This document shows positions 1 through 64,000 of a DNA stretch of 64,000 nt, in pieces. The notes beneath the pieces are model-generated. The model did not search any database. It worked only from the letters and a program-made list of their open reading frames with translations, and was not told where the DNA came from. Numbering within the stretch: position 1 is the first letter of the stretch; every line of letters begins with the position of its first letter. The DNA lies in NCBI RefSeq assembly GCF_007923255.1, contig NZ_VOHJ01000001.1:62001-126000 (forward strand). The letters are read 5' to 3'. Origin of the DNA: Vulcaniibacterium thermophilum. GTDB taxonomy: Bacteria; Pseudomonadota; Gammaproteobacteria; Xanthomonadales; Xanthomonadaceae. The position numbers and the translations under genes are program-made.

Positions 1-294
1 GAGTACCTGCGCAAAGGTCGCCAAGTGTACATCGAAGGCTCCATCCGTTACGACAAGTTCACCGGTCAGGACGGACAGGAGCGCTACATCACCGAGATCG
101 TCGCCGACGAGATGCAGATGCTCGGCGGTGGCGGCGGCGAAGGCGGCGGCGCACCGCGCCGCGAGTACGGCGGCGAATCGCGCGCCCCGCGCCAGGCGCC
201 GCAGCGCGCCGAGTCCGCCCCGCGCCGCGAGGCGCCTGCCGCCCGCAACAACGATTTCGCCGGCGACTTCGCCGACGACGACATTCCGTTCTGA
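1..294 (+). CDS. ssb: Single-stranded DNA-binding protein, 3' part
   Basis: SSB binds single-stranded DNA during replication, recombination and repair. The frame is open from the first base, so the start lies before the window; 97 codons are visible. The first 40 residues or so match the last strands of the OB fold (motif [15 protein letters not shown]). A glycine/arginine/proline-rich linker of about 45 residues follows, and then the acidic tail ending DDDIPF, which in this family docks partner proteins. The tail is intact, so the 3' end is complete. It is followed by rmlB after 64 bases, a chance neighbour with no functional tie. Identity is very likely from the tail and fold end. Confidence 0.95.
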
Positions 295-358
295 GAGCGA
301 CGGATCCGTTCCACGGCCGCCTCCGCGGCGGCCTTCGCATGTCCGTAAGGAGTTCCCG

Positions 359-1411
359 ATGGCCACCTGGATCGTGACCGGCGGCGCCGGCTTCATCGGC
401 GGCAATTTCGTGCTGGAGGCGGTGCGCCGGGGCGTCCGCGTCGTCAATCTCGACGCGCTGACCTACGCCGGCAACCTCGACACGCTCGCCTCCATCGCCG
501 ATGCGGACCATCATGTGTTCGTGCATGGCGACATCGGCGACGGCGAATGCGTGGAGCGCCTCCTGCGCGAGTACCAGCCGGACGCGATCGTCAACTTCGC
601 GGCGGAGAGCCACGTCGACCGCTCGATCGACGGCCCGGCCGCGTTCGTGCGCACCAACGTGGTCGGCACCCTGAACCTGCTGGAGAAGGCCCGCGACTAC
701 TGGCGCGGCCTGGATGCGGCGCGGCGCGACGCGTTCCGCTTCCTGCACGTGTCCACCGACGAGGTCTACGGCAGCCTGGGTCCGACCGGCAAATTCACCG
801 AGCAGACGCCCTACGCGCCGAACTCGCCGTACTCCGCCTCCAAGGCGGCGTCGGACCATCTGGTGCGCGCGTTCCACCACACCTACGGCCTGCCGACGCT
901 GACCACCAACTGCTCGAACAACTACGGGCCGTTCCAGTTCCCGGAGAAGCTGATCCCGCTGATGATCGCCAAGGGCCTGGCGGGCGAGCCGCTGCCGGTC
1001 TACGGCGATGGCCTCAACGTGCGCGACTGGCTCTACGTCGGCGATCATTGCGCGGCCATCCGGCGCGTGCTCGAGGCCGGACGCGTCGGCGAGACCTACA
1101 ACATCGGCGGCGACGCCGAGCGCGCCAACATCGAAGTGGTGCGCGCGATCTGCCGCCTGCTCGACGAGCGCCGCCCGCTGCCCGATGGCATCGCGCGCGA
1201 GTCGCTGATCACGTTCGTCAACGACCGCCCCGGTCACGACCGCCGCTATGCGATCGACGCGTCGAAGATCAAGCGCGAACTGGGTTGGCAGCCGACGGTG
1301 ACGTTCGAGGAGGGCATCGCGCTGACCGTCGACTGGTACCTGGACAACCAGGCATGGGTGCGGCGCGTGCTCGACGGCAGCTACCGCCTCGAACGCATCG
1401 GCCAGGGCTGA
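359..1411 (+). CDS. rmlB: dTDP-glucose 4,6-dehydratase
   Basis: Converts dTDP-D-glucose to dTDP-4-keto-6-deoxy-D-glucose, the second step of dTDP-L-rhamnose synthesis for LPS or exopolysaccharide. 350 residues, the usual family length. It is an extended SDR enzyme: the NAD-binding motif [10 protein letters not shown] is at residues 8-17, the Thr-Asp-Glu catalytic group (STDEVYG) at 132-138 and the YSASK active-site pair at Tyr158/Lys162. The start at 359 is chosen because AAGGAG lies at 347-352, six bases upstream, and the protein then begins just before the Rossmann strand; a longer reading from 128 would add low-complexity sequence overlapping ssb. First gene of rmlBACD, with tight spacing to rmlA (10 bases). 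Confidence 0.96.
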
Positions 1412-1421
1412 GGACGCAGGC

Positions 1422-2306
1422 ATGGCACGCAAGGGCATCATCCTCGCCGGCGGCTCCGGCACCCGGCTGTATCCGCTGACGCAGGCGGTGAGCAAGCAAC
1501 TGCTGCCGGTGTACGACAAGCCGATGATCTACTACCCGCTCAGCGTGCTGATGCTGGCGGGCATCCGCGACGTGCTCATCATCAACACGCCGCACGAGCA
1601 GGTCCTGTTCCAGCGCCTGCTGGGCGACGGCGCGCAATGGGGCATGCGCTTCGAGTACGCCGTGCAGCCCAGCCCGGACGGGCTCGCGCAGGCGTTCCTG
1701 ATCGGCGAGCGCTTCCTCGACGGCGCGCCGAGCTGCCTCGTGCTCGGCGACAACATCTTCCACGGTCCGGGGCTGACCGCGCTGCTCAAGCGCGCCGACG
1801 AGCGGCGCGAGGGCGCCACCGTGTTCGGTTACTGGGTGCACGACCCCGAGCGCTACGGCGTCGCCGAATTCGACGCATCGGGCCGCGTGATCGGCATCGA
1901 GGAGAAGCCCGCGCGGCCGCGGTCCAATTACGCGGTGACCGGCCTGTACTTCTACGACGGGCGTGCGCCGCAGTTCGCCGCGGCCTTGAAGCCTTCCGCC
2001 CGTGGGGAGCTTGAGATCACCGATCTGAACCGCCGTTACCTCGAGGAAGGCAGCCTGCACCTGGAGCGTCTCGGCCGCGGCTACGCCTGGCTCGATACCG
2101 GCACCCACCAGTCGCTGCTGGAAGCGTCCACCTTCATCGAGACGATCGAGGCGCGCCAGGGCCTGCGGATCTGCTGTCCGGAGGAGATCGCCTGGATCAA
2201 CGGCTGGATCGGCGACGAGGATCTCGTCCGGCTGGCCAGACCGCTGGCGAAGAACGGCTACGGGCAGTACCTGCTCAGCCTGATCGAGCGGGGCCACGTG
2301 CCATGA
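1422..2306 (+). CDS. rmlA: Glucose-1-phosphate thymidylyltransferase
   Basis: Joins glucose-1-phosphate and dTTP to give dTDP-glucose, the first step of dTDP-rhamnose synthesis. 294 residues, standard for the short RmlA class. The nucleotidyltransferase signature [11 protein letters not shown] starts at residue 10, followed by KPMIYYPLS and the metal-site region LGDNIF. The C-terminal part holds the conserved [10 protein letters not shown] segment. Second gene of the operon; its stop overlaps the rmlC start (ATGA at 2303-2306), so translation is probably coupled. Confidence 0.97.
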
Positions 2307-2860
2307 AAGTGATCGGCACCGACCTGCCGGGTTGCATGGTGATCGAGCCGAAGGTTTTCGAGGACGCGCGCGGCTTCTTCTACGAATCGTTCAACTGCGA
2401 CCGGCTCGCCGCCCACGGGCTGGACTTCCGCTTCGTGCAGGGCAACGTGTCCGCGTCGAAGCGCGGCGTCCTGCGCGGGTTGCACTACCAGTGGCCGAAA
2501 CCGCAGGGCAAGTACGTCACGGTGCTCGAGGGCGAGGTGTGGGACGTCGCGGTCGACATCCGCCGCGGCTCGCCCACCTTCGGCCGCTGGACCGCCGTGC
2601 TGCTGAGCGCCGACAACCGGCGCCACTTCTGGATTCCGGAAGGCTTCGCGCACGGCTTCGTCGCGCTCAGCGAGCGCGCGGTCTTCAGCTACCTCTGCAC
2701 CGCCACCTACGACCCGCAGGCGGACGCCGTGGTCCGCTGGGACGACCCGCAGCTCGCGATCGACTGGCCGGTGAGCGAGCCGCTGTTGTCCGACAAGGAC
2801 GCGCGCGCGCCGCTGCTGGCCGGGATCGATCCGGAGCGTCTCCCCGTCTACCGGCCATGA
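2303..2860 (+). CDS. rmlC: dTDP-4-dehydrorhamnose 3,5-epimerase
   Basis: Epimerises C3 and C5 of dTDP-4-keto-6-deoxyglucose, the third rhamnose step. 185 residues with the RmlC double-stranded beta-helix. The catalytic-base region LRGLHYQW puts the conserved histidine at residue 61, and the [12 protein letters not shown] segment that forms part of the pocket is present. The gene starts in a 4-base overlap with rmlA and its own stop overlaps the rmlD start, so all four enzymes appear to be read from one message. Confidence 0.97.
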
Positions 2861-3765
2861 GGCTGCTGCTGCTCGGCGCCAACGGCCAGGTCGGCCATGA
2901 ACTGCGGCGCAGCCTGGCGCCGCTCGGCGAAGTGGTGGCGACCACCCGCACCGGCATGCTGCCGGACGGCGGCCCGTGCGAGGCGCTGGATCTGCACGAG
3001 CCGGGCAGCGCCGCGCGCATGATCGAACGCGTGCGCCCGGATGCGGTGATCAACGCCGCGGCCTACACGGCGGTCGACCGCGCCGAGGACGAGCCGGCAT
3101 CGGCCTTCCGCATCAACGCCGAAGCGCCTGCGGACATCGCGCGCGCCTGCGCCGCGCTCGCCATCCCGCTGGTGCATTACTCGACCGACTACGTGTTCGA
3201 CGGCACCGCCACGCGGCCCTACCGCGAGGACGATCCCACCGCGCCGCTCGGCGTGTACGGCGCGAGCAAACTCGCCGGCGAGCGGGCGATCCGCGACAGC
3301 GGCTGCGCGCACCTGATCCTGCGCACCGCGTGGGTCTATGGCCTGCACGGCCACAACTTCCTGAAGACGATGCTGCGGCTCGCCGCCGAACGCGATGCGC
3401 TGCGCGTGGTCGACGACCAGATCGGCACGCCGACCCCGGCCTGGCTGATCGCCGACGTGACCGCACGTCTGCTGCGGGACGGACTGCACGTGCGCGGCGT
3501 GCGCCACCTGACCGCGGCAGGCCGGACCTCCTGGCATGGCTTCGCGAGTGCGATCGTCGAGCAGGCGCATGCCCGCGGCCTGCTCGCGCGCGCGGTCCCG
3601 GTGCACGCGATCGCCACCGCCGACTTCCCGACCCGCGCCCGCCGCCCGGCGTTCTCCGTCCTCGACTGCGCGGCGCTGACGCAGGATCTGCGCGAGCCGC
3701 TTCCCGACTGGAACGCAGCGCTCGCCGCCACCCTGGAGGGGGTGACCCCCGCCGCGATCCGTTGA
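2857..3765 (+). CDS. rmlD: dTDP-4-dehydrorhamnose reductase
   Basis: NAD(P)H-dependent reduction of dTDP-4-keto-L-rhamnose to dTDP-L-rhamnose, the last step. 302 residues. It begins [13 protein letters not shown], the dinucleotide-binding strand and loop; further on are STDYVFDG and VYGASK, the SDR active-site Tyr and Lys. The start at 2857 is an ATGA overlap with the rmlC stop; longer readings in this frame would run through rmlC. Last gene of rmlBACD. The next gene, a secreted peptidase, starts 69 bases on with its own leader, so the operon probably ends here, although I see no clear terminator. Confidence 0.97.
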   Translation: MRLLLLGANGQVGHELRRSLAPLGEVVATTRTGMLPDGGPCEALDLHEPGSAARMIERVRPDAVINAAAYTAVDRAEDEPASAFRINAEAPADIARACAALAIPLVHYSTDYVFDGTATRPYREDDPTAPLGVYGASKLAGERAIRDSGCAHLILRTAWVYGLHGHNFLKTMLRLAAERDALRVVDDQIGTPTPAWLIADVTARLLRDGLHVRGVRHLTAAGRTSWHGFASAIVEQAHARGLLARAVPVHAIATADFPTRARRPAFSVLDCAALTQDLREPLPDWNAALAATLEGVTPAAIR

Positions 3766-3834
3766 GTGTCGGGCAGCCCCCGTCTGACATACGCTTGTCG
3801 CGGGGATGCCCGTCACAGCAAGCAGGGGACAGCA

Positions 3835-5832
3835 ATGAAGACAGGGGTATGGATCGCGGCCGGTCTGGCGCTGGCGTGCGCGTTCGGCGCGCGCGCGGCG
3901 GCGGAGCCGGCACCGTTGCCGATCGAGGATTTCGTCCGCCACCCGACCTACAGCGAAGTCAGGATCTCGCCCGCCGGCGAGTACCTGGCGATGACGGTCG
4001 ACCGCGGCGGGCAGGACGTACTGACCGTGCTGCGCACGGCCGACCTGAGCATCGTCAAGGTCAACCAGCTCCCCGACGAGAAGAGCATCGGCTCGTTCTA
4101 CTGGGTCAGCCGCGACCGCCTGGTGTTCAACGCGGTCAAGAAATTCGGCCGCTTCGCCGCTCCGTTCAACACCGGCGAGTGGTACGGCGTCAACGCCGAC
4201 GGCAGCCAGCCGCGGCCGCTGGTGTTCTTCGGCACGCTCGATGCGACCCAGCGCAACAAGACCACCGACGGCATCTACAGCATGCTCGACACCCTGCGCG
4301 GCGACGACCAGCAGGTGCTGATGGCGGTCGCCAAGCCGCGCTCGAGCAAGGGCGCCGGAACCGAGGTGGTCGCGCTGGACGTGCTCTCCGGCCGCCGGCG
4401 CGAGATCGTCCGTGCGCCGCGCGAGAACTGCTCGATCGAGACCGACGCCAGCGACCAGCCGCGTTTCGCGGTCTGCTACGACGCGCAGAACGATGCCGGC
4501 CAGTTCGAGGAGCACCTCGAGCTGTACCGGCTGGAAGGCGCCAAGTGGGTGCTGATGAACCGCTCGCAGGATGCGGGCACCCGCATCCGGATCGTCGGCG
4601 TGGCGCCCGACGGCACCGTCTACGCGGAGCAGGACGACCGTAAGGCGCCGGCCGCGTTCGGCACGCTGGACCCGTCCACCGGCAAGTTCACCAAGCTGTT
4701 CCAGGATCCGGTCGCCGACCCCGCGGGCTACATCCGCGCCGCCGACATGCGCACGATCATCGGCGTGGTCACCGAGGCCGGCGCGCCGAAAGTGCATCTG
4801 CTGAACGAGGAACATCCCGACGCCGAGCTCTACGCCTCGCTCGCGCAGGCTTTCCCCGGCCAGTTCGTCACCTTCTCCAGCGCGACCGACGACGGCCGCA
4901 AGATCGTCGTCACCGTGCGCAGCGACCGCAATCCGGGCGAGTTGTACCTCTACGACCGCGACACCGGCAAAGCGCGTTTCCTCATGCAGAGCCGCAAGTG
5001 GATCGATCCCAAGCGCATGGCGAGCGTGAAGCCCTTCAGCTTCACCGCCCGCGACGGCGTGCGGATCTACGGCTACCTGACGATCCCGAACGGCTCCGAC
5101 GGCCGCAACCTGCCGATGATCGTCAATCCGCACGGCGGCCCGATCGGTCCGCGCGACCACTGGTTCTTCAACTGGGAAGCGCAACTGCTCGCCAGCCGCG
5201 GCTACCTGGTGCTGCAGGTGAACTACCGCGGCTCCGGCGGCTACGGCCAGGCCTTCCAGGACATGGGTCATCGGCAGTGGGGCGGCAAGATGCAGGACGA
5301 CCTCACCGATGCGGTGCGCTGGGCGGTCGCCCAGGGCTACGCCGATGGCGACCGGGTCTGCATCTACGGCGGCAGCTACGGCGGCTATGCCTCGCTGATG
5401 GGCGTGGCGAAGGATCCGGACCTGTACAAATGCGCGTTCGGCTACGTGGGCCTGTACGACGTGCAGATCCAGAAGAAGCTCAGCGACACCGCGGACTGGT
5501 ATGCCGGCCAGAGCTTCTTCGAGCGCACCTTCGGCGCCACCCGCGCCGAGCAGGATGCGATCTCGCCGGTCAATCACGCGCACAAGATCAAGGCCGCCGT
5601 GTATCTCGCCGCCGGCGCGCGCGATCAGCGCTGCCCGCCCGAGCACACCGAGGCGATGCGCGACGCCCTGATCAAGGCCGGCAATCCGCCCGAGGGCGTG
5701 ATCATCCAGTCCGGCGAGATGCACGGCTTCTACGACGAGAAGAACAACCTGAAGCTGTACACCGAGATGCTCGCCTTCTTCGGGCGGCACATCGGCGGCA
5801 AGGTGCAGGTCGGGGACGCCAAGCGCGAGTAG
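3835..5832 (+). CDS. Secreted S9-family (prolyl oligopeptidase-like) peptidase
   Basis: Serine peptidase expected to trim oligopeptides outside the cytoplasm. 665 residues: a signal peptide (about residues 1-23, ending ARAAA), an N-terminal beta-propeller-like half, and a C-terminal alpha/beta-hydrolase domain from about residue 405. The triad is Ser514 in GGSYGGY, Asp597 in GARDQR and His630 in EMHGFYDE. The start at 3835 gives a good signal peptide after an AGGGGA-type ribosome site; the reading from 3766 would bury it. A strong terminator follows at 5865-5896. It is a paralogue of the interrupted gene just downstream, with the same layout and long shared motifs. Confidence 0.93.
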   Translation: MKTGVWIAAGLALACAFGARAAAEPAPLPIEDFVRHPTYSEVRISPAGEYLAMTVDRGGQDVLTVLRTADLSIVKVNQLPDEKSIGSFYWVSRDRLVFNAVKKFGRFAAPFNTGEWYGVNADGSQPRPLVFFGTLDATQRNKTTDGIYSMLDTLRGDDQQVLMAVAKPRSSKGAGTEVVALDVLSGRRREIVRAPRENCSIETDASDQPRFAVCYDAQNDAGQFEEHLELYRLEGAKWVLMNRSQDAGTRIRIVGVAPDGTVYAEQDDRKAPAAFGTLDPSTGKFTKLFQDPVADPAGYIRAADMRTIIGVVTEAGAPKVHLLNEEHPDAELYASLAQAFPGQFVTFSSATDDGRKIVVTVRSDRNPGELYLYDRDTGKARFLMQSRKWIDPKRMASVKPFSFTARDGVRIYGYLTIPNGSDGRNLPMIVNPHGGPIGPRDHWFFNWEAQLLASRGYLVLQVNYRGSGGYGQAFQDMGHRQWGGKMQDDLTDAVRWAVAQGYADGDRVCIYGGSYGGYASLMGVAKDPDLYKCAFGYVGLYDVQIQKKLSDTADWYAGQSFFERTFGATRAEQDAISPVNHAHKIKAAVYLAAGARDQRCPPEHTEAMRDALIKAGNPPEGVIIQSGEMHGFYDEKNNLKLYTEMLAFFGRHIGGKVQVGDAKRE

Positions 5833-5864
5833 CGTTTGCTCCGCGTCCGACGCCTGCTAGCATC

Positions 5865-5896
5865 CGACGGCCACCGGGGAGGTGGCCGTCGTTTTT
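5865..5896 (+). terminator. Intrinsic terminator after the first S9 peptidase gene
   Basis: A perfect 11-bp stem (5865-5875 with 5881-5891), a 5-base GGGGA loop and five T at 5892-5896: a textbook rho-independent terminator on the + strand. It separates the first S9 gene from its paralogue, so the second should have its own promoter or depend on read-through. Confidence 0.92.
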
Positions 5897-5917
5897 CCGG
5901 GACAGGGGAGGTCTCCG

Positions 5918-7900
5918 ATGCGCTTCGCGCTCTTCGTTTCGTTGCTGATCGCCGGCCTGCTGGCCGCCGTGCCCGCCGACGCGGTCGACATCGACCGCTT
6001 CCTGCGCAAGGACACGTTCGAGAAACTCACGATCTCGCCGACCGGCGACTACTTCGCCGCGACCGTGCCGTTCGAGGACCGCACCGCGCTGGTGATCCTG
6101 CGCCGCAGCGACAGGAAGCTGCTCGGTACGTTCTCCCTCGGGCGGCATTCGCACGTGCAGGAGTTCGTCTGGGTCAGCCCGGAGCGGCTGCTGATCGCGG
6201 TGGCGGAGAAGATGGGCTCGCTCGACCGGCCGGTGCTGACCGGCGAGCTGTTCGCGATGGACGCCGACGGCTCCTCGCCCGAGCTTCTGGTCGGCTATCG
6301 GGCCCAGGACAACGGTTTGGGCACGCGGATCGTCGGCAAGAAGGAGGAATTCGTTTACGCCGAGCTGGTCGACGACCTGCCGGCCGACGACCGCAACGTC
6401 ATCATCGCGGTCACCCCGTTCAGCGCCGACGCCTACAGCCGTGCGGACCGCATGGACGTGCACACCGGCCGCCGCGTCACCGTGGCGCGCTCGCCGGTGC
6501 GCAACGCCTCCTTCGTCACCGACAACAAGGGCGTGGTGCGTTTCACCTACGGCATCGGCACCGATCGGCGCATGCGCGTCTTCCACCGCGCCGCGGAGGG
6601 GCAGGAGTGGGAGCTGATCAGCGACGAAACCCGCACCGGCCTTGCGGAAATTCCGGTCGGCTTCGCCGAGGACGACCGCACCGCCTACCTCGTCGCCGAG
6701 CAGGCGGACGGCCCCGACAAGCTGATCGCCTACGACGTGGTGACGCGCGAGCGCCGCCCGGTGCTGGGGCACGAGATCGCCGACCCGGCGCGCCTGCTGT
6801 ATCGGCCCTACACCCGCACGCCGATCGGCGCGGTGTTCCTGGACGGCCGCCGGCACACGAGCTTCATCGACCGCAACTCGCCGGAAGCGCGCATGCAGCG
6901 CAACCTGGAGGCCGCGTTCGCCGGCCATGCGGTCGAGATGACCTCGCGCACGCGGGACGGCCGGCTGACGCTGGTCTAAGTGTTCAGCGACCGCAACCCC
7001 GGCGACTTCTACCTCTTCGACTCCCAGACCAAGAAGGCCGATCTCGTCATCAGCCGGCGCGAATGGATCGACATCGACGCCATGGCCGAACAGCGGCCGG
7101 TGACGATCGCCGCCCGCGACGGCACGACCCTGCACGGCTATCTCACCGTGCCGCGCGGCCGCGAGGGCAGGCTGCCGATGATCGTCCATCCGCACGGCGG
7201 GCCGTTCGGCGTGCAGGACGTGTGGGGGTTCGACGACGACGTGCAGATGCTGGCCGCGGCCGGCTATGCGGTGCTGCAGGTGAACTTCCGTGGTTCCTCC
7301 GGCTACGGCAAGGCGTTCCGTGCCGCCGGCGCGCGCGAGTGGGGCGGGCGCATGCAGGACGATCTCACCGACGCCACCCGCTGGGCCATCGCGCAGGGCC
7401 ATGCGGATCCGGCACGGATCTGCATCTACGGCGCGAGCTACGGCGGCTACGCGGCGCTGATGGGCGTGGCGAAGGAGCCCGACCTGTACGCGTGCGCCGC
7501 CGGCTACGTGGGCGTGTACGACCTGCCGACCATGTACAGCCACGGCGACATCCAGCGCAGCACTTCCGGCGAGACCTACCTGCGCGAGTGGCTCGGTGCG
7601 CCGGAAGCGGTGGCCGCGGTCTCGCCGGCGCGGCTGGCCGGGCGCATCCGCGCACCCGTGTTTCTGGCCGCAGGCGGCGAGGACGAGCGCGCTCCGCCGC
7701 AGCACACCGAGATGATGGAGAAGGCGCTGCGCCGCGCCAACGTGCCGGTGGAAGCGCTGTACTACGCGACCGAGGGCCACGGCTTCTATCGCGAGGAGCA
7801 CCGCCGCGAGTACTACGCGCGCCTGCTCGCGTTCTTCGCGCGGCATCTCGGCGGACAGGCGGCGACGACCGGCGCCGCGCCGGCCGACGCGAAGAAATAG
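5918..7900 (+). pseudogene. S9-family peptidase gene interrupted by one in-frame stop
   Basis: A paralogue of the gene at 3835, with signal peptide (MRFALFVSLLIAGLLAA), propeller-like half and hydrolase half, 661 codons in a single frame. The frame is broken only by TAA at 6977-6979, in the motif where the neighbour reads VTVRSDRNPG and this gene reads V-stop-VFSDRNPG. No frameshift is present and the sequence is well conserved on both sides. The triad is intact beyond the stop: Ser507 (GASYGGY), Asp589 and His621 in full-length numbering. As read, 5918-6979 would give a 353-residue exported fragment without active site. A GTG at 6980 could open a 306-residue hydrolase domain without signal peptide, but I see no ribosome site for it. 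Recent nonsense mutation, sequencing error or read-through are all possible. GGGGAGG at 5906-5912 supports the start at 5918. Confidence 0.85.
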
Positions 7901-7924
7901 CGGCGTTCCGGCAGTCGTGGGCGA

Positions 7925-7956
7925 ACGGCCCGATGCGTTATGCTCGGGCCGTTTGT
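7925..7956 (+). terminator. Hairpin terminator between S9 peptidase and OPT genes
   Basis: Nine-bp perfect stem ACGGCCCGA (7925-7933) with TCGGGCCGT (7944-7952), 10-base loop, then TT. It lies 25 bases after the peptidase stop and just before the OPT start at 7978. The T-tract is short, so efficiency is uncertain. Confidence 0.65.
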
Positions 7957-7977
7957 CCGTCTGCCCTCGGAGCGCAC

Positions 7978-9915
7978 ATGAGTTCGCCGGCACAGATTCC
8001 CCAGCTGACGTTTCGGGCCGTTCTTCTGGCCGTCATCCTCGCGGTCGTGCTGTCGGCGGCCAATGCCTATCTCGGTCTGTTCGCGGGCTTGACGATCGCC
8101 ACCGCGATTCCGGCGGCGGTGGTCTCGATGGGCGTGCTGCGTCTGCTCGGCGGCGGCACGATCCTCGAGAACAACATCGTGCAGACCGGCGCCTCGGCCG
8201 GCTCCTCGATCGCGGCGGGCGTGATCTTCACCATCCCGGCGCTGCTGATCCTCGGTTACTGGCAGGACTTCAAGTACTCGTGGGTGCTCGCCATCGCCGG
8301 TCTTGGCGGTCTGCTGGGCGTGCTGTTCTCGGTGCCGCTGCGGCGTTCGATGATCGTCGAGGACCCGCTGCCGTTCCCGGAAGGCAAGGCCGCCGCGGAA
8401 GTGCTCAAGGCCGGCGAGAACCCCGGCCCGGGGCTGAAGATCCTCGGGCTGTCGGCGGGCATCGGCGGGCTGGTGAAGCTGGCCGCCGAGAGCGGCCTGC
8501 GGATGATTCCCGACAACGCGGCCGGCGCCGGCTTCTTCGGCAAGTATCTGGGCTACATGGGGACGGGGCTTTCGCCGGCGCTGCTGGGCGTGGGCTACAT
8601 CGTCGGGCTCAACATCGGCATCGTCGTGGTGTCGGGCAGCATCCTCGCCTACAACATCGCCATTCCGCTGTACCACGCGTTCTTCCTCGCCGGCGATCCG
8701 GAAGTCGCCGCGCAGGTGGCGGGCAAGACGGCGGCGGAGGCGGCGGCGATCATCCGCGCCGAACGCATCCGTTATCTCGGCGTCGGCGCGATGCTGATCG
8801 GCGGCATCTGGACGCTGTTCTCGCTGCGCAAGTCGTTGCTGTCCGGCATCCGCAGCGGCATCGCCGCCGCGCGCAAGGGCGCGGGTGCGAATCTCGCCGA
8901 GACCGAGCGCGATCTGCCGATGAAGTGGATGCTGGTCGCGCTGGTGCTGTTCATCCTGCCGCTGCTCGCGCTGTACCAGGCCATCGTCGGCAGTTGGGGC
9001 GTCAGCGTGCCGATGACGATCATCATGATCGTGGCGGGCTTCCTGTTCGTGTCGGTGTCGGCGTATCTGGCCGGTCTGGTCGGCTCGTCCAACAACCCGG
9101 TGTCGGGCATCACCATCGCCACCATCCTGTTCGCGTCGGTGGTGCTGATGCTGCTGCTGGGCAGCGACTCCAAGATCGGCGCGGTGGCCGCGATCATGAT
9201 CGGCGCGGTGGTGTGCTGCGCGGCGGCGGTCGGCGGCGACAACCTGCAGGACCTCAAGGCCGGTTATCTGGTCGGCGCGACGCCGTGGAAGCAGCAGTTG
9301 ATGCTGGGCATCGGCGCGTTCTCGTGCGCGTTGATCATGGCGCCGGTGCTGAATCTGCTGCACCAGGCCTACGGCATCGGCGATCCCACCCGCGAGGGCT
9401 CGCTGCAGGCTCCGCAGGCCACGCTGATGGCATCGGTGGCGCAGGGCATGTTCGGCGGCAAGCTGCCGTGGGACATGATCGCCGCCGGCGCGGTGATCGG
9501 CGCGATCGTGATCGCGATCGACAGCGCGCTGAAGGCGCGCGGTTCGCACTTCCGCGTGCCGGTGCTGGCGGCCGCGATCGGCATCTATCTGCCGCTGGAG
9601 CTGATGGTGCCGATCTTCCTCGGCGGCCTGCTGGCGTATTTCGTCGAGCGCCGCCACGGCGTCGTGGGCGCCGACGAGAGCCTGCGCGACCGCGTGCATC
9701 GTCCCGGCGTGCTGTTCTCGGCCGGCCTGATCACCGGCGAGGCGCTGATGGGCATCGCGATCGCCATTCCGATCGTGGTGAGCGAACGCGCCGACGTGCT
9801 GGCGCTGCCGGAGCGGTTCCACTTCGGTCAGGCGGTCGGCCTGGCGGTGCTGGCCATCGTCGGCTGGCTGATCTACCGCACCGGCGTGCGCGCACCGCAC
9901 GCGCCGCGCGCCTGA
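7978..9915 (+). CDS. OPT-family oligopeptide transporter
   Basis: Inner-membrane carrier of the OPT/YSL family, expected to import oligopeptides by proton symport. 645 residues, almost wholly hydrophobic, with about 14-16 membrane segments starting at residue 12. Family features include the early segment AANAYLGLFAGLTIATAIPA, the NNIVQTGASAGSS stretch near residue 60, and SSNNPVSGIT in the middle. The start at 7978 is preceded by CGGAG; an ATG at 7933 in the same frame would fall inside the terminator stem and is less likely. Sitting among exported peptidase genes, it fits a role in taking up their products. Confidence 0.92.
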   Translation: MSSPAQIPQLTFRAVLLAVILAVVLSAANAYLGLFAGLTIATAIPAAVVSMGVLRLLGGGTILENNIVQTGASAGSSIAAGVIFTIPALLILGYWQDFKYSWVLAIAGLGGLLGVLFSVPLRRSMIVEDPLPFPEGKAAAEVLKAGENPGPGLKILGLSAGIGGLVKLAAESGLRMIPDNAAGAGFFGKYLGYMGTGLSPALLGVGYIVGLNIGIVVVSGSILAYNIAIPLYHAFFLAGDPEVAAQVAGKTAAEAAAIIRAERIRYLGVGAMLIGGIWTLFSLRKSLLSGIRSGIAAARKGAGANLAETERDLPMKWMLVALVLFILPLLALYQAIVGSWGVSVPMTIIMIVAGFLFVSVSAYLAGLVGSSNNPVSGITIATILFASVVLMLLLGSDSKIGAVAAIMIGAVVCCAAAVGGDNLQDLKAGYLVGATPWKQQLMLGIGAFSCALIMAPVLNLLHQAYGIGDPTREGSLQAPQATLMASVAQGMFGGKLPWDMIAAGAVIGAIVIAIDSALKARGSHFRVPVLAAAIGIYLPLELMVPIFLGGLLAYFVERRHGVVGADESLRDRVHRPGVLFSAGLITGEALMGIAIAIPIVVSERADVLALPERFHFGQAVGLAVLAIVGWLIYRTGVRAPHAPRA

Positions 9916-9944
9916 TCTCCCCTGCATAGCCCGGAGTTTCCGAG

Positions 9945-12017
9945 ATGAAGTTCGCTGCTTCGTTGCTCGCCGCCGCGCTCGTGGCTGCCCTGCCTTCGAC
10001 GGCCCTTGCGGCGCGGGGGTTCGAGGCGCGCGATCTGGCCGCCCTCGATCGCTATTCGGCGCCGACGCTGTCGCCGGATGGCCGCTTGCTGGTGTTCGCC
10101 AAGCGCGTGGTCGATTACGGCGCCAACAAGGCCAGCACCTCGCTGTGGATCGAGGACCTGCGCGCGCGCGACGCGGCGCCGCCGAAGCGGCTGACTCCGG
10201 ACGGCTGGAACGTCAACTCGCCGGCGTTCTCGCCCGACGGCCGCACGGTGTATTTCCTCAGCGCCAAGTCCGGCAGCCAGCAACTGTATGCGGTGCCGGC
10301 GTCGGGCGGGACGCCGCGCCAGGTCACTGCCTTCGATGCCGACGTCGGCAGTTACCGCATCTCGCCGGACGGCCAGCGGGTGGCGTTCTCCGCCGAGGCG
10401 TTCGTCGAGTGCGGCGCCGATCTGTCCTGCACCAGGCGCAAACTCGACGAGCGCGAAAAGACGAAGGCGACGGGCCGCTCGTTCGACCGCCTGTTCATCC
10501 GCCACTGGGACAGTTGGAACGACGGCCGCCTCAACCGGCTGTTCGTCGCCGAGCTTCCGCGCGGCGACAAGCCGGTCGCCGAGGCGGTGCTGGTGAGCGA
10601 CGACGTGGTCGGCGACGTGCCTTCGCGCCCGTTCGGCGACGACAGCGAGTACGCCTGGGCGCCCGACGGCCGCAGCCTCGTGTTCGCCGCCCGCAAGGCC
10701 GATCGCACCGAGCCGTGGTCGACCAATTTCGATCTGTACCTCGCCGCCGCCGACGGCAGCGGCGAGGCGCGCAATCTCACCGCCGACAACCCCGCCTGGG
10801 ACACCGGCCCGCTGTTCTCCGCCGACGGCCGCACGCTGTACTACCGCGCGATGAAGCGTCCGGGGTTCGAGGCCGACCGCTTCGCGATCGTCGCGATGGA
10901 CTTGGGCAGCGGCCAACGCCGCGAGATCGCGCCGAAGTGGGACCGTTCCGCGGACGCGATGGAGCTGTCGGAAGACGGCCGCACGCTGTACGTCAACGCG
11001 CAGCACCTGGGCGAGCATCCGCTGTTCGCGGTCGACATCGCCACCGGCATGGTGTCGCCGATCGTGCGCGAGGGTTCGGTGTCGGACTTCGATCTGGAGG
11101 CGGGCACGCTCGCGTTCGCGCGCAGCACGCTCAGAAGCGGCGACCAGATCTTCGTCGGCGGCATCGGCGGCGCGCCGGTGCGCGCGCTCACGCCGAGCGC
11201 GGGCGAGATGCTGCCCGACGTGCGCTTCGGCGACTTCGAGCAGTTCAGCTTCAAGGGCTGGAACGGCGAGACCGTGCACGGCTACGTGGTCAAGCCGTGG
11301 AACTACGAGGAAGGCAAGACCTATCCGGTCGCGTTCCTGATCCACGGCGGCCCGCAGGGCAGCTTCGGCAACGGCTGGAGCTACCGCTGGAACCCGCAGA
11401 CGTACGCGGGCCAGGGCTACGCGGTGGTGATGATCGACTTCCACGGCTCGACCGGCTACGGCCAGGCGTTCACCGATTCGATCAGCCAGCACTGGGGCGA
11501 CCGTCCGCTGGAGGATCTGCAGAAGGGCTGGGCGGCGGCGCAGCAGAAGTATCCGTTCCTCGACGGCTCGCGCGCGTGCGCGCTGGGCGCCAGCTACGGC
11601 GGCTACATGGTCAACTGGATCGCCAGCCAGTGGCGCGAGCCGTGGAAGTGCCTGGTGAGCCATGCCGGCGTGTTCGACACGCGGATGATGGGCTTCTCGA
11701 CCGAGGAGCTGTGGTTCACCGAATGGGAGAACGGCGGCACGCCGTGGGATGCGCCGAAGAACTACGAGCGCTTCAATCCGGCGCTGCACGTGGACAAGTG
11801 GAAGGTGCCGATGCTGGTGATCCACGGCCAGCTCGACTACCGTATTCCGGTGGAGCAGGGCATCGCCGCGTTCACCGCGTTGCAGCGCCAGGGCATCGAG
11901 TCGAAGTTCCTGTACTTCCCCGACGAGAACCACTGGATCCTCAAGCCGCACAACAGCGTGCTGTGGCACGACACGGTGAACGGCTGGCTGCGCAAGCACA
12001 TCGGCGACGGGCAGTGA
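9945..12017 (+). CDS. Secreted S9-family peptidase (acylaminoacyl/dipeptidyl type)
   Basis: 690 residues: signal peptide (MKFAASLLAAALVAALPSTA), several WD40/TolB-like strand repeats (for example LSPDGRLLVF, FSPDGRTVYF, ISPDGQRVAF) forming the propeller, and a C-terminal S9 hydrolase domain. Triad Ser550 (GASYGGYM), Asp631 (GQLDYRIP) and His663 (DENHWIL). The TolB-like propeller and the order of motifs place it nearer to dipeptidyl/acylaminoacyl peptidases than the two S9 genes upstream, so it is a separate branch, not a third copy of the pair. Starts 29 bases after the OPT stop and ends 4 bases before the DUF819 gene, so the three may be co-transcribed. Confidence 0.93.
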   Translation: MKFAASLLAAALVAALPSTALAARGFEARDLAALDRYSAPTLSPDGRLLVFAKRVVDYGANKASTSLWIEDLRARDAAPPKRLTPDGWNVNSPAFSPDGRTVYFLSAKSGSQQLYAVPASGGTPRQVTAFDADVGSYRISPDGQRVAFSAEAFVECGADLSCTRRKLDEREKTKATGRSFDRLFIRHWDSWNDGRLNRLFVAELPRGDKPVAEAVLVSDDVVGDVPSRPFGDDSEYAWAPDGRSLVFAARKADRTEPWSTNFDLYLAAADGSGEARNLTADNPAWDTGPLFSADGRTLYYRAMKRPGFEADRFAIVAMDLGSGQRREIAPKWDRSADAMELSEDGRTLYVNAQHLGEHPLFAVDIATGMVSPIVREGSVSDFDLEAGTLAFARSTLRSGDQIFVGGIGGAPVRALTPSAGEMLPDVRFGDFEQFSFKGWNGETVHGYVVKPWNYEEGKTYPVAFLIHGGPQGSFGNGWSYRWNPQTYAGQGYAVVMIDFHGSTGYGQAFTDSISQHWGDRPLEDLQKGWAAAQQKYPFLDGSRACALGASYGGYMVNWIASQWREPWKCLVSHAGVFDTRMMGFSTEELWFTEWENGGTPWDAPKNYERFNPALHVDKWKVPMLVIHGQLDYRIPVEQGIAAFTALQRQGIESKFLYFPDENHWILKPHNSVLWHDTVNGWLRKHIGDGQ

Positions 12018-12021
12018 GCGC

Positions 12022-13272
12022 ATGACGGCTCCCGCCTCGGGCGCGCTGATCGCCAACGACGCCGTCGTTCTCGGCCTGCTCGCCGCCATTCTCGGCGCGG
12101 TGTTCTGGACCGCGTCGCGGCCGACCGGATTCTGGAAGAAGTTCTACGGGGTCGTGCCTGCGATCCTGCTGTGCTACTTCCTGCCGGCGGTGCTGAACTC
12201 GGCGGGCGTGATCGACGGCAAGGCCTCCGCGTTATATCCGATGGCGCGCGATTACCTGCTGCCGAGCGCGCTGGTCCTGCTGTGCGTGGCGATCGACTTC
12301 AGGGCGATCGTCCGCCTCGGACCGAAGGCGGTGGTGATGTTCCTGGTCGGCACCCTCGGCGTCATGCTGGGCGGCGTGGTGGCCTTTCTCGCGATGGGGG
12401 CCATCCATCCGGAAACGGTCGCCGGCGATACCTGGCGCGGCATGACGACGGTCGCGGGCTCGTGGATCGGCGGCGGCGCCAACCAGGCGGCGATGAAGGA
12501 GGTGTTCGCGGTCGATGCCACCACCTTCGGCCAGTTCGTCGCGGTCGATGTGCTGGTGGCGAACGTCTGGATGGCGGTACTGCTGTTCCTGGCCGCGCGC
12601 AGCGAGGCGTTCGACCGCTGGACGCGCGCGGACCTGTCCGCGATCGACGATCTCAAGCGCCGGGTGGAGGCCTATCAGGCCGAGCACACGCGTATTCCCA
12701 CGCTCACCGACCTCACCGTCATCGTCGCGCTCGGGCTCGGTGCGACCGGCCTTGCGCATGCGATCACCGACCCGCTGGTGGCATGGCTGTCCAGCCTGCC
12801 GGCCGAATGGCGGTTGCAGGACTACAGCCTGACCGCGCGCTTCTTCTGGATCACGGTGCTCGCCACCACGTTCGGGCTGGCGCTGAGCTTCACCCGCGCG
12901 CGGCGGCTGGAGGGCGCCGGCGCGTCGAAGGTGGGATCGGTGTTCCTGTACGTGCTGGTGGCGACCATCGGCATGCAGATGGATCTTCGCGCGCTGCTCG
13001 ACCGCCCGTGGCTGTTCGCGCTCGGGCTGATCTGGATCGCGGTGCATGCCGCGCTGATGCTGGGCGTGGCCAAGCTGATCCGGGCGCCGCTGTTCTTCAT
13101 GGCGGTCGGTTCGCAGGCGAACATCGGCGGCGCCGCGTCGGCGCCGGTGGTGGCCAGCGCGTTCCATCCGGCGCTGGCGCCGGTGGGCGTGCTGCTGGCG
13201 GTGCTCGGTTACGCGCTGGGCACCTACTGCGCCTATCTCACGGGGCTGGTGCTGCAAGCGCTCGCCGCCTGA
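12022..13272 (+). CDS. DUF819-family membrane protein (YjcL-like)
   Basis: 416 residues with about 10-11 membrane helices. The sequence has the family's GSWIGGGANQAAMKEVF stretch near residue 152 and a second glycine-rich repeat, GSQANIGGAASAPVVA, near residue 365; the two resemble the inverted halves of a transporter. The substrate is not known for the family. It begins 4 bases after the S9 peptidase stop, which suggests co-transcription and perhaps a role in uptake or export of peptidase products; that link is inference only. A hairpin at 13287-13309 ends the unit. Confidence 0.85.
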   Translation: MTAPASGALIANDAVVLGLLAAILGAVFWTASRPTGFWKKFYGVVPAILLCYFLPAVLNSAGVIDGKASALYPMARDYLLPSALVLLCVAIDFRAIVRLGPKAVVMFLVGTLGVMLGGVVAFLAMGAIHPETVAGDTWRGMTTVAGSWIGGGANQAAMKEVFAVDATTFGQFVAVDVLVANVWMAVLLFLAARSEAFDRWTRADLSAIDDLKRRVEAYQAEHTRIPTLTDLTVIVALGLGATGLAHAITDPLVAWLSSLPAEWRLQDYSLTARFFWITVLATTFGLALSFTRARRLEGAGASKVGSVFLYVLVATIGMQMDLRALLDRPWLFALGLIWIAVHAALMLGVAKLIRAPLFFMAVGSQANIGGAASAPVVASAFHPALAPVGVLLAVLGYALGTYCAYLTGLVLQALAA

Positions 13273-13286
13273 GCGCACACGTCGCG

Positions 13287-13309
13287 GCGGGGGCGAAAGT
13301 CGCCCCCGC
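13287..13309. terminator. Bidirectional hairpin between convergent genes
   Basis: Perfect 10-bp stem GCGGGGGCGA / TCGCCCCCGC with a 3-base loop, placed between the DUF819 gene on + and the Cna-B gene on -. There is no T-tract on either side, so it may act with Rho or as an mRNA 3' stabiliser. Confidence 0.6.
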
Positions 13310-13327
13310 AGCGGATGGACCGGGTGC

Positions 13328-14197
13328 TCAGTAGGTGGTGGCGAACGTGCGCTTGCAGGGCGTCGGCGACACCACCGCGGCCCCGTTGTTGAGCTGATCC
13401 AGCCAGTTCTTGAGCTGTTCGAGCTGCTCGCGGGTGGCGGCCGGGTCGGTCAGGGCGGCGTTGGCGTCCTCGAGCAGTTCGTCGATCGTGCACTGGCACG
13501 GCAGGAAGGTCGAACTGCCGTTGACGTAGCCGCCCTCCACGTTGAGCGTCATCGCCGCCAGGTGCGAGGACAGCTTGTAGGCCATGTTCACCGCGGTGCT
13601 GCCCAGCAGCCAGGTGCGGAACTGCTCGTAGCCGGTGGGATCGAACGCGTTGCCGGCGGCGTCGACCAGATTGAGGCTGGAGAGCAGGTTGAGCTCGGGC
13701 GCCATCGTCCCGCCGTCGGCCAGCTTCGCCTCGCCGTTCCTGTTGCTCCAGAAGCCGGGTGTGCGGCCGCCGCTGCCTTTCAGGCAGTAGTTGCCGAACT
13801 TCACCGTGACCGTCTTGCAGGGCACGACGGTGACCGACACCGGATGGGTGGCGGGAGCGGAGCGCACCCAGTTGGTTTCGACCGGCATCGATTCCTCGAC
13901 CGTGTAGGTCGCACCACCCGGCAGTCCGCTCCAGGTGGCGGTGGTGAGCCGGGTGCTGGCGCTGACGCCGGGGCCGTTCAGCGTCATCGGCCAGCTCGAC
14001 AGCCAGGGTTCGTACGCGTCGCGCACGCCGTTGGCGTTGGCGTCGTAGAACTTCTTCACCACGATGGTGCCGTGGTTCGGATCGACCGTGGTCGCCGTCT
14101 GCGCCAGCGCGGGCGCGGCCAACGCACAGGCGGCCAGACCGATCGCGGGAAGCAGGCGCCGGATCGCGGCATGCAGGCTCGGATGGTTGTTCTTCAT
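13328..14197 (-). CDS. Exported protein with Cna-B/SdrD-like and TPGFW segments
   Basis: 289 residues. Signal peptide about 1-33 (LLPAIGLAACALAAPALA), then a prealbumin-like (Cna-B/SdrD type) beta-sandwich from about residue 42, seen as GTIVVKKFYDANANGVRD and GLPGGATYTVEES. After PCKTVTVKFGNYC comes GRTPGFWSNRNGE, a motif found in many surface or secreted proteins with an all-alpha tail. Several cysteines (KFGNYC, PCQC, PC near the C-terminus) suggest disulfides. No sorting signal or lipobox is seen, so it is probably released or loosely attached. The start at 14197 has AGAGAGG upstream and gives the signal peptide; longer readings add non-signal sequence. Function unknown. Confidence 0.8.
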   Translation of the reverse strand: MKNNHPSLHAAIRRLLPAIGLAACALAAPALAQTATTVDPNHGTIVVKKFYDANANGVRDAYEPWLSSWPMTLNGPGVSASTRLTTATWSGLPGGATYTVEESMPVETNWVRSAPATHPVSVTVVPCKTVTVKFGNYCLKGSGGRTPGFWSNRNGEAKLADGGTMAPELNLLSSLNLVDAAGNAFDPTGYEQFRTWLLGSTAVNMAYKLSSHLAAMTLNVEGGYVNGSSTFLPCQCTIDELLEDANAALTDPAATREQLEQLKNWLDQLNNGAAVVSPTPCKRTFATTY

Positions 14198-14615
14198 TGG
14201 AAGCCTCTCTTGCGAAAGGGCTCCCGCATCGGACGTCCGTCCTACCGCATGGCACATGGAGCCGTGTGTCGGAAGCTGCCGATGGGCAGCGCGCGCTGCG
14301 ACCGCCTCATGCGCTCGCATGCGCGGCGGACACCGTAGGTGCGAGGTCGTGAACGACGCGACGAGGAGCCACCCGCCGGCCGGCCCGTCAGGCGCTGCGC
14401 GTGCCGCCGGGCCACGTTGCGCGTCCCGCCGCGCGGGCCGACAGCGAAGCAGGCCTGGGGCGGCGCTGGCGGCGTTTCGCCCGCACTCGCGTCCGTGCCT
14501 GGCCGGGATCGGGTCTCACGCGGGAGCGCGACCGCCCGCCGGCATGCGGACACGGGAGAGCAGCCGCATCGGGCTCAGCCGTTGAGACGGCGTGGGCGTC
14601 CAATGGGCGCGGGCG
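14198..14615. other. Long intergenic region between the Cna-B gene and lexA
   Basis: About 420 bases between divergently read genes. Reading frames here are GC-rich chance frames of Arg/Ala/Pro composition without ribosome sites or family motifs. I see no RNA gene, repeat or strong hairpin; only the lexA promoter and operator at the right end are recognisable. Confidence 0.5.
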
Positions 14616-14648
14616 TATACTGCCTGCGCAGGTAAAAATCCTTTTACC
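14616..14648 (+). promoter_or_regulatory. lexA -10 element and palindromic candidate SOS operator
   Basis: TATACT at 14616-14621 is a good -10 element. From 14631 to 14648 lies GGTAAAAATCCTTTTACC, 7-base inverted arms with a 4-base gap, which would cover the transcription start. It ends 10 bases before the lexA ATG. The weak -35 (TGGGCG at 14593) fits an operator-controlled promoter. Position and symmetry suggest autoregulation by LexA; the sequence differs from the TGTAGTAGTAATACTACA-type site I recall for Xanthomonas LexA2. Confidence 0.7.
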
Positions 14649-14658
14649 GGAACCGCCG

Positions 14659-15303
14659 ATGCGCGAACTCACCGACCGCCAGGCCGCGATCCTGGCCTTC
14701 ATCCACGCCCATGCCGAACGCGAGGGCGTGCCGCCGACCCTGCAGGAGATCGCCGCGGCGTTCGGCTTCCGCCAGCCCTGCGCGGCGCACAAGCACGTGC
14801 GGCGGCTGGAGCAGGCCGGTTACCTGAGCGTGCGGCCGAACGCGGCGCGCGGGATCCGGCTGAGCGCGACCGGCCGGGCGGCGACGCCGGGCGCGCGACG
14901 GGCCGGGCGGGCCCGCGAGGATCGGCTGGAACTGCCGGTGCTCGGCCGGGTCGCGGCCGGTGCGCCGATCGGCGCGGACGCGGGTATCGAGCGTCACTTC
15001 GTGCTCGACCGCGCGCTGTTCTCGCTGCGCCCGGACTATCTGCTGCGCGTGCACGGCGATTCGATGCGCGACGACGGCATCCTCGACGGCGACCTGGTCG
15101 CGGTGAAGCGCGGCAACGACGCGCGCGACGGGCAGACGGTGGTCGCGCGCATCGACGGCGAGCTGACCATCAAGCGGCTGCAGCGCACCGCGGACGCGAT
15201 CCGGCTGCTGCCGCGCAATCCCGACTACGCCCCGATCGAGGTGCCGCCCGGCGCCGACTTCGCGATCGAAGGCCTCTACTGCGGGCTGGTGCGTCCCGAT
15301 TGA
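14659..15303 (+). CDS. lexA: LexA repressor (LexA2-like, heads imuAB-dnaE2)
   Basis: SOS repressor that cleaves itself when bound to RecA filaments. 214 residues. N-terminal winged helix-turn-helix (LTDRQAAILAFIHAHAE; recognition region FRQPCAAHKHVRRLEQAG). The C-terminal S24 domain has the Ala100-Gly101 cleavage site (GRVAAGAP), Ser135 (HGDSMRDD) and Lys172 (LTIKRL), so the protease is intact. The QPCAAHKHV recognition helix is unlike that of the common LexA (SPNAAEEHL type), which fits the unusual operator upstream. It precedes imuA by one base and almost certainly controls the whole cassette. The ORF opens further upstream, but 14659 follows the operator and starts the LexA fold. Confidence 0.93.
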   Translation: MRELTDRQAAILAFIHAHAEREGVPPTLQEIAAAFGFRQPCAAHKHVRRLEQAGYLSVRPNAARGIRLSATGRAATPGARRAGRAREDRLELPVLGRVAAGAPIGADAGIERHFVLDRALFSLRPDYLLRVHGDSMRDDGILDGDLVAVKRGNDARDGQTVVARIDGELTIKRLQRTADAIRLLPRNPDYAPIEVPPGADFAIEGLYCGLVRPD

Positions 15304-15304
15304 C

Positions 15305-15925
15305 ATGGCCGCGCAGGATCTCCCTCTCGAATCCCTGCTGGCCGCGCGCACGGTCTGGCGCGCCGCGCGCAGTGCGGTGGTCGCGCCCAGCGGGGAATCG
15401 ACCGGCTTTCCCGCGCTGGATGCGCTGCTGCCGCTCGCCGGCTGGCCGCGTGGTGCGTTGAGCGAGCTGCTGATTCCGGCCGACGGCGTCGGCGAGCTCG
15501 CGCTGCTGATGCCGACCTTCGCGCGGCTGACCCAGGCCGGCCAGCTCGTCGCGGTGGTGGCGCCGCCGTACCGGCCGTACGCGCCGGCGTGGCAGGCGAC
15601 GGGCGTGGACCTGCGCAGGCTCGAAATCGTCGAGACCGACGGCAAGCGCGCGCTGTGGGCGCTCGAGCAGTGCCTGCGCAGCGCGGCATTCGCGGCGGTG
15701 CTCGGTTGGCCGCTGCAGGCCGATGGCCCGGCGCTGCGGCGGCTGCAGGTGGCGGCCGACACCGGCGACTGCCTGGGCTTCGCGATCCGCGACCGCCGGC
15801 ACGCGGCCAATCCATCGCCGGCCGCGTTGCGGCTGGAACACGCGCAGGGCCGCTGGCACGTGCGCAAATGCCGCGGCGGGCAGGCGCCGGCCACCGCCTT
15901 CGTGCCGCCGGGACGGGTGGGGTGA
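15305..15925 (+). CDS. imuA: Translesion synthesis-associated protein ImuA
   Basis: 206 residues, RecA/SulA-related fold. ImuA is needed with ImuB and DnaE2 for damage-induced mutagenesis. The visible ImuA pattern is TGFPALDALLPLAGWPRGALSE near the N-terminus, then VVAPPYRPYAPAWQATGVDL and the RALWALEQCLRS helix. There is no clear Walker A motif, as is usual for the proteobacterial short ImuA. Starts one base after the lexA stop and ends 4 bases before imuB: one transcription unit. In published systems ImuA recruits RecA-related functions; its exact role here is inferred from the family. Confidence 0.9.
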   Translation: MAAQDLPLESLLAARTVWRAARSAVVAPSGESTGFPALDALLPLAGWPRGALSELLIPADGVGELALLMPTFARLTQAGQLVAVVAPPYRPYAPAWQATGVDLRRLEIVETDGKRALWALEQCLRSAAFAAVLGWPLQADGPALRRLQVAADTGDCLGFAIRDRRHAANPSPAALRLEHAQGRWHVRKCRGGQAPATAFVPPGRVG

Positions 15926-15929
15926 GGCC

Positions 15930-17354
15930 ATGCTGTGGGCCTGCATCGCCCTGCCGCATCTCGCGCTCGACAGCGTGCTGCGGCGCAGCGCCGATCCCGC
16001 GCGGCCGCTCGCGCTGGTGCACGGGCCGGTGCACCTGCGCAGCGTGCGCGCGGTGAATGCCGCGGCCGCCGCGGCCGGCCTCAAGCCCGGCATGCGCTTG
16101 GGTGCGGCGCATGCGTTGTGCGCCGAGGCCGTGTTCGTCGAGAGCGATCCGGCGCAGGAGCGCGCCGACCGCGCCATGCTCGCCCACTGGGCCTATCGCC
16201 ACAGCTCGCTGGTGAGCCTGCAGGACGAGGACGCGATCGTGCTGGAGGTGCGCGCGAGCTTCCGCCTGTTCGGCGAATGGCCGCAGTTGCAGGCGCGCCT
16301 GCGCGAGGAGCTGACGCAACTGGGCTTCGCGCATGCGCTCGCGCTCGCGCCCACGCCGCGCGCGGCGCGGGTGTTCGCAGGATTGCGCGATGGGCTGGCG
16401 ATCACCAATCCGGCGGCATTGCCCGACGTGCTCGATCGCGTGCCGACCCGCCGTGCCGGGTTGCCCGACGACGCCGGCGCGCGCCTGCACGACATGGGCG
16501 CACGCACGCTCGCCGACGTGCGCCGGCTGCCACGCGCGGGGCTGCGGCGGCGGTTCGGCGCGGCGCTGCTGGAGCATCTCGACCGCCTGTACGGCGAGGC
16601 CGACGATCCGCTCGATTTCTTCGTGCCGCCCGACCGCTTCGATGCCCGCATCGAACTCGGCTACGAGGTCGAAAGCCACCAGGCGCTGCTGTTCCCGCTG
16701 CGGCGGTTGACCGGCGATCTGGCCGTGCATCTGTCCGCGCGCGACGGCGGCGTGCAGCGCTTCGTGCTGCGGCTGGAACACGACCGCGCGCATACCGATG
16801 TCGAGGTCGGCCTGCTGGCGCCCGAGCGCGATGCCGCGCTGCTGTTCGACATCGCGCGCAACCGGCTGGAACAGGCGAGCCTGCCGGCCGCTGCGATCGG
16901 CGTGCGGCTGATCGCCGAGGAACTGCCGCCGTTCGTGCCGCCCTCGCGCGATCTGTTCGACACCCGGCCCGCGCAGGCCGTGTCCTGGCCGCAGCTGCGC
17001 GAACGCCTGCGCGCGCGGCTGGGCGACGGCGCGGTGTACCGGCTCGCGGCGACCGGCGATCCGCGTCCCGAACGCGCCTGGCGCAAGGCGGGCGTGGACG
17101 AGGACGCCGCCTGCGCTGCATCCGCGCCATCGCGTCCGCCGCGTCCGGCGCTGCTGCTCGACCCTCCGGTGCCGCTGCGCGATCACACGCTGCGCATCCT
17201 CGCCGGCCCCGAGCGCCTGGAGAGCGGCTGGTGGGACGGCGACGACCAGCGCCGCGACTACTACATCCTCGAAACCTCGCAGGGACAGCGCGCCTGGGCG
17301 TTCGTGCCCGCCGGCGAACGCGACGGCTGGATGCTGCACGGCTGGTTCGCATGA
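15930..17354 (+). CDS. imuB: ImuB, Y-family polymerase-like protein
   Basis: 474 residues. ImuB resembles Y-family polymerases but lacks the catalytic carboxylates, and serves as a hub linking ImuA, DnaE2 and the sliding clamp. Here the N-terminus reads [16 protein letters not shown], where an active polymerase would have the DxD metal site; the residues that would hold metal are absent. The little-finger and C-terminal region follow from about residue 235. QALLFPL at residue 251 resembles a clamp-binding peptide, though this is tentative. The start at 15930 (GTGAGG upstream) begins just after imuA; longer readings overlap imuA. The stop overlaps the dnaE2 ATG (ATGA at 17351-17354). Confidence 0.92.
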
Positions 17355-20300
17355 GCTGGGACGACGCCGTCGACGGTGTGGACCGCGAGACGCCGGGCGA
17401 CCGCGTCCCGCGCGCGCTGCAGGTGGCCACGCGCCTGCGCGGCGCGGCCAACGACGACCCGCTCGACGCGCTACCGCCGTACGCCGAGCTGCACTGCATC
17501 AGCGACTTCAGCTTCCTGCGCGGCGCGGCGAACGCCGAACAGCTGTTCGCGCGCGCGGCGCAGTGCGGCTATCGCGCGCTCGCTATCACCGACGAGTGCT
17601 CGCTGGCCGGCATCGTGCGCGCGCTGGAGGCATCGAAGGCCACCGGCGTGCGGCTGATCGTCGGCAGCGAGTTCCGGCTGGAGGATGGTGCCCGTTTCGT
17701 GCTGCTGGTGGAGAACGCCGACGGCTACACGCGCCTGTGCGAGCTGATCACCCGCGGCCGCCGCGCGGCGGAGAAGGGCGCCTACCGGCTGACGCGCGCG
17801 GACGTGGAAGCACTGTTCGACACCATGGCGCCGGGCGTGTTCGCGCTGTGGCTGCCGGTGCGCGTGCCGGGGCGTGCGATCGACACGGAACCGGGACAGT
17901 GGCTGCGACGGGGGTTCGGCGAGTGCGCGTACCTCGCGGTCGAACTGCATCGCGACGAGGACGATGCCGCGCGGCTGCGCGAGTTGCTCGCGCTCGCCGA
18001 CGTGCTTGGCATGACGCCGGTGGCCGCGGGCGACGTGCACATGGCCACGCGGCGCCAGCGCGTGCTGCAGGACACGATGACCGCGATCCGCCACGGCCTG
18101 CCGCTGGCCGAATGCGGCGCGCACCTGTTCCGCAACGGCGAGCGCCACCTGCGCCACCGCCGCGCGCTCGCCAACATCTACCCGCGCGCGCTGCTCGACA
18201 ACGCGGTCGCGCTGGCCGAGCGCTGCACCTACGACCTGGAGAAGAACACCACCTACCGCTACCCACGCGAACTGGTGCCGGACGGCGAGACGCCCAGCTC
18301 GCACCTGCGCCGGCTGACCTACGAGGGTGTGGCGCGCCACTGGCCGGAGGGCGCGCCGCCGAAGGTGATCGCACAAATCGAGAGCGAGCTCGCGCTGATC
18401 GCCGAGCTGAAGTACGAAGCGTTCTTCCTCACCGTCGAGGACATCGTCCGCTTCGCGCGCGGCCGCGGCATCCTGTGCCAGGGGCGCGGCTCGTCGGCCA
18501 ATTCCGCGGTCTGCTATGCGCTCGGGATCACCGCGGTGAACCCGGCCGAGAGCCGCCTGCTGATGGCACGCTTCCTGTCCAAGGAACGCAACGAGCCGCC
18601 CGACATCGACGTCGATTTCGAGCACGAGCGGCGCGAAGAGGTGCTGCAGTACGTCTATGCCAAGTACGGCCGCGAGCGTGCGGCGCTGGCGGCGACGGTG
18701 ATCCGCTACCAGGGCAAGAGCGCGGTGCGCGACGTCGCCAAGGCGTTCGGCCTGCCGCCGGACCAGATCGCGCTGCTGGCCGGCTGCTTCGGCTGGGGCA
18801 ACGGCGGCACGCCGATGGAGCAGCGTCTGCGCGAAGCGGGCTTCGATCCCCACAACCCGCTGATCGCCCGCATCCTTGCCGTGACCGAGGCGCTGATCGG
18901 CCACCCGCGCCACCTGTCGCAGCACGTCGGCGGCTTCGTGATCTCCGACGGGCCGCTGGCGACGGTGGTGCCGGTCGAGAACGCCGCGATGGACGAGCGC
19001 ACCATCATCCAGTGGGACAAGGACGACCTGGAGACGATGCGGATGCTCAAGGTCGACTGCCTCGCGCTCGGCATGCTGACCTGCATCCGCAAGGCGTTCG
19101 ACCTGGTGCGCGCGCATCGCGGCCGCGACCTCGACATGACCCGCGTGCCGCAGGAGGACCCGGCGACGTACGCGATGATCCAGATCGCCGATACGGTCGG
19201 CGTGTTCCAGATCGAATCGCGCGCGCAGATGACGATGCTGCCGCGGCTGAAGCCGCAAACCTTTTACGACCTGGTGATCGAAGTGGCGATCGTGCGGCCG
19301 GGGCCGATCCAGGGCGGCATGGTGCATCCGTACCTGCGCCGCAGGATGGGCCGCGAGCCGGTGAGCTATCCCTCGCCCGAGGTGAAGGAAATCCTCGAGA
19401 AGACGCTCGGCATCCCGCTGTTCCAGGAGCAGGTGATGGAGCTGGTCATGACGGCGGCGAAATACACACCCGACGAGGCCGACAAGCTGCGGCGCTCGAT
19501 GGCCGCCTGGCGCCACAACGGCGACATGGAGCCGCACCGCGAACGCATCCGCACGCGCATGCTCGCCAACGGCTATAGGCCTGAGTTCGTCGACCAGATC
19601 TTCGAGCAGATCAAGGGCTTCGGCTCCTACGGCTTTCCGCAGAGCCACGCCGCTTCGTTCGCCAAGCTGGTCTACATCAGCTGCTGGCTCAAGCGCCACG
19701 AGCCCGCGGCGTTCGCCTGCGCGCTGCTCAACTCGCAGCCGATGGGGTTCTACTCGCCCAGCCAGATCGTGCAGGACGCGCGGCGCGGCTCGCGCGAGCG
19801 CGAGCCGGTGGAGGTGCGGCCGGTCGACGTGCAGTGCAGCGACTGGGACTGCACGCTGGAGGGCGGCGAGCCGGGCGGGACGCAGCCGGCGATCCGCCTC
19901 GGCCTGCGCGAGGTGCGCGGCCTGTCGGAAGCCGCCGGCCGCGCCATCGCCGCCGCGCGCGCCGGGCGTCCGTTCCGCGACCTGGACGACCTGCGCCTGC
20001 GCGCCGGGCTCGACGAGAAGGCCTGCCGCGTCCTCGCCGAGGCCGATGCGCTGCGCGGCCTCGTCGGCGATCGCCACGCCGCGCGCTGGGCGGTGGCCGG
20101 GCTTGAACGTCGGCGACCGCTGCTGCCCGGCAATGCGCCCGAGGACGCCGTCGTGCTGCCGGCGCCGCGCGCGGGCGAGGAGATCCTGTCCGACTACCGC
20201 GCGCTGGGCCTGACGCTGAAGGCGCATCCGATGGCGCTGATGCGTTCGCAGCTGCGCCAGCGGCGCATCCTCGGCTCGCGCGAGCTGCGCGCGATGCGGC

Positions 20301-20587
20301 ACGGCCGCGGCGTGCACGTGGCCGGGCTGGTCACCCAGCGCCAGCGCCCGGCCACCGCCAAGGGCACGATCTTCGTCACGCTCGAAGACGAGGACGGCAT
20401 GATCAACGTCATCGTCTGGCCCGACCTCGCGATCCGCCAGCGCAAGGCGCTGCTCGCCTCCACGCTGCTGGCCGTGCGTGGCCACTGGGAGCGCGTGGAC
20501 GGCGTCGAACATCTGATCGCCGCGCAACTGCACGATCTCAGCCCGTTGCTGGGCAACCTGCGCGCCGGATCCCGCGACTTCCGCTGA
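17351..20587 (+). CDS. dnaE2: Error-prone DNA polymerase DnaE2
   Basis: 1078 residues, the usual DnaE2 length and shorter than replicative DnaE. Extends primers past damage as part of the ImuA-ImuB-DnaE2 mutasome. PHP domain from about residue 38 ([29 protein letters not shown]). The polymerase core holds the catalytic pair in PDIDVDF, Asp420 and Asp422. [15 protein letters not shown] and [16 protein letters not shown] match the family. The C-terminus carries an OB-fold stretch ([19 protein letters not shown]). The DnaE2 signature here contrasts with the dnaE at 57770-61336, which has PDFDIDF. Last gene of the cassette; translation is coupled to imuB. Confidence 0.96.
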
Positions 20588-20644
20588 TTCGTGGATGCCC
20601 TGGCCATCCTGCTTCCCGCATCGCCACCGCCCGCGAGGCGAAGC

Positions 20645-20680
20645 GCACCGGCGCGCGCGGGACTGCGCCTCGCGCGGTGC
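20645..20680. terminator. Imperfect hairpin between dnaE2 and ybdD
   Basis: GCACCG-G-CGCG (20645-20655) can pair with CGCGCGGTGC (20671-20680) apart from one bulged base. It lies between two convergent genes and could end both messages; there is no T-tract. Confidence 0.35.
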
Positions 20681-20684
20681 CCGC

Positions 20685-20912
20685 TCAGCAGCAGCGCGAG
20701 CGGCCGCGGCCGTAGCGCGCGGCGAGGCGTTCGCGGAAGAACTCCTCGCGCGTCATGGGGGGGCGTTCCGGATGCATGCGGCGCGCGTGCGCGACGTAGC
20801 GGTCGTAGTCGGGCAGGCCGACCGCCATCCGGGCCGCGACGCAGGCCGCGCGCCAGGCGCGGCGCAGGCGCTCCGGCCAGCGCTCAGCGCGCCACGGCAT
20901 CGAGCGCGACAT
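20685..20912 (-). CDS. ybdD: YbdD/YjiX-family small protein
   Basis: 75 residues. The family is encoded next to CstA-type transporters in many proteobacteria. The motif [12 protein letters not shown], followed by [17 protein letters not shown] and a terminal CC, is typical. The start at 20912 is chosen because GGGAGAG lies 7 bases upstream; it overlaps the cstA stop by 29 bases. A shorter start at 20900 is possible. Probably co-transcribed with cstA and needed for carbon-starvation uptake of pyruvate or peptides, as described for E. coli relatives; the precise molecular role is not established. Confidence 0.88.
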
Positions 20913-22944
20913 AGTCGCTCTCCCGCGCGGTGGGCTCGCGATGGCGCCAGGCGGCCAGCCCCGCGCGCAGCCCGAACAACGCGGCGCTGAGCAGCACCGC
21001 CATGAACAGCGCGCACAGGCCCGCGTCGAGGTAGTTGTTGAAGACGACGCGCTGCATCTCATCGATCGATTTCGCCGGCGCCAGCACCTCGCCGCGCGCC
21101 GCCGCCTCGGCGAAGCGGCGCGCGTTGGCGAGGAAGCCGATCCTGGGATCGTCGTGGAAGAGCTTCTGCCAGCCGGCCGTCATCGTGCAGACCAGCAGCC
21201 ACGCGGTCGGCAGCAGCGGGATCCACAGGTACCGCTCGCGCTTCATCCGCACCATCACCACGCAGCAGAACACCAGCGCCATGCCGGCGAGCATCTGGTT
21301 GGCGATGCCGAACAGCGGCCACAGCGTATTGATGCCGCCGAGCGGGTCGACCACGCCCTGGTAGAGGAAGTAGCCCCAGCAGGCGACCGCGATTCCGGTG
21401 CAGACCACGTTGGCGCCCCAGCTTTCGGTGCGCCGGAACGGCGCGTACGCCAGGCCGATCAGCTCCTGGAACATGAAGCGTGCCACCCGCGTGCCGGCGT
21501 CGATGGTGGTGAGGATGAACAGCGCCTCGAACAGGATCGCGTAGTGGTACCAGAAGGCCATCATCCCTTCGCCCGGAACCAGGCCGTGCAGGATCTGCGC
21601 CATGCCCACCGCGAGCGTGGGCGCGCCGCCCGTGCGCGAGAGGATGCTCGCCTCGCCGATGTCCCGCGCGACCCCGCTCAGCGTTTCCGGCGTGACCACG
21701 AAGCCGAGCGTGCGGATCGCCTCGGCGGCGGTGTCCGCCGTGGTGCCGAGCAGCGCGGCCGGCGCGTTCATCGCGAAATACACGCCCGGATCGAGCACGC
21801 ACGCGGCCACCAGCGCCATCACCGCGACGAACGCTTCCATCAGCATGCCGCCGTAGCCCACCAGCGGGATGTGCGCCTCATTGGCGATCAGCTTGGGCGT
21901 GGTGCCCGAGCTGATCAGCGAATGGAAGCCGGACACCGCACCGCAGGCGATGGTGATGAACAGGAACGGGAACAGGTTGCCGGCGAATACCGGCCCGGTG
22001 CCGTCGACGAAGCGGGTCACCGCCGGCATCTGCAGGTCAGGGCGCGCCAGCAGGATGGCGACGGCGAGCAACACCACCGTGCCGATCTTCAGGAACGTCG
22101 AGAGGTAATCGCGCGGCGCCAGCAGCAGCCACACCGGCAGCACCGCGGCGACGAAGCCGTAGCCGATCAGCAGCCAGGCCAGCGTCGTCGCTTCGAGATG
22201 GAACCACGCCGCCCACTGCGGGTGGGCCGCGACCTTGCCGCCGATCGCGATCGATACCAGCAGCAGCGCCAGGCCCAGCACCGACACCTCGAGGATGCGT
22301 CCCGGCCGCAGCCAGCGCAGATACACGCCCATCAGCAGCGCGATCGGGATCGTCATCGCCACCGTGAACGTGCCCCACGGGCTTTCGGCGAGCGCCTTCA
22401 CCACCACCAGCGCCAGCACCGCGAGCAGGATCACCATGATCATCAGGATGCCGACCATCGTGATAACCCCAGCCGCCGGACCGAGCTCGGCGCGGATCAT
22501 CTCGCCCAGCGAGCGGCCGTCGCGGCGCGTGGAGAAGAACAGCACCAGCATGTCCTGCACCGCGCCGGCCAGCACCACACCGACCAGGATCCACAGCGTG
22601 CCCGGCAGGTAGCCCATCTGCGCCGCCAGCACGGGCCCGACCAGCGGCCCAGCGCCGGCGATCGCGGCGAAGTGATGGCCGAACACCACCGCCTTCGCGG
22701 TCGGCACGTAATCCAGACCGTCGTTGCGCCGCCATGCGGGCGTGGCGCGGGTGGGATCGACGCCGAGCGCGCGGCTGGCGATGTAACGCGCATAGAAACG
22801 GTACGCGATCAGCAGGGTGCAGACCGCCGCGGTCACCAGCCACATCGCGCCGATGGTTTCGCCGCGATGGAGCGCCAGCACGCCGAAGCTGGCGGCGCCG
22901 AGCAGCGCGACCAGCGGCCAGCCGATCCAGGACATCGCCTTCAT
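20884..22944 (-). CDS. cstA: Carbon-starvation transporter CstA
   Basis: Inner-membrane carrier of the CstA family (peptide and pyruvate uptake in E. coli). 686 residues, about 16-18 membrane helices. Family motifs seen: [25 protein letters not shown] near residue 67, [15 protein letters not shown] near 116, and [13 protein letters not shown] in the middle. The start at 22944 has GGGAGGG 7 bases upstream; a TTG six bases earlier is less likely. Its operon partner ybdD overlaps the 3' end. With the S9 peptidases and OPT transporter it adds to the peptide-use theme of this region. Confidence 0.95.
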
Positions 22945-23029
22945 GCTCAACCCTCCCAGTGACCGCGCGAGGGTGGCGCGCGCGGGCGGCCGCGGTCAAC
23001 GGGTGAGCGCCGGCACGACATCCTGCCCC

Positions 23030-23137
23030 TGCAGGGGGGCTTCAGCCGCGATGGACGCGCCCGCCAGGCTTCGCGCTTGCGGCTGAAGCCGCTCCTGAGA
23101 GTTCGGGCGCTCCTGCAGGCGCGGCTTCGGCCGCGAC
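23030..23137. repeat. Three short intergenic repeats, mixed orientation
   Basis: Three related units with a GGCTTC(A/G)GCCGCGA core: 23030-23053 (+), 23076-23098 (inverted, GCGGCTGAAGCCGCTCC) and 23108-23137 (+). They occupy the spacer between cstA and corA. Short palindromic sequences of this type are common between genes of Xanthomonadaceae. Confidence 0.6.
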
Positions 23138-23182
23138 CGAACCGCCCGCCGATCCTCGACCCGCGGTGCGCACCAACGCCGG

Positions 23183-24190
23183 TCAAAGCCAGCGCGCGCG
23201 CTTGAGCCAGGCGTACAGCACCACGCACACCAGCGCGGTCACCCCGATCAGCACGGGATACGCGTAGCGCTCGTCCAGCTCCGGCATGTGGCGGAAGTTC
23301 ATCCCGTACCAGCTTGCGATCAGCGTGGGCGCCGCCAGCAGCGCCGCCCAGCCGGCGAGGCGCTTGACCACCTCGCCCTGGTGGATGGTGACCAGCGACA
23401 GGTTCACGCTCATCGCCGCGGTCAGCATCTCGCGCAGGGTGTCGGTGCTGTCGTTGATGCGCACGGCGTGGTCGTGCACGTCGCGCAGGTAGAGCTGGCT
23501 CTCCTCGTCGATCAGCACGGTGCGGTTGCGCACGAGCTGGCCGAGCAGATCCTGCAGCGGCGACACCGCCAGCCGCAGGCGCGCCAGGTCGCGCTTCAGC
23601 CGGTACAGGCGGCGGACCGTCTCCTTGCGGAAATCCTCGGCGAACACGTCCTGCTCGAGCGCGTTGAGCTCCTGCGAGAAGGCGTCGACGATCGGCATGA
23701 AGTTGTCGACGATCTGGTCCAGCACCATGTAGAGCCCGGCCGCCGGACCGCGCGCCATCGCCTCGGGTTCGCGCTCGAAGCGGGCGCGCGCGCTCGCGTA
23801 GCTGGTGGACGCGCCGTGGCGCACGGTGATCAGGTAGCGCGCACCGAAGAAGACGTGGGTTTCGCCGAAGCGGACCGTGCCTTCGACATGCTGCGCGGTA
23901 TGCAGCACCAGGAACAGCGAATCGCCGTACGCTTCGAGTTTCGGCCGCTGGTGGGCGTGGTGCGCGTCCTCGACCGCGAGGTCGTGCAGGCCGAATTCCT
24001 CCTGCAGTTTGTCGAGCAGCGCCTCGTCCGGCTCGTACAGGCCGACCCAGACGAAACTCCCATCATTCACCGCGAGCACGTCGCTGATCGCATCGAGCGT
24101 GATTTCGCGGCGACTGCCGTCGCGCCCGTAGGCGACGCAGGCGACGACGGAGTGCGGCAGGCCGCGGGCATCGCAGGCGAGGGGATTCAT
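23183..24190 (-). CDS. corA: CorA-family Mg2+/Co2+ transporter
   Basis: 335 residues. Pentameric channel for Mg2+ (and Co2+/Ni2+) in the inner membrane. A soluble alpha/beta domain and long stalk helix fill residues 1-265; two membrane segments lie at the C-terminus (AALLAAPTLIASW and VLIGVTALVCVVLYAWL). The selectivity motif YGMNF precedes the loop between them, followed by a basic C-terminal tail (KRARW). The start at 24190 is the first ATG that gives the CorA N-terminus, with AGGA upstream. Next to the corC gene, another gene linked to Mg2+/Co2+ handling. Confidence 0.94.
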   Translation of the reverse strand: MNPLACDARGLPHSVVACVAYGRDGSRREITLDAISDVLAVNDGSFVWVGLYEPDEALLDKLQEEFGLHDLAVEDAHHAHQRPKLEAYGDSLFLVLHTAQHVEGTVRFGETHVFFGARYLITVRHGASTSYASARARFEREPEAMARGPAAGLYMVLDQIVDNFMPIVDAFSQELNALEQDVFAEDFRKETVRRLYRLKRDLARLRLAVSPLQDLLGQLVRNRTVLIDEESQLYLRDVHDHAVRINDSTDTLREMLTAAMSVNLSLVTIHQGEVVKRLAGWAALLAAPTLIASWYGMNFRHMPELDERYAYPVLIGVTALVCVVLYAWLKRARWL

Positions 24191-24225
24191 GCGCGCATCC
24201 TGCCGCGTGAGGCGCGATGCGGCAA

Positions 24226-24339
24226 TCAGCGCGCGGGCAGGGCGAAGGCGTCGCCGAAGAACACCCAGGCGAGCGTGCAGAGCGCGAAGACGACGGCGAG
24301 CCATCCGGCCCCCAGCGCGGTCAGTCGGTACAGTCGCAT
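24226..24339 (-). CDS. Putative 37-residue single-pass membrane protein
   Basis: A very short frame between the DUF4105 and corA genes. It reads MRLYRLTALGAGWLAVVFAL and then CTLAWVFFGDAFALPAR: a basic N-terminus and one hydrophobic helix of about 20 residues, with few charges after it, as in small inner-membrane proteins. GGGA lies 7 bases before the ATG. The corA start is 35 bases downstream, so it may be a leader or a small partner of corA. Not supported by any family I recognise; conservation across relatives would decide. Confidence 0.45.
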   Translation of the reverse strand: MRLYRLTALGAGWLAVVFALCTLAWVFFGDAFALPAR

Positions 24340-24445
24340 GCAGGCATCCCAGCCGGTCCAGCTCCCCGATTGGATGCGCGCGGGCGCGCGAACGTTGCAT
24401 CGCGACGCAAGCCGGCGATCCTGCGCGTGGCCGGCCCGGCGCGGG

Positions 24446-25669
24446 TCAGCCGGTCCGCCGGGCCGCGCGCGGCCAGGCGAGGGCCAGCGCCGCGTGCACG
24501 GGCAGCGTCAGCACGATCCAGTGCAGGTTCTGCTGCGGCACCTTCGGCAGCCAGTAGAAGAACAACGCCAGCGCGGCGATGCCGGCGACGACGGCCAGCG
24601 CGGTGCGCTCCCACCTGCGCGGCGCGCGCGCGCGCAGGCGCCGCCAGGCCGCCGGCAGCAGCAGCGCGCACAGCGGCAGGAACAGCAGCAGGTTGCGGTT
24701 GGCCCAGGCGTAGCGGTGCTCGGTGCCGACCCACAGGAACAGCAACGTCGCCCCGATCAGCGTGCACAGCGTCCACCAGACCAGCGCGAACGCGCCGAGC
24801 GCGCGCGGCGCGCGCCGTGCCGCAAGCAGCAGCGCCGCCGCCAGCGCCACGCCCGCCGCCGCCCACGGCATCCAGCGGATCGGACGTTCGCCCGGTTCCG
24901 GCGCGAGCCGGTGCGGCAGCACGCGTTCGGTGGCGACCACCAGCGGGCCGCCGGCGGCGGTGCGCGTTTCCGCCAGCGCGTCGGCCAGCCGCATCGGCAC
25001 GAACGCGTCCTCCCACACCGAGCGCGGCGCGTCGGCGGCCGGGCCCAGGCCGAGGTCGAACCCCAGCCACATCCACCACACCGGCCGCGACAGCCGCAGC
25101 GCCTCGCCGCGGTAGGTGTTGCCGTGCGAGCGCCCCGCGGTCTGCCGTTTCAGCGCGCCATCCAGCGCGCGGTCCAGCGCGTCGCGCACGCGAGTGGCGC
25201 AGTTGTCGTCGAAATACTGGTAGTCGTAATGCGCGTTCTGCGGCAGCGCGTTGATGCGCAGCGCCTGCGCGAGCTCCCGCGCCTGATCGGGAGTGAGGTC
25301 CAGCCACTGCACGGTCACGCCGCGGCCGACCTGGCGGTAATACGCCAGATCCTCCGCGAACGGCAGCGCGGCCAGACGGTAGCGCATGCGCCCTTCGACG
25401 AAGCGCGCGAGAAAGTCGGGCTCGGTCGGATCGAAGAAACCGAAGTTGTAGGCGGTGGCCGCGCCCGTGCGCGGGTCGGCCACCACGATCGCGTTGTGCC
25501 CGAAGCGCTCGAAGAAGATCTCGCCGGGCGCCATCGTCGCCACCCCGATCCGGGGCGCGTCGGCCTGCGCCTGCGCCGGCGGCGCCGCCAGCAGCCAGCC
25601 GAAGGCGAGCAGGGCGGTCAGCAGCAGGCGCAGGCAGCCGCCGCCGCGGGCCGGCGTGCGCCCGGTCAT
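24446..25669 (-). CDS. DUF4105-domain membrane protein
   Basis: 407 residues: signal peptide (LLLTALLAFGWLLAA), a periplasmic DUF4105 domain from about residue 40 to 250, and four to five membrane helices at the C-terminus. DUF4105 signatures: FFERFGHNAIVV near residue 52 and YQYFDDNCATRVRDAL near 150, with a conserved His and Cys that look like a papain-like pair. The family resembles the periplasmic N-terminal part of lacto-N-biosidase chaperones and has no fixed role. It overlaps the corC stop by ATGA (25666-25669) and should be co-transcribed with it. Confidence 0.85.
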   Translation of the reverse strand: MTGRTPARGGGCLRLLLTALLAFGWLLAAPPAQAQADAPRIGVATMAPGEIFFERFGHNAIVVADPRTGAATAYNFGFFDPTEPDFLARFVEGRMRYRLAALPFAEDLAYYRQVGRGVTVQWLDLTPDQARELAQALRINALPQNAHYDYQYFDDNCATRVRDALDRALDGALKRQTAGRSHGNTYRGEALRLSRPVWWMWLGFDLGLGPAADAPRSVWEDAFVPMRLADALAETRTAAGGPLVVATERVLPHRLAPEPGERPIRWMPWAAAGVALAAALLLAARRAPRALGAFALVWWTLCTLIGATLLFLWVGTEHRYAWANRNLLLFLPLCALLLPAAWRRLRARAPRRWERTALAVVAGIAALALFFYWLPKVPQQNLHWIVLTLPVHAALALAWPRAARRTG

Positions 25670-26532
25670 TCGGCCAGCACGCCGACGTGGAACGCGTGCA
25701 CGCGGCGCGCGTCGGCGCTGGAGACGCGGAACACGAACCGGCCGAGCGTGAGCTCCTCGCCCGGCTCGGGCAGGTGTCCGATCGCCGCGGTCACCAGGCC
25801 GCCGATGGTGTCGTACTCGTCGTCGTCGAACTCGGCCTGGAAACGTTCGTTGAAGTCGGCGATCGGCGTCAGCGCGTCGACCACGAACTGGCCGTCGGCC
25901 TGCGCCGCGATCAGCGCGTTGGGGTCTTCGGCATCGTCGTGCTCGTCGTCGATCTCGCCGACGATCTGCTCCAGCACGTCCTCGATCGTCACCAGCCCGG
26001 CGACGCCGCCGTGCTCGTCGATCACGATCGCCATGTGGTTGCGCGACTGCCGGAACTCGCGCAGCAGCACGTCCAGCCGCTTCGATTCGGGGATCAGCAC
26101 CGCCGGGCGCAGCAGCGCGTGGATGGTGGCCGGACCGTGATCGCAGACCACGCCGCGCAGCAGATCCTTGGCGAGCAGGATGCCGAGCACGTCGTCGGTG
26201 GTCTCGCCGTGCACGGGGAAGCGCGAATGGCCGGACTCGACCACCTTCTTCATGATGTCCAGCAGCGGCGCCTCGGCCGGCAGCGACACCATCTGCGCGC
26301 GCGGCACCATCACGTCGCCGACGGTGAGGTCGGACACCGCGATCGCGCCTTCCATCATCCGCAGCGTGTCGGCGCCGATCAGGCCGTCGGCCTGGGCGTC
26401 GCGCAGCAGCTCGACCAGATCCTCGCGGGAGGAGGGTTCGCCGGTGAACGCCGCGCCGATGCGCTCGAGCCAGGAGCGGCGACGTTCGTGGGGTTCGTGG
26501 GACTGGGAAGACTTACTGTCGTCCTCGGACAT
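25666..26532 (-). CDS. corC: CorC/YbeX-family CBS-domain protein
   Basis: 288 residues without membrane segments: a short leader, two CBS domains (about residues 65-195; VGDVMVPRAQMVSLP and HSRFPVHGETTDDVLGILLA mark the first), and a CorC_HlyC domain at the end. In E. coli, YbeX lies with ybeY and ybeZ and has been linked to Mg2+/Co2+ efflux and ribosome-related functions. Here it is separated from ybeY by an AbrB/Doc pair. It may still be read with ybeZ-ybeY if transcription crosses the inserted genes. The DUF4105 gene follows by overlap. Confidence 0.93.
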   Translation of the reverse strand: MSEDDSKSSQSHEPHERRRSWLERIGAAFTGEPSSREDLVELLRDAQADGLIGADTLRMMEGAIAVSDLTVGDVMVPRAQMVSLPAEAPLLDIMKKVVESGHSRFPVHGETTDDVLGILLAKDLLRGVVCDHGPATIHALLRPAVLIPESKRLDVLLREFRQSRNHMAIVIDEHGGVAGLVTIEDVLEQIVGEIDDEHDDAEDPNALIAAQADGQFVVDALTPIADFNERFQAEFDDDEYDTIGGLVTAAIGHLPEPGEELTLGRFVFRVSSADARRVHAFHVGVLAE

Positions 26533-26613
26533 CGCGTTGGCATGGACGCCCCCGGGAGCGGGCGTCGGGCCTGGGAGTCTACCGCGGACCGGTGACGGGG
26601 GTGCAGTGGCGCC

Positions 26614-27006
26614 TCAGGCGGACCGCAGCCGGGCGCGCAGCCAGGCGGCGAGGGCGGCCTCGTCCAGCTCGCCGGCGGCGAGGGCGAGAAACGTGACCAC
26701 GCACTCGGCGTCCGAAGCGTCCAGCCAGAAGCCGTGGAGGTTGAGGAACGTTTCGGCCAGTACCAGCGCCGTGCGTTTGTTGCCGTCTACGAAGGGGTGG
26801 AGCCGGGCGATGCCATGCGCGTAGGACGCCGCGAGCGCGGCCGCGTCGGGTGGCGGATCCGCATAGGCGTCGAGCTGGCGCGGCTTCGCCAGGGCCGTCT
26901 GGAGCAGGGACGAATCACGCAGGCCGGGGGCCCCGCCATGTTCCGCGAGCTGTTCGCCGTCAATGGCGATGGCGGTTTCTTCGGCAAGCCAGATCCATTG
27001 ACTCAT
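26614..27006 (-). CDS. Death-on-curing (Doc/Fic-type) toxin
   Basis: 130 residues, standard Doc length. The Fic core HPFVDGNKR is at residues 70-78, with the catalytic histidine first, followed by TALVLAETFLNLHG. Doc of phage P1 phosphorylates elongation factor Tu; whether this protein does the same is inference. It starts 12 bases after the antitoxin stop with CGGAG upstream. The pair sits between ybeY and corC, where relatives usually have nothing, so it looks like an insertion, or a stably kept module. Confidence 0.92.
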   Translation of the reverse strand: MSQWIWLAEETAIAIDGEQLAEHGGAPGLRDSSLLQTALAKPRQLDAYADPPPDAAALAASYAHGIARLHPFVDGNKRTALVLAETFLNLHGFWLDASDAECVVTFLALAAGELDEAALAAWLRARLRSA

Positions 27007-27018
27007 GGGCGCTCCGTG

Positions 27019-27243
27019 TCACTTGGCCAGTTCCCGCAACGCGGCGCGGCGCCGCTTCATGACTTCGCGGGCCACCTTCATCTGCGCCTCGAATTCGGCG
27101 TCGTAAGGCGTAAGCCGGTAGCCGTCGGGGGCTTCGGTCAGGAACACGCTGTCGCCGGCGTCGAGCTTGAGGCGGGCGAGCACCTCCTTGGGCAGGATCA
27201 CGCCCACGGAGTTGCCGATACGGGTGAGTTTGAGCGCGGTCAT
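27019..27243 (-). CDS. AbrB/MazE/SpoVT-type antitoxin
   Basis: 74 residues with a swapped-hairpin DNA-binding domain (LTRIGNSVGVILPKEVLARL near the N-terminus) and a charged helical tail (MKVAREVMKRRRAALRELAK) that should wrap the toxin. The start at 27243 follows GAGGA; the longer reading to 27297 would place the start inside the promoter. Paired with the Doc toxin downstream. The tandem CGTTATWACG repeats overlapping its promoter fit autoregulation, the normal mode for type II systems. Confidence 0.92.
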   Translation of the reverse strand: MTALKLTRIGNSVGVILPKEVLARLKLDAGDSVFLTEAPDGYRLTPYDAEFEAQMKVAREVMKRRRAALRELAK

Positions 27244-27252
27244 GGCGGCGTC

Positions 27253-27276
27253 CTCGTTATAACGAGCGTTATTACG
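27253..27276. promoter_or_regulatory. Tandem operator of the AbrB/Doc pair
   Basis: Two near-identical palindromic decamers, CGTTATAACG at 27255-27264 and CGTTATTACG at 27267-27276, 12 bases apart. The first is the centre of a perfect 14-bp palindrome at 27253-27266. The second covers the -10 box and the first the expected transcription start, so binding would block the promoter. This layout is what an autoregulating AbrB-type dimer would use. Confidence 0.75.
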
Positions 27277-27297
27277 CCGCCGGAGGCTGCATGTCAA
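27269..27297 (-). promoter_or_regulatory. Near-consensus sigma-70 promoter of the AbrB/Doc pair
   Basis: On the minus strand TTGACA (27297-27292), a 17-base spacer, then TAATAA (27274-27269): full -35 match and a 5/6-type -10 with optimal spacing, unusual in this GC-rich DNA. The expected start, near 27262, lies about 20 bases before the antitoxin ATG. Confidence 0.85.
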
Positions 27298-27381
27298 ACA
27301 CGCTGGCGTGCGGGCACCGGAGCGGGGGCGCCCACCCGCGCGGAACGATGGCGAAGTCGCGGTACCGCCTGCCCGCCGGCC

Positions 27382-27861
27382 TCAGCCGCGATAGGGATCG
27401 GGAATGCCGAGGTCCGCCAGGATCTCGCGTTCGAGCTGCTCCATCGCCTCGGCCTCGCGCTCGTCCTGATGGTCCCAGCCGAGCAGGTGCAGCGTGCCGT
27501 GCACGGTCAGGTGGGCGTAGTGGGCGGCGAGCGGCTTGCCCTGCTCGGCGGCCTCGCGCGCGACCACCGGCGCGCACAGCACCAGATCGCCCAGCAGCGG
27601 CATGCGCACGCCGGCCGGCAGGCCTTCCGGCAACTCGGCCGGGAAGCTGAGCACGTTGGTGGCGTAGTCCTTGCCGCGGTAATGGCGGTTGAGGTGGCGG
27701 CCTTCCTCCTCACCGACCACGCGCACGGCGAGATCCGCTTCCAGGATGCGCCCCTGCAGCGCCGCGGCCACCCAGCGCCGGAAGCTCACCGGCGCCGGCA
27801 CGCCCGCGCGCGGGACCGCATAGAAGACCGCCACGTCCAGGCGGCGCGGCCCGCGCGTCAT
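27382..27861 (-). CDS. ybeY: Endoribonuclease YbeY
   Basis: 159 residues. Zinc-dependent endoribonuclease for 16S rRNA 3' maturation and ribosome quality control. The metal site [11 protein letters not shown] carries His121, His125 and His131. VLSFPAELP and [10 protein letters not shown] are also typical. Its ATG overlaps the ybeZ stop (TCAT on the + strand at 27858-27861), giving coupled translation. The AbrB promoter lies about 90 bases after its stop. Confidence 0.96.
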
Positions 27862-28943
27862 GCCGGCGGCACCGGCGGCGGCAGCGCCGGCGCGACCGGC
27901 GGCGCGGGCCCCGCTGCGGCCGCCTGCGCGTCGCGCGCGTCGTAGGCATCGACGATGCGGGCCACCAGCGGATGCCGCACCACGTCGCGCGCCTCGAAAA
28001 AGGTGAAGCTGATGCCGCCCACGCCGCGCAGCACGTCCAGCGCGTCGCGCAGCCCCGACTTCTGGTTGCGCGGCAGGTCGATCTGGGTGAGGTCGCCGGT
28101 CACCACCGCGGTGCTGCCGTAGCCGATGCGGGTCAGGAACATCTTCATCTGCTCGATGGTGGTGTTCTGCGCCTCGTCGAGGATCACGAACGCATCGTTG
28201 AGCGTGCGGCCGCGCATGTAGGCCAGCGGCGCCACCTCGATGACGTTCTTCTCCAGCAGCTTGACCACCTTCTCCACGCCGAGCATCTCGTACAGCGCGT
28301 CGTACAGCGGGCGCAGGTAGGGGTCGACCTTCTGGGTGAGATCGCCCGGCAGGAAGCCGAGCTTCTCGCCGGCCTCGACCGCCGGACGCACCAGGATCAG
28401 CCGCTGCACGCGCGATTCGTTCAGCGCTTCCACCGCGCTCGCCACCGCCAGGAACGTCTTGCCGGTGCCGGCCGGGCCGATGCCGAAGTTGATGTCGTGG
28501 GTGGCGATCGCGTGCAGGTACTTCTGCTGGTTCGGACCGCGCCCGCGGATGCTGCCGCGGCGCACGCGGATCACCACCTCCTGCGGGACGATCTCGTCGT
28601 CCTCGGCCTCCTGCGCGGCGGCTTCGCTCAGGAACAGGTGGATGGCGGCGTCGTCGAGCGGCTCGCCGTCGGCCTCCTCCCACAGGCGGCGCAGCAGGCG
28701 TTCGGCGCGGGCGACCGCCGGTTGCGGCCCGGCGATGCGGAACACGTTGCCGCGATTGGCGATCTCCACGCCCAGCCGCAGTTCGATCTGGCGCAGGTGC
28801 GCGTCGAACGGTCCGGACAGGTTGGCGAGGCGCTCGGCTTCGGGCGGGTGGAGGACGAATTCGGACGTGGCGAGCGGATGCATCGGGCGAAGGGGTGGAG
28901 CCGGATCGGGCAGTGTCGCAGATGGCGGTGGCGCCCGCGTCAT
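27858..28943 (-). CDS. ybeZ: PhoH-like ATPase YbeZ
   Basis: 361 residues from the chosen start. P-loop ATPase that acts with YbeY in rRNA processing. A short KH-like N-terminal region is followed by [11 protein letters not shown] (Walker A) and FVILDEAQN (Walker B), with [16 protein letters not shown] and [12 protein letters not shown] typical of the family. The start is uncertain: 28943 overlaps the stop of the small upstream gene by ATGA, while 28883 (MHPLATSEF) would give 341 residues but has no ribosome site. The tail is rich in Pro and Ala and is not conserved in the family. Confidence 0.93.
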
Positions 28944-29128
28944 CGCCGCTCGCGCAGCAGCGCCAGACCGAGCGCCAGCAGAACGGTCGCGCCGAGCGCC
29001 CACGCCGCATCGGTCGCCTGCCACGGCCCGGTTCCGCGCTGCCCGTGCGCGCCCAGGCGCAGCAGGGCGAGCGCGGCGAGGCCAAGGAACCAGAACGCGA
29101 GCGGGCGGCGGGACCGGGGGGCGGGCAT
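28940..29128 (-). CDS. Small two-helix membrane protein
   Basis: 62 residues: a basic N-terminus (MPAPRSRRP), one hydrophobic stretch ([17 protein letters not shown]), a short polar loop, and a second helix ([21 protein letters not shown]). The stop overlaps the ybeZ ATG. No family recognised. It would be the first gene of the ybeZ-ybeY transcript. No ribosome site is clear at 29128, so the start could be a TTG at 29197; the frame and hydrophobic pattern support a real gene. Confidence 0.5.
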
Positions 29129-29181
29129 CCGCACATTCTGCCGGGCGCCGCGCCGCCCAGGGCAGGCCCGCTCACGCGTCA

Positions 29182-29201
29182 TTAATTGAACAAACAATTA
29201 A
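29182..29201. promoter_or_regulatory. Inverted repeat in the tetR promoter region
   Basis: TTAATTG (29182-29188) and CAATTAA (29195-29201) are perfect inverted arms around a 6-base gap, in an AT-rich patch between tetR and the divergent small gene. It ends 10 bases before the tetR ATG. TetR regulators usually bind palindromes like this by their own gene, so this is the best candidate for its operator. Confidence 0.7.
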
Positions 29202-29211
29202 ATATCGCGCC

Positions 29212-29859
29212 ATGCCCCGCAAGCCCGCCCGCCGCCCCGGCCGACCCGCGGCCGCCGCCGCCCCGGATCTGCGCGAGCGTCTGCTCGACGCCGCCATCGC
29301 CTGCTTCTGCCGCGAAGGGATCGCGGGCACCTCGGTGCGCGCGATCGCCCGCGAAGCCGGCGTCACTCCCGCGCTGCTGCATTACTACTTCGGCGACAAG
29401 GCGCAACTGCAGCAGGCGGTGGTCACCGACCGCATCCTCCCGGCGGTCGCGCTGCTGCGCGAGCACCTGCTCGCCAACGGCGACGACATCGCCGGCATGG
29501 TGGCCGGCTTCGTCAGCGGCGTGGGCGCGGCGGTGGCGCGTCACCCGTGGCTGCCCGCGCTGTGGGTGCGCGAGGTGCTGTGCGAGGGCGGCGCGCTGCG
29601 CGAGGTGGTGCTGCAGCACGTCGGACCGCAGGTGCCGGCGCTCATGGCCGCGCGGTTCGCGCAGGCGCAGCGGAGCGGGGAGATCAATCCCGATCTGGAT
29701 CCGCGGCTGCTGGTGGTCTCGCTGGTCGGCCTCACCTTCTTCCCGCTGGCGAGCGCGCCGATCTGGCGCCGCCTGTTCGGTGCCGACGATCTCGACTTCG
29801 CCGCCCTGCGCAAGCACACGCTGGCGCTGCTCGACCGCGGCCTGGAGCTTCCCGCATGA
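29212..29859 (+). CDS. TetR-family transcriptional regulator (CecR/YbiH-like)
   Basis: 215 residues. N-terminal helix-turn-helix after a Pro/Arg/Ala-rich leader: LRERLLDAAIACFCREG, then TSVRAIAREAGVTPALLHYYF, a strong TetR match. The C-terminal ligand domain is all-helical. It heads genes for an HlyD-type protein, an ABC ATPase and an ABC permease, matching the ybiH(cecR)-ybhGFSR order of E. coli, so it probably represses its own operon and responds to an exported compound. The stop overlaps the next ATG. Confidence 0.88.
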   Translation: MPRKPARRPGRPAAAAAPDLRERLLDAAIACFCREGIAGTSVRAIAREAGVTPALLHYYFGDKAQLQQAVVTDRILPAVALLREHLLANGDDIAGMVAGFVSGVGAAVARHPWLPALWVREVLCEGGALREVVLQHVGPQVPALMAARFAQAQRSGEINPDLDPRLLVVSLVGLTFFPLASAPIWRRLFGADDLDFAALRKHTLALLDRGLELPA

Positions 29860-30863
29860 GCCCTTCCTCGCACCGCCCGCACGCGCGCCCGGCCACGACG
29901 CGTCGCCGCCTCCGCACATTCTGCGCGCCGCTCGCCGCGCTGCTGCTCGCGGCCTGCACGGCCGAGCCGCCGCAGGCGCTCGGCACGCTCGAATACGACC
30001 GTGTGACGCTCACCGCGCCCGCCTCCGAACGCATCCTCGCCGTGCTGGTGCGCGAGGGCGAGCGCGTGCGCGCAGGCCAGCCGCTGCTGCGCGTCGAACC
30101 CGCCCGCACGCGGGCCGCCGAGCAGGCCGCGCGGGCGGACGTCGAACGCAGCCGGGCGCAACTGGACGAGCTGCGCGAAGGCCCGCGCGCGGAGGCGATC
30201 GCCCGTGCGCGCGCCGAACTCGCCGCCGCGCGCGCCCAGGCCCGCGAGGCCCAGGCGTACCACGCCCGCCTGCAGCCGTTGGCGCGCCAGCGCCTGGTGG
30301 CCGCGGCCGACGCCGACCGCGCGCGGGCCGCCGCCGAGAACGCGGTCGCGCGCGAACGGGCCGCGGAGCAGGCGCTGCAGGAACTGGAGCGGGGCACCCG
30401 GCCGGAGCAGATCGCGCAGGGCGAAGCCGCGGTGCGCGCGGCCGAGGCGCGCGCGACGGCGCAGGCGGTCACGCTCGCCAAGCTCACGGTGAGCGCGCCG
30501 CGCGCCGGGCGGGTGGACAGCCTGCCCTACGAGCCCGGCGACGAACCGCCCGCCGGCGCGCCCCTGGCGGTGCTGCAGGTCGGCGACCGGCCCCACGCGC
30601 GCATCTACGTGCCGCAACCGTTGCGCGCGTCCGTGCGCGTCGGCACGCCGGTACAGGTGGAGGTCGACGGCCGCCGCTACGCGGGGCGCGTGCGCATGAT
30701 CCGCAACGAGCCCGCGTTCACCCCGTACTACGCGCTGATCGGCGAGGACGTCGCGCGCCTGAGCTACCTCGCCGAAGTCGAACTCACCGACCCGCGCGCC
30801 GACGGCCTGCCGGCCGGGCTGCCGGTGGGCGTGCGTTTCGCGGCGGAGCGGGCCCGTGACTGA
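29856..30863 (+). CDS. HlyD-family efflux periplasmic adaptor lipoprotein
   Basis: 335 residues. Lipoprotein signal with lipobox LAAC (Cys34) after an Arg-rich leader. Then a biotinyl-lipoyl-like strand region (LGTLEYDRVTLTAPASERI), a long coiled coil (about residues 75-205, rich in Ala/Arg/Glu), and a second lipoyl/barrel part (APRAGRVDSLPYEPGDEP). Should link the inner-membrane ABC pump to an outer-membrane channel. Its start overlaps the tetR stop; its end overlaps the ATPase start by 8 bases. The nearest familiar relative is YbhG. Confidence 0.9.
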   Translation: MSPSSHRPHARPATTRRRLRTFCAPLAALLLAACTAEPPQALGTLEYDRVTLTAPASERILAVLVREGERVRAGQPLLRVEPARTRAAEQAARADVERSRAQLDELREGPRAEAIARARAELAAARAQAREAQAYHARLQPLARQRLVAAADADRARAAAENAVARERAAEQALQELERGTRPEQIAQGEAAVRAAEARATAQAVTLAKLTVSAPRAGRVDSLPYEPGDEPPAGAPLAVLQVGDRPHARIYVPQPLRASVRVGTPVQVEVDGRRYAGRVRMIRNEPAFTPYYALIGEDVARLSYLAEVELTDPRADGLPAGLPVGVRFAAERARD

Positions 30864-31800
30864 GGAAGCCGCGATCCGCGCGCGCGGCCTCACCAAGCGC
30901 TTCGGCGCGCTGGTGGCGGTCGATGCGGTCGACCTGACCGTGCCGCGCGCGCACGTGTACGGCTTCCTCGGCCCGAACGGCTCCGGCAAGTCGACCACCA
31001 TCCGCATGCTGTGCGGGCTGCTGACGCCCGATGCCGGCGAGATCGAAGTGCTGGGCCTGCGCATCCCCGAGCAGGCCGAGGCGCTGCGCCGCCGCGTGGG
31101 ATATATGACGCAGCGCTTCTCGCTGTTCGACAACCTCACCGTGCGCGAGAACCTGGAGTTCCTCGCCACCATCTACGGCCTGCCGCGCGCCGCGGCGCGT
31201 CGCCGCGTGGACGAGCTGCTGGCGAGCTACGACTTCGCCGACCGCACCCGGCAGCTCGCCGGCACGCTCAGCGGCGGACAGAAGCAGCGGCTCGCCTTGG
31301 CGGGCGCGATCGTGCACCAGCCCGAGCTGCTGTTCCTCGACGAGCCCACCAGCGCGGTCGATCCGGAATCGCGCCGCGCGTTCTGGGAAACACTGTTCGA
31401 CCTCGCCGATGCCGGCACCACGCTGCTGGTGTCCACGCACTACATGGACGAAGCGGAGCGCTGCCATCGCCTTGCGATCCTCGACCGCGGCCGGCTGGTG
31501 GCCGATGGCACGCCGCGCGAACTCGCCGCCGCGCTCGCCGGCCGCACGCTCGAGGTGCACGCGCAGGCCCCGCGCCCGGCGCAGCGTTTGATCGAGCGCG
31601 TCGACGGCGTGCTCAGCGTCGCCCAGATCGGCAACGCCATCCGCGTGCTGTGCGACGACGCCGACGCGACACGCGCGAGGATCGCGCGCACGCTCGCCGA
31701 TGCCGGCATCGGTGCGGCGATCGACGCGGTGACCCCGTCGCTGGAGGACGTGTTCGTCGCCGCCACCCGTGCCCGCGAGGCGCGGGGGAAGGCCGCATGA
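30856..31800 (+). CDS. ABC transporter ATP-binding protein
   Basis: 314 residues. Walker A GPNGSGKSTT near residue 39, signature LSGGQKQRLAL near 136, Walker B LLFLDEPTSAVDPES near 155. Daunorubicin/ABC-2 class, with a C-terminal tail after the H-loop STHYMDEAERC. It has a GTG start at 30856 because HlyD translation overlaps by 8 bases. E. coli YbhF is a tandem double ATPase; here the gene encodes a single nucleotide-binding domain, so the pump would work as a homodimer. The ATG of the permease overlaps its stop. Confidence 0.93.
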   Translation: MTEEAAIRARGLTKRFGALVAVDAVDLTVPRAHVYGFLGPNGSGKSTTIRMLCGLLTPDAGEIEVLGLRIPEQAEALRRRVGYMTQRFSLFDNLTVRENLEFLATIYGLPRAAARRRVDELLASYDFADRTRQLAGTLSGGQKQRLALAGAIVHQPELLFLDEPTSAVDPESRRAFWETLFDLADAGTTLLVSTHYMDEAERCHRLAILDRGRLVADGTPRELAAALAGRTLEVHAQAPRPAQRLIERVDGVLSVAQIGNAIRVLCDDADATRARIARTLADAGIGAAIDAVTPSLEDVFVAATRAREARGKAA

Positions 31801-32885
31801 ACGGGCAGCGGCTGTTCGCGATCATGCTCAAGGAGCTGCGCCAGTTGCGGCGCGACCGCATCACGCTGGCCATGATCGTCGGCATCCCGGTGCTGCAGCT
31901 CGTGCTGTTCGGCTACGCCATCAACCTCAACGTGCGCGGCCTTCCCGCGGTGATCGCCGACCAGGCCAACACCGCCGGTTCGCGCGCCGCGGTGATGGAC
32001 ATGCTGGCGAGCGGCGTGATCGCGCCGGTCGCCGACGTGCCCACCCCGCAGCAGGCCGAGGCGCTGCTGCGCCAGGGCGTGGCGAGCGTCGCCGTGGTGG
32101 TGCCGCACGATTTCGAACGCCGGCTCGCCGACGGCCGCGAGGCGATCCAGGTGGTGGTCGACGGCTCCGACACGGTGGTGCAGAGCGCCGCCGCCCAGCT
32201 CGCGCAGATGCCATTGGGTGCGTCGGCGCGCGCCGCCCGCGCCGAGCCGGCGATCGCCGTGGTCGCGTTCTACAACCCGCAGCGCCGGTCGGCGCTCAAC
32301 ATCGTGCCCGGCCTGATCGGCGTGATCCTGACCATGACGATGGTGCTGTTCACCTCGGTCGCCATCGTGCGCGAGCGCGAACGCGGCAACATGGAGCTGC
32401 TGATCGCAACGCCCATCAGCCGCAGCGAACTGATAGTCGGCAAGGTGCTGCCGTACGTGGCGATCGGGCTGGTGCAGACCAGCGTCGTGCTCGCGCTCGG
32501 GCTGTGGCTGTTCGACGTGCCCATCCGCGGCAGCGTGCTCGATGTCTACCTCGCCGCGCTGCTGCTGATCCTCGCCAACCTCACCCTCGGCCTGCTGATT
32601 TCCACCCGCGCGCAGTCGCAGTTCCAGGCGATGCAGATGACGTTCTTCGTGTTCCTGCCGTCGATCCTGCTGTCCGGCTTCATGTTCCCGTTCGCCGGCA
32701 TGCCGCGCTTCGCGCAATGGATCGCCGAACTGCTGCCGCTCACCCACTTCCTGCGCCTGATCCGCGGCATCGTCCTGCGCGGCGCCGCGCTCGCCGAACT
32801 GTGGCCGGACGCGGTCGCGCTGCTGGTCTTCACCGCGGCGATGATGACGTTCGCCATCCTGCGGTTCCGTAAGCGGCTCGACTGA
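31797..32885 (+). CDS. ABC-2 type transporter permease
   Basis: 362 residues. One helix near the N-terminus (LAMIVGIPVLQLVLFGYAI), a periplasmic domain of about 130 residues, then five helices (from about residue 175), with VRERERGNMELLIATPISR, a typical ABC-2 loop, between helices. Unlike the E. coli system (ybhS plus ybhR) only one permease is present, so the membrane part should be a homodimer. Last gene of the tetR operon; repeat DNA begins 12 bases after the stop. Confidence 0.93.
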   Translation: MNGQRLFAIMLKELRQLRRDRITLAMIVGIPVLQLVLFGYAINLNVRGLPAVIADQANTAGSRAAVMDMLASGVIAPVADVPTPQQAEALLRQGVASVAVVVPHDFERRLADGREAIQVVVDGSDTVVQSAAAQLAQMPLGASARAARAEPAIAVVAFYNPQRRSALNIVPGLIGVILTMTMVLFTSVAIVRERERGNMELLIATPISRSELIVGKVLPYVAIGLVQTSVVLALGLWLFDVPIRGSVLDVYLAALLLILANLTLGLLISTRAQSQFQAMQMTFFVFLPSILLSGFMFPFAGMPRFAQWIAELLPLTHFLRLIRGIVLRGAALAELWPDAVALLVFTAAMMTFAILRFRKRLD

Positions 32886-32896
32886 CGCCCCGAAGC

Positions 32897-33002
32897 CCCT
32901 CTCCCGCGTCGCGGGGTGAGGAGGCGCGCTTGCGAGCCGCAGGCTCGCGCGCCGACGAACGCCCGCCGCGCTGCGGCGGGCCGGACGAGGGGTTGGGGTG
33001 AG
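32897..33002 (+). repeat. Intergenic repeat, copy 1
   Basis: About 106 bases reading CTCTCCCGCG ... GAGGAGGCG ... GGGGTTGGGGTGAG. Copy 2 lies inverted at 37174-37280, about 95% alike over most of the length. Both sit at gene boundaries and code for nothing. Internally it has a GCGCGCCGAC / AACGCCCGCC palindromic middle. Confidence 0.85.
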
Positions 33003-33109
33003 GGTGAACCGGACGCAAGCGAAGGGCGTCAGCGCACCCCACGCCCACCCATTTGCGGCCATCCCCCACCTTCCCGCACAGTCCCGCCCACGCCTTCCGG
33101 AGTTCCGCC

Positions 33110-34774
33110 ATGCGCAAACCGCTTCTGGGCCTCCTGCTCTCCGTGTTCGCCGGCCTCGCCTGCGCCGCCGACGTCACGCTCGTCACCGCCGCCCGCATCC
33201 ACACCATGGACGCACGCCAGCCCACCGCGGAGGCGCTGGCGTACGACGACAGCGGCCGCATCCTCGCCGTCGGCACGCGCGCCGAGCTGCAGCGCCGCTA
33301 CCCGAACGCGAAGCATCTCGACGTCGGCACCGCCACCGTCGTCCCCGGCCTGATCGACGCCCACGCGCACGTCTCGGGCCTCGGCATGACGCGCCTCACC
33401 GCCGACCTCGTCGGCGCGCGCGACAAGGCCGACGTGATCGCGCGCCTGCGCGCGTTCGAGCGCGAACTGCCGCAAGGCGCATGGCTGATCGGCCGCGGCT
33501 GGGATCAGAACGACTGGCCGGACAAGCGCTTCCCCACCGCCGCCGACCTCGACGCCGCGTTCCCGCAACGCCCGGTGTGGCTGGAGCGCGTCGACGGCCA
33601 CGCCGGCTGGGCCAACACCGCCGCCATGCGCGCGGTGAAGCGCGACCTGCGCGGCGACTGGCAGCCCGACGGCGGCCGCATCGAGCGCACCGCGAACGGC
33701 GAGCCGACCGGCATCTTCATCGACGCCGCGATGGCGCTGATCGACCAGGCGCGCCCGCCGCTCGACGAGGCCACCGCCGAGCGCGCGCTGGTGCTCGGCA
33801 TGCAGGAAGCGGTCGCGCACGGCCTCACCGGTATCCACGACGCCGGCATCAACCTCGCCGAGCTGCAGCGCTACCGCCGCCTCGCCGACCGCAACGCGCT
33901 GCCGCTGCGCATCACCGCGATGGCCGCGGGCGACGGCGATGCGCTCGCGTTCCTGTGCGAGCACGGCCTCTATCGCCATCCCGGTGGCCGCCTGCAGATG
34001 CGCACGGTCAAGGTGTACGCCGACGGCGCGCTCGGCAGCCGCGGTGCCGCATTGCTGGCCGACTACAGCGACGATGCCGGCAACCGCGGCCTGATGCTGA
34101 CCTCACCCGCGGACCTCGCGCGCATCGCCGCGCGCGCCAAGCAATGCGGCGTGCAGGCCGCCACCCACGGCATCGGCGACCGCGGCAACCGCGAGATCCT
34201 CGACGCCTACGCGCGTGTGCTCGGCAACGACGCGCGCGGCGACCACCGCTGGCGGATCGAACACGCGCAGGTGCTGGCGCTCGACGACCTCGCGCGCTTC
34301 GCCGAACTTGGCGTCATCGCCTCGATGCAGCCGACGCACGCCACCAGCGACATGCCCTGGGCCGAGGACCGCGTCGGCCCCGAGCGCATCGTCGGCGCCT
34401 ACGCCTGGCGCCAGCTCCGCGACCGCGGCGCCCGCCTGGCGCTCGGCTCCGATGCGCCGGTCGAATCCATCGACCCGCGCCTCGGCCTGTACGCCGCCGT
34501 CGCCCGCGCCGATGCCGAAGGCCAACCCGTCGGCGGCTGGCGCCCGCAGGAAAAGCTGACGAACTTCGAGGCGCTGCGCGGCTTCACTCTGGATGCCGCC
34601 TACGCGGGCTTCGCGGAACACGACGTCGGCAGCCTCGCAGTGGGCAAGCGCGCCGACTTCGTCGTCCTCGCCGAAGACCCGCTCGCCGCGGAAGCCGCCG
34701 CACTACGCAAGCTCACCGTGCTCGCCACCTACGTCGACGGCAAACCCGTCTTCCAGCGCCAGCAAGCAAAGTAG
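33110..34774 (+). CDS. Exported YtcJ-like amidohydrolase
   Basis: 554 residues. Signal peptide MRKPLLGLLLSVFAGLACA, then an amidohydrolase barrel. Metal-site motifs: DAHAHVSGLG near residue 84, HGIGDRGNREILDAY near 353, and the closing GSDAPVESIDP near 450. The YtcJ-like branch acts on unknown substrates, often N-substituted compounds. GGAG at 33099-33102 supports the start at 33110; the longer reading from 33053 loses the signal peptide. Followed by a strong hairpin. Confidence 0.9.
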   Translation: MRKPLLGLLLSVFAGLACAADVTLVTAARIHTMDARQPTAEALAYDDSGRILAVGTRAELQRRYPNAKHLDVGTATVVPGLIDAHAHVSGLGMTRLTADLVGARDKADVIARLRAFERELPQGAWLIGRGWDQNDWPDKRFPTAADLDAAFPQRPVWLERVDGHAGWANTAAMRAVKRDLRGDWQPDGGRIERTANGEPTGIFIDAAMALIDQARPPLDEATAERALVLGMQEAVAHGLTGIHDAGINLAELQRYRRLADRNALPLRITAMAAGDGDALAFLCEHGLYRHPGGRLQMRTVKVYADGALGSRGAALLADYSDDAGNRGLMLTSPADLARIAARAKQCGVQAATHGIGDRGNREILDAYARVLGNDARGDHRWRIEHAQVLALDDLARFAELGVIASMQPTHATSDMPWAEDRVGPERIVGAYAWRQLRDRGARLALGSDAPVESIDPRLGLYAAVARADAEGQPVGGWRPQEKLTNFEALRGFTLDAAYAGFAEHDVGSLAVGKRADFVVLAEDPLAAEAAALRKLTVLATYVDGKPVFQRQQAK

Positions 34775-34785
34775 GGCGCCTCTCT

Positions 34786-34811
34786 CCCTCCCCTGCGAAT
34801 GCAGGGGAGGG
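34786..34811 (+). terminator. Hairpin after the amidohydrolase gene
   Basis: Perfect 11-bp stem CCCTCCCCTGC / GCAGGGGAGGG with a GAAT tetraloop, 11 bases after the stop. No T-tract follows. The same CCTCCCCTGC...GGGGAGG pattern recurs widely in related genomes as an intergenic sequence, so it may be a repeat that also serves as terminator. Confidence 0.6.
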
Positions 34812-35103
34812 CCGGGGAGGGGTTGAGCAGTAACCCGACCGCGCGCACCGAGCCGGGGGCGCTCACGCCGCACGGTCTTGCGACGCCTCCAATCGATACC
34901 GGGTGTGGCAGGCTGGCGATATTCTCGACGGCTGCGCTCATATGCTCCTCTGCCAGTGGTTCTCCTCTATGAAGCACCCTGTTCAGAGCGGGCAGGTGTG
35001 CGGGTCAAGAACTCATCCGCACACAAACGTGGCGAGAACTGCCGTTGCGAATGGCGTAACGGCAATGTCCCGGCTCGCAGCGTTGAGGCTGTAAGGGGGA
35101 AAC
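34812..35103. other. Spacer before the GFA gene, lower in GC
   Basis: About 290 bases, visibly less GC-rich than its surroundings. A 63-codon frame at 34903-35094 has no ribosome site and no motif I recognise. TGCCGTT (35040-35046) and AACGGCA (35058-35064) form an inverted repeat 40 bases before the GFA start that could be a regulator site. No tRNA fold or other RNA seen. Confidence 0.4.
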
Positions 35104-35496
35104 ATGGAAGCGACCACCGGCGGCTGCCTCTGCGGCAACGTCCGCCTCGAAGCGCGGGGTCGGCCTTACCGCGTCGGCCTCTGCCATTGCCTGGACTGCC
35201 GCAAGCACCACGGCGCGCTGTTCCACGCCTCGGCGATCTATCCGCAGGAGGCGGTGACGGTCGAAGGCGAGGCCCGCGACTATGCCGGCCGCTTTTTCTG
35301 CCCGCGGTGCGGGTCTTCGGTGTTTTCGCGCAGCGGTGACGAGGTGGAGGTGCATCTGGGCGCGCTCGATGCGCCCGACCGCTTCACGCCCACCTACGAG
35401 CTGTGGACCGTCCGCCGGGAAGCCTGGCTGCCGCCCTTTCCGCTGGCGAGGCGCTACCCGCGCGACCGCGAGTCGGAGAGCCGCACGGAGCCGTAG
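35104..35496 (+). CDS. GFA-family (glutathione-dependent formaldehyde-activating-like) protein
   Basis: 130 residues. Zinc-site cysteines in the family order: GGCLCGNVR, CHCLDCRKHHGA and FCPRCGSSVF. The family includes Gfa, first proposed to make S-hydroxymethylglutathione, but most members have no proven reaction. RBS-like AAGGGGGAAAC precedes the ATG. The lower-GC upstream spacer and unlinked neighbours give no hint of a pathway. Confidence 0.88.
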   Translation: MEATTGGCLCGNVRLEARGRPYRVGLCHCLDCRKHHGALFHASAIYPQEAVTVEGEARDYAGRFFCPRCGSSVFSRSGDEVEVHLGALDAPDRFTPTYELWTVRREAWLPPFPLARRYPRDRESESRTEP

Positions 35497-35558
35497 CGGC
35501 CGACACCGCTGCCGCCCGCGGCGATCTCCGGGGCGCTTTTTCCACCGGAACGGCGAGA

Positions 35559-35584
35559 GCGGCGTACCCGGCGCGATACGCCGC
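35559..35584. terminator. Weak hairpin between convergent GFA and miaB
   Basis: GCGGCGTA (35559-35566) pairs with TACGCCGC (35577-35584), 8 bp with a 10-base loop. No T-tract. May end either message. Confidence 0.35.
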
Positions 35585-35607
35585 CGGACCGCACGCAGAC
35601 GAGGGGC

Positions 35608-37017
35608 CTACGCCCCCGCCTCCACCGTCACCACCCGCCCGCGCAGCGAATTCGACAGCGCCTCGGTGATCTGCACCTGCACGAACTGGCCGACCAGGCG
35701 CCTGGGGGCGGGGAAGTTCACGTAGCGCATGTTTTCGGTGCGGCCGGTCAGCTCGTCGGGGTTTTTCTTCGACGGGCCTTCGACCAGCACGGTCTGCACG
35801 GTGCCCACCATCGCCTGCGAAATGCGCGCGGCATTCGCGTTGATCGCCGCCTGCAGGCGGGCGAGGCGGGCGTGCTTTTCGGTATCCGTGACGTCGTCCG
35901 GCAGGTCGGCGGCCGGGGTGCCGGGGCGGCGGGAATAGATGAAGGAGAACGACTGGTCGAAGCCGACGTCCTCGATCAGCTTCATGGTCTTTTCGAAATC
36001 GGCGTCGGTTTCGCCGGGGAAGCCGACGATGAAATCCGAGCTGATCGAAATGTCCGGCCGCACCGCGCGCAGCTTGCGGATCCTCTGCTTGTATTCGAGC
36101 GCGGTGTAGCCGCGCTTCATCGCGGCGAGGATGCGGTCGCTGCCGGCCTGCACGGGCAGGTGCAGGTAGTTGGCGAGCTTGGGCACGTCGCGGAAGGCCT
36201 CGATCAGCGAGTCGCTGAATTCGACCGGGTGCGAGGTGGTGAAGCGGATGCGGCCGATGCCGTCGATTTCGGCGATGGCGCGGATCAGCAGGGCGAGGTC
36301 GGCGACTTCGCCGTCGCCGTACGGGCCGCGGTAGGCGTTGACGTTCTGGCCGAGCAGGTTGACCTCGCGCACGCCCTGCGCGGCGAGCTGGGCCACTTCC
36401 ACCAGCACGTCCTCGAACGGACGGCTGACTTCCTCGCCGCGGGTGTAGGGGACCACGCAGAAGCTGCAGTACTTGGAGCAGCCTTCCATGATCGAGACGA
36501 ACGCGGTCGGGCCTTCGGCGCGCGGCTCGGGCAGGCGGTCGAACTTCTCGATCTCGGGGAAGCTGATGTCCACCTGCGGCTGGCCGGTTTCGCGCTTGGC
36601 GCGGATCAGCTCGGGCAGGCGGTGCAGGGTCTGCGGACCGAACACCAGGTCGACGTAGGGCGCGCGCTTGATGATCGCCTCGCCCTCCTGGCTGGCCACG
36701 CAGCCGCCGACGCCGATGATCACCGGGCGGCCGGCCTTCTTCAGCGTCTTCCAGCGGCCGAGCTGGCTGAACACCTTCTCCTGCGCCTTCTCGCGGATGG
36801 AGCAGGTGTTGATGAGGATGACGTCGGCCTCCTCGGCCCTGTCGGTCAGCTCCAGGCCTTCGGACGCGGCGAGCAGGTCGGCCATCTTGGCCGAGTCGTA
36901 CTCGTTCATCTGGCACCCGTGGGTCTGGATGTAGAGCTTGCCGGTCGCCGGCTTGCCGTCGCGGGTGGCGGAACGGGCTTCGGCGTCGAGGACGGGGAGG
37001 TCGATCAGGTCGGTCAT
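35608..37017 (-). CDS. miaB: tRNA-i6A37 methylthiotransferase
   Basis: 469 residues. Radical-SAM enzyme that adds methylthio to i6A37 of tRNAs reading UNN codons. N-terminal UPF0004 cluster cysteines at 35 (THGCQMN), 72 (NTCSIRE) and 106 (GVGGCVA); radical-SAM cluster C180-x3-C184-x2-C187 ([10 protein letters not shown]); TRAM domain at the C-terminus. In many gammaproteobacteria miaB heads miaB-ybeZ-ybeY-ybeX; here it lies about 6.5 kb upstream of ybeZ, same strand, with unrelated genes between. Confidence 0.96.
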
Positions 37018-37173
37018 GGCGGTGTCCGGGGGCGGCGGCGGTTAATCCGGGCCGGAGGCCGCGCAGTGTACCCGTGCCCGGCACCGGACGGTGCCCGCGG
37101 CGTCGGTCGCGACCGGTTGCCCCACCCCGCCCCCTCTCCGCCCGCTGGGAAGGGGTTTCGATGCGTGGGGGGG
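37018..37173. other. Spacer upstream of miaB
   Basis: About 155 bases between the miaB start and repeat copy 2 (the whole miaB-transglycosylase gap is 356 bases). It has no coding frame I trust and no tRNA. The miaB promoter must lie here, but no clear -35/-10 pair stands out. Confidence 0.35.
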
Positions 37174-37280
37174 CTCACCCCAACCCCTCGTCCGGCCCTT
37201 GGCGCAGCGCGGCGGGCGTTCGTCGGCGCGCGAACCTGCGGCTCGCAAGCACGCCTCCTCATCCGCCCGCGGGAGAGAGG
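37174..37280 (-). repeat. Intergenic repeat, copy 2 (inverted)
   Basis: Reverse complement of the element at 32897-33002 with a few differences, for example CGCGCGCC changed to CGTGCTTG-flanking bases and a short indel near CTGCGCCAAGGG. It sits between miaB and the lytic transglycosylase. The two copies bracket 4.2 kb in inverted orientation. Confidence 0.85.
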
Positions 37281-37373
37281 CTCATCAGGGCGGAGGCGAT
37301 GAAGGCCGCCCCGCAATCACGTTTTTGAACCCGGGTCTTGGCATTTCACACGGACACCCGCCACACTGGCGGC

Positions 37374-38279
37374 ATGGGGAAGGGGTGGGGCCTGCCATTG
37401 ACGCTTCTGTGCCTGCTGGCCGCCGGGCCGGCAGCGGCGGGCACCGTTTACCGTTGCGAAACCGCCGACGGCATTCCCAGCTACGTCAGCAAGCGCGTAC
37501 CCGGGGCGGAGTGCACCGTGGTCAGCCGCTACCGGGCGGGGCGCTCGCGCCCGGCGCCCGCGCGTCCCGCGCCGTCCGCTCCGGTGACCGTCGCGTCCGC
37601 GAGCGACGGGGCCGCCACGCCTGCGCCGGCCGCGCCCGTACCGGTCGCCGCGTCCGCGCCGGCCGCCGCAGGCACCCCGGCCCGCCGCCTGGTCCAGGGG
37701 CAGATCTACTCCTACGTCAAGGATGGCGTGCGGCACTACACCAGCCGCCCGCCGAAGGGTGTGGCCGGCGTGGACTCGATGCGGACCATCCGCTACAGCT
37801 TCATGGAGACCTGCTACGCCTGCGCCGCGCTGCCGGGCGTCAACTTCGGGCGGGTCCGCCTCAACACCGACGCCTATCGCGACGAGATCGCCGCCGCCTC
37901 GCGCGAGTTCGGCGTCGACGAGGCGGTGGTGCGCGCGATCATCCATGCCGAGTCCGCGTTCAACCCCAATGCCCTGTCGAGGGTAGGCGCGCAGGGGCTG
38001 ATGCAGCTCATGCCGGCGACCGCGCGCCGCTTCGGGGTCAGCAACGCGTTCGACGCCGCGCAGAACATCCGCGGCGGCGTGCAGTACCTCGCCTGGCTGC
38101 TCAAGCGCTTCAACGGCAACCTCACCCTGGCGGCTGCCGGCTACAACGCGGGCGAGGGCGCGGTCGACCGCTACGGCGGCGTGCCGCCCTACAACGAGAC
38201 GCAGCGCTACGTACAGCGCGTGGCCCAGCTCGCCGAGCGCTACCGCAGCGCGCTCAACCCGGTCGCCGCCAACCGCTGA
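37374..38279 (+). CDS. Secreted lytic transglycosylase with DUF4124-like domain
   Basis: 301 residues. Signal peptide (LPLTLLCLLAAGPAAA), a DUF4124-like beta region (GTVYRCETADGIPSY), a Pro/Ala linker, then an SLT domain from about residue 170 with catalytic Glu193 in HAESAFNP and the motifs GLMQLMPATA and AAAGYNAGEGAVDRYGG. Cleaves the MurNAc-GlcNAc bond of peptidoglycan to anhydro products. The start at 37374 is chosen for the signal peptide; a TTG at 37338 has no advantage. No good ribosome site is seen. Confidence 0.9.
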   Translation: MGKGWGLPLTLLCLLAAGPAAAGTVYRCETADGIPSYVSKRVPGAECTVVSRYRAGRSRPAPARPAPSAPVTVASASDGAATPAPAAPVPVAASAPAAAGTPARRLVQGQIYSYVKDGVRHYTSRPPKGVAGVDSMRTIRYSFMETCYACAALPGVNFGRVRLNTDAYRDEIAAASREFGVDEAVVRAIIHAESAFNPNALSRVGAQGLMQLMPATARRFGVSNAFDAAQNIRGGVQYLAWLLKRFNGNLTLAAAGYNAGEGAVDRYGGVPPYNETQRYVQRVAQLAERYRSALNPVAANR

Positions 38280-38315
38280 ACCCCGGCGCGGGCGGGCGTC
38301 CGGCGCAGTCGCGGA

Positions 38316-38345
38316 TTGTCGGGCTCCTTCACCTTCCGCTACACT
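38316..38345 (+). promoter_or_regulatory. Candidate promoter of petABC
   Basis: TTGTCG (38316-38321), 18-base spacer, TACACT (38340-38345). Expected start near 38352, 77 bases before the petA ATG. Fair match for a sigma-70 promoter in this GC-rich DNA. Confidence 0.6.
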
Positions 38346-38428
38346 TTCGTGTCTTTTGAGCCGCGAGCCATCGCCAGTGGCGGGCCCTGCGGCACGGCTT
38401 CGACTTTCAACGCTTTGCGGAGTGCCGG

Positions 38429-39049
38429 ATGGCCAATCCAGGGGTCAACGATCCAATTGAGCCCGTCAACACCGGTCGCCGTCGGTTCCTGACCATGACC
38501 ACCGCCGTGGTGGGCGCGGTCGGTGCCGGAGTCGCGGCGGTCCCCTTCATCAAGTCGTGGAATCCGAGCGCGCGGGCCAAGCTCGCCGGCGCGCCGGTGA
38601 TCGCCGACATCGGCGCCCTGCAGGAAGGTCAGCGTCTGATCTTCGAATGGCGTGGGCAGCCGATCTGGATCGTCAAGCGCTCCAAGGCGGTGCTCGAGGC
38701 GCTGCCGACGCTCAACGACCAGTTGCGCGACCCGATGTCGGAGAACCCGGAGCAGCAGCCGCCCTACATCAAGGGCGTCACGCGCTCGCTGAAGCCGGAA
38801 ATCTCGGTGCTGGTGGGGCTGTGCACGCATCTGGGCTGCTCGCCCGAGATGAAGGCGGAGATCCGCCCCGAGCCGTTCGATCCGAACTGGAAGGGCGGCT
38901 ACTTCTGCCCCTGCCACAAGTCGAAGTTCGACATGGCCGGGCGCGTGTTCGAGGGCGTGCCGGCGCCGACCAACCTGATCGTGCCGCCGCATCACTATGA
39001 GAACGACACCACGATCGTGATCGGCGTGGATCCCCAGGGAGCTGCCTGA
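38429..39049 (+). CDS. petA: Ubiquinol-cytochrome c reductase Rieske iron-sulfur subunit
   Basis: 206 residues. Carries the 2Fe-2S centre of the bc1 complex. Twin-arginine-type N-terminus (TGRRRFLTMTTAVVG) with one membrane anchor, then the Rieske fold. Cluster ligands: Cys132 and His134 in CTHLGC, Cys160 and His163 in CPCH; Cys137 and Cys162 form the usual disulfide. CGGAG upstream supports the start. First gene of petABC; petB follows by 2 bases. Confidence 0.96.
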   Translation: MANPGVNDPIEPVNTGRRRFLTMTTAVVGAVGAGVAAVPFIKSWNPSARAKLAGAPVIADIGALQEGQRLIFEWRGQPIWIVKRSKAVLEALPTLNDQLRDPMSENPEQQPPYIKGVTRSLKPEISVLVGLCTHLGCSPEMKAEIRPEPFDPNWKGGYFCPCHKSKFDMAGRVFEGVPAPTNLIVPPHHYENDTTIVIGVDPQGAA

Positions 39050-39051
39050 CC

Positions 39052-40335
39052 ATGGCGAACGAGAAGCATTCGGCCCCCCTCGATCCGGCGACGGGCCTCG
39101 TCGCCGCCGTGCGTGCCTGGTTCGACGACCGCGCGCCGGGCATGGGCGTGGCCTACAAGAAGCACATGTCGGAGTATTTCGCTCCGAAGAACTTCAACGT
39201 CTGGTACTACTTCGGCTCGCTGGCGCTGCTGGTGCTGGTGAACCAGATCGTCACCGGCATCTTCCTGACGATGCACTTCAAGCCGAGCGCCGCGGAAGCG
39301 TTCGCCTCGGTCGAGTACATCATGCGCGACGTCGAGTGGGGCTGGCTGATCCGGTACATGCATTCCACCGGCGCCTCGCTGTTCTTCATCGTCGTTTACC
39401 TGCACATGTTCCGCGGGCTGATGTACGGCAGCTACCAGAAGCCGCGCGAGCTGGTGTGGATCCTCGGCATGGTGATCTACCTCGTGCTGATGGCCGAGGC
39501 GTTCATGGGCTACGTGCTGCCGTGGGGCCAGATGTCGTTCTGGGGCGCCAAGGTGATCATCTCGCTGTTCGGCGCCATTCCGGTGATCGGCAACGGGCTC
39601 ACCGAGTGGATCATGGGCGACTACCTGCCCGGCGACGCCACCCTCAACCGCTTCTTCGCGCTGCACGTGATCGCGCTGCCGCTGGTGCTGCTGCTGCTGG
39701 TGGTGCTGCACCTGGGGGCGCTGCACGAGGTCGGCTCGAACAACCCCGACGGCGTGGACATCAAGAAGGGGCCGAAGGGCAACCGCTGGTCGAAGGACGC
39801 GCCGGCCGACGGCATCCCGTTCCACCCGTACTACACGGTGAAGGACCTGTTCGGCGTCGGCTTCTTCCTGCTGATCGCCGCTTTCATCATCTTCTTCACT
39901 CCGGAGTTCGGCGGCTGGTTCCTCGAGCACGACAACTTCACCGAGGCCAACCGCCTGGTGACGCCGGAGCACATCAAGCCGGTGTGGTACTTCACCCCGT
40001 ACTACGCGATGCTGCGCGTCGTTCCGGACAAGCTCGGCGGCGTGCTGGTGATGTTCGGCGCGATCGTGCTGCTGTTCTTCGTGCCCTGGCTCGATCGGGC
40101 GAAGGTGCGCTCGTTCCGCTACCGCGGCTGGATCTCGAAGACGGCGCTGGCGGTGTTCGCGATCAGCTTCGTCTGGCTGGGCAAGATCGGCGCCGGTCCG
40201 GGCACCGACCCGGTCGAGACGCAGATCGGCCGCGTGCTGACTTTCCTCTACTTCGCGTTCTTCATCACGATGCCGCTGTGGACCAAGATCGACAAGACCA
40301 AGCCGGTGCCGGAACGGGTGAAGCTGCATGACTAA
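39052..40335 (+). CDS. petB: Cytochrome b subunit of bc1 complex
   Basis: 427 residues, eight or nine membrane helices. Holds the two b haems and the quinol sites. The haem-binding histidines lie in helices near residues 100 (RYMHSTGASLFF) and 205 (LHVIALPLVLLLL). GYVLPWGQMSFWGAKV marks the Qo-site loop, and the later motif NPDGVDIKKGPKG is typical of Xanthomonad homologues. Overlaps petC by 8 bases. Confidence 0.97.
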   Translation: MANEKHSAPLDPATGLVAAVRAWFDDRAPGMGVAYKKHMSEYFAPKNFNVWYYFGSLALLVLVNQIVTGIFLTMHFKPSAAEAFASVEYIMRDVEWGWLIRYMHSTGASLFFIVVYLHMFRGLMYGSYQKPRELVWILGMVIYLVLMAEAFMGYVLPWGQMSFWGAKVIISLFGAIPVIGNGLTEWIMGDYLPGDATLNRFFALHVIALPLVLLLLVVLHLGALHEVGSNNPDGVDIKKGPKGNRWSKDAPADGIPFHPYYTVKDLFGVGFFLLIAAFIIFFTPEFGGWFLEHDNFTEANRLVTPEHIKPVWYFTPYYAMLRVVPDKLGGVLVMFGAIVLLFFVPWLDRAKVRSFRYRGWISKTALAVFAISFVWLGKIGAGPGTDPVETQIGRVLTFLYFAFFITMPLWTKIDKTKPVPERVKLHD

Positions 40336-41089
40336 GATCCAGTCTCTCGCCCGTCGTGTGGGCGCGCTCGCGCTGGTGTGCGCGGGCCTGTTCGGCGCCG
40401 CCCCGGTTCTCGCCGCCGGCGCCGGCAACGTGCAGCCGGCCGGCACCGACCTCGGCGACCGCGCGTCGCTGCAGCGCGGCGCCAAGCTGTACATGAACTA
40501 CTGCTCCGGCTGCCATTCGCTGAAGTACCTGCGCTACTCGCGCATGGCCGAGGATCTCGGCCTGACCGAGGAGCAGGTGATGCAGAACCTCAACTTCACC
40601 GGCGCCAAGTTCGGCGAGCACATCAACGTCGCGATGACGCCGGAGCAGGGCACCCAGTGGTTCGGCAAGAACCCGCCGGACCTCAGCCTGGTCGCGCGCG
40701 TGCGCGGCCGCGACTGGGTGTACACCTATCTGAAGTCGTTCTATCTGGACGAGTCGCGCCCGATGGGGTGGAACAACACCCTGTTCGCCAACGCCTCGAT
40801 GCCCAACCCGCTGTGGAAGCTGCAGGGCCTGCAGGTCGCCGAGTACGGCGCGCCGGACAAGGCGACCGGCGAACGTCCGGTCACCGGCCTGAAGCTGCTG
40901 CACGCCGGGCAGCTCGACGAGGCCGAGTTCGATCAGGTCGTGCGCGACATCACCGCTTTCCTCGAGTACGCCGGCGAACCGGCCGCGCTCAAGCGCCAGA
41001 GCATCGGCGTGTGGGTGATCCTGTTCCTCGCGCTGTTCACCTTCCTCGCCTGGTTGTTGAAGCGGGAGTACTGGCGCGACGTCCACTGA
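40328..41089 (+). CDS. petC: Cytochrome c1 subunit
   Basis: 253 residues. Periplasmic c-type haem subunit with a signal peptide and a C-terminal membrane anchor (GVWVILFLALFTFLAWLLKREYW). Haem site CSGCH at residues 59-63; MNY precedes it. Start overlaps petB by 8 bases, so translation is coupled. A G/C-rich hairpin at 41110-41135 may end the unit before sspA. Confidence 0.96.
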   Translation: MTKIQSLARRVGALALVCAGLFGAAPVLAAGAGNVQPAGTDLGDRASLQRGAKLYMNYCSGCHSLKYLRYSRMAEDLGLTEEQVMQNLNFTGAKFGEHINVAMTPEQGTQWFGKNPPDLSLVARVRGRDWVYTYLKSFYLDESRPMGWNNTLFANASMPNPLWKLQGLQVAEYGAPDKATGERPVTGLKLLHAGQLDEAEFDQVVRDITAFLEYAGEPAALKRQSIGVWVILFLALFTFLAWLLKREYWRDVH

Positions 41090-41109
41090 CGTCGAAGCGA
41101 AGGCGATCC

Positions 41110-41135
41110 GGCGCGGCTCCTCCGTGGGCCGCGCC
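41110..41135 (+). terminator. Weak hairpin after petC
   Basis: GGCGCGGC / GCCGCGCC, 8 bp with a 10-base loop. No T-tract; the sspA gene starts about 90 bases on. Confidence 0.35.
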
Positions 41136-41227
41136 CGCGCGATTGGCGTTCGAGGCCGTGACGACCGCCCGCACCGGGTGGGCGGCGTCGTGCGACCGGC
41201 GGATTCCGGTCGCGGGAGAGGTCGATG

Positions 41228-41863
41228 ATGGCCGCGAGTCCTCGTATGCGTAATGCCTTGACCCTGTTTTCCTCCGTCGATTGCGTCCTATGCCACCGCG
41301 TGCGCCTGGTGCTCGCGGCGAAGGGCGTGACCTACGACCTGGTTCCCGTCGATCCGCAGAATCCACCCGAGGATCTGATCGACCTGAACCCGTACCACTC
41401 CGTGCCGACGCTGGTCGAGCGCGATCTGGTGCTGTACGCGGCGAGCGTCGTCAGCGAGTACCTCGACGAGCGCTATCCGCATCCGCCGCTGATGCCGGTC
41501 GATCCGCTTTCGCGCGCGCGGCTGCGGCTGGCGATGCTGCGCATCGAGCACGACTGGGTGCCGCAGGTGCAGGCGATTCAACTCGGCAACAAGGCGCAGG
41601 CCGAGGCCGGCCGCAAGCGGCTCAAGGAGCTGCTGACCGCGTCGGTCCCGCTGTTCAAGGCCAGCAAGTTCTTCCTGAATCCCGAGATGAGCCTCGCCGA
41701 CTGCGCGATGGCGCCGATCATCTGGCGTCTGCCGGCGCTCGGCGTGCCGCTGCCGAAGGACGGCAAGGTGATCGAGGATTACGGCAACCGCATCTTCCGC
41801 AATCCGGGTTTCGCGCGCAGCCTGACCGAGCAGGAGCGCAAGCTGCGCGAGCTGCCGGCCTGA
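41228..41863 (+). CDS. sspA: Stringent starvation protein A
   Basis: 211 residues. GST-fold protein that binds RNA polymerase and alters promoter choice under starvation. GST N domain (MRNALTLFSSVDCVLCHRVRL; SVPTLVERDLVLY) and all-helical C domain. Two ATG codons, 41225 and 41228; 41228 gives 6-base spacing from GGAGAGG (41215-41221) and is preferred, although 41225 is also possible. Follows petC, a common order in gammaproteobacteria. The usual sspB partner is not downstream; a strong terminator follows instead. Confidence 0.95.
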   Translation: MAASPRMRNALTLFSSVDCVLCHRVRLVLAAKGVTYDLVPVDPQNPPEDLIDLNPYHSVPTLVERDLVLYAASVVSEYLDERYPHPPLMPVDPLSRARLRLAMLRIEHDWVPQVQAIQLGNKAQAEAGRKRLKELLTASVPLFKASKFFLNPEMSLADCAMAPIIWRLPALGVPLPKDGKVIEDYGNRIFRNPGFARSLTEQERKLRELPA

Positions 41864-41886
41864 CGGGCGTCGGGATGGGGTGCATC

Positions 41887-41915
41887 AAAGAGGGCCTGCG
41901 GGCCCTCTTTCGTTT
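41887..41915 (+). terminator. Intrinsic terminator of sspA
   Basis: Perfect 10-bp stem AAAGAGGGCC / GGCCCTCTTT, TGCG loop, then CGTTT. Clear rho-independent terminator, 23 bases after the stop. Confidence 0.93.
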
Positions 41916-41983
41916 CGGGCATGCATGGGATTCATCGGCCGGTGAAGCCGGGCGCCGGACGCGGCGTGCCCAGGGGAACGTCC

Positions 41984-42013
41984 ATTGGGTTCCCGCTTGC
42001 GCGGGAACGACGA
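41984..42013. repeat. Short palindromic repeat TTCCCGC-type
   Basis: GTTCCCGC (41989-41996) and GCGGGAAC (42001-42008) form an 8-bp stem with TTGC loop, followed by GACGAG. A widespread proteobacterial intergenic sequence; here part of the repeat-rich spacer at 41916-42190. Confidence 0.55.
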
Positions 42014-42030
42014 GCGTGACGAGGCAGCGC

Positions 42031-42123
42031 GTAGGTTGGGCTGAGCGCAGCGAAGCCCAACGGGCAGGCCGGCGTGGCATGGCCGGTTGCGTCGGGCTTC
42101 GCCTCCAGCTCAGCCCGAGCTAC
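42031..42123. repeat. GTAG-type REP pair (BIME-like), copy A
   Basis: Two facing units: GTAGGTTGGGCTGAGCGC... at 42031 and an inverted, diverged unit ending AGCTAC at 42123. Each has GTAG (or CTAC) at the outside and a TTGGGCT/AGCCCAA-type stem inside, the layout of REP elements. Lies between sspA and the RHH gene, 3' ends facing. Confidence 0.75.
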
Positions 42124-42190
42124 GCGAGCTGTCGAAGGGCCGAAGGAGGGAGCGACGCGGCATGGGCGCAGGTGAGGCCGGCGCAGTGCG

Positions 42191-42397
42191 TCATGCGTCG
42201 CCTGCCGGTTCCGCCGGTTGCTCGTCCGAAGCGGGCGGCCGGCGCGGCGCGGGCAGGCGGTCGGCCTTGCGCAGCGCGTCGCGCAGCACGTATTCGATCT
42301 GCGCGTTGAGGCTGCGCAGTTCGTCGTCCGCCCAGCGCTGCATGGCCGCGAGCACCTCGGCGCTGATCCGCAGCGGGTAGGCCTTGCGCTCGCTCAT
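42191..42397 (-). CDS. Ribbon-helix-helix protein (Arc-like)
   Basis: 68 residues. N-terminal strand and two helices fit an RHH DNA-binding fold: [20 protein letters not shown], then [20 protein letters not shown]; a Pro-rich tail follows. Start overlaps the stop of the small membrane protein upstream (ATGA, 42394-42397), so the three genes SPFH, membrane protein and RHH are one operon. It is a good candidate for the protein that binds the inverted repeat at 43637-43659. Function not established. Confidence 0.82.
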
Positions 42398-42738
42398 CGG
42401 TGCGGGGGACCCGACGGCGGACGCGCGCGTGCCACAGTGGCGACGATCGCGATTCCCAGCCCGTTCACCGCCACGAGCATCGCCAGCACCACCAGCAACT
42501 GACGGGCGCGGTCTTCGCCCGCCCACAGCATGCCGGCGCCGCCGAGCAGCACCGCGAAGCCGGTGGCGGCGAGCAGCCGCGAGAGGCGGCGCGCGAGCGC
42601 CGCCGGATCGCGCACCGTGCGCGCGTCCAGACCGGCGATCAGGTGCAGATGCCCACGCGAGACCATGCCGGCGATGACGAACAGCGGCGCGGCGCTGACC
42701 GCGAAGATGAGCGGCAGGAGCCACTTGTCGAAGTCCAT
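42394..42738 (-). CDS. Small membrane protein of the SPFH operon
   Basis: 114 residues, three helices: [40 protein letters not shown] and [19 protein letters not shown]. No enzymatic motif. Lies 12 bases after the SPFH gene and overlaps the RHH gene. SPFH proteins often pair with small membrane partners, so a complex is possible but unproven. Confidence 0.75.
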
Positions 42739-42750
42739 GGCCGTGCGCCC

Positions 42751-43614
42751 TCAGTACAGCGTGCCGGCGTTGACGATCGGTTGCGTGCCGCGCTCGCCGC
42801 ACAGCACCACCAGCAGGTTGCTGACCATCTGCGCCTTGCGCTCCTCGTCGAGGTGGACGACGCCGTTCTTCTGCAGTTCGGCCAGCGCCAGTTCGACCAT
42901 GCCGACCGCGCCGGCGACGATGCGCGTGCGCGCGGCGACCACGGCGTTCGCCTGCTGGCGCTGCAGCATGGCCTGCGCGATCTCCGGCGCGTAGGCGAGG
43001 TGGCTGATGCGGGCGTCGAGCACCTGCACGCCGGCGTCCGCCAGCCGCTCCTGCAGTTCGTCGCGCAGGTGCTGCGAGATCTCGCTGGCGTGGCTGCGCA
43101 GCGAAAGCTGGCCGGGCTCGTGCTGGTCGTAGGGGTAGCTGGTCGCCATCGCGCGCAGGGCGGATTCCGACTGGATATGCACGAAGCTCTCATAGTCGTC
43201 GACGTTGTAGACGGCCTCCGCCGAGTCGACCACCTGCCAGACGATCACCGCGGCGATCTCGATCGGGCTGCCGTCCAGTTCGTTGACCTTGAGCTTGCCG
43301 CTCTCGAAGTTGCGCACGCGCAGCGAGAGCTTCTTCTTGCCGTAGAAGGGGTTGTTCCAGCGCAGGCCGTCCTGCTTGACGGTGCCGACGTACTTGCCGA
43401 ACAGGCTGAGCACCGCGGCCTGATTGGGCTCGACCATGTACAGGCCGAACAGCAGGAAGAAGGCGACGACCGCGACGGCGACGCCGGCGACGGCCCGCGC
43501 GGGGGCGTCCTGGCTCGCGCCGGTCAACAGCAGGAAACCGCCGACCAGGAGTGCCGCGAGCAGGACCAGCAGGACGGGGATGCCGGGCAGGGAACGGATC
43601 GGGTTTTCTCTCAT
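42751..43614 (-). CDS. SPFH/Band 7-domain membrane protein
   Basis: 287 residues. Two hydrophobic segments at the N-terminus ([34 protein letters not shown]), then an SPFH domain ([20 protein letters not shown] and [26 protein letters not shown]) with a short coiled-coil tail. Scaffolds membrane microdomains and often modulates proteases, but this one's partner is unknown. GAGGT upstream supports the start. First gene of an operon with a small membrane protein and an RHH regulator. Confidence 0.9.
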
Positions 43615-43636
43615 GGGACACCTCGGGTGTTTGCGA

Positions 43637-43659
43637 ATTGATATCACATCGATATCAAT
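43637..43659. promoter_or_regulatory. Inverted-repeat operator upstream of the SPFH operon
   Basis: ATTGATATC (43637-43645) and GATATCAAT (43651-43659), perfect 9-bp arms with 5-base gap ACATC, 22 bases before the SPFH ATG. AT-rich and symmetric, clearly unlike the surrounding DNA. The RHH protein encoded at the end of the operon is the likely binder. Confidence 0.8.
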
Positions 43660-43714
43660 CCGCGTGGCCGTATGTCGGGAAAGAGGGTGGTTTGGAACGC
43701 GGGTGCCGGGGCCG

Positions 43715-43790
43715 CGGATCGGGCAGCGAAGCCCGACATCGCGTTGCCGGGCGACGTTGGGCTTCGCCTTCGGCTCGGCCCAACCTACGG
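43715..43790. repeat. GTAG-type REP pair, copy B
   Basis: Left half TCGGGCAGCGAAGCCCGA-like and right half CGTTGGGCTTCGCC...CCCAACCTAC, related to copies A and C. Lies between the divergent SPFH promoter and the lipoprotein gene. Confidence 0.65.
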
Positions 43791-43862
43791 TCGATCGCGT
43801 CGTCGCCCGAATTCCTCGTCCGGCCCGCGGTGGAGAGGGGCCAAGGCCAAGGGGGCTGGCGG

Positions 43863-44774
43863 TCAGCGTGCCTTGAGGCGGTACAGGGGGGCGGCGACGA
43901 ATTCGCCGGTGGCGTAGAGGTGGCGGCCGTCGGCGGACCAGGCGAGCGCTTCGGCCTGCGGCATCCAGGGCAGGGGGATCACGCGAATCGGGCGGCGCAG
44001 GCCTTCGGCCCAGCCGTCGCGGCCACGCGCGTACAACAGCACGTGGCGGTAGGTCATCACCGCGAGGGTGCGGCCGTCGGGGGCGAGGTCGGCGGCGGTG
44101 ACCTGGGTCGCCAGGCGCGCGCCCTGCGGATCGCGGCGGCGCTCCTCGGCGTCCGGCTGCGGCATGCCGCCGAGCGTGCCGATCCGCCGGGCGGTGACGC
44201 GCTCGATGCCGGGCGGGTGCAGCGGCACCGCGAACAACTCCGGCGGCCGCCGGCGCTTGGAGATCAACAGCACCTCGCCGCGCGCCGCGTCCACCGCCAC
44301 CGCCTCGGCGTCGCGCGCGCCGTCGGGCCAGCGGAACGCGACCGACCACGCGGGGGCGATCCGCCCGTTGGCGACCCGCGCAGGCTCGGCGAACACGTGC
44401 AACTGCAGCGTGCGCCGCAGGCCGCCGTTATCGCCGATGTCGGCCACCAGCAGATAGTCGCGTCCGCGCAGGCGGAATGCGGCCATGTCTTCCCAGTCGG
44501 TCTTGGTGACGCCTTCCACGCGCAGGGTCGCCAGCCGGTTGCCTTCCTCGTCGGTGGCGAACAGCCGCGCCGGATTGCCGCCATCGTCGTGCATCCACAG
44601 CACGCCCGGATGCGCGCGCGAGGCGGCCAGGCCGCTGACCTCGCCGAGTTGCGCGTCGAGCAGCATGCCCGCCACCTCGTGCCCGGGCGCCTCCGACGAG
44701 GGCGTCTGCCCGCAGCCCGCAAGCAAGGCGGCGAGCGCGAGCGCATACGCGGCGGCGTGGGGGAGACGCGTCAT
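43863..44774 (-). CDS. Predicted lipoprotein with propeller-like repeats
   Basis: 303 residues. Lipobox LAGC puts the lipid at Cys21. The rest reads as strands typical of a six-bladed propeller (LGEVSGLAASRAHPGVLWMH; DYLLVADIGDNGG; DAEAVAVDAARGEVLLISK). Similar to exported proteins of unknown function in the SdiA-regulated/esterase-like group. Divergent from purT with 78 bases between them. Role not known. Confidence 0.7.
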   Translation of the reverse strand: MTRLPHAAAYALALAALLAGCGQTPSSEAPGHEVAGMLLDAQLGEVSGLAASRAHPGVLWMHDDGGNPARLFATDEEGNRLATLRVEGVTKTDWEDMAAFRLRGRDYLLVADIGDNGGLRRTLQLHVFAEPARVANGRIAPAWSVAFRWPDGARDAEAVAVDAARGEVLLISKRRRPPELFAVPLHPPGIERVTARRIGTLGGMPQPDAEERRRDPQGARLATQVTAADLAPDGRTLAVMTYRHVLLYARGRDGWAEGLRRPIRVIPLPWMPQAEALAWSADGRHLYATGEFVAAPLYRLKAR

Positions 44775-44852
44775 CCGGCAAGCATCGCATGCCGGCGCAC
44801 GGCGCCATAGGCGCGGACGCTAGACTTACGCGCCCTCCCACGGACACCCGCC

Positions 44853-46052
44853 ATGACCACGCTCGGTACGCCGCTGTCGCCCCATGCCTTCCGTGTGCTG
44901 CTGCTGGGGTCGGGCGAGTTGGGCAAGGAGGTGGCGATCGAGCTGCAGCGCCTGGGCGTCGAAGTGATCGCCGCCGACCGCTATGCCGATGCGCCGGCGA
45001 TGCAGGTGGCGCATCGCAGCCATGTGCTCGACATGCTCGATGGGGCCGCGGTGCGCGCGCTGGTCGAGCGCGAGCGGCCGCACCTGATCGTGCCGGAGAT
45101 CGAGGCGATCCATACCCAGACGCTGCTCGAGCTGGAGCAGGAGTACGCCCGCACCGGCGCGGCGACCCGCATCATCCCGACCGCGCGCGCGGCGCGGCTG
45201 ACGATGGATCGCGAAGGCATCCGTCGGCTGGCGGCGGAAACGCTCGGCCTGCCGACCTCGCCGTACCGTTTCGTCGACACGATCGAGGACTACCGCGCGG
45301 CGGTGCGCGAACTGGGTCTGCCGTGCGTGGTGAAGCCGGTGATGTCCTCCTCCGGCAAGGGCCAGAGTCTCGTTCGCCGCGAGGACGAGATCGACGCCGC
45401 CTGGGACTATGCGCAGACCGGCGGTCGCGCCGGTCGCGGCCGGGTGATCGTCGAGGGCTTCGTCGACTTCGATTACGAGATCACCCTGCTGACCGTGCGC
45501 CATGCCGGCGGCACCACCTTCTGCGCGCCGATCGGCCACCTGCAGAAGGACGGCGACTACCGCGAGAGCTGGATGCCGCAGCCGATGAGCGAGGCCGCGC
45601 TGCGCCGCTCGCAGCAGATCGCGCGTGCGATCACCGACGACCTCGGCGGCTGGGGCGTGTTCGGCGTCGAGCTGTTCGTGAAGGGCGACGAGGTGTGGTT
45701 CAGCGAAGTCTCGCCGCGCCCGCACGACACCGGGCTGGTGACGCTGATCGCGCAGGACCTGAGCGAATTCGCGCTGCACGCGCGCGCCATCCTCGGCCTG
45801 CCGATCCCGGCGGTCCGGCAGTACGCGCCGGCCGCGTCGTGCGCGGTGCTGGCGCATGGCCACGGCGTGCCGGTGTTCGACAACGTCGAGGGCGCGCTGC
45901 GCGAACCCGACACCGCGCTGCGCCTGTTCGGCAAGCCGCGCGTGGAAGGCCATCGCCGCGTGGCGGTGACGCTGGCGCTGGGCGGGGATGTCGAGCAGGC
46001 GCGCGCCAGGGCGCGCGAGGCCGCGGCGGCGTTGCGCATCGAACTGCGCTGA
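44853..46052 (+). CDS. purT: Formate-dependent phosphoribosylglycinamide formyltransferase
   Basis: 399 residues. Makes formyl-GAR from GAR, formate and ATP in purine synthesis, replacing PurN. ATP-grasp fold: MSSSGKGQS near residue 165 and [11 protein letters not shown] near 205; [12 protein letters not shown] near 285 is the PurT/PurK signature. Full length, first in its unit. Short unknown gene follows 68 bases on. Confidence 0.97.
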
Positions 46053-46120
46053 GCGCACTGGCGTCGGTCTTGCGGCCGGCGCACGATGCGGGTGGGAAAT
46101 CGCGTTCGGGGAGGGCGGCG

Positions 46121-46429
46121 ATGGACGAGGTCCGCGGCTACGCGGTGTATCTGTTCGACGAGGCGCTGCAGGTGCTGGGCGAGGCGATCCGCCCCTACCT
46201 GCAGGACGGGCCGGGCGGGCCGCACGTGTTCTGCCGCGAGGTCGATGCCGGCGGGATGCTGCTCAACATGCAGCTCGACGGCCGCATGGCCGACGGCAAG
46301 CCGGTGGCGATCGAGCTGATGGTGCCGACCGGCATGGTGCGGATGATCGTCTCCGCGCGCAGCGACGGCGCGTTCGGCTTCCATCCGCGGTCGCAGGCGG
46401 CCCCGGCGGTGGCGGCGCTGGACGACTAG
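46121..46429 (+). CDS. Conserved-looking short protein of unknown function
   Basis: 102 residues, no signal or membrane segment. Begins MDEVRGYAVYLFDEALQVLG; later MLLNMQLDGRMADGKPVAIEL. The alternating pattern suggests an alpha/beta fold. GGGAGGG precedes the ATG. Its stop overlaps, on the other strand, the 3' end of the EEP gene by 4 bases. No family recognised. Confidence 0.65.
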   Translation: MDEVRGYAVYLFDEALQVLGEAIRPYLQDGPGGPHVFCREVDAGGMLLNMQLDGRMADGKPVAIELMVPTGMVRMIVSARSDGAFGFHPRSQAAPAVAALDD

Positions 46430-47610
46430 CGCGGCGGCGACAGATCGGCCCACACCAGGCGGTGGTCGCTGGCCTCGACCAGCTCCGCGCCCGGCGTGCC
46501 GCTGCGTGGCCAGAACACGCCGGCGCGGCGCACGGCAAGCCCGCGCGAAGGCAGCACGTAATCCAGCCGCAACGTGCCCGTGCGCGGGCCGAAATCGCCG
46601 GTGTGGGTGGCGGTGTCGCCGTCGCGCGGCAGGCCGTAGCGCGCGGCGCGTTCGCTGGCGCCGTCGCTGCGTGGCGCGATCGGCTGGACGCGCGGATGGC
46701 GCAGGAGCTGGTCGATCGCGCCCGCTTCGCCCGCGCCGTCGTGCGGGTCGGCGTTGAGGTCGCCGAGGATCACGAACGCGGCCCCGCGCGGCAGCCCGCC
46801 GCAGCGGCCGCGGTCGTCGCACAGCCAGGGCGCGTCGCCGTCGAGGTAGTGCGCCCACAGCGCGATCTCGTCGGCGTTGCGCAGGCCGTTGCGGTTCTCC
46901 GGACCGTCGAACACCGGCGGCGTGGGATGCGAGGCGAGCACGTGCAGGCGCCCGAGCGGCGTGTCCACCGGCACATCCCAGTGCGATTTCGAGGACAGCC
47001 GCAGTTGCGCCCACACCGCATCGGCATGGAACGGGCGACCGTCCGGCCAGTGCGGCCGGCGCGCGCCGGGCACCGCGCTCCAGCGCAGCAGGCGGAACGT
47101 GCGCGCGGCGTCGGCGTCGATCGGATGGCGCGAGAGCAGCAGCATGCCGTACTGGCCCGGGTGCAGGCCGTAGCCCCAGGCGTCGTCGCCGCGCGCGCGG
47201 CCCTCGCGGCCAAGCTCGCCGCTGCCGTCCAGATCGAGTCCGCTGGGCACGCCGGTGTTGACCGGCGCCAGATAGCGGTACGGATAGCGCAGCGGTTCGC
47301 CGCCGTCCTGCGCGACCTCCAGGTACCGCCGCTGGAACAGGTCCGCCGCGCGGCCGTGATCGTCGTAGTCGAACTCGTTGAGCAGCACGATGTCCGGGCG
47401 CACGCGCTGCAGCACGGCGGCGATGCGGCGCGCCTGCGCGTCGTCGCCCTCGAGCCGGCGGATCAGGCCGCCGGGGGCGTCGTCGTACAGCGAAGTGTTG
47501 TAGGTGGCCACGCGCACCACGCGCGGCGGCTCGCGGTGCGTCAGCACACGCACGCAGCCGGCGGCCGCCAGCGCGCCCAGCGCGAGCAGGGCCAGGCGCC
47601 AGGGCGTCAT
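46426..47610 (-). CDS. Endonuclease/exonuclease/phosphatase-family lipoprotein
   Basis: 394 residues. Lipobox AAGC (Cys19), then an EEP (DNase I-like) fold: [12 protein letters not shown] near residue 35, [16 protein letters not shown] near 75, [11 protein letters not shown] near 290, and [10 protein letters not shown] at the end carry the catalytic Asp/Asn/His set. Probably a periplasmic phosphoesterase or nuclease. Start overlaps the bpt stop (ATGA); transcribed with bpt. Confidence 0.85.
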
Positions 47611-48347
47611 GCGAACGCTCCGCGGTCCGGATCGAAATCGCGCCAGCCGCGGCCGTCGAACGCCTCCAGCGGACGGAAGCGGCGCTTGTAGTCCATCTTG
47701 GGATGCGCCCCGATCCAGTAGCCGAGGTACAGATGCGCGCGCTGCTCGCGGCGCGCCCATTGCAACTGGTGCAGGATCGCCAGTGTGCCCGGGCTGCGGT
47801 GCGCCTCGGCCGGTTCGTAGAACGTGTAGACGGCCGACAGCGCGCCGTCGGCGAGGTCGGTGACGGCGACCGCCAGCAGGCGCCCCCGTTCGCGCAGTTC
47901 GAGGAAGCGCACCTCGCTCCAACTGCCGATCAGGAACTGGTCGAACTCGACCGCGCCGTGGTTCTCCATGCCGCCGCCCGGGTGCCGCGACTGCAGGTAA
48001 CGGCGGTAGAGCGCCAGGTGCTCGTCGCTGCGCACGGCGGGGCACACCCGCGATTCGACCGCGGCGTTGCGCTGCAGACAGCGCCGCTGGGTGCGGTTCG
48101 GCACGAACCGCGCGACCGGGATGCGCACCGGCACGCAGGCACGGCAGGCGGCGCAGTGCGGGCGGTAGACGATGTCGCCCGAGCGGCGGAAGCCCCAGGC
48201 CAGCGCCAGCGGGTACCAGCGCGGCAGACGCGGATCGCGCGGATCCAGCACCAGATCGCGCGCGACGCGCCCCGGCCAGTAGCCGCAGGCGTGTTCGCCG
48301 GTGTGGAAGAGGCGGAGCTCGTCTTCGCCGTGCGCGTCGGTGCCCAT
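47607..48347 (-). CDS. bpt: Aspartate/glutamate leucyltransferase
   Basis: 246 residues. Transfers Leu from Leu-tRNA to N-terminal Asp/Glu, marking proteins for ClpAP. Bpt signatures: [18 protein letters not shown] near residue 18, [16 protein letters not shown] near 55, [11 protein letters not shown] near 105 and [19 protein letters not shown] near 210. The start at 48347 gives the family N-terminus; 48359 and 48443 are possible but no clear ribosome site separates them. Confidence 0.9.
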
Positions 48348-48490
48348 GCGCCGCAGCATACCGCCGTCGCCGCCGCGCGCCCGTGGCCGCTGTCGGCGGG
48401 CTGAACGCGCCGGGCGCAAGCGGTCAACCGCGCGCCGGCGCACGCGTTACCCCGTGCGCGACGGCGCCGTTCGCCGTCGGGAGCCCCGGC

Positions 48491-49096
48491 ATGAAATCGA
48501 CATTCCCGCTGCGCGGCGGACGCCGCGCGTTGCTCGCCCTCACCGGCATCGTGCTCGCCGCCGCCGTCGCGCGCGCCTTCGCCGCGCCGCCCGACCCGGC
48601 GCCGGGGCCGGGGTCGAAGCTGGACGCCAACGCCGATGGCGTCGTCGACCGCGCCGAAGCCGCCGCGCGGCCGCGCCTGGCCGCACGTTTCGACAGCCTC
48701 GACGCCAACCGCGACGGCAAGCTGCAGCGCGACGAGCTGGCGTCCATGCGCGGCCGGCGCGCCGGCCACCACGGCATGCGGCTGGATCGCGATGGCGACG
48801 GCGCCGTCAGCCGCGCGGAGGCGGCCGCGCGGCCGCAGCTCGCCGAACGCTTCGACCGCATCGATGGCAATGGCGATGGCCGTCTCGAGCGTGCAGAGCT
48901 GCGCGCGCATCACGGTGAGGGGCTGCGGCAGCGGTTCGACGAAGCCGACCGGGATCGCGACGGCCGGCTCAGCCGCGCCGAAGCGGAGGCCGCGATGCCG
49001 CGCCTGGCGCAGCGGTTCGACCGCATCGACCGCGACCGCGACGGCCGGATTTCGCGCGACGAACTGGGCCACGGACGCGCGCGCCGGCAGCCCTGA
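48491..49096 (+). CDS. Exported EF-hand protein with six hands
   Basis: 201 residues. Signal peptide (ALLALTGIVLAAAVARAFA), then six DxDxDG-type loops (DANADGVVD, DANRDGKLQ, DRDGDGAVS, DGNGDGRLE, DRDRDGRLS, DRDRDGRIS), each followed by RAE or RDE. Expected to bind Ca2+ in the periplasm or outside the cell. GGGAG (48479-48483) supports the start. Function beyond calcium binding unknown. Confidence 0.85.
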   Translation: MKSTFPLRGGRRALLALTGIVLAAAVARAFAAPPDPAPGPGSKLDANADGVVDRAEAAARPRLAARFDSLDANRDGKLQRDELASMRGRRAGHHGMRLDRDGDGAVSRAEAAARPQLAERFDRIDGNGDGRLERAELRAHHGEGLRQRFDEADRDRDGRLSRAEAEAAMPRLAQRFDRIDRDRDGRISRDELGHGRARRQP

Positions 49097-49143
49097 ACGC
49101 GGCGCGCGGGTGCGCGGCCCGGCGGGCCCGCGTATCCGCGCGG

Positions 49144-49362
49144 CTATGCGCCGCGCACGCGGATGCGGACGTCGCCGACCTCCACGGTCTGGCCGGCGCG
49201 GATCTTGCGCGTCTTGCGCAGTTCCACCTCGCCATCCACGCGCACGGCGCCGCTCGCGACCAGGTGCTTGCCGGCGCCGCCGCTGTCGCACAGGCCGGTC
49301 AGCTTCAGCAACTGGTTCAGTTCGACGTGGTCGCGGTCGAGGAGGAAATCGAGGGCGGTCAT
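49144..49362 (-). CDS. S4-domain RNA-binding protein (YbcJ-like)
   Basis: 72 residues, a single S4 domain: ELNQLLKLTGLCDSGGAGKH, then GEVELRKTRKIRAGQTVEV. YbcJ in E. coli binds RNA; its target is not known. Convergent with the EF-hand gene (47 bases apart). Confidence 0.88.
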   Translation of the reverse strand: MTALDFLLDRDHVELNQLLKLTGLCDSGGAGKHLVASGAVRVDGEVELRKTRKIRAGQTVEVGDVRIRVRGA

Positions 49363-49551
49363 GGCGGCATTATCGCCGCCGGCGTCCGTTCGCGGTCTGC
49401 CGGCGCGTCCGGGCGTGTGACGAAGCCCGGCGCCGCGCGCCCGGCCGAACCGTTCATGCGCGATTGCGGCGTTGCCGACGAACGGCTCCTACACTGGGGG
49501 TCAAGCCCGCGCCGTCCCGGCCGATAGCCCGATCGAGAGGTGCAAACGCCG

Positions 49552-50649
49552 ATGTTCCGCCCGTCCGTGTCGCTGCTGCCCGTCGTCCTGCTGGCCGCGC
49601 TGGCCGGCTGTACGCGGCAGGCGCCGGAGGAGCGGACGCAGACGATGATGCGCGCGGCCGACGCGGCGCCTCCGTCGGAGACCGCGCCCGCCGTGCCGGC
49701 GCGCGCGCAGGAGGCCGAGGCCGACGAAGTCGACGTGCGCCGTACCACCCGCTGGCCGGTGGCGCGGCTGACGTCGGGGCAGGCGCGCATCAGTTGCACG
49801 CTCGACTACGCCGCCACCGGCGACGGCGCCGCGCTCACCTCGCTCGAGTTCTTCAGCGTGCTGGACGCGATGAGCCCCTGCCAGGACGCCGGTGTGGTGC
49901 GCCTGAGCTACGACGGCAAGATCGCGGCCGACTTCACCGACCTGGTGAAGCGGGTCGCGGCGATGGCCGACCGCATGGGCATCCGCAAGCGCGTGCTCGA
50001 CCTGAACTCGAGCGGCGGCCAGGTGGAGGACGCGATCGCGGCCGGCGACGACATCGGCCAGGCCGGCTGGACGATCTGGGTGCGCGAGGGGGCGGTCTGC
50101 CACAGCTCGTGCGTGCTGGTGCTCGCGGCGGGCGACAACCGCATGGTCGCGGGCGAGGTCGGCATCCACCGGATGATGCGCGTGCGTTCCAAGGCCACCA
50201 CGCGCGCCGAACTGAGCCGCGAGCTGCAGGACATCTACGCCGAAGTGAAGGATTACCTGCAGCGCAACGGCGTGGCGATCGCCATCGCCGACGTGATGAT
50301 GACCGTGCCCAACCGCAGCCTGCGCCTGCTCACCGCCGAGGAGATGGCGCGCTACGGCCTGTCGGGGCCGAACGCGGCGCAGGACGATCTCAACCGCATC
50401 GCTCTGATCCGCAAATGCGGCGAAGCGTTCGTCTGGCGCAAGGACGCGTTCGCGCAGGCCTACGCGCAGGAGTGCGAACGACAGGGGCGCGACGTCGACG
50501 AGGTCAATACCTGCGGCATGAAGCTGCGCGAGCGCTTCGGCTTCCCCGACGAGAAGTGCCCGGACGAGAGCCCGCTGTCGGAGTACGACGCCGGTCTTGC
50601 GCTGCTGCCCGTCGCGCCGGCGGGCGGAGGGTCGCGCGCCGGCCGCTGA
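49552..50649 (+). CDS. ClpP/crotonase-fold lipoprotein (COG3904-like)
   Basis: 365 residues. Lipobox LAGC (Cys20), a flexible Ala/Pro-rich stretch, then a ClpP-like domain. LDLNSSGGQVEDAIAAGDDI is the oxyanion-side glycine strand. Ser186 in CHSSCVLVLAAG and His206 in VGIHRMM fit a ClpP-type Ser/His pair; the cysteines on either side of Ser are typical of this group. A long C-terminal tail (about residues 240-365) has no assigned role. The start at 49552 gives the lipoprotein signal; a GTG at 49540 is the alternative. Confidence 0.8.
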   Translation: MFRPSVSLLPVVLLAALAGCTRQAPEERTQTMMRAADAAPPSETAPAVPARAQEAEADEVDVRRTTRWPVARLTSGQARISCTLDYAATGDGAALTSLEFFSVLDAMSPCQDAGVVRLSYDGKIAADFTDLVKRVAAMADRMGIRKRVLDLNSSGGQVEDAIAAGDDIGQAGWTIWVREGAVCHSSCVLVLAAGDNRMVAGEVGIHRMMRVRSKATTRAELSRELQDIYAEVKDYLQRNGVAIAIADVMMTVPNRSLRLLTAEEMARYGLSGPNAAQDDLNRIALIRKCGEAFVWRKDAFAQAYAQECERQGRDVDEVNTCGMKLRERFGFPDEKCPDESPLSEYDAGLALLPVAPAGGGSRAGR

Positions 50650-50713
50650 CGCCGCGCGTGATGCCGCCTGCACGCCCGCTCGGGCAGCCTGCGGGCGGAT
50701 GCGAGGAGCACGC

Positions 50714-51055
50714 ATGCGGCGCAAGCAGCTTCGATTCGGCAAGGGCTTCCGGGTGGCGTGGACGGTGCGCCGGGCGCAGGCCGCCGAGATGGTGATTCCG
50801 CCGGGCGGCCGCGAGGGCGGGCCCGACAACCGCCATCGCGGCGCGGACCAGTGGCTGTTCGTGGTGGACGGCGAGGGCGTGGCGGTGGTCGAAGGCCGCC
50901 GCGTGCGCCTGAAGCCGGGCACGCTGCTGACCATCGAGAAGGGCGAACGCCACGAGGTGCGCAACACCGGCGCGACGCCGTTGCGCACGCTCAATTTCTA
51001 CTCCCCGCCTGCGTTCGATGCCGACGGCGATCCGGTCGGCCCCGGCCGCGGCTGA
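50714..51055 (+). CDS. Cupin-domain protein
   Basis: 113 residues, single small cupin: RGADQWLFVVDGEGVAVVEG and LKPGTLLTIEKGERHEVRN carry most of the metal-ligand pattern. Likely a metal-binding enzyme or sensor of unknown substrate. GAGGAG at 50702-50707 supports the start. Ends 3 bases before the convergent EamA gene. Confidence 0.85.
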   Translation: MRRKQLRFGKGFRVAWTVRRAQAAEMVIPPGGREGGPDNRHRGADQWLFVVDGEGVAVVEGRRVRLKPGTLLTIEKGERHEVRNTGATPLRTLNFYSPPAFDADGDPVGPGRG

Positions 51056-51058
51056 GCG

Positions 51059-52000
51059 TCAGTCGAGCGTGCCCTTGGCCTCGGAGGCGGCGAGCATGTC
51101 GGCGTGCTCGATGCGGGTGCGCCGGTGCAGCAGCGGATAGGCGAACACCGCCGCGAGCAGGATCGCCACGCCGGCGTAGAACAGCGGAGTGAGTTCGCGC
51201 TGCTCGTCCAGCAGCAGGATCGCCAGCACCACCGCGTACACCGGCTCCAGGTTCACCGCCAGTTGCGCGGCGAACGCGCTCATGTGCCGCAGCGCGACCA
51301 GCGAGAGCGCGTACGGCAGCAGCGTGCAGCCCAGCGCCAGCGCCAGCAGGTACGCCGTATCGCGCGGGGAGGGCAGGGCGAACAGCCCTTCTCCCTGGCC
51401 CGGCCAGAGCAGATCCGCCAGCGGCGCGAGCAGCACCAGCGCGACGGTTCCGGACGCCAGCTCGATGCCGGTCACGGTGAGCGCGTCGCCGTGCTCCACC
51501 AGCCGTTTGTTGAGCGAGCCGAACGCCGCCACCAGCAGCGCCGACAGCGCGCCCATCGCGATCCCGGCGCGCATGTCCGCCGGCACGCCGCCGACCACCA
51601 GCGCCACGCCCGGCAACACCGCGATGCCGAGCGCCAGATCGCGGAAGCGGAAGCGGGTGCCCGTCAGCGCCGGCTCCAGCAGCGCGGTGAAGGCGGTGCC
51701 GAGCGCGATGCAGGTGGCGCCCACCGACGCGTTGGAGAGCTTGATCGAGGCGTAGAAGGTGACCCAGTGCAGCGCCACCAGCACGCCGATGCCGGCGTAG
51801 GCGGCGATCAGGCGCGCCGGCATCGCGCGCAACGCGCGCCACACGCGCGGCACCAGCGCCAGCGCGCCGACCACGATCAGCATGCGCCACGTCACCAGCG
51901 CCATCGCCGGCAGCGTGATGAGCTTGCCGAGGATCGCGGTGAAGCCCCACAGCAGGACGCAGAAGTGGATTTGCCAATGGGCGCGGGTGGCGGGATGCAT
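51059..52000 (-). CDS. EamA/DMT-family transporter
   Basis: 313 residues with ten predicted helices in two EamA repeats. Family stretches: LLWGFTAILGKLITLPAM at the start, ASVGATCIALGTAFTALLEP in the middle and QLAVNLEPVYAVVLAILLLDE in the second repeat. Substrate unknown (amino acids or drugs in relatives). Followed upstream, on the same strand, by the LysR gene (49 bases). Confidence 0.88.
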   Translation of the reverse strand: MHPATRAHWQIHFCVLLWGFTAILGKLITLPAMALVTWRMLIVVGALALVPRVWRALRAMPARLIAAYAGIGVLVALHWVTFYASIKLSNASVGATCIALGTAFTALLEPALTGTRFRFRDLALGIAVLPGVALVVGGVPADMRAGIAMGALSALLVAAFGSLNKRLVEHGDALTVTGIELASGTVALVLLAPLADLLWPGQGEGLFALPSPRDTAYLLALALGCTLLPYALSLVALRHMSAFAAQLAVNLEPVYAVVLAILLLDEQRELTPLFYAGVAILLAAVFAYPLLHRRTRIEHADMLAASEAKGTLD

Positions 52001-52049
52001 GCGGGTCGGGAACGGTGGAGGGAGATCGAGGACGGGCGCGCGTCGCCGC

Positions 52050-52934
52050 CTATTGGGTGTCGAGCGACAGCAGCCAGTCGACGAAGCGCTGTGCCGGTTC
52101 GCGCAGGCGCCGGTGCGCGGGGTAGACGATGTGGTAGCCCCAGCGTCCGGGCATCTCCGGGCCGGGCAGCTTCACCAACTGGCCGGCGTCGAGGTACGGC
52201 TGCACGATGCGCCCGCGCGCCAGCGCCACCCCCAGCCCCGCCGCGGCGGCGCGCATGGCGTCGGTCGAATCGGTGAACGTGAAGCGCGGCTCCACGCGCG
52301 CGCCGTGCACGTCGGCGAGACGGAACCAGTCGTGCCATCCCTGCCGGGCGTGATCGGCGATCAGCGGCGACGCGGCGATCGCCGCGGGCGTGGCGATCGC
52401 GGCCAGACCGGGGAACTGCGGCGAGGCCACCGGGAACAGGCGCTCGTCCATCAGCCGCACCGCGGCCAAGCCGTGCCATTGCCCCGGCCCGTGGCGGATG
52501 CCGAGGTCCGGCCCGCCGTCGTCGAAGCGGGTGAGGGCGACGTCGGTCTCGATGTCGAGGCGGACGTCGGGATGCAGCCGCGCGAACTGCGGCAGGCGCG
52601 GCAGCAGCCAGGTGTAGGCGAGCGAATGCAGGGTGGTGACGCGCACGCGCTGGCGCTGATCGCGGCCCGGGCGCAGGCTCGCCAGCACGCTCTCCAGATC
52701 GGCGAGGGCGGTGCCGGCGGTGTCGGCGAGCTGGCGACCGGCGGGGGTGAGGATCACGCCGCGCGCGTGCCGGCGGAACAGCGTGACGCCGAGCCGCGCC
52801 TCCAGCTTGCGCACCTGATGGCTCACCGCACTGGCGGTGAGATGCAGCTCCTCGGCCGCGTGCGCGAAGTTCTGGTGCCGCGCCGCCGACTCGAACGCCG
52901 CCAGCGCCGAGAGCCAGTCCGCCCGCATGCCCAT
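52050..52934 (-). CDS. LysR-family transcriptional regulator
   Basis: 294 residues. N-terminal HTH (SAARHQNFAHAAEELHLTAS, AVSHQVRKLEARLG), then a periplasmic-binding-like effector domain. Resembles GcvA-type regulators. The start at 52934 has GAGG 5 bases upstream. Divergent from an EamA gene at 53055 and next to another EamA gene on its own strand, so it may control both. Candidate site TTGTGC-N15-GCACAA at 52979-53005. Confidence 0.9.
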   Translation of the reverse strand: MGMRADWLSALAAFESAARHQNFAHAAEELHLTASAVSHQVRKLEARLGVTLFRRHARGVILTPAGRQLADTAGTALADLESVLASLRPGRDQRQRVRVTTLHSLAYTWLLPRLPQFARLHPDVRLDIETDVALTRFDDGGPDLGIRHGPGQWHGLAAVRLMDERLFPVASPQFPGLAAIATPAAIAASPLIADHARQGWHDWFRLADVHGARVEPRFTFTDSTDAMRAAAAGLGVALARGRIVQPYLDAGQLVKLPGPEMPGRWGYHIVYPAHRRLREPAQRFVDWLLSLDTQ

Positions 52935-52978
52935 CGCAGCCTCAAATCCGGTTTGTGCCTGGGGCAGAAAGTATGCGC

Positions 52979-53005
52979 TTGTGCAGTGCCGGGGCGGAAG
53001 CACAA
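52979..53005. promoter_or_regulatory. Candidate LysR operator between divergent genes
   Basis: TTGTGC (52979-52984) and GCACAA (53000-53005) are inverted around 15 bases. A second TTTGTGC lies at 52952 and a third near 53026. Fits LysR control of its own gene and the EamA gene; not proven. Confidence 0.4.
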
Positions 53006-53054
53006 TGCCGAACACGGCGTGAGCGGTTTTTGTGCCCGGCGCCGAGGAGCCCGC

Positions 53055-53945
53055 ATGAACACACTCGCCACGGACATCGCCGCCGCCCGCACGCACGTCT
53101 GGCTGACCCCGCTGGAGCTGGGCCTGCTCGGCGCCATCTGGGGCGCCTCCTTCATGTTCATGCGGGTGGCCGCGCCCGAATTCGGTGCTGCGCCGCTGGT
53201 CGAGCTGCGGCTGGCGCTCGGCGCGTTGGTGCTGCTGCCGATGCTGTGGCGCGCACGCGCGCAGTTTCCGCGCGCGCTGTGGCAGAAGCTGGCGCTGATC
53301 GGCGCGATCAACTCCGCCGTGCCGTTCGCGCTGTTCGCGTGGGCGGCGCAGCGCGCGCCCGCGGGCGTGGGCGCGATCACCAACGCGATGGCGGTGCTGT
53401 TCACCGCGCTCGTGGGCTTTCTGTTCTTCGGCGAGAAGATCGGCGTGCGTCGCGCCGGTGCGCTGCTGGCGGGCTTCGCCGGCGTGGTCGTGCTCGCCAG
53501 CGGCAAGACCGCGGGCGCCTCGATCGGCTGGGCGGTGGTGGCCGGCTGCAGCGCCGCGTTCCTGTACGGCGTCGGCGTGCATCTGGTGAAGCGCCATCTG
53601 ACCGGCCTGCCACCGATGGCGGTCGCCGCCGCGACCCTGGGAACCGCGGCGTTGCTGATGCTGCCGTTCGCGCTGGCGCAATGGCCGCAGCACGCGGTGC
53701 CGGGGCGCGCGTGGTTCGCCGCCGGCATGCTGGGCGTACTGTGCACGGGCATCGCCTACGGCCTGTATTACCGCCTGATCAAGCGCGTCGGCCCCGGGCG
53801 CGCGGTGACGGTGACCTACCTCGTGCCGCTGTTCGCGGTCGGCTGGGCGTGGGCGTTGCTGGACGAGCCGCTGACGGTACCGATGGCGATCTCCGGCGCG
53901 CTGATCCTCGGCAGCGTGGCGATGAGCCAGCGCGGCGCGAAGTGA
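53055..53945 (+). CDS. EamA/DMT-family transporter
   Basis: 296 residues, ten helices, two EamA repeats (LGLLGAIWGASFMFMRVA; TYLVPLFAVGWAWALLDEPL). Reads divergently from the LysR gene and is its likely target. GAGGAG precedes the ATG. Stop directly abuts the DUF72 stop on the other strand. Substrate unknown. Distinct in sequence from the EamA gene at 51059. Confidence 0.88.
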   Translation: MNTLATDIAAARTHVWLTPLELGLLGAIWGASFMFMRVAAPEFGAAPLVELRLALGALVLLPMLWRARAQFPRALWQKLALIGAINSAVPFALFAWAAQRAPAGVGAITNAMAVLFTALVGFLFFGEKIGVRRAGALLAGFAGVVVLASGKTAGASIGWAVVAGCSAAFLYGVGVHLVKRHLTGLPPMAVAAATLGTAALLMLPFALAQWPQHAVPGRAWFAAGMLGVLCTGIAYGLYYRLIKRVGPGRAVTVTYLVPLFAVGWAWALLDEPLTVPMAISGALILGSVAMSQRGAK

Positions 53946-54767
53946 TCAGCCGCGCAGGCGCTGCAGCAGCGCCATCGCCGCGTGCGGGTTGCGTTCCTTG
54001 GCGGCGGCGATGAAGAACACGAACACCTCGCGCGGCCGCTGTGGCGCGCGTAGGTCGGGCTCGATGCTGGGCAGATCGGCGGGCTCGCCGCCGCGCGCCC
54101 ACTCGCGCGCGCGGGCTGCCCAGGCGTCGAGCTCGTCGGCCGGATAGCCGGTGGGCACCTCGCTGCGCGCACGCATCAGCCTCGCGTACACGAAATCGGC
54201 GGTGAGATCGGCGAACGAGGGGTAGTCGGGCGAGTCGGTGTACACCATCGCCATGCCATGCGCGCGCGCCAGCGCGAGCAGTGCGGCGTCGACGAAGGCC
54301 CGCACCCGCACATCCAGCACGTGCCGCAGCGGGCGGTCGCCGACGCGGGCGGGCAGCAGCTCGAGAAAGCGGGCGAAGTCGTCGCGGTCGAGGCGGCTGC
54401 CGACGTCGAACTGCCAGACCAGCGGCCCGAGCCGGTCGCCCATACTGGCGATGCCGGCGACGAAGTCCTCCACCTGCGCACCGGTCCGCGCCAGCGCGCG
54501 CGCCTGCACGATGCGCTGCGGCGCCTTGGCCGAGAACACGAAGCCCTCCGGCGTCTGCGCCGCCCAGTTGGCGTAGGTGGCCGGCTTCTGCGCGCCGTAG
54601 TAGGTGCCGTTGATCTCGATGGCGGTGAGCTGGCGCGAGGCGTACTCGAGCTCGCGACGCTGCACCAGTCCGGGCGGATAGAAGTTGTTCCGCCACGGCG
54701 CGTACACCCAGCCGCCGATGCCGACGCGGATCGCGTGTGCGGGCGGGGCGGTGAAAAGGTCGTGCAT
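53946..54767 (-). CDS. DUF72-family protein (YecE-like)
   Basis: 273 residues. DUF72 pattern: VGIGGWVYAPWRNNFYP near residue 15, TAIEINGTYYGAQKP near 48, and VFVFFIAAAKERNPH near the end. TIM-barrel-like family without known reaction. Zero bases separate its stop from that of the convergent EamA gene. Divergent from the GH31 gene. Confidence 0.88.
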   Translation of the reverse strand: MHDLFTAPPAHAIRVGIGGWVYAPWRNNFYPPGLVQRRELEYASRQLTAIEINGTYYGAQKPATYANWAAQTPEGFVFSAKAPQRIVQARALARTGAQVEDFVAGIASMGDRLGPLVWQFDVGSRLDRDDFARFLELLPARVGDRPLRHVLDVRVRAFVDAALLALARAHGMAMVYTDSPDYPSFADLTADFVYARLMRARSEVPTGYPADELDAWAARAREWARGGEPADLPSIEPDLRAPQRPREVFVFFIAAAKERNPHAAMALLQRLRG

Positions 54768-54912
54768 GGCGGCGCTCGCGGAGACGGCGCCTCATGCTGC
54801 CACGCGGCGGGCGGCGCGGGCGATGCGGCCCGCCCGGCTGCGCAATCGATTTCATCGCCAAGGCCGTCGACGGTCGTGCTGCAATCGGCGGGTCCGGTCG
54901 AGGAGGCTTCGC

Positions 54913-57345
54913 ATGCGCTGGCGCGCGTCGTGGGCATTGGCACTGCTGCTGGCCGTGTGCTCCGCGCACGCGCAGGGGTGGCGTCACCTGGGGACGGTCG
55001 AGGCGGTGCGGTCCACGCCCGATGGCGTGGAACTGGCCGCGGGCCAGGCGCGTGTGCGCATCCACGCCTTCGCCGGCGGTGTGCTGCGCATCCGCGTCGC
55101 GCCCGAAGGCCGGTTCGCATCGGGGCCGTCCTGGGCCATCGCGCAGGCGCCGCGGGCGGTGCCCATCGAGCTGCTGGAGCGGGGCGACGCGCTCGAAGCG
55201 CGCGCCGGGCCGCTGACCGCCCGCATCCGCCGCTCGCCGCTGTCGATCGAGATCCTCGATGCGCAGGGACGCACGCTGGTGGCCGACGCGCCCGAGCTGC
55301 CGACCGCCTGGCAGCGCACGCACGTTCGCACGTGGAAGCGCATGCCGGCCGACGAGCGCTACTACGGTCTCGGCGACAAGCCCGGCCCGATCGACCGCCG
55401 CGGCCGCGCGTTCGTCAACTGGAACACGGACGCCTACGCCTGGCAGGGCCACAGCGATCCGCTCTACAAGTCGATCCCGTTCGTGCTGGCGTTGCGCAGC
55501 GACGGCTTCGCCTGGGGCCTGTTCCTCGACAGCCCGCACCGCAGCCACTTCGATTTCGGCAAGGAATCCGACACGCGCTTCAGCTTCGGCGGCGACGGCG
55601 GCGAGCTCGACTACTACGTGATCGCAGGCCCCACGCCGGCGCAGGTGATCGAGCGCTACACCGCGCTGACCGGACGCACGCCGCTGCCGCCGAAGTGGGC
55701 GCTGGGCTTCCAGCAGTCGCGCTACAGCTATGCCAGCGAGGCGCAGGTGCGCGAGATCGCCCGCACCCTGCGCGAGCGCCGCATCCCGGCCGATGCGATC
55801 TACCTCGACATCGACTACCAGCAGGGGCACGCGCCGTTCACCGTCGACCGCGCGAAGTTCCCGGCCTTCGAACGCATGATCGCCGACCTGCGCCGCGACG
55901 GCCTGCGCACGGTGCTGATCACCGACCTGCACATCAAGCGCGATCCGGGCAAAGGCTACGCGCCCTACGACGAAGGCATGGCGCAGGACGTGTTCGTGAG
56001 GAACGCCGACGGCAGCGTGTACGTCGGCCCGGTGTGGCCGGGCGAGAGCGTGTTCCCCGACTTCACCCTGAGCCGTGTGCGCCGCTGGTGGGGCGGGCTG
56101 TACCGCGACTTCGTGCGCGCCGGCGCCGCCGGCTTCTGGAACGACATGAACGAGCCGTCCGTGTTCAACGTGCCGGGCAACACCATGCCGCCGGATGTGC
56201 GCCACCGGCTCGACGACGGGACCACGCTCGACCATCGCGCCGTGCACAACGTCTACGGCATGCAGAACGCACGCGCGACCTACGAGGGGCTGCTGGCATT
56301 GAAGCCCGACACCCGCCCGTTCGTGCTCACGCGCGCGGCCTATGCCGGCACGCAGCGTTACGCCGCGACGTGGACCGGCGACAACACCGCAAGCTGGCAT
56401 CACCTGTCGATGAGCACCGCGACGCTTCTCAGCCTGGGGCTGTCCGGTTACGCGCTGGCGGGCGACGACGTCGGCGGCTTCATCGGCTCGCCCGATCCGG
56501 AACTGCTGACGCGCTGGTACCAGCTCGGCGCGTTCAATCCGGTGTTCCGCAGCCACGCGGCCACCGACACGCGGCCGCACGAGGCGTGGGTGGACGGGGC
56601 CGAACACGAGGCGCGCCGGCGTGAGGCGATCGAGCTGCGCTACCGCCTGCTGCCGTACCTGTACACGCTGGCCGAGGAGAACGCGCGCACGGGCCTTCCG
56701 ATCCTGCGCCCGGTGTTCCTGCATGACCCGCAGGCGGAGGCGTTCCACGGCGAGGGCCGCAGCTTCCTGTTCGGCCGCGACCTGTTCGTCGCGCCGGTGG
56801 TGACCGAGGCGGTCGATCCGCATCGGATCGCGCTGCCGCCGGGGCGCTGGTACGACTTCCGCAGCGGCCGCCGCATGCAGGAGGCGAAGCTCGTGCTCGA
56901 TCCGCGGCCGCGCGATACGCCGATCTACGCGCGCGCCGGCGCGATCGTTCCGATGCAGCCGCTGGTGCAGCACACCGGCGAAACACCCAAGGGCCCGCTG
57001 GAGCTGCGCGTCTACCTGCCGGATGCCGGCCAGCCGTGCGACGGCGCCCTCTACGACGACGATGGCGAGAGCTTCGCGTATCGCAGCGGTGCGTACCTGC
57101 GTGTGCGCTTCACCTGCGCGGTGGATGCAGGCGGGATACGCGTTGCGGCGAACATCGAGCACGCGCGCTTCCGTCCGTGGTGGCGTGACGCCCAACTCAT
57201 GCTCGTCGGATTGACGCGCGCGCCAGCGGCGGTACGACTGGACGGACGCGCGCTGCAAGACTGGCGCTACGACGAAGCGGCGCGCACGTTGCGGGTGCCG
57301 GTTGCGCATGCGCGACGCGACTGGACGTTGACCGTACAGCCGTAG
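54913..57345 (+). CDS. Exported GH31 alpha-glucosidase-like enzyme
   Basis: 810 residues. Signal peptide (ALALLLAVCSAHA), N-terminal beta-sandwich, GH31 barrel, and C-terminal beta domains. Catalytic nucleophile Asp411 in WNDMNEPS; acid/base Asp490 in TWTGDNTASW. Acts on alpha-glucosides or alpha-xylosides; the exact substrate cannot be read from the sequence. AGGAGG at 54901-54906 marks the start. Odd: the TAG stop at 57343-57345 lies inside the GTAG of a REP element. Confidence 0.92.
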   Translation: MRWRASWALALLLAVCSAHAQGWRHLGTVEAVRSTPDGVELAAGQARVRIHAFAGGVLRIRVAPEGRFASGPSWAIAQAPRAVPIELLERGDALEARAGPLTARIRRSPLSIEILDAQGRTLVADAPELPTAWQRTHVRTWKRMPADERYYGLGDKPGPIDRRGRAFVNWNTDAYAWQGHSDPLYKSIPFVLALRSDGFAWGLFLDSPHRSHFDFGKESDTRFSFGGDGGELDYYVIAGPTPAQVIERYTALTGRTPLPPKWALGFQQSRYSYASEAQVREIARTLRERRIPADAIYLDIDYQQGHAPFTVDRAKFPAFERMIADLRRDGLRTVLITDLHIKRDPGKGYAPYDEGMAQDVFVRNADGSVYVGPVWPGESVFPDFTLSRVRRWWGGLYRDFVRAGAAGFWNDMNEPSVFNVPGNTMPPDVRHRLDDGTTLDHRAVHNVYGMQNARATYEGLLALKPDTRPFVLTRAAYAGTQRYAATWTGDNTASWHHLSMSTATLLSLGLSGYALAGDDVGGFIGSPDPELLTRWYQLGAFNPVFRSHAATDTRPHEAWVDGAEHEARRREAIELRYRLLPYLYTLAEENARTGLPILRPVFLHDPQAEAFHGEGRSFLFGRDLFVAPVVTEAVDPHRIALPPGRWYDFRSGRRMQEAKLVLDPRPRDTPIYARAGAIVPMQPLVQHTGETPKGPLELRVYLPDAGQPCDGALYDDDGESFAYRSGAYLRVRFTCAVDAGGIRVAANIEHARFRPWWRDAQLMLVGLTRAPAAVRLDGRALQDWRYDEAARTLRVPVAHARRDWTLTVQP

Positions 57346-57363
57346 GGCGGGTCTCGACCCGCC
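57342..57363 (+). repeat. REP element (GTAGGGCGGG type), copy 1
   Basis: GTAG followed by a GGCGGG...CCCGCC stem. Its TAG is the stop codon of the GH31 gene. Same family as copies at 57498-57519 and 57624-57645. Confidence 0.8.
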
Positions 57364-57386
57364 GTTCGTAACGCGTCCATCAGCCC

Positions 57387-57483
57387 GTAGGTTGGGCTGA
57401 GCGCAGCGAAGCCCAACGTCGCGCGCCAGCGCGACGTGGTACCGGGCAACGTTGGGCTTCGCCTTCGGCTCAGCCCAACCTAC
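57387..57483. repeat. GTAG-type REP pair, copy C
   Basis: GTAGGTTGGGCTGAGCGC at the left end and its inverse, ending AACCTAC, at the right end; arms about 33 bases and nearly perfect, loop about 30 bases. The most complete copy in the window. Confidence 0.85.
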
Positions 57484-57497
57484 CGATCGAGCCTTGC

Positions 57498-57519
57498 GTA
57501 GGGCGGGCCTTGTCCCGCC
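57498..57519 (+). repeat. REP element (GTAGGGCGGG type), copy 2
   Basis: GTAG plus GGCGGG/CCCGCC stem, in tandem unit 1. Confidence 0.75.
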
Positions 57520-57623
57520 GCATGCGGCGAAGCCGTGCGCGCCTGCGGGGCGCGCCCTCACGTTGCGAGGCCCGACGTCGGACTTCGCCTTCGGCTCAGC
57601 CCAACCTACCGATCGAGCCTTGC

Positions 57624-57645
57624 GTAGGGCGGGACTTGTCCCGCC
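57624..57645 (+). repeat. REP element (GTAGGGCGGG type), copy 3
   Basis: Same as copy 2, in tandem unit 2; one base differs. Confidence 0.75.
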
Positions 57646-57769
57646 GCATGCGGCGAAGCCGTGCGCGCCTGCGGGGCGCGCGCCCTCACGTTGCGAGGCC
57701 CGACGTCGGGCTTCGCCTTCGGCTCAGCCCGACCTACGGGAATCGACCGACGGGCCGGTCGGCGCGGGG

Positions 57770-60700
57770 TCAACTCCCCTCGCGCGCGTTCGGCGTCCAC
57801 GGCCGCGCCAGCGCGACCTTCACCGCTTTCACGCCGGGCAATGAACGCAGCCGGCTCGGCAACTCGGCATCGACCCGCACCGAGCACGTGCCGTTGAGCT
57901 CCAGCGTGCCGGCCGCGCCGCGCACGAACGCATCCAGCCGCAGCGGCGTCGGCCCGGGCCGGTGCTCGGCCAGCAGCGCGTCGACCTTCGCCCACGCGCC
58001 GTCCTCGCGCAGGTCCACGCGCAGCGACAGCCGCTGCGCCTGCCTCGGACAAAGTTGCGCGTAGTCCCAGCAGCGCTGCGCGCGCAGCGCGAAGCCGCCG
58101 CTGAACGCGTCCTCGCGCAGGCCGCCCTGCACGACGATCAGGCGGTCGCGCGCGATCAGCGCCGAATACTCCGCGTAGGTCTCGGCGAAGAACGCGCACT
58201 CGAGCCGGCCGCGGCCGTCCTCGATCAGCACGAACATCTGCGCGTCGCCCTTCTTGCGGAAGCCGGTGACCAGACCCGCAACCACCACCTCGATCTCCGG
58301 CCGCCAGCCGCCGCGCGCGTTCTCCGGCCGCGACTCCCAGATCCGTTCCAGATCGCCGAGGTCGTGGCCGATCAGCCCGCGCACCTCCTCGCGATACGGA
58401 TCGAACGGATGGCCGCTGAGGTAATGGCCGAGCGTCTCGCGCTCGCCGGCCAGCTTCTGCGCCAGCGGCCATTCGTCGGTCTCCGGCAGCTCGATCCGCA
58501 GCGCGGGCGCGGCGGTTTCGAAGCCGCCGAACAGCGACACCTGGCCGGCCTCGCGTTCGCGCGCGAGCTGCTCGGTGGCCTTCAGCACCTCCGGCAACTG
58601 CAGCATCAGGCTGGCGCGGTTCTTCCCCAGCGCATCGAGCGCGCCGGCGTGGATCAGCGCTTCCAGCGCGCGGCGGTTGAGCTTGCCGCCTTCCACGCGC
58701 CGGCAGAAGTCGAGCAGGTCGGTGAACACGCCCGCACGCCGCGCCTCGACGATCGCCTCGCACACGCCGCGGCCGACGCCCTTCACCGCGCCGAGGCCGT
58801 AGCGGATGGTGTCCGGCCGGTTCGCCTGCGGACCGGGTTCCGGCACGACCGCCTCGAACATGTACGCCGATGCGTTGACATCCGGCGGCAGCACGGTGAG
58901 GCCGAGCGCGCGCGCCTCGTCGAGAAAGCCGACCACCTTGTCGGTGTTGTCCATGTCCGAGGACAGCACCGCCGCCATGAACTCGGCGGGGTAGTGCACC
59001 TTCAGCCACGCGGTCTGGTAGGCGACCAGCGCGTACGCCGCCGAGTGCGACTTGTTGAAGCCGTACTCGGCGAACTTCTCCATCAGGTCGAAGATCTGCG
59101 ACGCCTGCTTCGGATCGACGCCGCGCTCGGCCGCGCCGGCCTCGAACTTGGCGCGCTCCTTCGCCATCTCCTCGGGCTTCTTCTTGCCCATCGCGCGGCG
59201 CAGCAGGTCGGCGCCGCCGAGCGAATAGCCCGCCAGCACCTGCGCGATCTGCATCACCTGTTCCTGGTACACGATGACGCCGTAGGTCGGCGCCAGCACC
59301 GGCTCCAGCGCCGGGTGCGGATAGGTGACCTCGGTGTTGCCGTGCTTGCGGTCGACCCATTCGCGATCCATCCCCGAGCCGAGCGGGCCGGGGCGGAACA
59401 GCGCGGCGAGCGCGATGATGTCCTCGAAGGTGTCGGGCTTTGCGCGCTTGAGCAGCTCGCGCATGCCGCGCGATTCGAACTGGAACACCGCGACCGTGTC
59501 GCCGCGCGCGAACAGCTTGTAGGTCTCGGCGTCGTCGAGCGGCAGCGCGCCGATGTCGAGTGCCGGCTCGCCGGCTTTGGCGCGGCGCCGGTTGATGGCC
59601 TTCACCGCCCAGTCGATGATCGTGAGCGTGCGCAGGCCGAGGAAGTCGAACTTCACCAGACCGACCGCCTCGACGTCGTCCTTGTCGAACTGCGTCACCG
59701 GGTTCCTGCCGCGGCCTTCGCCGTCGTGTTCGGCGAACAGCGGGCAGAAGTCGGACAGCGGGCTGGGCGCGATCACCACGCCGCCGGCGTGCTTGCCGGC
59801 GTTGCGCGTGAGGTCCTCGAGCTTGAGCGCGAGGTCGATCAGATCGCGCACCTCGTCCTCGGCCTCGTAGCGCTGGATCAGCTCGGCCGAGGCCAGCGAC
59901 GGATCCTTCTTCGCCGCCTCGCTGCGGCCGAGCGCGTCCTCCAGCGTGATGCCGAGCGTGTTCGGGATCAGCTTGGCGATGCCGTCGACGAAGCCGTACG
60001 GATGGCCGAGCACGCGGCCGGTGTCGCGCACCACCGCCTTCGCGGCCATGGTGCCGTAGGTGATGATCTGGCTGACGCGGTCGCGGCCGTACTTGCGCGC
60101 GACGTACTCGATCACCTCGTCGCGCCGGTCCATGCAGAAATCGATGTCGAAGTCCGGCATCGACACGCGTTCCGGGTTGAGGAAGCGTTCGAACAGCAGG
60201 TCGTACGGCAGCGGGTCGAGGTCGGTGATGCCCAGCGCCCAGGCGACCAGGGAGCCTGCGCCCGAACCGCGGCCGGGGCCGACCGGAATGCCGTGCTGCT
60301 TGGCCCAGTTGATGAAGTCCGCGACGATCAGGAAGTAGCCGGGAAACCCCATCTTGATGATGACGTCGAGCTCGGTCTCGAGCCGCTGCTCGTAGTCCTC
60401 GCGCGTCTTGCCCGCCGCCAGCGGGTACTTCTCCAGCCGCTTCGCCAGGCCCTCGCGCGCCTGGTTGCGCAGCCAGCTCTCGATCGTGTGCTCGCTCGGC
60501 ACCGGGAACGCCGGCAGCGCGTACTGGCCGAGCTTCAGCTCGACGTTGCAGCGTTTGGCCAGCAGCACGGCGTTGTCGATCGCATCCGGCACGTCGGCGA
60601 ACAGCGCCGCCATCTCCGGCGTCGACTTCAGGTATTGCTCGGGGCTGTACTCGCGCGGCCGCTTGGGGTCGTCGAGCACGCGGCCGGTGGCGATGCACAC

Positions 60701-61336
60701 GCGCGCCTCGTGCGCTTCGAACTCGCCGGCGTGCAGGAAGCGCACGTCGTTGCTGGCCACCACCGGGATGCCGCGCCGCGCGGCGGCGTACAGCGCGAAG
60801 GCATTGAACGCGTCCTCGCCGTCGCGCCGCGCGCGCACCAGCTCCAGATGCAGACGGTCGCCCAACACGCCGGCCCAGTCGGCCAGCCACGCCTCGGCCA
60901 GTTCGTGACGATGGCCTGCGACGAGGCGGCCGGCGAGGCTCGCGCGTCCGGCCAGCGCGAACAGGCCCGTGTTGTCCTCGCGCAGCCAGTCCGGCCGCAG
61001 CGCCACGCCCTCGGTGCGGTGGCCTTCCATCCAGGCGCGCGTCAGCAACCGCGACAGCGTCAGATAGCCGGTGCGGTCGCGGCACAGCAGCGTCATCCGC
61101 GTGGCCGCCTCGTTGCCGTCGGCCAGCGCGACGTCGGCGCCGATGATCGGCTTGATGCCCCGGGCCTCGGCGGCCTTGTAGAACTTCACCGCCGCGAACA
61201 CGTTGTCGAGGTCGGTGATCGCCACCGCCGGCTGGCCGAGTTCCACGCAGCGCTTCACCAGCCGGTCGACGCGGATGGTCGAGTCGGCCAGCGAGTATTC
61301 GCTGTGCAGGTGGAGATGGACGAACGCGGCGGACAT
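57770..61336 (-). CDS. dnaE: DNA polymerase III alpha subunit
   Basis: 1188 residues, the replicative polymerase. PHP domain at the start (FVHLHLHSEYSLADS), palm with PDFDIDF: Asp397 and Asp399 are the metal ligands. GPGRGSGAGSLVAWALG and NKSHSAAYALVAYQTAWLK are typical. An OB fold and C-terminal tau-binding part follow. The start at 61336 matches the family N-terminus; the longer reading to 61387 adds Pro-rich sequence. The window thus has both DnaE and DnaE2. Confidence 0.97.
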   Translation of the reverse strand: MSAAFVHLHLHSEYSLADSTIRVDRLVKRCVELGQPAVAITDLDNVFAAVKFYKAAEARGIKPIIGADVALADGNEAATRMTLLCRDRTGYLTLSRLLTRAWMEGHRTEGVALRPDWLREDNTGLFALAGRASLAGRLVAGHRHELAEAWLADWAGVLGDRLHLELVRARRDGEDAFNAFALYAAARRGIPVVASNDVRFLHAGEFEAHEARVCIATGRVLDDPKRPREYSPEQYLKSTPEMAALFADVPDAIDNAVLLAKRCNVELKLGQYALPAFPVPSEHTIESWLRNQAREGLAKRLEKYPLAAGKTREDYEQRLETELDVIIKMGFPGYFLIVADFINWAKQHGIPVGPGRGSGAGSLVAWALGITDLDPLPYDLLFERFLNPERVSMPDFDIDFCMDRRDEVIEYVARKYGRDRVSQIITYGTMAAKAVVRDTGRVLGHPYGFVDGIAKLIPNTLGITLEDALGRSEAAKKDPSLASAELIQRYEAEDEVRDLIDLALKLEDLTRNAGKHAGGVVIAPSPLSDFCPLFAEHDGEGRGRNPVTQFDKDDVEAVGLVKFDFLGLRTLTIIDWAVKAINRRRAKAGEPALDIGALPLDDAETYKLFARGDTVAVFQFESRGMRELLKRAKPDTFEDIIALAALFRPGPLGSGMDREWVDRKHGNTEVTYPHPALEPVLAPTYGVIVYQEQVMQIAQVLAGYSLGGADLLRRAMGKKKPEEMAKERAKFEAGAAERGVDPKQASQIFDLMEKFAEYGFNKSHSAAYALVAYQTAWLKVHYPAEFMAAVLSSDMDNTDKVVGFLDEARALGLTVLPPDVNASAYMFEAVVPEPGPQANRPDTIRYGLGAVKGVGRGVCEAIVEARRAGVFTDLLDFCRRVEGGKLNRRALEALIHAGALDALGKNRASLMLQLPEVLKATEQLAREREAGQVSLFGGFETAAPALRIELPETDEWPLAQKLAGERETLGHYLSGHPFDPYREEVRGLIGHDLGDLERIWESRPENARGGWRPEIEVVVAGLVTGFRKKGDAQMFVLIEDGRGRLECAFFAETYAEYSALIARDRLIVVQGGLREDAFSGGFALRAQRCWDYAQLCPRQAQRLSLRVDLREDGAWAKVDALLAEHRPGPTPLRLDAFVRGAAGTLELNGTCSVRVDAELPSRLRSLPGVKAVKVALARPWTPNAREGS

Positions 61337-61455
61337 GCGCGAGGGCGGCGTGGCAGGCCGCAGCGTAGCAGGGCGGGGCGGCGGCACACAGGCTTGACAG
61401 CACCGCCGCCGCGCGCGGCCGCCGGTTCATCGCCGACGGCCGCGCCGGCCGTCCG

Positions 61456-61704
61456 CTAATGCACCTGGAACAGGCGGCCGGAGCCGGACAGGTAGCTCGA
61501 CTCGCGCACGCGCCGTGCCTGGGCCTCGTAGGCGGCCTGGTCGGCCTCGTCCGGGGTCGGCGGGCGGTCCGGCTCGGCGTTGCGACGGCGCGCCGCGGCC
61601 AGCGCCTCGGCGCAGGCGGCGCGGCGGGCCAAGCGGTCCTGCGTGGGGGCAAAGCGCGCAGACGGCGGGACGAGCAGGTTGGACAGGGTGTGGATGACGT
61701 TCAT
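61456..61704 (-). CDS. Small protein of unknown function
   Basis: 82 residues. Begins MNVIHTLSNLLVPPSARFAP, then a charged Arg/Ala helix-rich stretch and ends SSYLSGSGRLFQVH. No signal peptide or known motif. GGAGAG before the ATG. Divergent from the CadC-like regulator. Confidence 0.7.
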   Translation of the reverse strand: MNVIHTLSNLLVPPSARFAPTQDRLARRAACAEALAAARRRNAEPDRPPTPDEADQAAYEAQARRVRESSYLSGSGRLFQVH

Positions 61705-61774
61705 GGCTCTCTCCGAAGGGCGCCGCGCGGGGGTTCGCGACGCGGGGCCAGCATCCGCCGGGGGCCGCCGCCGA

Positions 61775-61835
61775 TCATGAGGACGCAACATCGTTCATGA
61801 GAGGCTTTCGCGCGTTTTCCGAGGCCGTCATGAGG
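61775..61835. promoter_or_regulatory. Three TCATGAG repeats upstream of the CadC-like gene
   Basis: TCATGAGG at 61775-61782, TCATGAGAGG at 61795-61804 and TCATGAGG at 61828-61835, all in the same direction. Between divergent promoters. A possible binding site of the regulator encoded next door. Confidence 0.4.
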
Positions 61836-61843
61836 ATTCGCCG

Positions 61844-64000
61844 ATGACCGCCAACGGACGAGCGGCCGCGGAGCCGGCACCGGGTCGATACCGCTTCGAC
61901 GGCTTCGTGGTCGACGTCGCCGCGCACACGCTGACCCGCGACGGCGTCGCGGTGACGGTCGAGCCGAAGGCGTTCGCGGTGCTGGCGGTGCTGCTGGTCC
62001 GCGCCGGCGAACTGGTCGGCCGCGACGAACTGCTCGATGCCGTGTGGGGCCATCGCCACGTCACGCCCGGCGTGCTGACGCGGGTGATCGCCCAGCTCCG
62101 CCATGCGCTCGGCGACGACGCCCACCACCCGCGCTACATCCAGACCCAGCACGCGCTCGGCTACCGCTTCGTCGGCACGCTGCAGACGGAGCAGCCGGCG
62201 CGGGCCGCGGCGCCGATCGCGACACGGGCGGCGGAGCCGGTGGCTGTCGCCGATGGCCCGTCCGCATCCGTTCCGGCGGCACTGCCATCGCCGCGCCGCC
62301 GCGGCGGCGAACCGCCTGCGCGCATGCGCCCGCGCGCGCGTCGGTCGGTGCGTCTGGCCGCGCTCGTGCTGGCGCTTCCCGCCTTGCTGCTGGTGTGGAA
62401 CGCGCGGCAGCCTCCGGCGACGCCGACCGTCGCGCCGTCGGTCGCGGTGCTGCCGTTCACCCCGATCGGCCGCGACGAGGCCGACCGCTACTTCGCCGAA
62501 GGCCTGGCGGCGGAGATGCACGACGCGCTGGCCGGCGTGCCCGGGCTGAAGGTGGCCGCGTGGCTGCCGGCCACCGCCGGGCGTGCCGATCCGCGCGCGC
62601 TCGGCCAGCGGCTCGGCGTGGCCGCGGTTCTCGATGCGTCGGTGCAGCGCGAGGGCCAGCGGGTGCGCATCCGCGCCCGTCTCACCGACACCGCCACCGG
62701 CTTCACCCTCTGGAGCCGGCGCTACGACCGCGAGCTCGGCGACGTGTTCGCCACCCAGAGCGAGATCGCGCGCGAAGTCGCCTCGGCGCTGGTCGGCGTG
62801 CTGCCCGATGCGGGCGAAGGCCTGCGCCGGCGGCTGGCGCCCACCCGCGACGTGGCCGCCTTCGACGCCTACCTGCGCGGCCTGCACGCGCTGGCGAGCG
62901 GCGGCGACCGCCCGGCCGCGGGCGTCTACTTCCGGCGCGCGTTGGCGCAGGACGCCGGCTTCGCGCGCGCGCAGGCCGGGCTGTGCCGGGTCGAGGCATG
63001 GCGGTTCGAGACGCAGCGCAACGCCGCCGCATTCGACGGCGCGCGGCTGGCCTGCCGCACCGCCGAGAACATGGATCCGGGCATCCCCGACGTGCAGCTC
63101 GCGCTCGGCGACCTCTACCGCGTGCGCGGCGATCTCGACCGCGCCGCCGAGCAGTACCGCCGGATCGTCGAGGACCCGGCGCAACGCGCCTCGGCGCTGG
63201 TCGGGCTGGCGAAGGTCGAGGCCGCCCGCGGCCGCCCCGACGCCGCGCTGGCGCTGTTCCGCCAAGCCCTGCGCGCCAGCCCGTCCGACGCCCGCATCCA
63301 TGCCGAGATGGGCTACCGGCTCTACCTCGCCAACCGCCTCGACGAGGCGGTGGCCGCGTTGAAGCGGGCCACCGAACTGCGCCCCGATTCGGCCGAGCAC
63401 TGGGGGCTGCTGGGCGCGTTGCTGCTCACCGCGGGGTCGAACGAAGCGGCGATGCGGGCGCTCGAGCGCGCCGCGGCGATCGAGCCGGACGCGGGCGTGC
63501 TCAGCAATCTCGGCACGCTCAAGTACCAGGGCGGCGACTACGCCGGCGCGGCCGCGCTCTACCGCCGCGCCGCCCGGCTCAGCCCGGGCAATCACCAGTT
63601 GCTCGGCAACCTCGGCGATGCGCTGCTCGCCGATCCGGCCACCGCTGCGCAGGCGCGCGACGCGTTCCGCGAGGCCGCCGAGCTGGCGCAGCGCTACGTC
63701 GAACTCAAGCCGGAAGACGCCAAGGCGCTGGCCGCGCTGGGCTGGTATCGCGCCAACCTCGGCCAACGCGAGGCCGCCGTCGCGCTGGCGCGCCGCGCCG
63801 AAGCGCTGGGCGGCGAGCCGGCCGAAGTCGCCTTCTACAACGCCGAGACGTTCGCGCTGCTCGGCGATCGCGACGCGGCGCGGGCGCGCCTGCAGGCCGC
63901 GCGCGCCGCCGGGCTCGCGGAAACCCGCCTGACCACCCACCCGCTGTTCGCCCGTGCGGGACTGCTGGAGCGGCCGCCGGCGGCCGTCCGCGGCGCCGAT
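61844..64000 (+). CDS. CadC-like membrane regulator with winged helix and TPRs (3' end cut)
   Basis: 719 codons visible without a stop; continues past the window. N-terminal OmpR-type winged helix (residues about 15-105; VEPKAFAVLAVLLVRAGELV, RVIAQLRHALGDD, GYRFVG), Pro/Arg-rich linker, one membrane helix (about 170-188), a TolB-like domain (PSVAVLPFTPIGRDEADRYF), then many TPR-like repeats. Such proteins sense signals across the membrane and bind DNA directly; the target is unknown. Three TCATGAG repeats upstream could be its site. Confidence 0.88.
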   Translation, partial: MTANGRAAAEPAPGRYRFDGFVVDVAAHTLTRDGVAVTVEPKAFAVLAVLLVRAGELVGRDELLDAVWGHRHVTPGVLTRVIAQLRHALGDDAHHPRYIQTQHALGYRFVGTLQTEQPARAAAPIATRAAEPVAVADGPSASVPAALPSPRRRGGEPPARMRPRARRSVRLAALVLALPALLLVWNARQPPATPTVAPSVAVLPFTPIGRDEADRYFAEGLAAEMHDALAGVPGLKVAAWLPATAGRADPRALGQRLGVAAVLDASVQREGQRVRIRARLTDTATGFTLWSRRYDRELGDVFATQSEIAREVASALVGVLPDAGEGLRRRLAPTRDVAAFDAYLRGLHALASGGDRPAAGVYFRRALAQDAGFARAQAGLCRVEAWRFETQRNAAAFDGARLACRTAENMDPGIPDVQLALGDLYRVRGDLDRAAEQYRRIVEDPAQRASALVGLAKVEAARGRPDAALALFRQALRASPSDARIHAEMGYRLYLANRLDEAVAALKRATELRPDSAEHWGLLGALLLTAGSNEAAMRALERAAAIEPDAGVLSNLGTLKYQGGDYAGAAALYRRAARLSPGNHQLLGNLGDALLADPATAAQARDAFREAAELAQRYVELKPEDAKALAALGWYRANLGQREAAVALARRAEALGGEPAEVAFYNAETFALLGDRDAARARLQAARAAGLAETRLTTHPLFARAGLLERPPAAVRGAD

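Follow-up and report, generated by a model that had tools for sequence, protein, structure and literature searches.

Three genes for S9 peptidases (prolyl oligopeptidase family, PF00326), here termed S9a, S9b and S9c, lie in the analysed window, i.e., 64,000 nucleotides of contig NZ_VOHJ01000001.1 of Vulcaniibacterium thermophilum, together with a transporter gene which we take to belong to the OPT family (Table 1). S9c is nearest to the Dpp5 model (NF053518) and scores below its cut-off (471.7 vs 900 bits).

Table 1. Features of the S9b locus; positions refer to the window
Feature	Position	Strand	Description
S9b 5' half	5918..6976	+	Codons 1-353: N-terminal hydrophobic stretch, bulk of the beta-propeller
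In-frame TAA, codon 354	6977..6979	+	Sense residue in 44/44 aligned orthologues
S9b 3' half, opened by GTG	6980..7900	+	Rest of last blade and Peptidase_S9 hydrolase; PF00326, E 4.8e-51
S9a, intact S9 paralogue	3835..5832	+	PF00326, E 9.8e-52; separate clade in tree
OPT oligopeptide-transporter-like gene, downstream neighbour	7978..9915	+	78-84 % identical in 7/18 S9b loci
S9c, third S9 peptidase	9945..12017	+	PF00326, E 9e-65

The S9b reading frame (5918-7900, plus strand) opens with ATG and closes with TAG at 7898-7900, comprising 660 codons plus the terminal stop. As described in the initial annotation, the S9 peptidase gene is broken by a single in-frame TAA (codon 354 of 660), directly followed by a GTG (6980-6982), while the frame contains no other stop or frameshift and is co-linear with that of the neighbouring S9a (~42 % identity between the two). 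TAA is the rarest stop in the contig, terminating only 6 of the 134 frames scored as coding. A run of 660 random codons would contain no more than one stop with a probability of ~1e-4 (window base composition, independent bases), homology being the stronger evidence for the frame. Downstream of the stop, the motifs SDRNPG (codon 357), GASYGG (505), GGED (586) and EGHGF (619) are present, and the active site is kept, as also noted initially: Ser507, Asp589 and His621, to which a catalytic role is presumably to be assigned as in other members of the family, are intact, Ser507 being invariant and the other two nearly invariant in a 33-row alignment. The N-terminal hydrophobic stretch, read by eye, is likely an export signal.

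The hydrolase half of S9b matches PF00326 over profile positions 1-212 of 213 (173.7 bits vs a gathering score of 22.6), whereas its score against the Dpp5 equivalog model, when scanned alone, is far below the cut-off (65.7 vs 900 bits). For the first half, no Pfam or NCBIfam match was obtained at E 0.001. A confident structure model of the readthrough product, calculated from 33 sequences (mean pLDDT 87.7, pTM 0.87), has the overall fold of the S9 carboxypeptidase of Geobacillus (8wt1), a puromycin-hydrolysing peptidase (7c72) and an acylaminoacyl peptidase (5l8s); the solved S9 chains ranked 1-8 cover propeller and hydrolase at TM 0.66-0.68 by model length. Sequence identity of S9b to these three is only 16-19 %, and their substrates are not transferable. 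The strands of the last propeller blade are modelled at residues 338-344, 350-356, 363-368 and 373-379; the hydrolase part follows from about residue 392, some 38 residues past the stop. Codon 354 is thus placed inside strand 350-356 rather than between propeller and hydrolase domain, as had been assumed initially, and translation from 6980 would give a product with just a stub of this strand plus two further strands of the blade. As the TAA separates most of the propeller from the hydrolase, S9b would encode both in one chain only in the case of an erroneous or bypassed stop.

The nearest orthologues of S9b belong to other genera of the same family, which the named relatives suggest to be Lysobacteraceae (59-60 % identity for full-length copies, 63 % for one contig-edge copy). 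At this divergence, saturation of silent sites is to be expected. S9 peptidases of this family share with S9b the hydrolase domain, the propeller, the Ser-Asp-His triad and the locus order, but are mostly encoded in one uninterrupted frame. The set of 44 aligned orthologues omits broken copies, divergent co-orthologues (e.g., L028, the second copy of L049, L156), the fused L027, the contig-edge L079 and same-genome duplicates (e.g., L050, L063, L066), and includes L015 and L029, which are cut at contig edges. None of the 44 has a stop in the codon-354 column, as is expected of a premature stop in a nonsense pseudogene. The residues found there are Tyr (23), Gln (7), Glu (3), Phe (3), Arg (2) and, once each, six further ones; for Tyr, Gln and Glu, the standard code includes codons that a single substitution converts into a stop. 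Contrary to the initial view of a stop in a conserved motif just before SDRNPG, the stop column itself is variable (11 residue types). Val occupies the subsequent column in 36 of the 44 orthologues, so that the GTG probably represents the inherited valine codon.

With the hydrolase half as query, 395 genomes of the family were scanned, and 208 of them gave matches at E <= 1e-120, a cut-off at which badly broken copies would go unnoticed. Among the 150 matches listed (counted by hand), all frames have at least 607 residues except that of the S9b genome itself (306), i.e., a short hydrolase frame occurs in none of the 149 others. Among these matches, two separate genes are accordingly not an inherited arrangement, and a shared or conserved split of S9b was rejected, as no relative examined has it. 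Many rows marked as having stops inside had suggested recurrent breaks; for the rows fetched as loci this was rejected, the only internal stops there being that of the query itself and one located at the gene end (residue 651). A literature search returned nothing on S9b among the titles and abstracts retrieved.

Four of 48 copies (the 44 aligned orthologues plus these four) are broken elsewhere in the gene, with lesions that are all different: (i) a stop within the serine motif of the Xanthomonas sp. NCPPB 1128 copy (L070, 6001-7962), (ii) a frameshift in X. arboricola pv. guizotiae (L075, 384-2290), (iii) two frame breaks in Pseudoxanthomonas sp. NC8 (L080, 6001-7940), and (iv) an internal deletion with frame change at the same locus in Lysobacter soli KCTC 22011 (L081, 6001-7417). 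Some of these may be draft errors. The proportion of otherwise broken copies suggests that loss of S9b is tolerated and that the gene is dispensable. The deletion in L. soli leaves a hydrolase frame of 307 residues, 65 % identical to that of S9b.

Both halves of S9b have retained ordinary constraint and codon bias. Their GC3 values (0.946 and 0.918) and coding scores (0.52 and 0.48) compare with 0.918-0.946 for GC3 in rmlA, rmlC, S9a, S9c and the gene at 12022 and with 0.46-0.52 for coding scores in intact neighbours, the OPT and rmlB rows being left out of this comparison because of misplaced starts. By end-branch length, the N half ranks 7 of 45 and the C half 13 of 45. Near-invariant columns show 6 deviations in 58 and 3 in 122, which is within the range of the other rows. 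Normal codon bias and branch lengths in both halves indicate a stop that is either recent or not real. As S9b carries no additional lesion, it would have undergone about 15-44 neutral substitutions at most since its loss (0.7-2.2 % of its length), assuming that about 7-20 % of neutral changes are disabling (2.4 % nonsense computed, indel share assumed). S9b resembles nonsense-disrupted bacterial pseudogenes in having one premature stop in an otherwise intact gene, but differs in lacking secondary decay so far, which implies a very young break or a wrong base. The alternatives of recent break or sequencing error, proposed at the outset, are thus both in line with the ordinary constraint and codon bias of the two halves and with a stop shared by no relative examined.

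The interpretation favoured here, with a probability of roughly 0.65, is that S9b, coding for an ordinary and probably exported S9 peptidase, is a recent nonsense allele in which the enzyme is disabled. A single nonsense mutation would have been gained recently at codon 354; translation would begin at 5918 and end inside the last blade, yielding an incomplete propeller without catalytic domain, and the S9b enzyme would be lost in this genome provided that the base is real and no active product is formed. An unlikely but serious competitor is a base-calling or assembly error in an intact S9b: the assembly is an 80-contig draft, neither half shows decay, and one wrong base would suffice and look identical in a comparison set in which this genome is the sole representative of its genus. 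Against such an error, bacterial genomes commonly contain genuine nonsense alleles, and breaks of this kind are uncommon in the 219 kb contig. There, 10 same-frame stops (that of S9b included) have coding signal on both sides, as judged with a coding-potential model trained from seed genes in four retraining rounds (the OPT seed was out of frame, yet the OPT gene was recovered). At none of the other nine does the best-scoring Pfam stretch span the stop: the stops fall between different domains, or the stretch lies wholly on one side (for protein 4, with two GGDEF stretches, only the best one was placed). For protein 6 (stop at 155910), which lacks any Pfam match, the sequence reads by eye as a gene end with an inverted repeat and a T run behind it. 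A generally error-prone assembly was therefore not seen in the one contig scanned, with which one single error stays compatible.

Distinctly less probable than an error is a pair of working cistrons, in which ribosomes ending at the TAA restart on the GTG, so that the catalytic domain would be made separately, as the initial annotation had considered. UAA and GUG adjoin, conservation of the hydrolase half matches that in relatives, and reinitiation, described as considered frequent in prokaryotes (PMC5972666), would fit such a restart. However, Shine-Dalgarno pairing before 6980 amounts to only -2.2 kcal/mol, compared to a strong -11.8 kcal/mol at 5918, and is weaker than the median (-2.8 kcal/mol) of 2000 random 20-mers from the window. 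A weak site is no bar to starting, as illustrated by the presumed start at 12022 with just -3.2 kcal/mol, but neither a good ribosome site nor a conserved start was found for the second half at 6980. Furthermore, the cut falls in mid-strand of the modelled blade, the C half has no N-terminal export-like sequence, the GTG corresponds to the inherited valine position, and the other matches listed lack a short hydrolase frame; separate formation of the catalytic domain thus found no support. Even less probable is a very young gene fission, in which the abutting UAA-GUG would couple termination to restart, yielding two products, a propeller that is exported and a hydrolase, probably cytosolic, that remains active. 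Proof that the hydrolase half is made alone would turn the locus into a clean case of one-step gene fission.

Readthrough of the stop, giving full-length enzyme at low level, would agree with the fully intact frame downstream of the TAA, but ranks as the most improbable of the possibilities considered. UAA is generally the least leaky stop codon, none of the 44 orthologues has a stop at codon 354, and no TAA-reading anticodon was found at any of 46 tRNA matches. An altered code or suppressor tRNA was likewise rejected, ARAGORN having assigned sense anticodons to all 46. At the sequence level the stop in S9b is real, and biologically it is ordinary: in one lineage, a conserved peptidase next to a transporter-like gene is being lost or was mis-sequenced. 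Its significance hardly extends beyond annotation, for which it cautions against taking an adjoining GTG for a new start.

With respect to S9b as a recently disabled gene, the two intact paralogues S9a and S9c may cover for the lost enzyme. The neighbourhood at 344-13272 of the window is conserved in Lysobacteraceae and comprises the presumed rmlBACD genes, one or two S9 peptidases, the OPT-like transporter, S9c and a presumably DUF819-like membrane protein. In 18 loci chosen for carrying S9b or a near co-orthologue, some of which end at contig or flank edges, 13 contain rml genes, 15 S9c, 7 the OPT-like transporter and 4 S9a; in the tree, S9a forms its own clade with four relatives. These counts indicate that the broken S9b has a conserved place, S9a being the optional gene. 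Loss of one of two adjacent paralogous peptidases, as suggested initially, is therefore possible, but the copy affected is the one with the conserved locus position. L154 and L157 hold different S9 genes and were left out of the 18; in both (5199-7129 and 5130-6457, respectively), S9 propeller and hydrolase parts are in different frames, reflecting a frameshift or separate genes. Next to the conserved neighbourhood, a frame for a 330-residue protein, by eye probably secreted, is located on the minus strand of the window (13328-14320).
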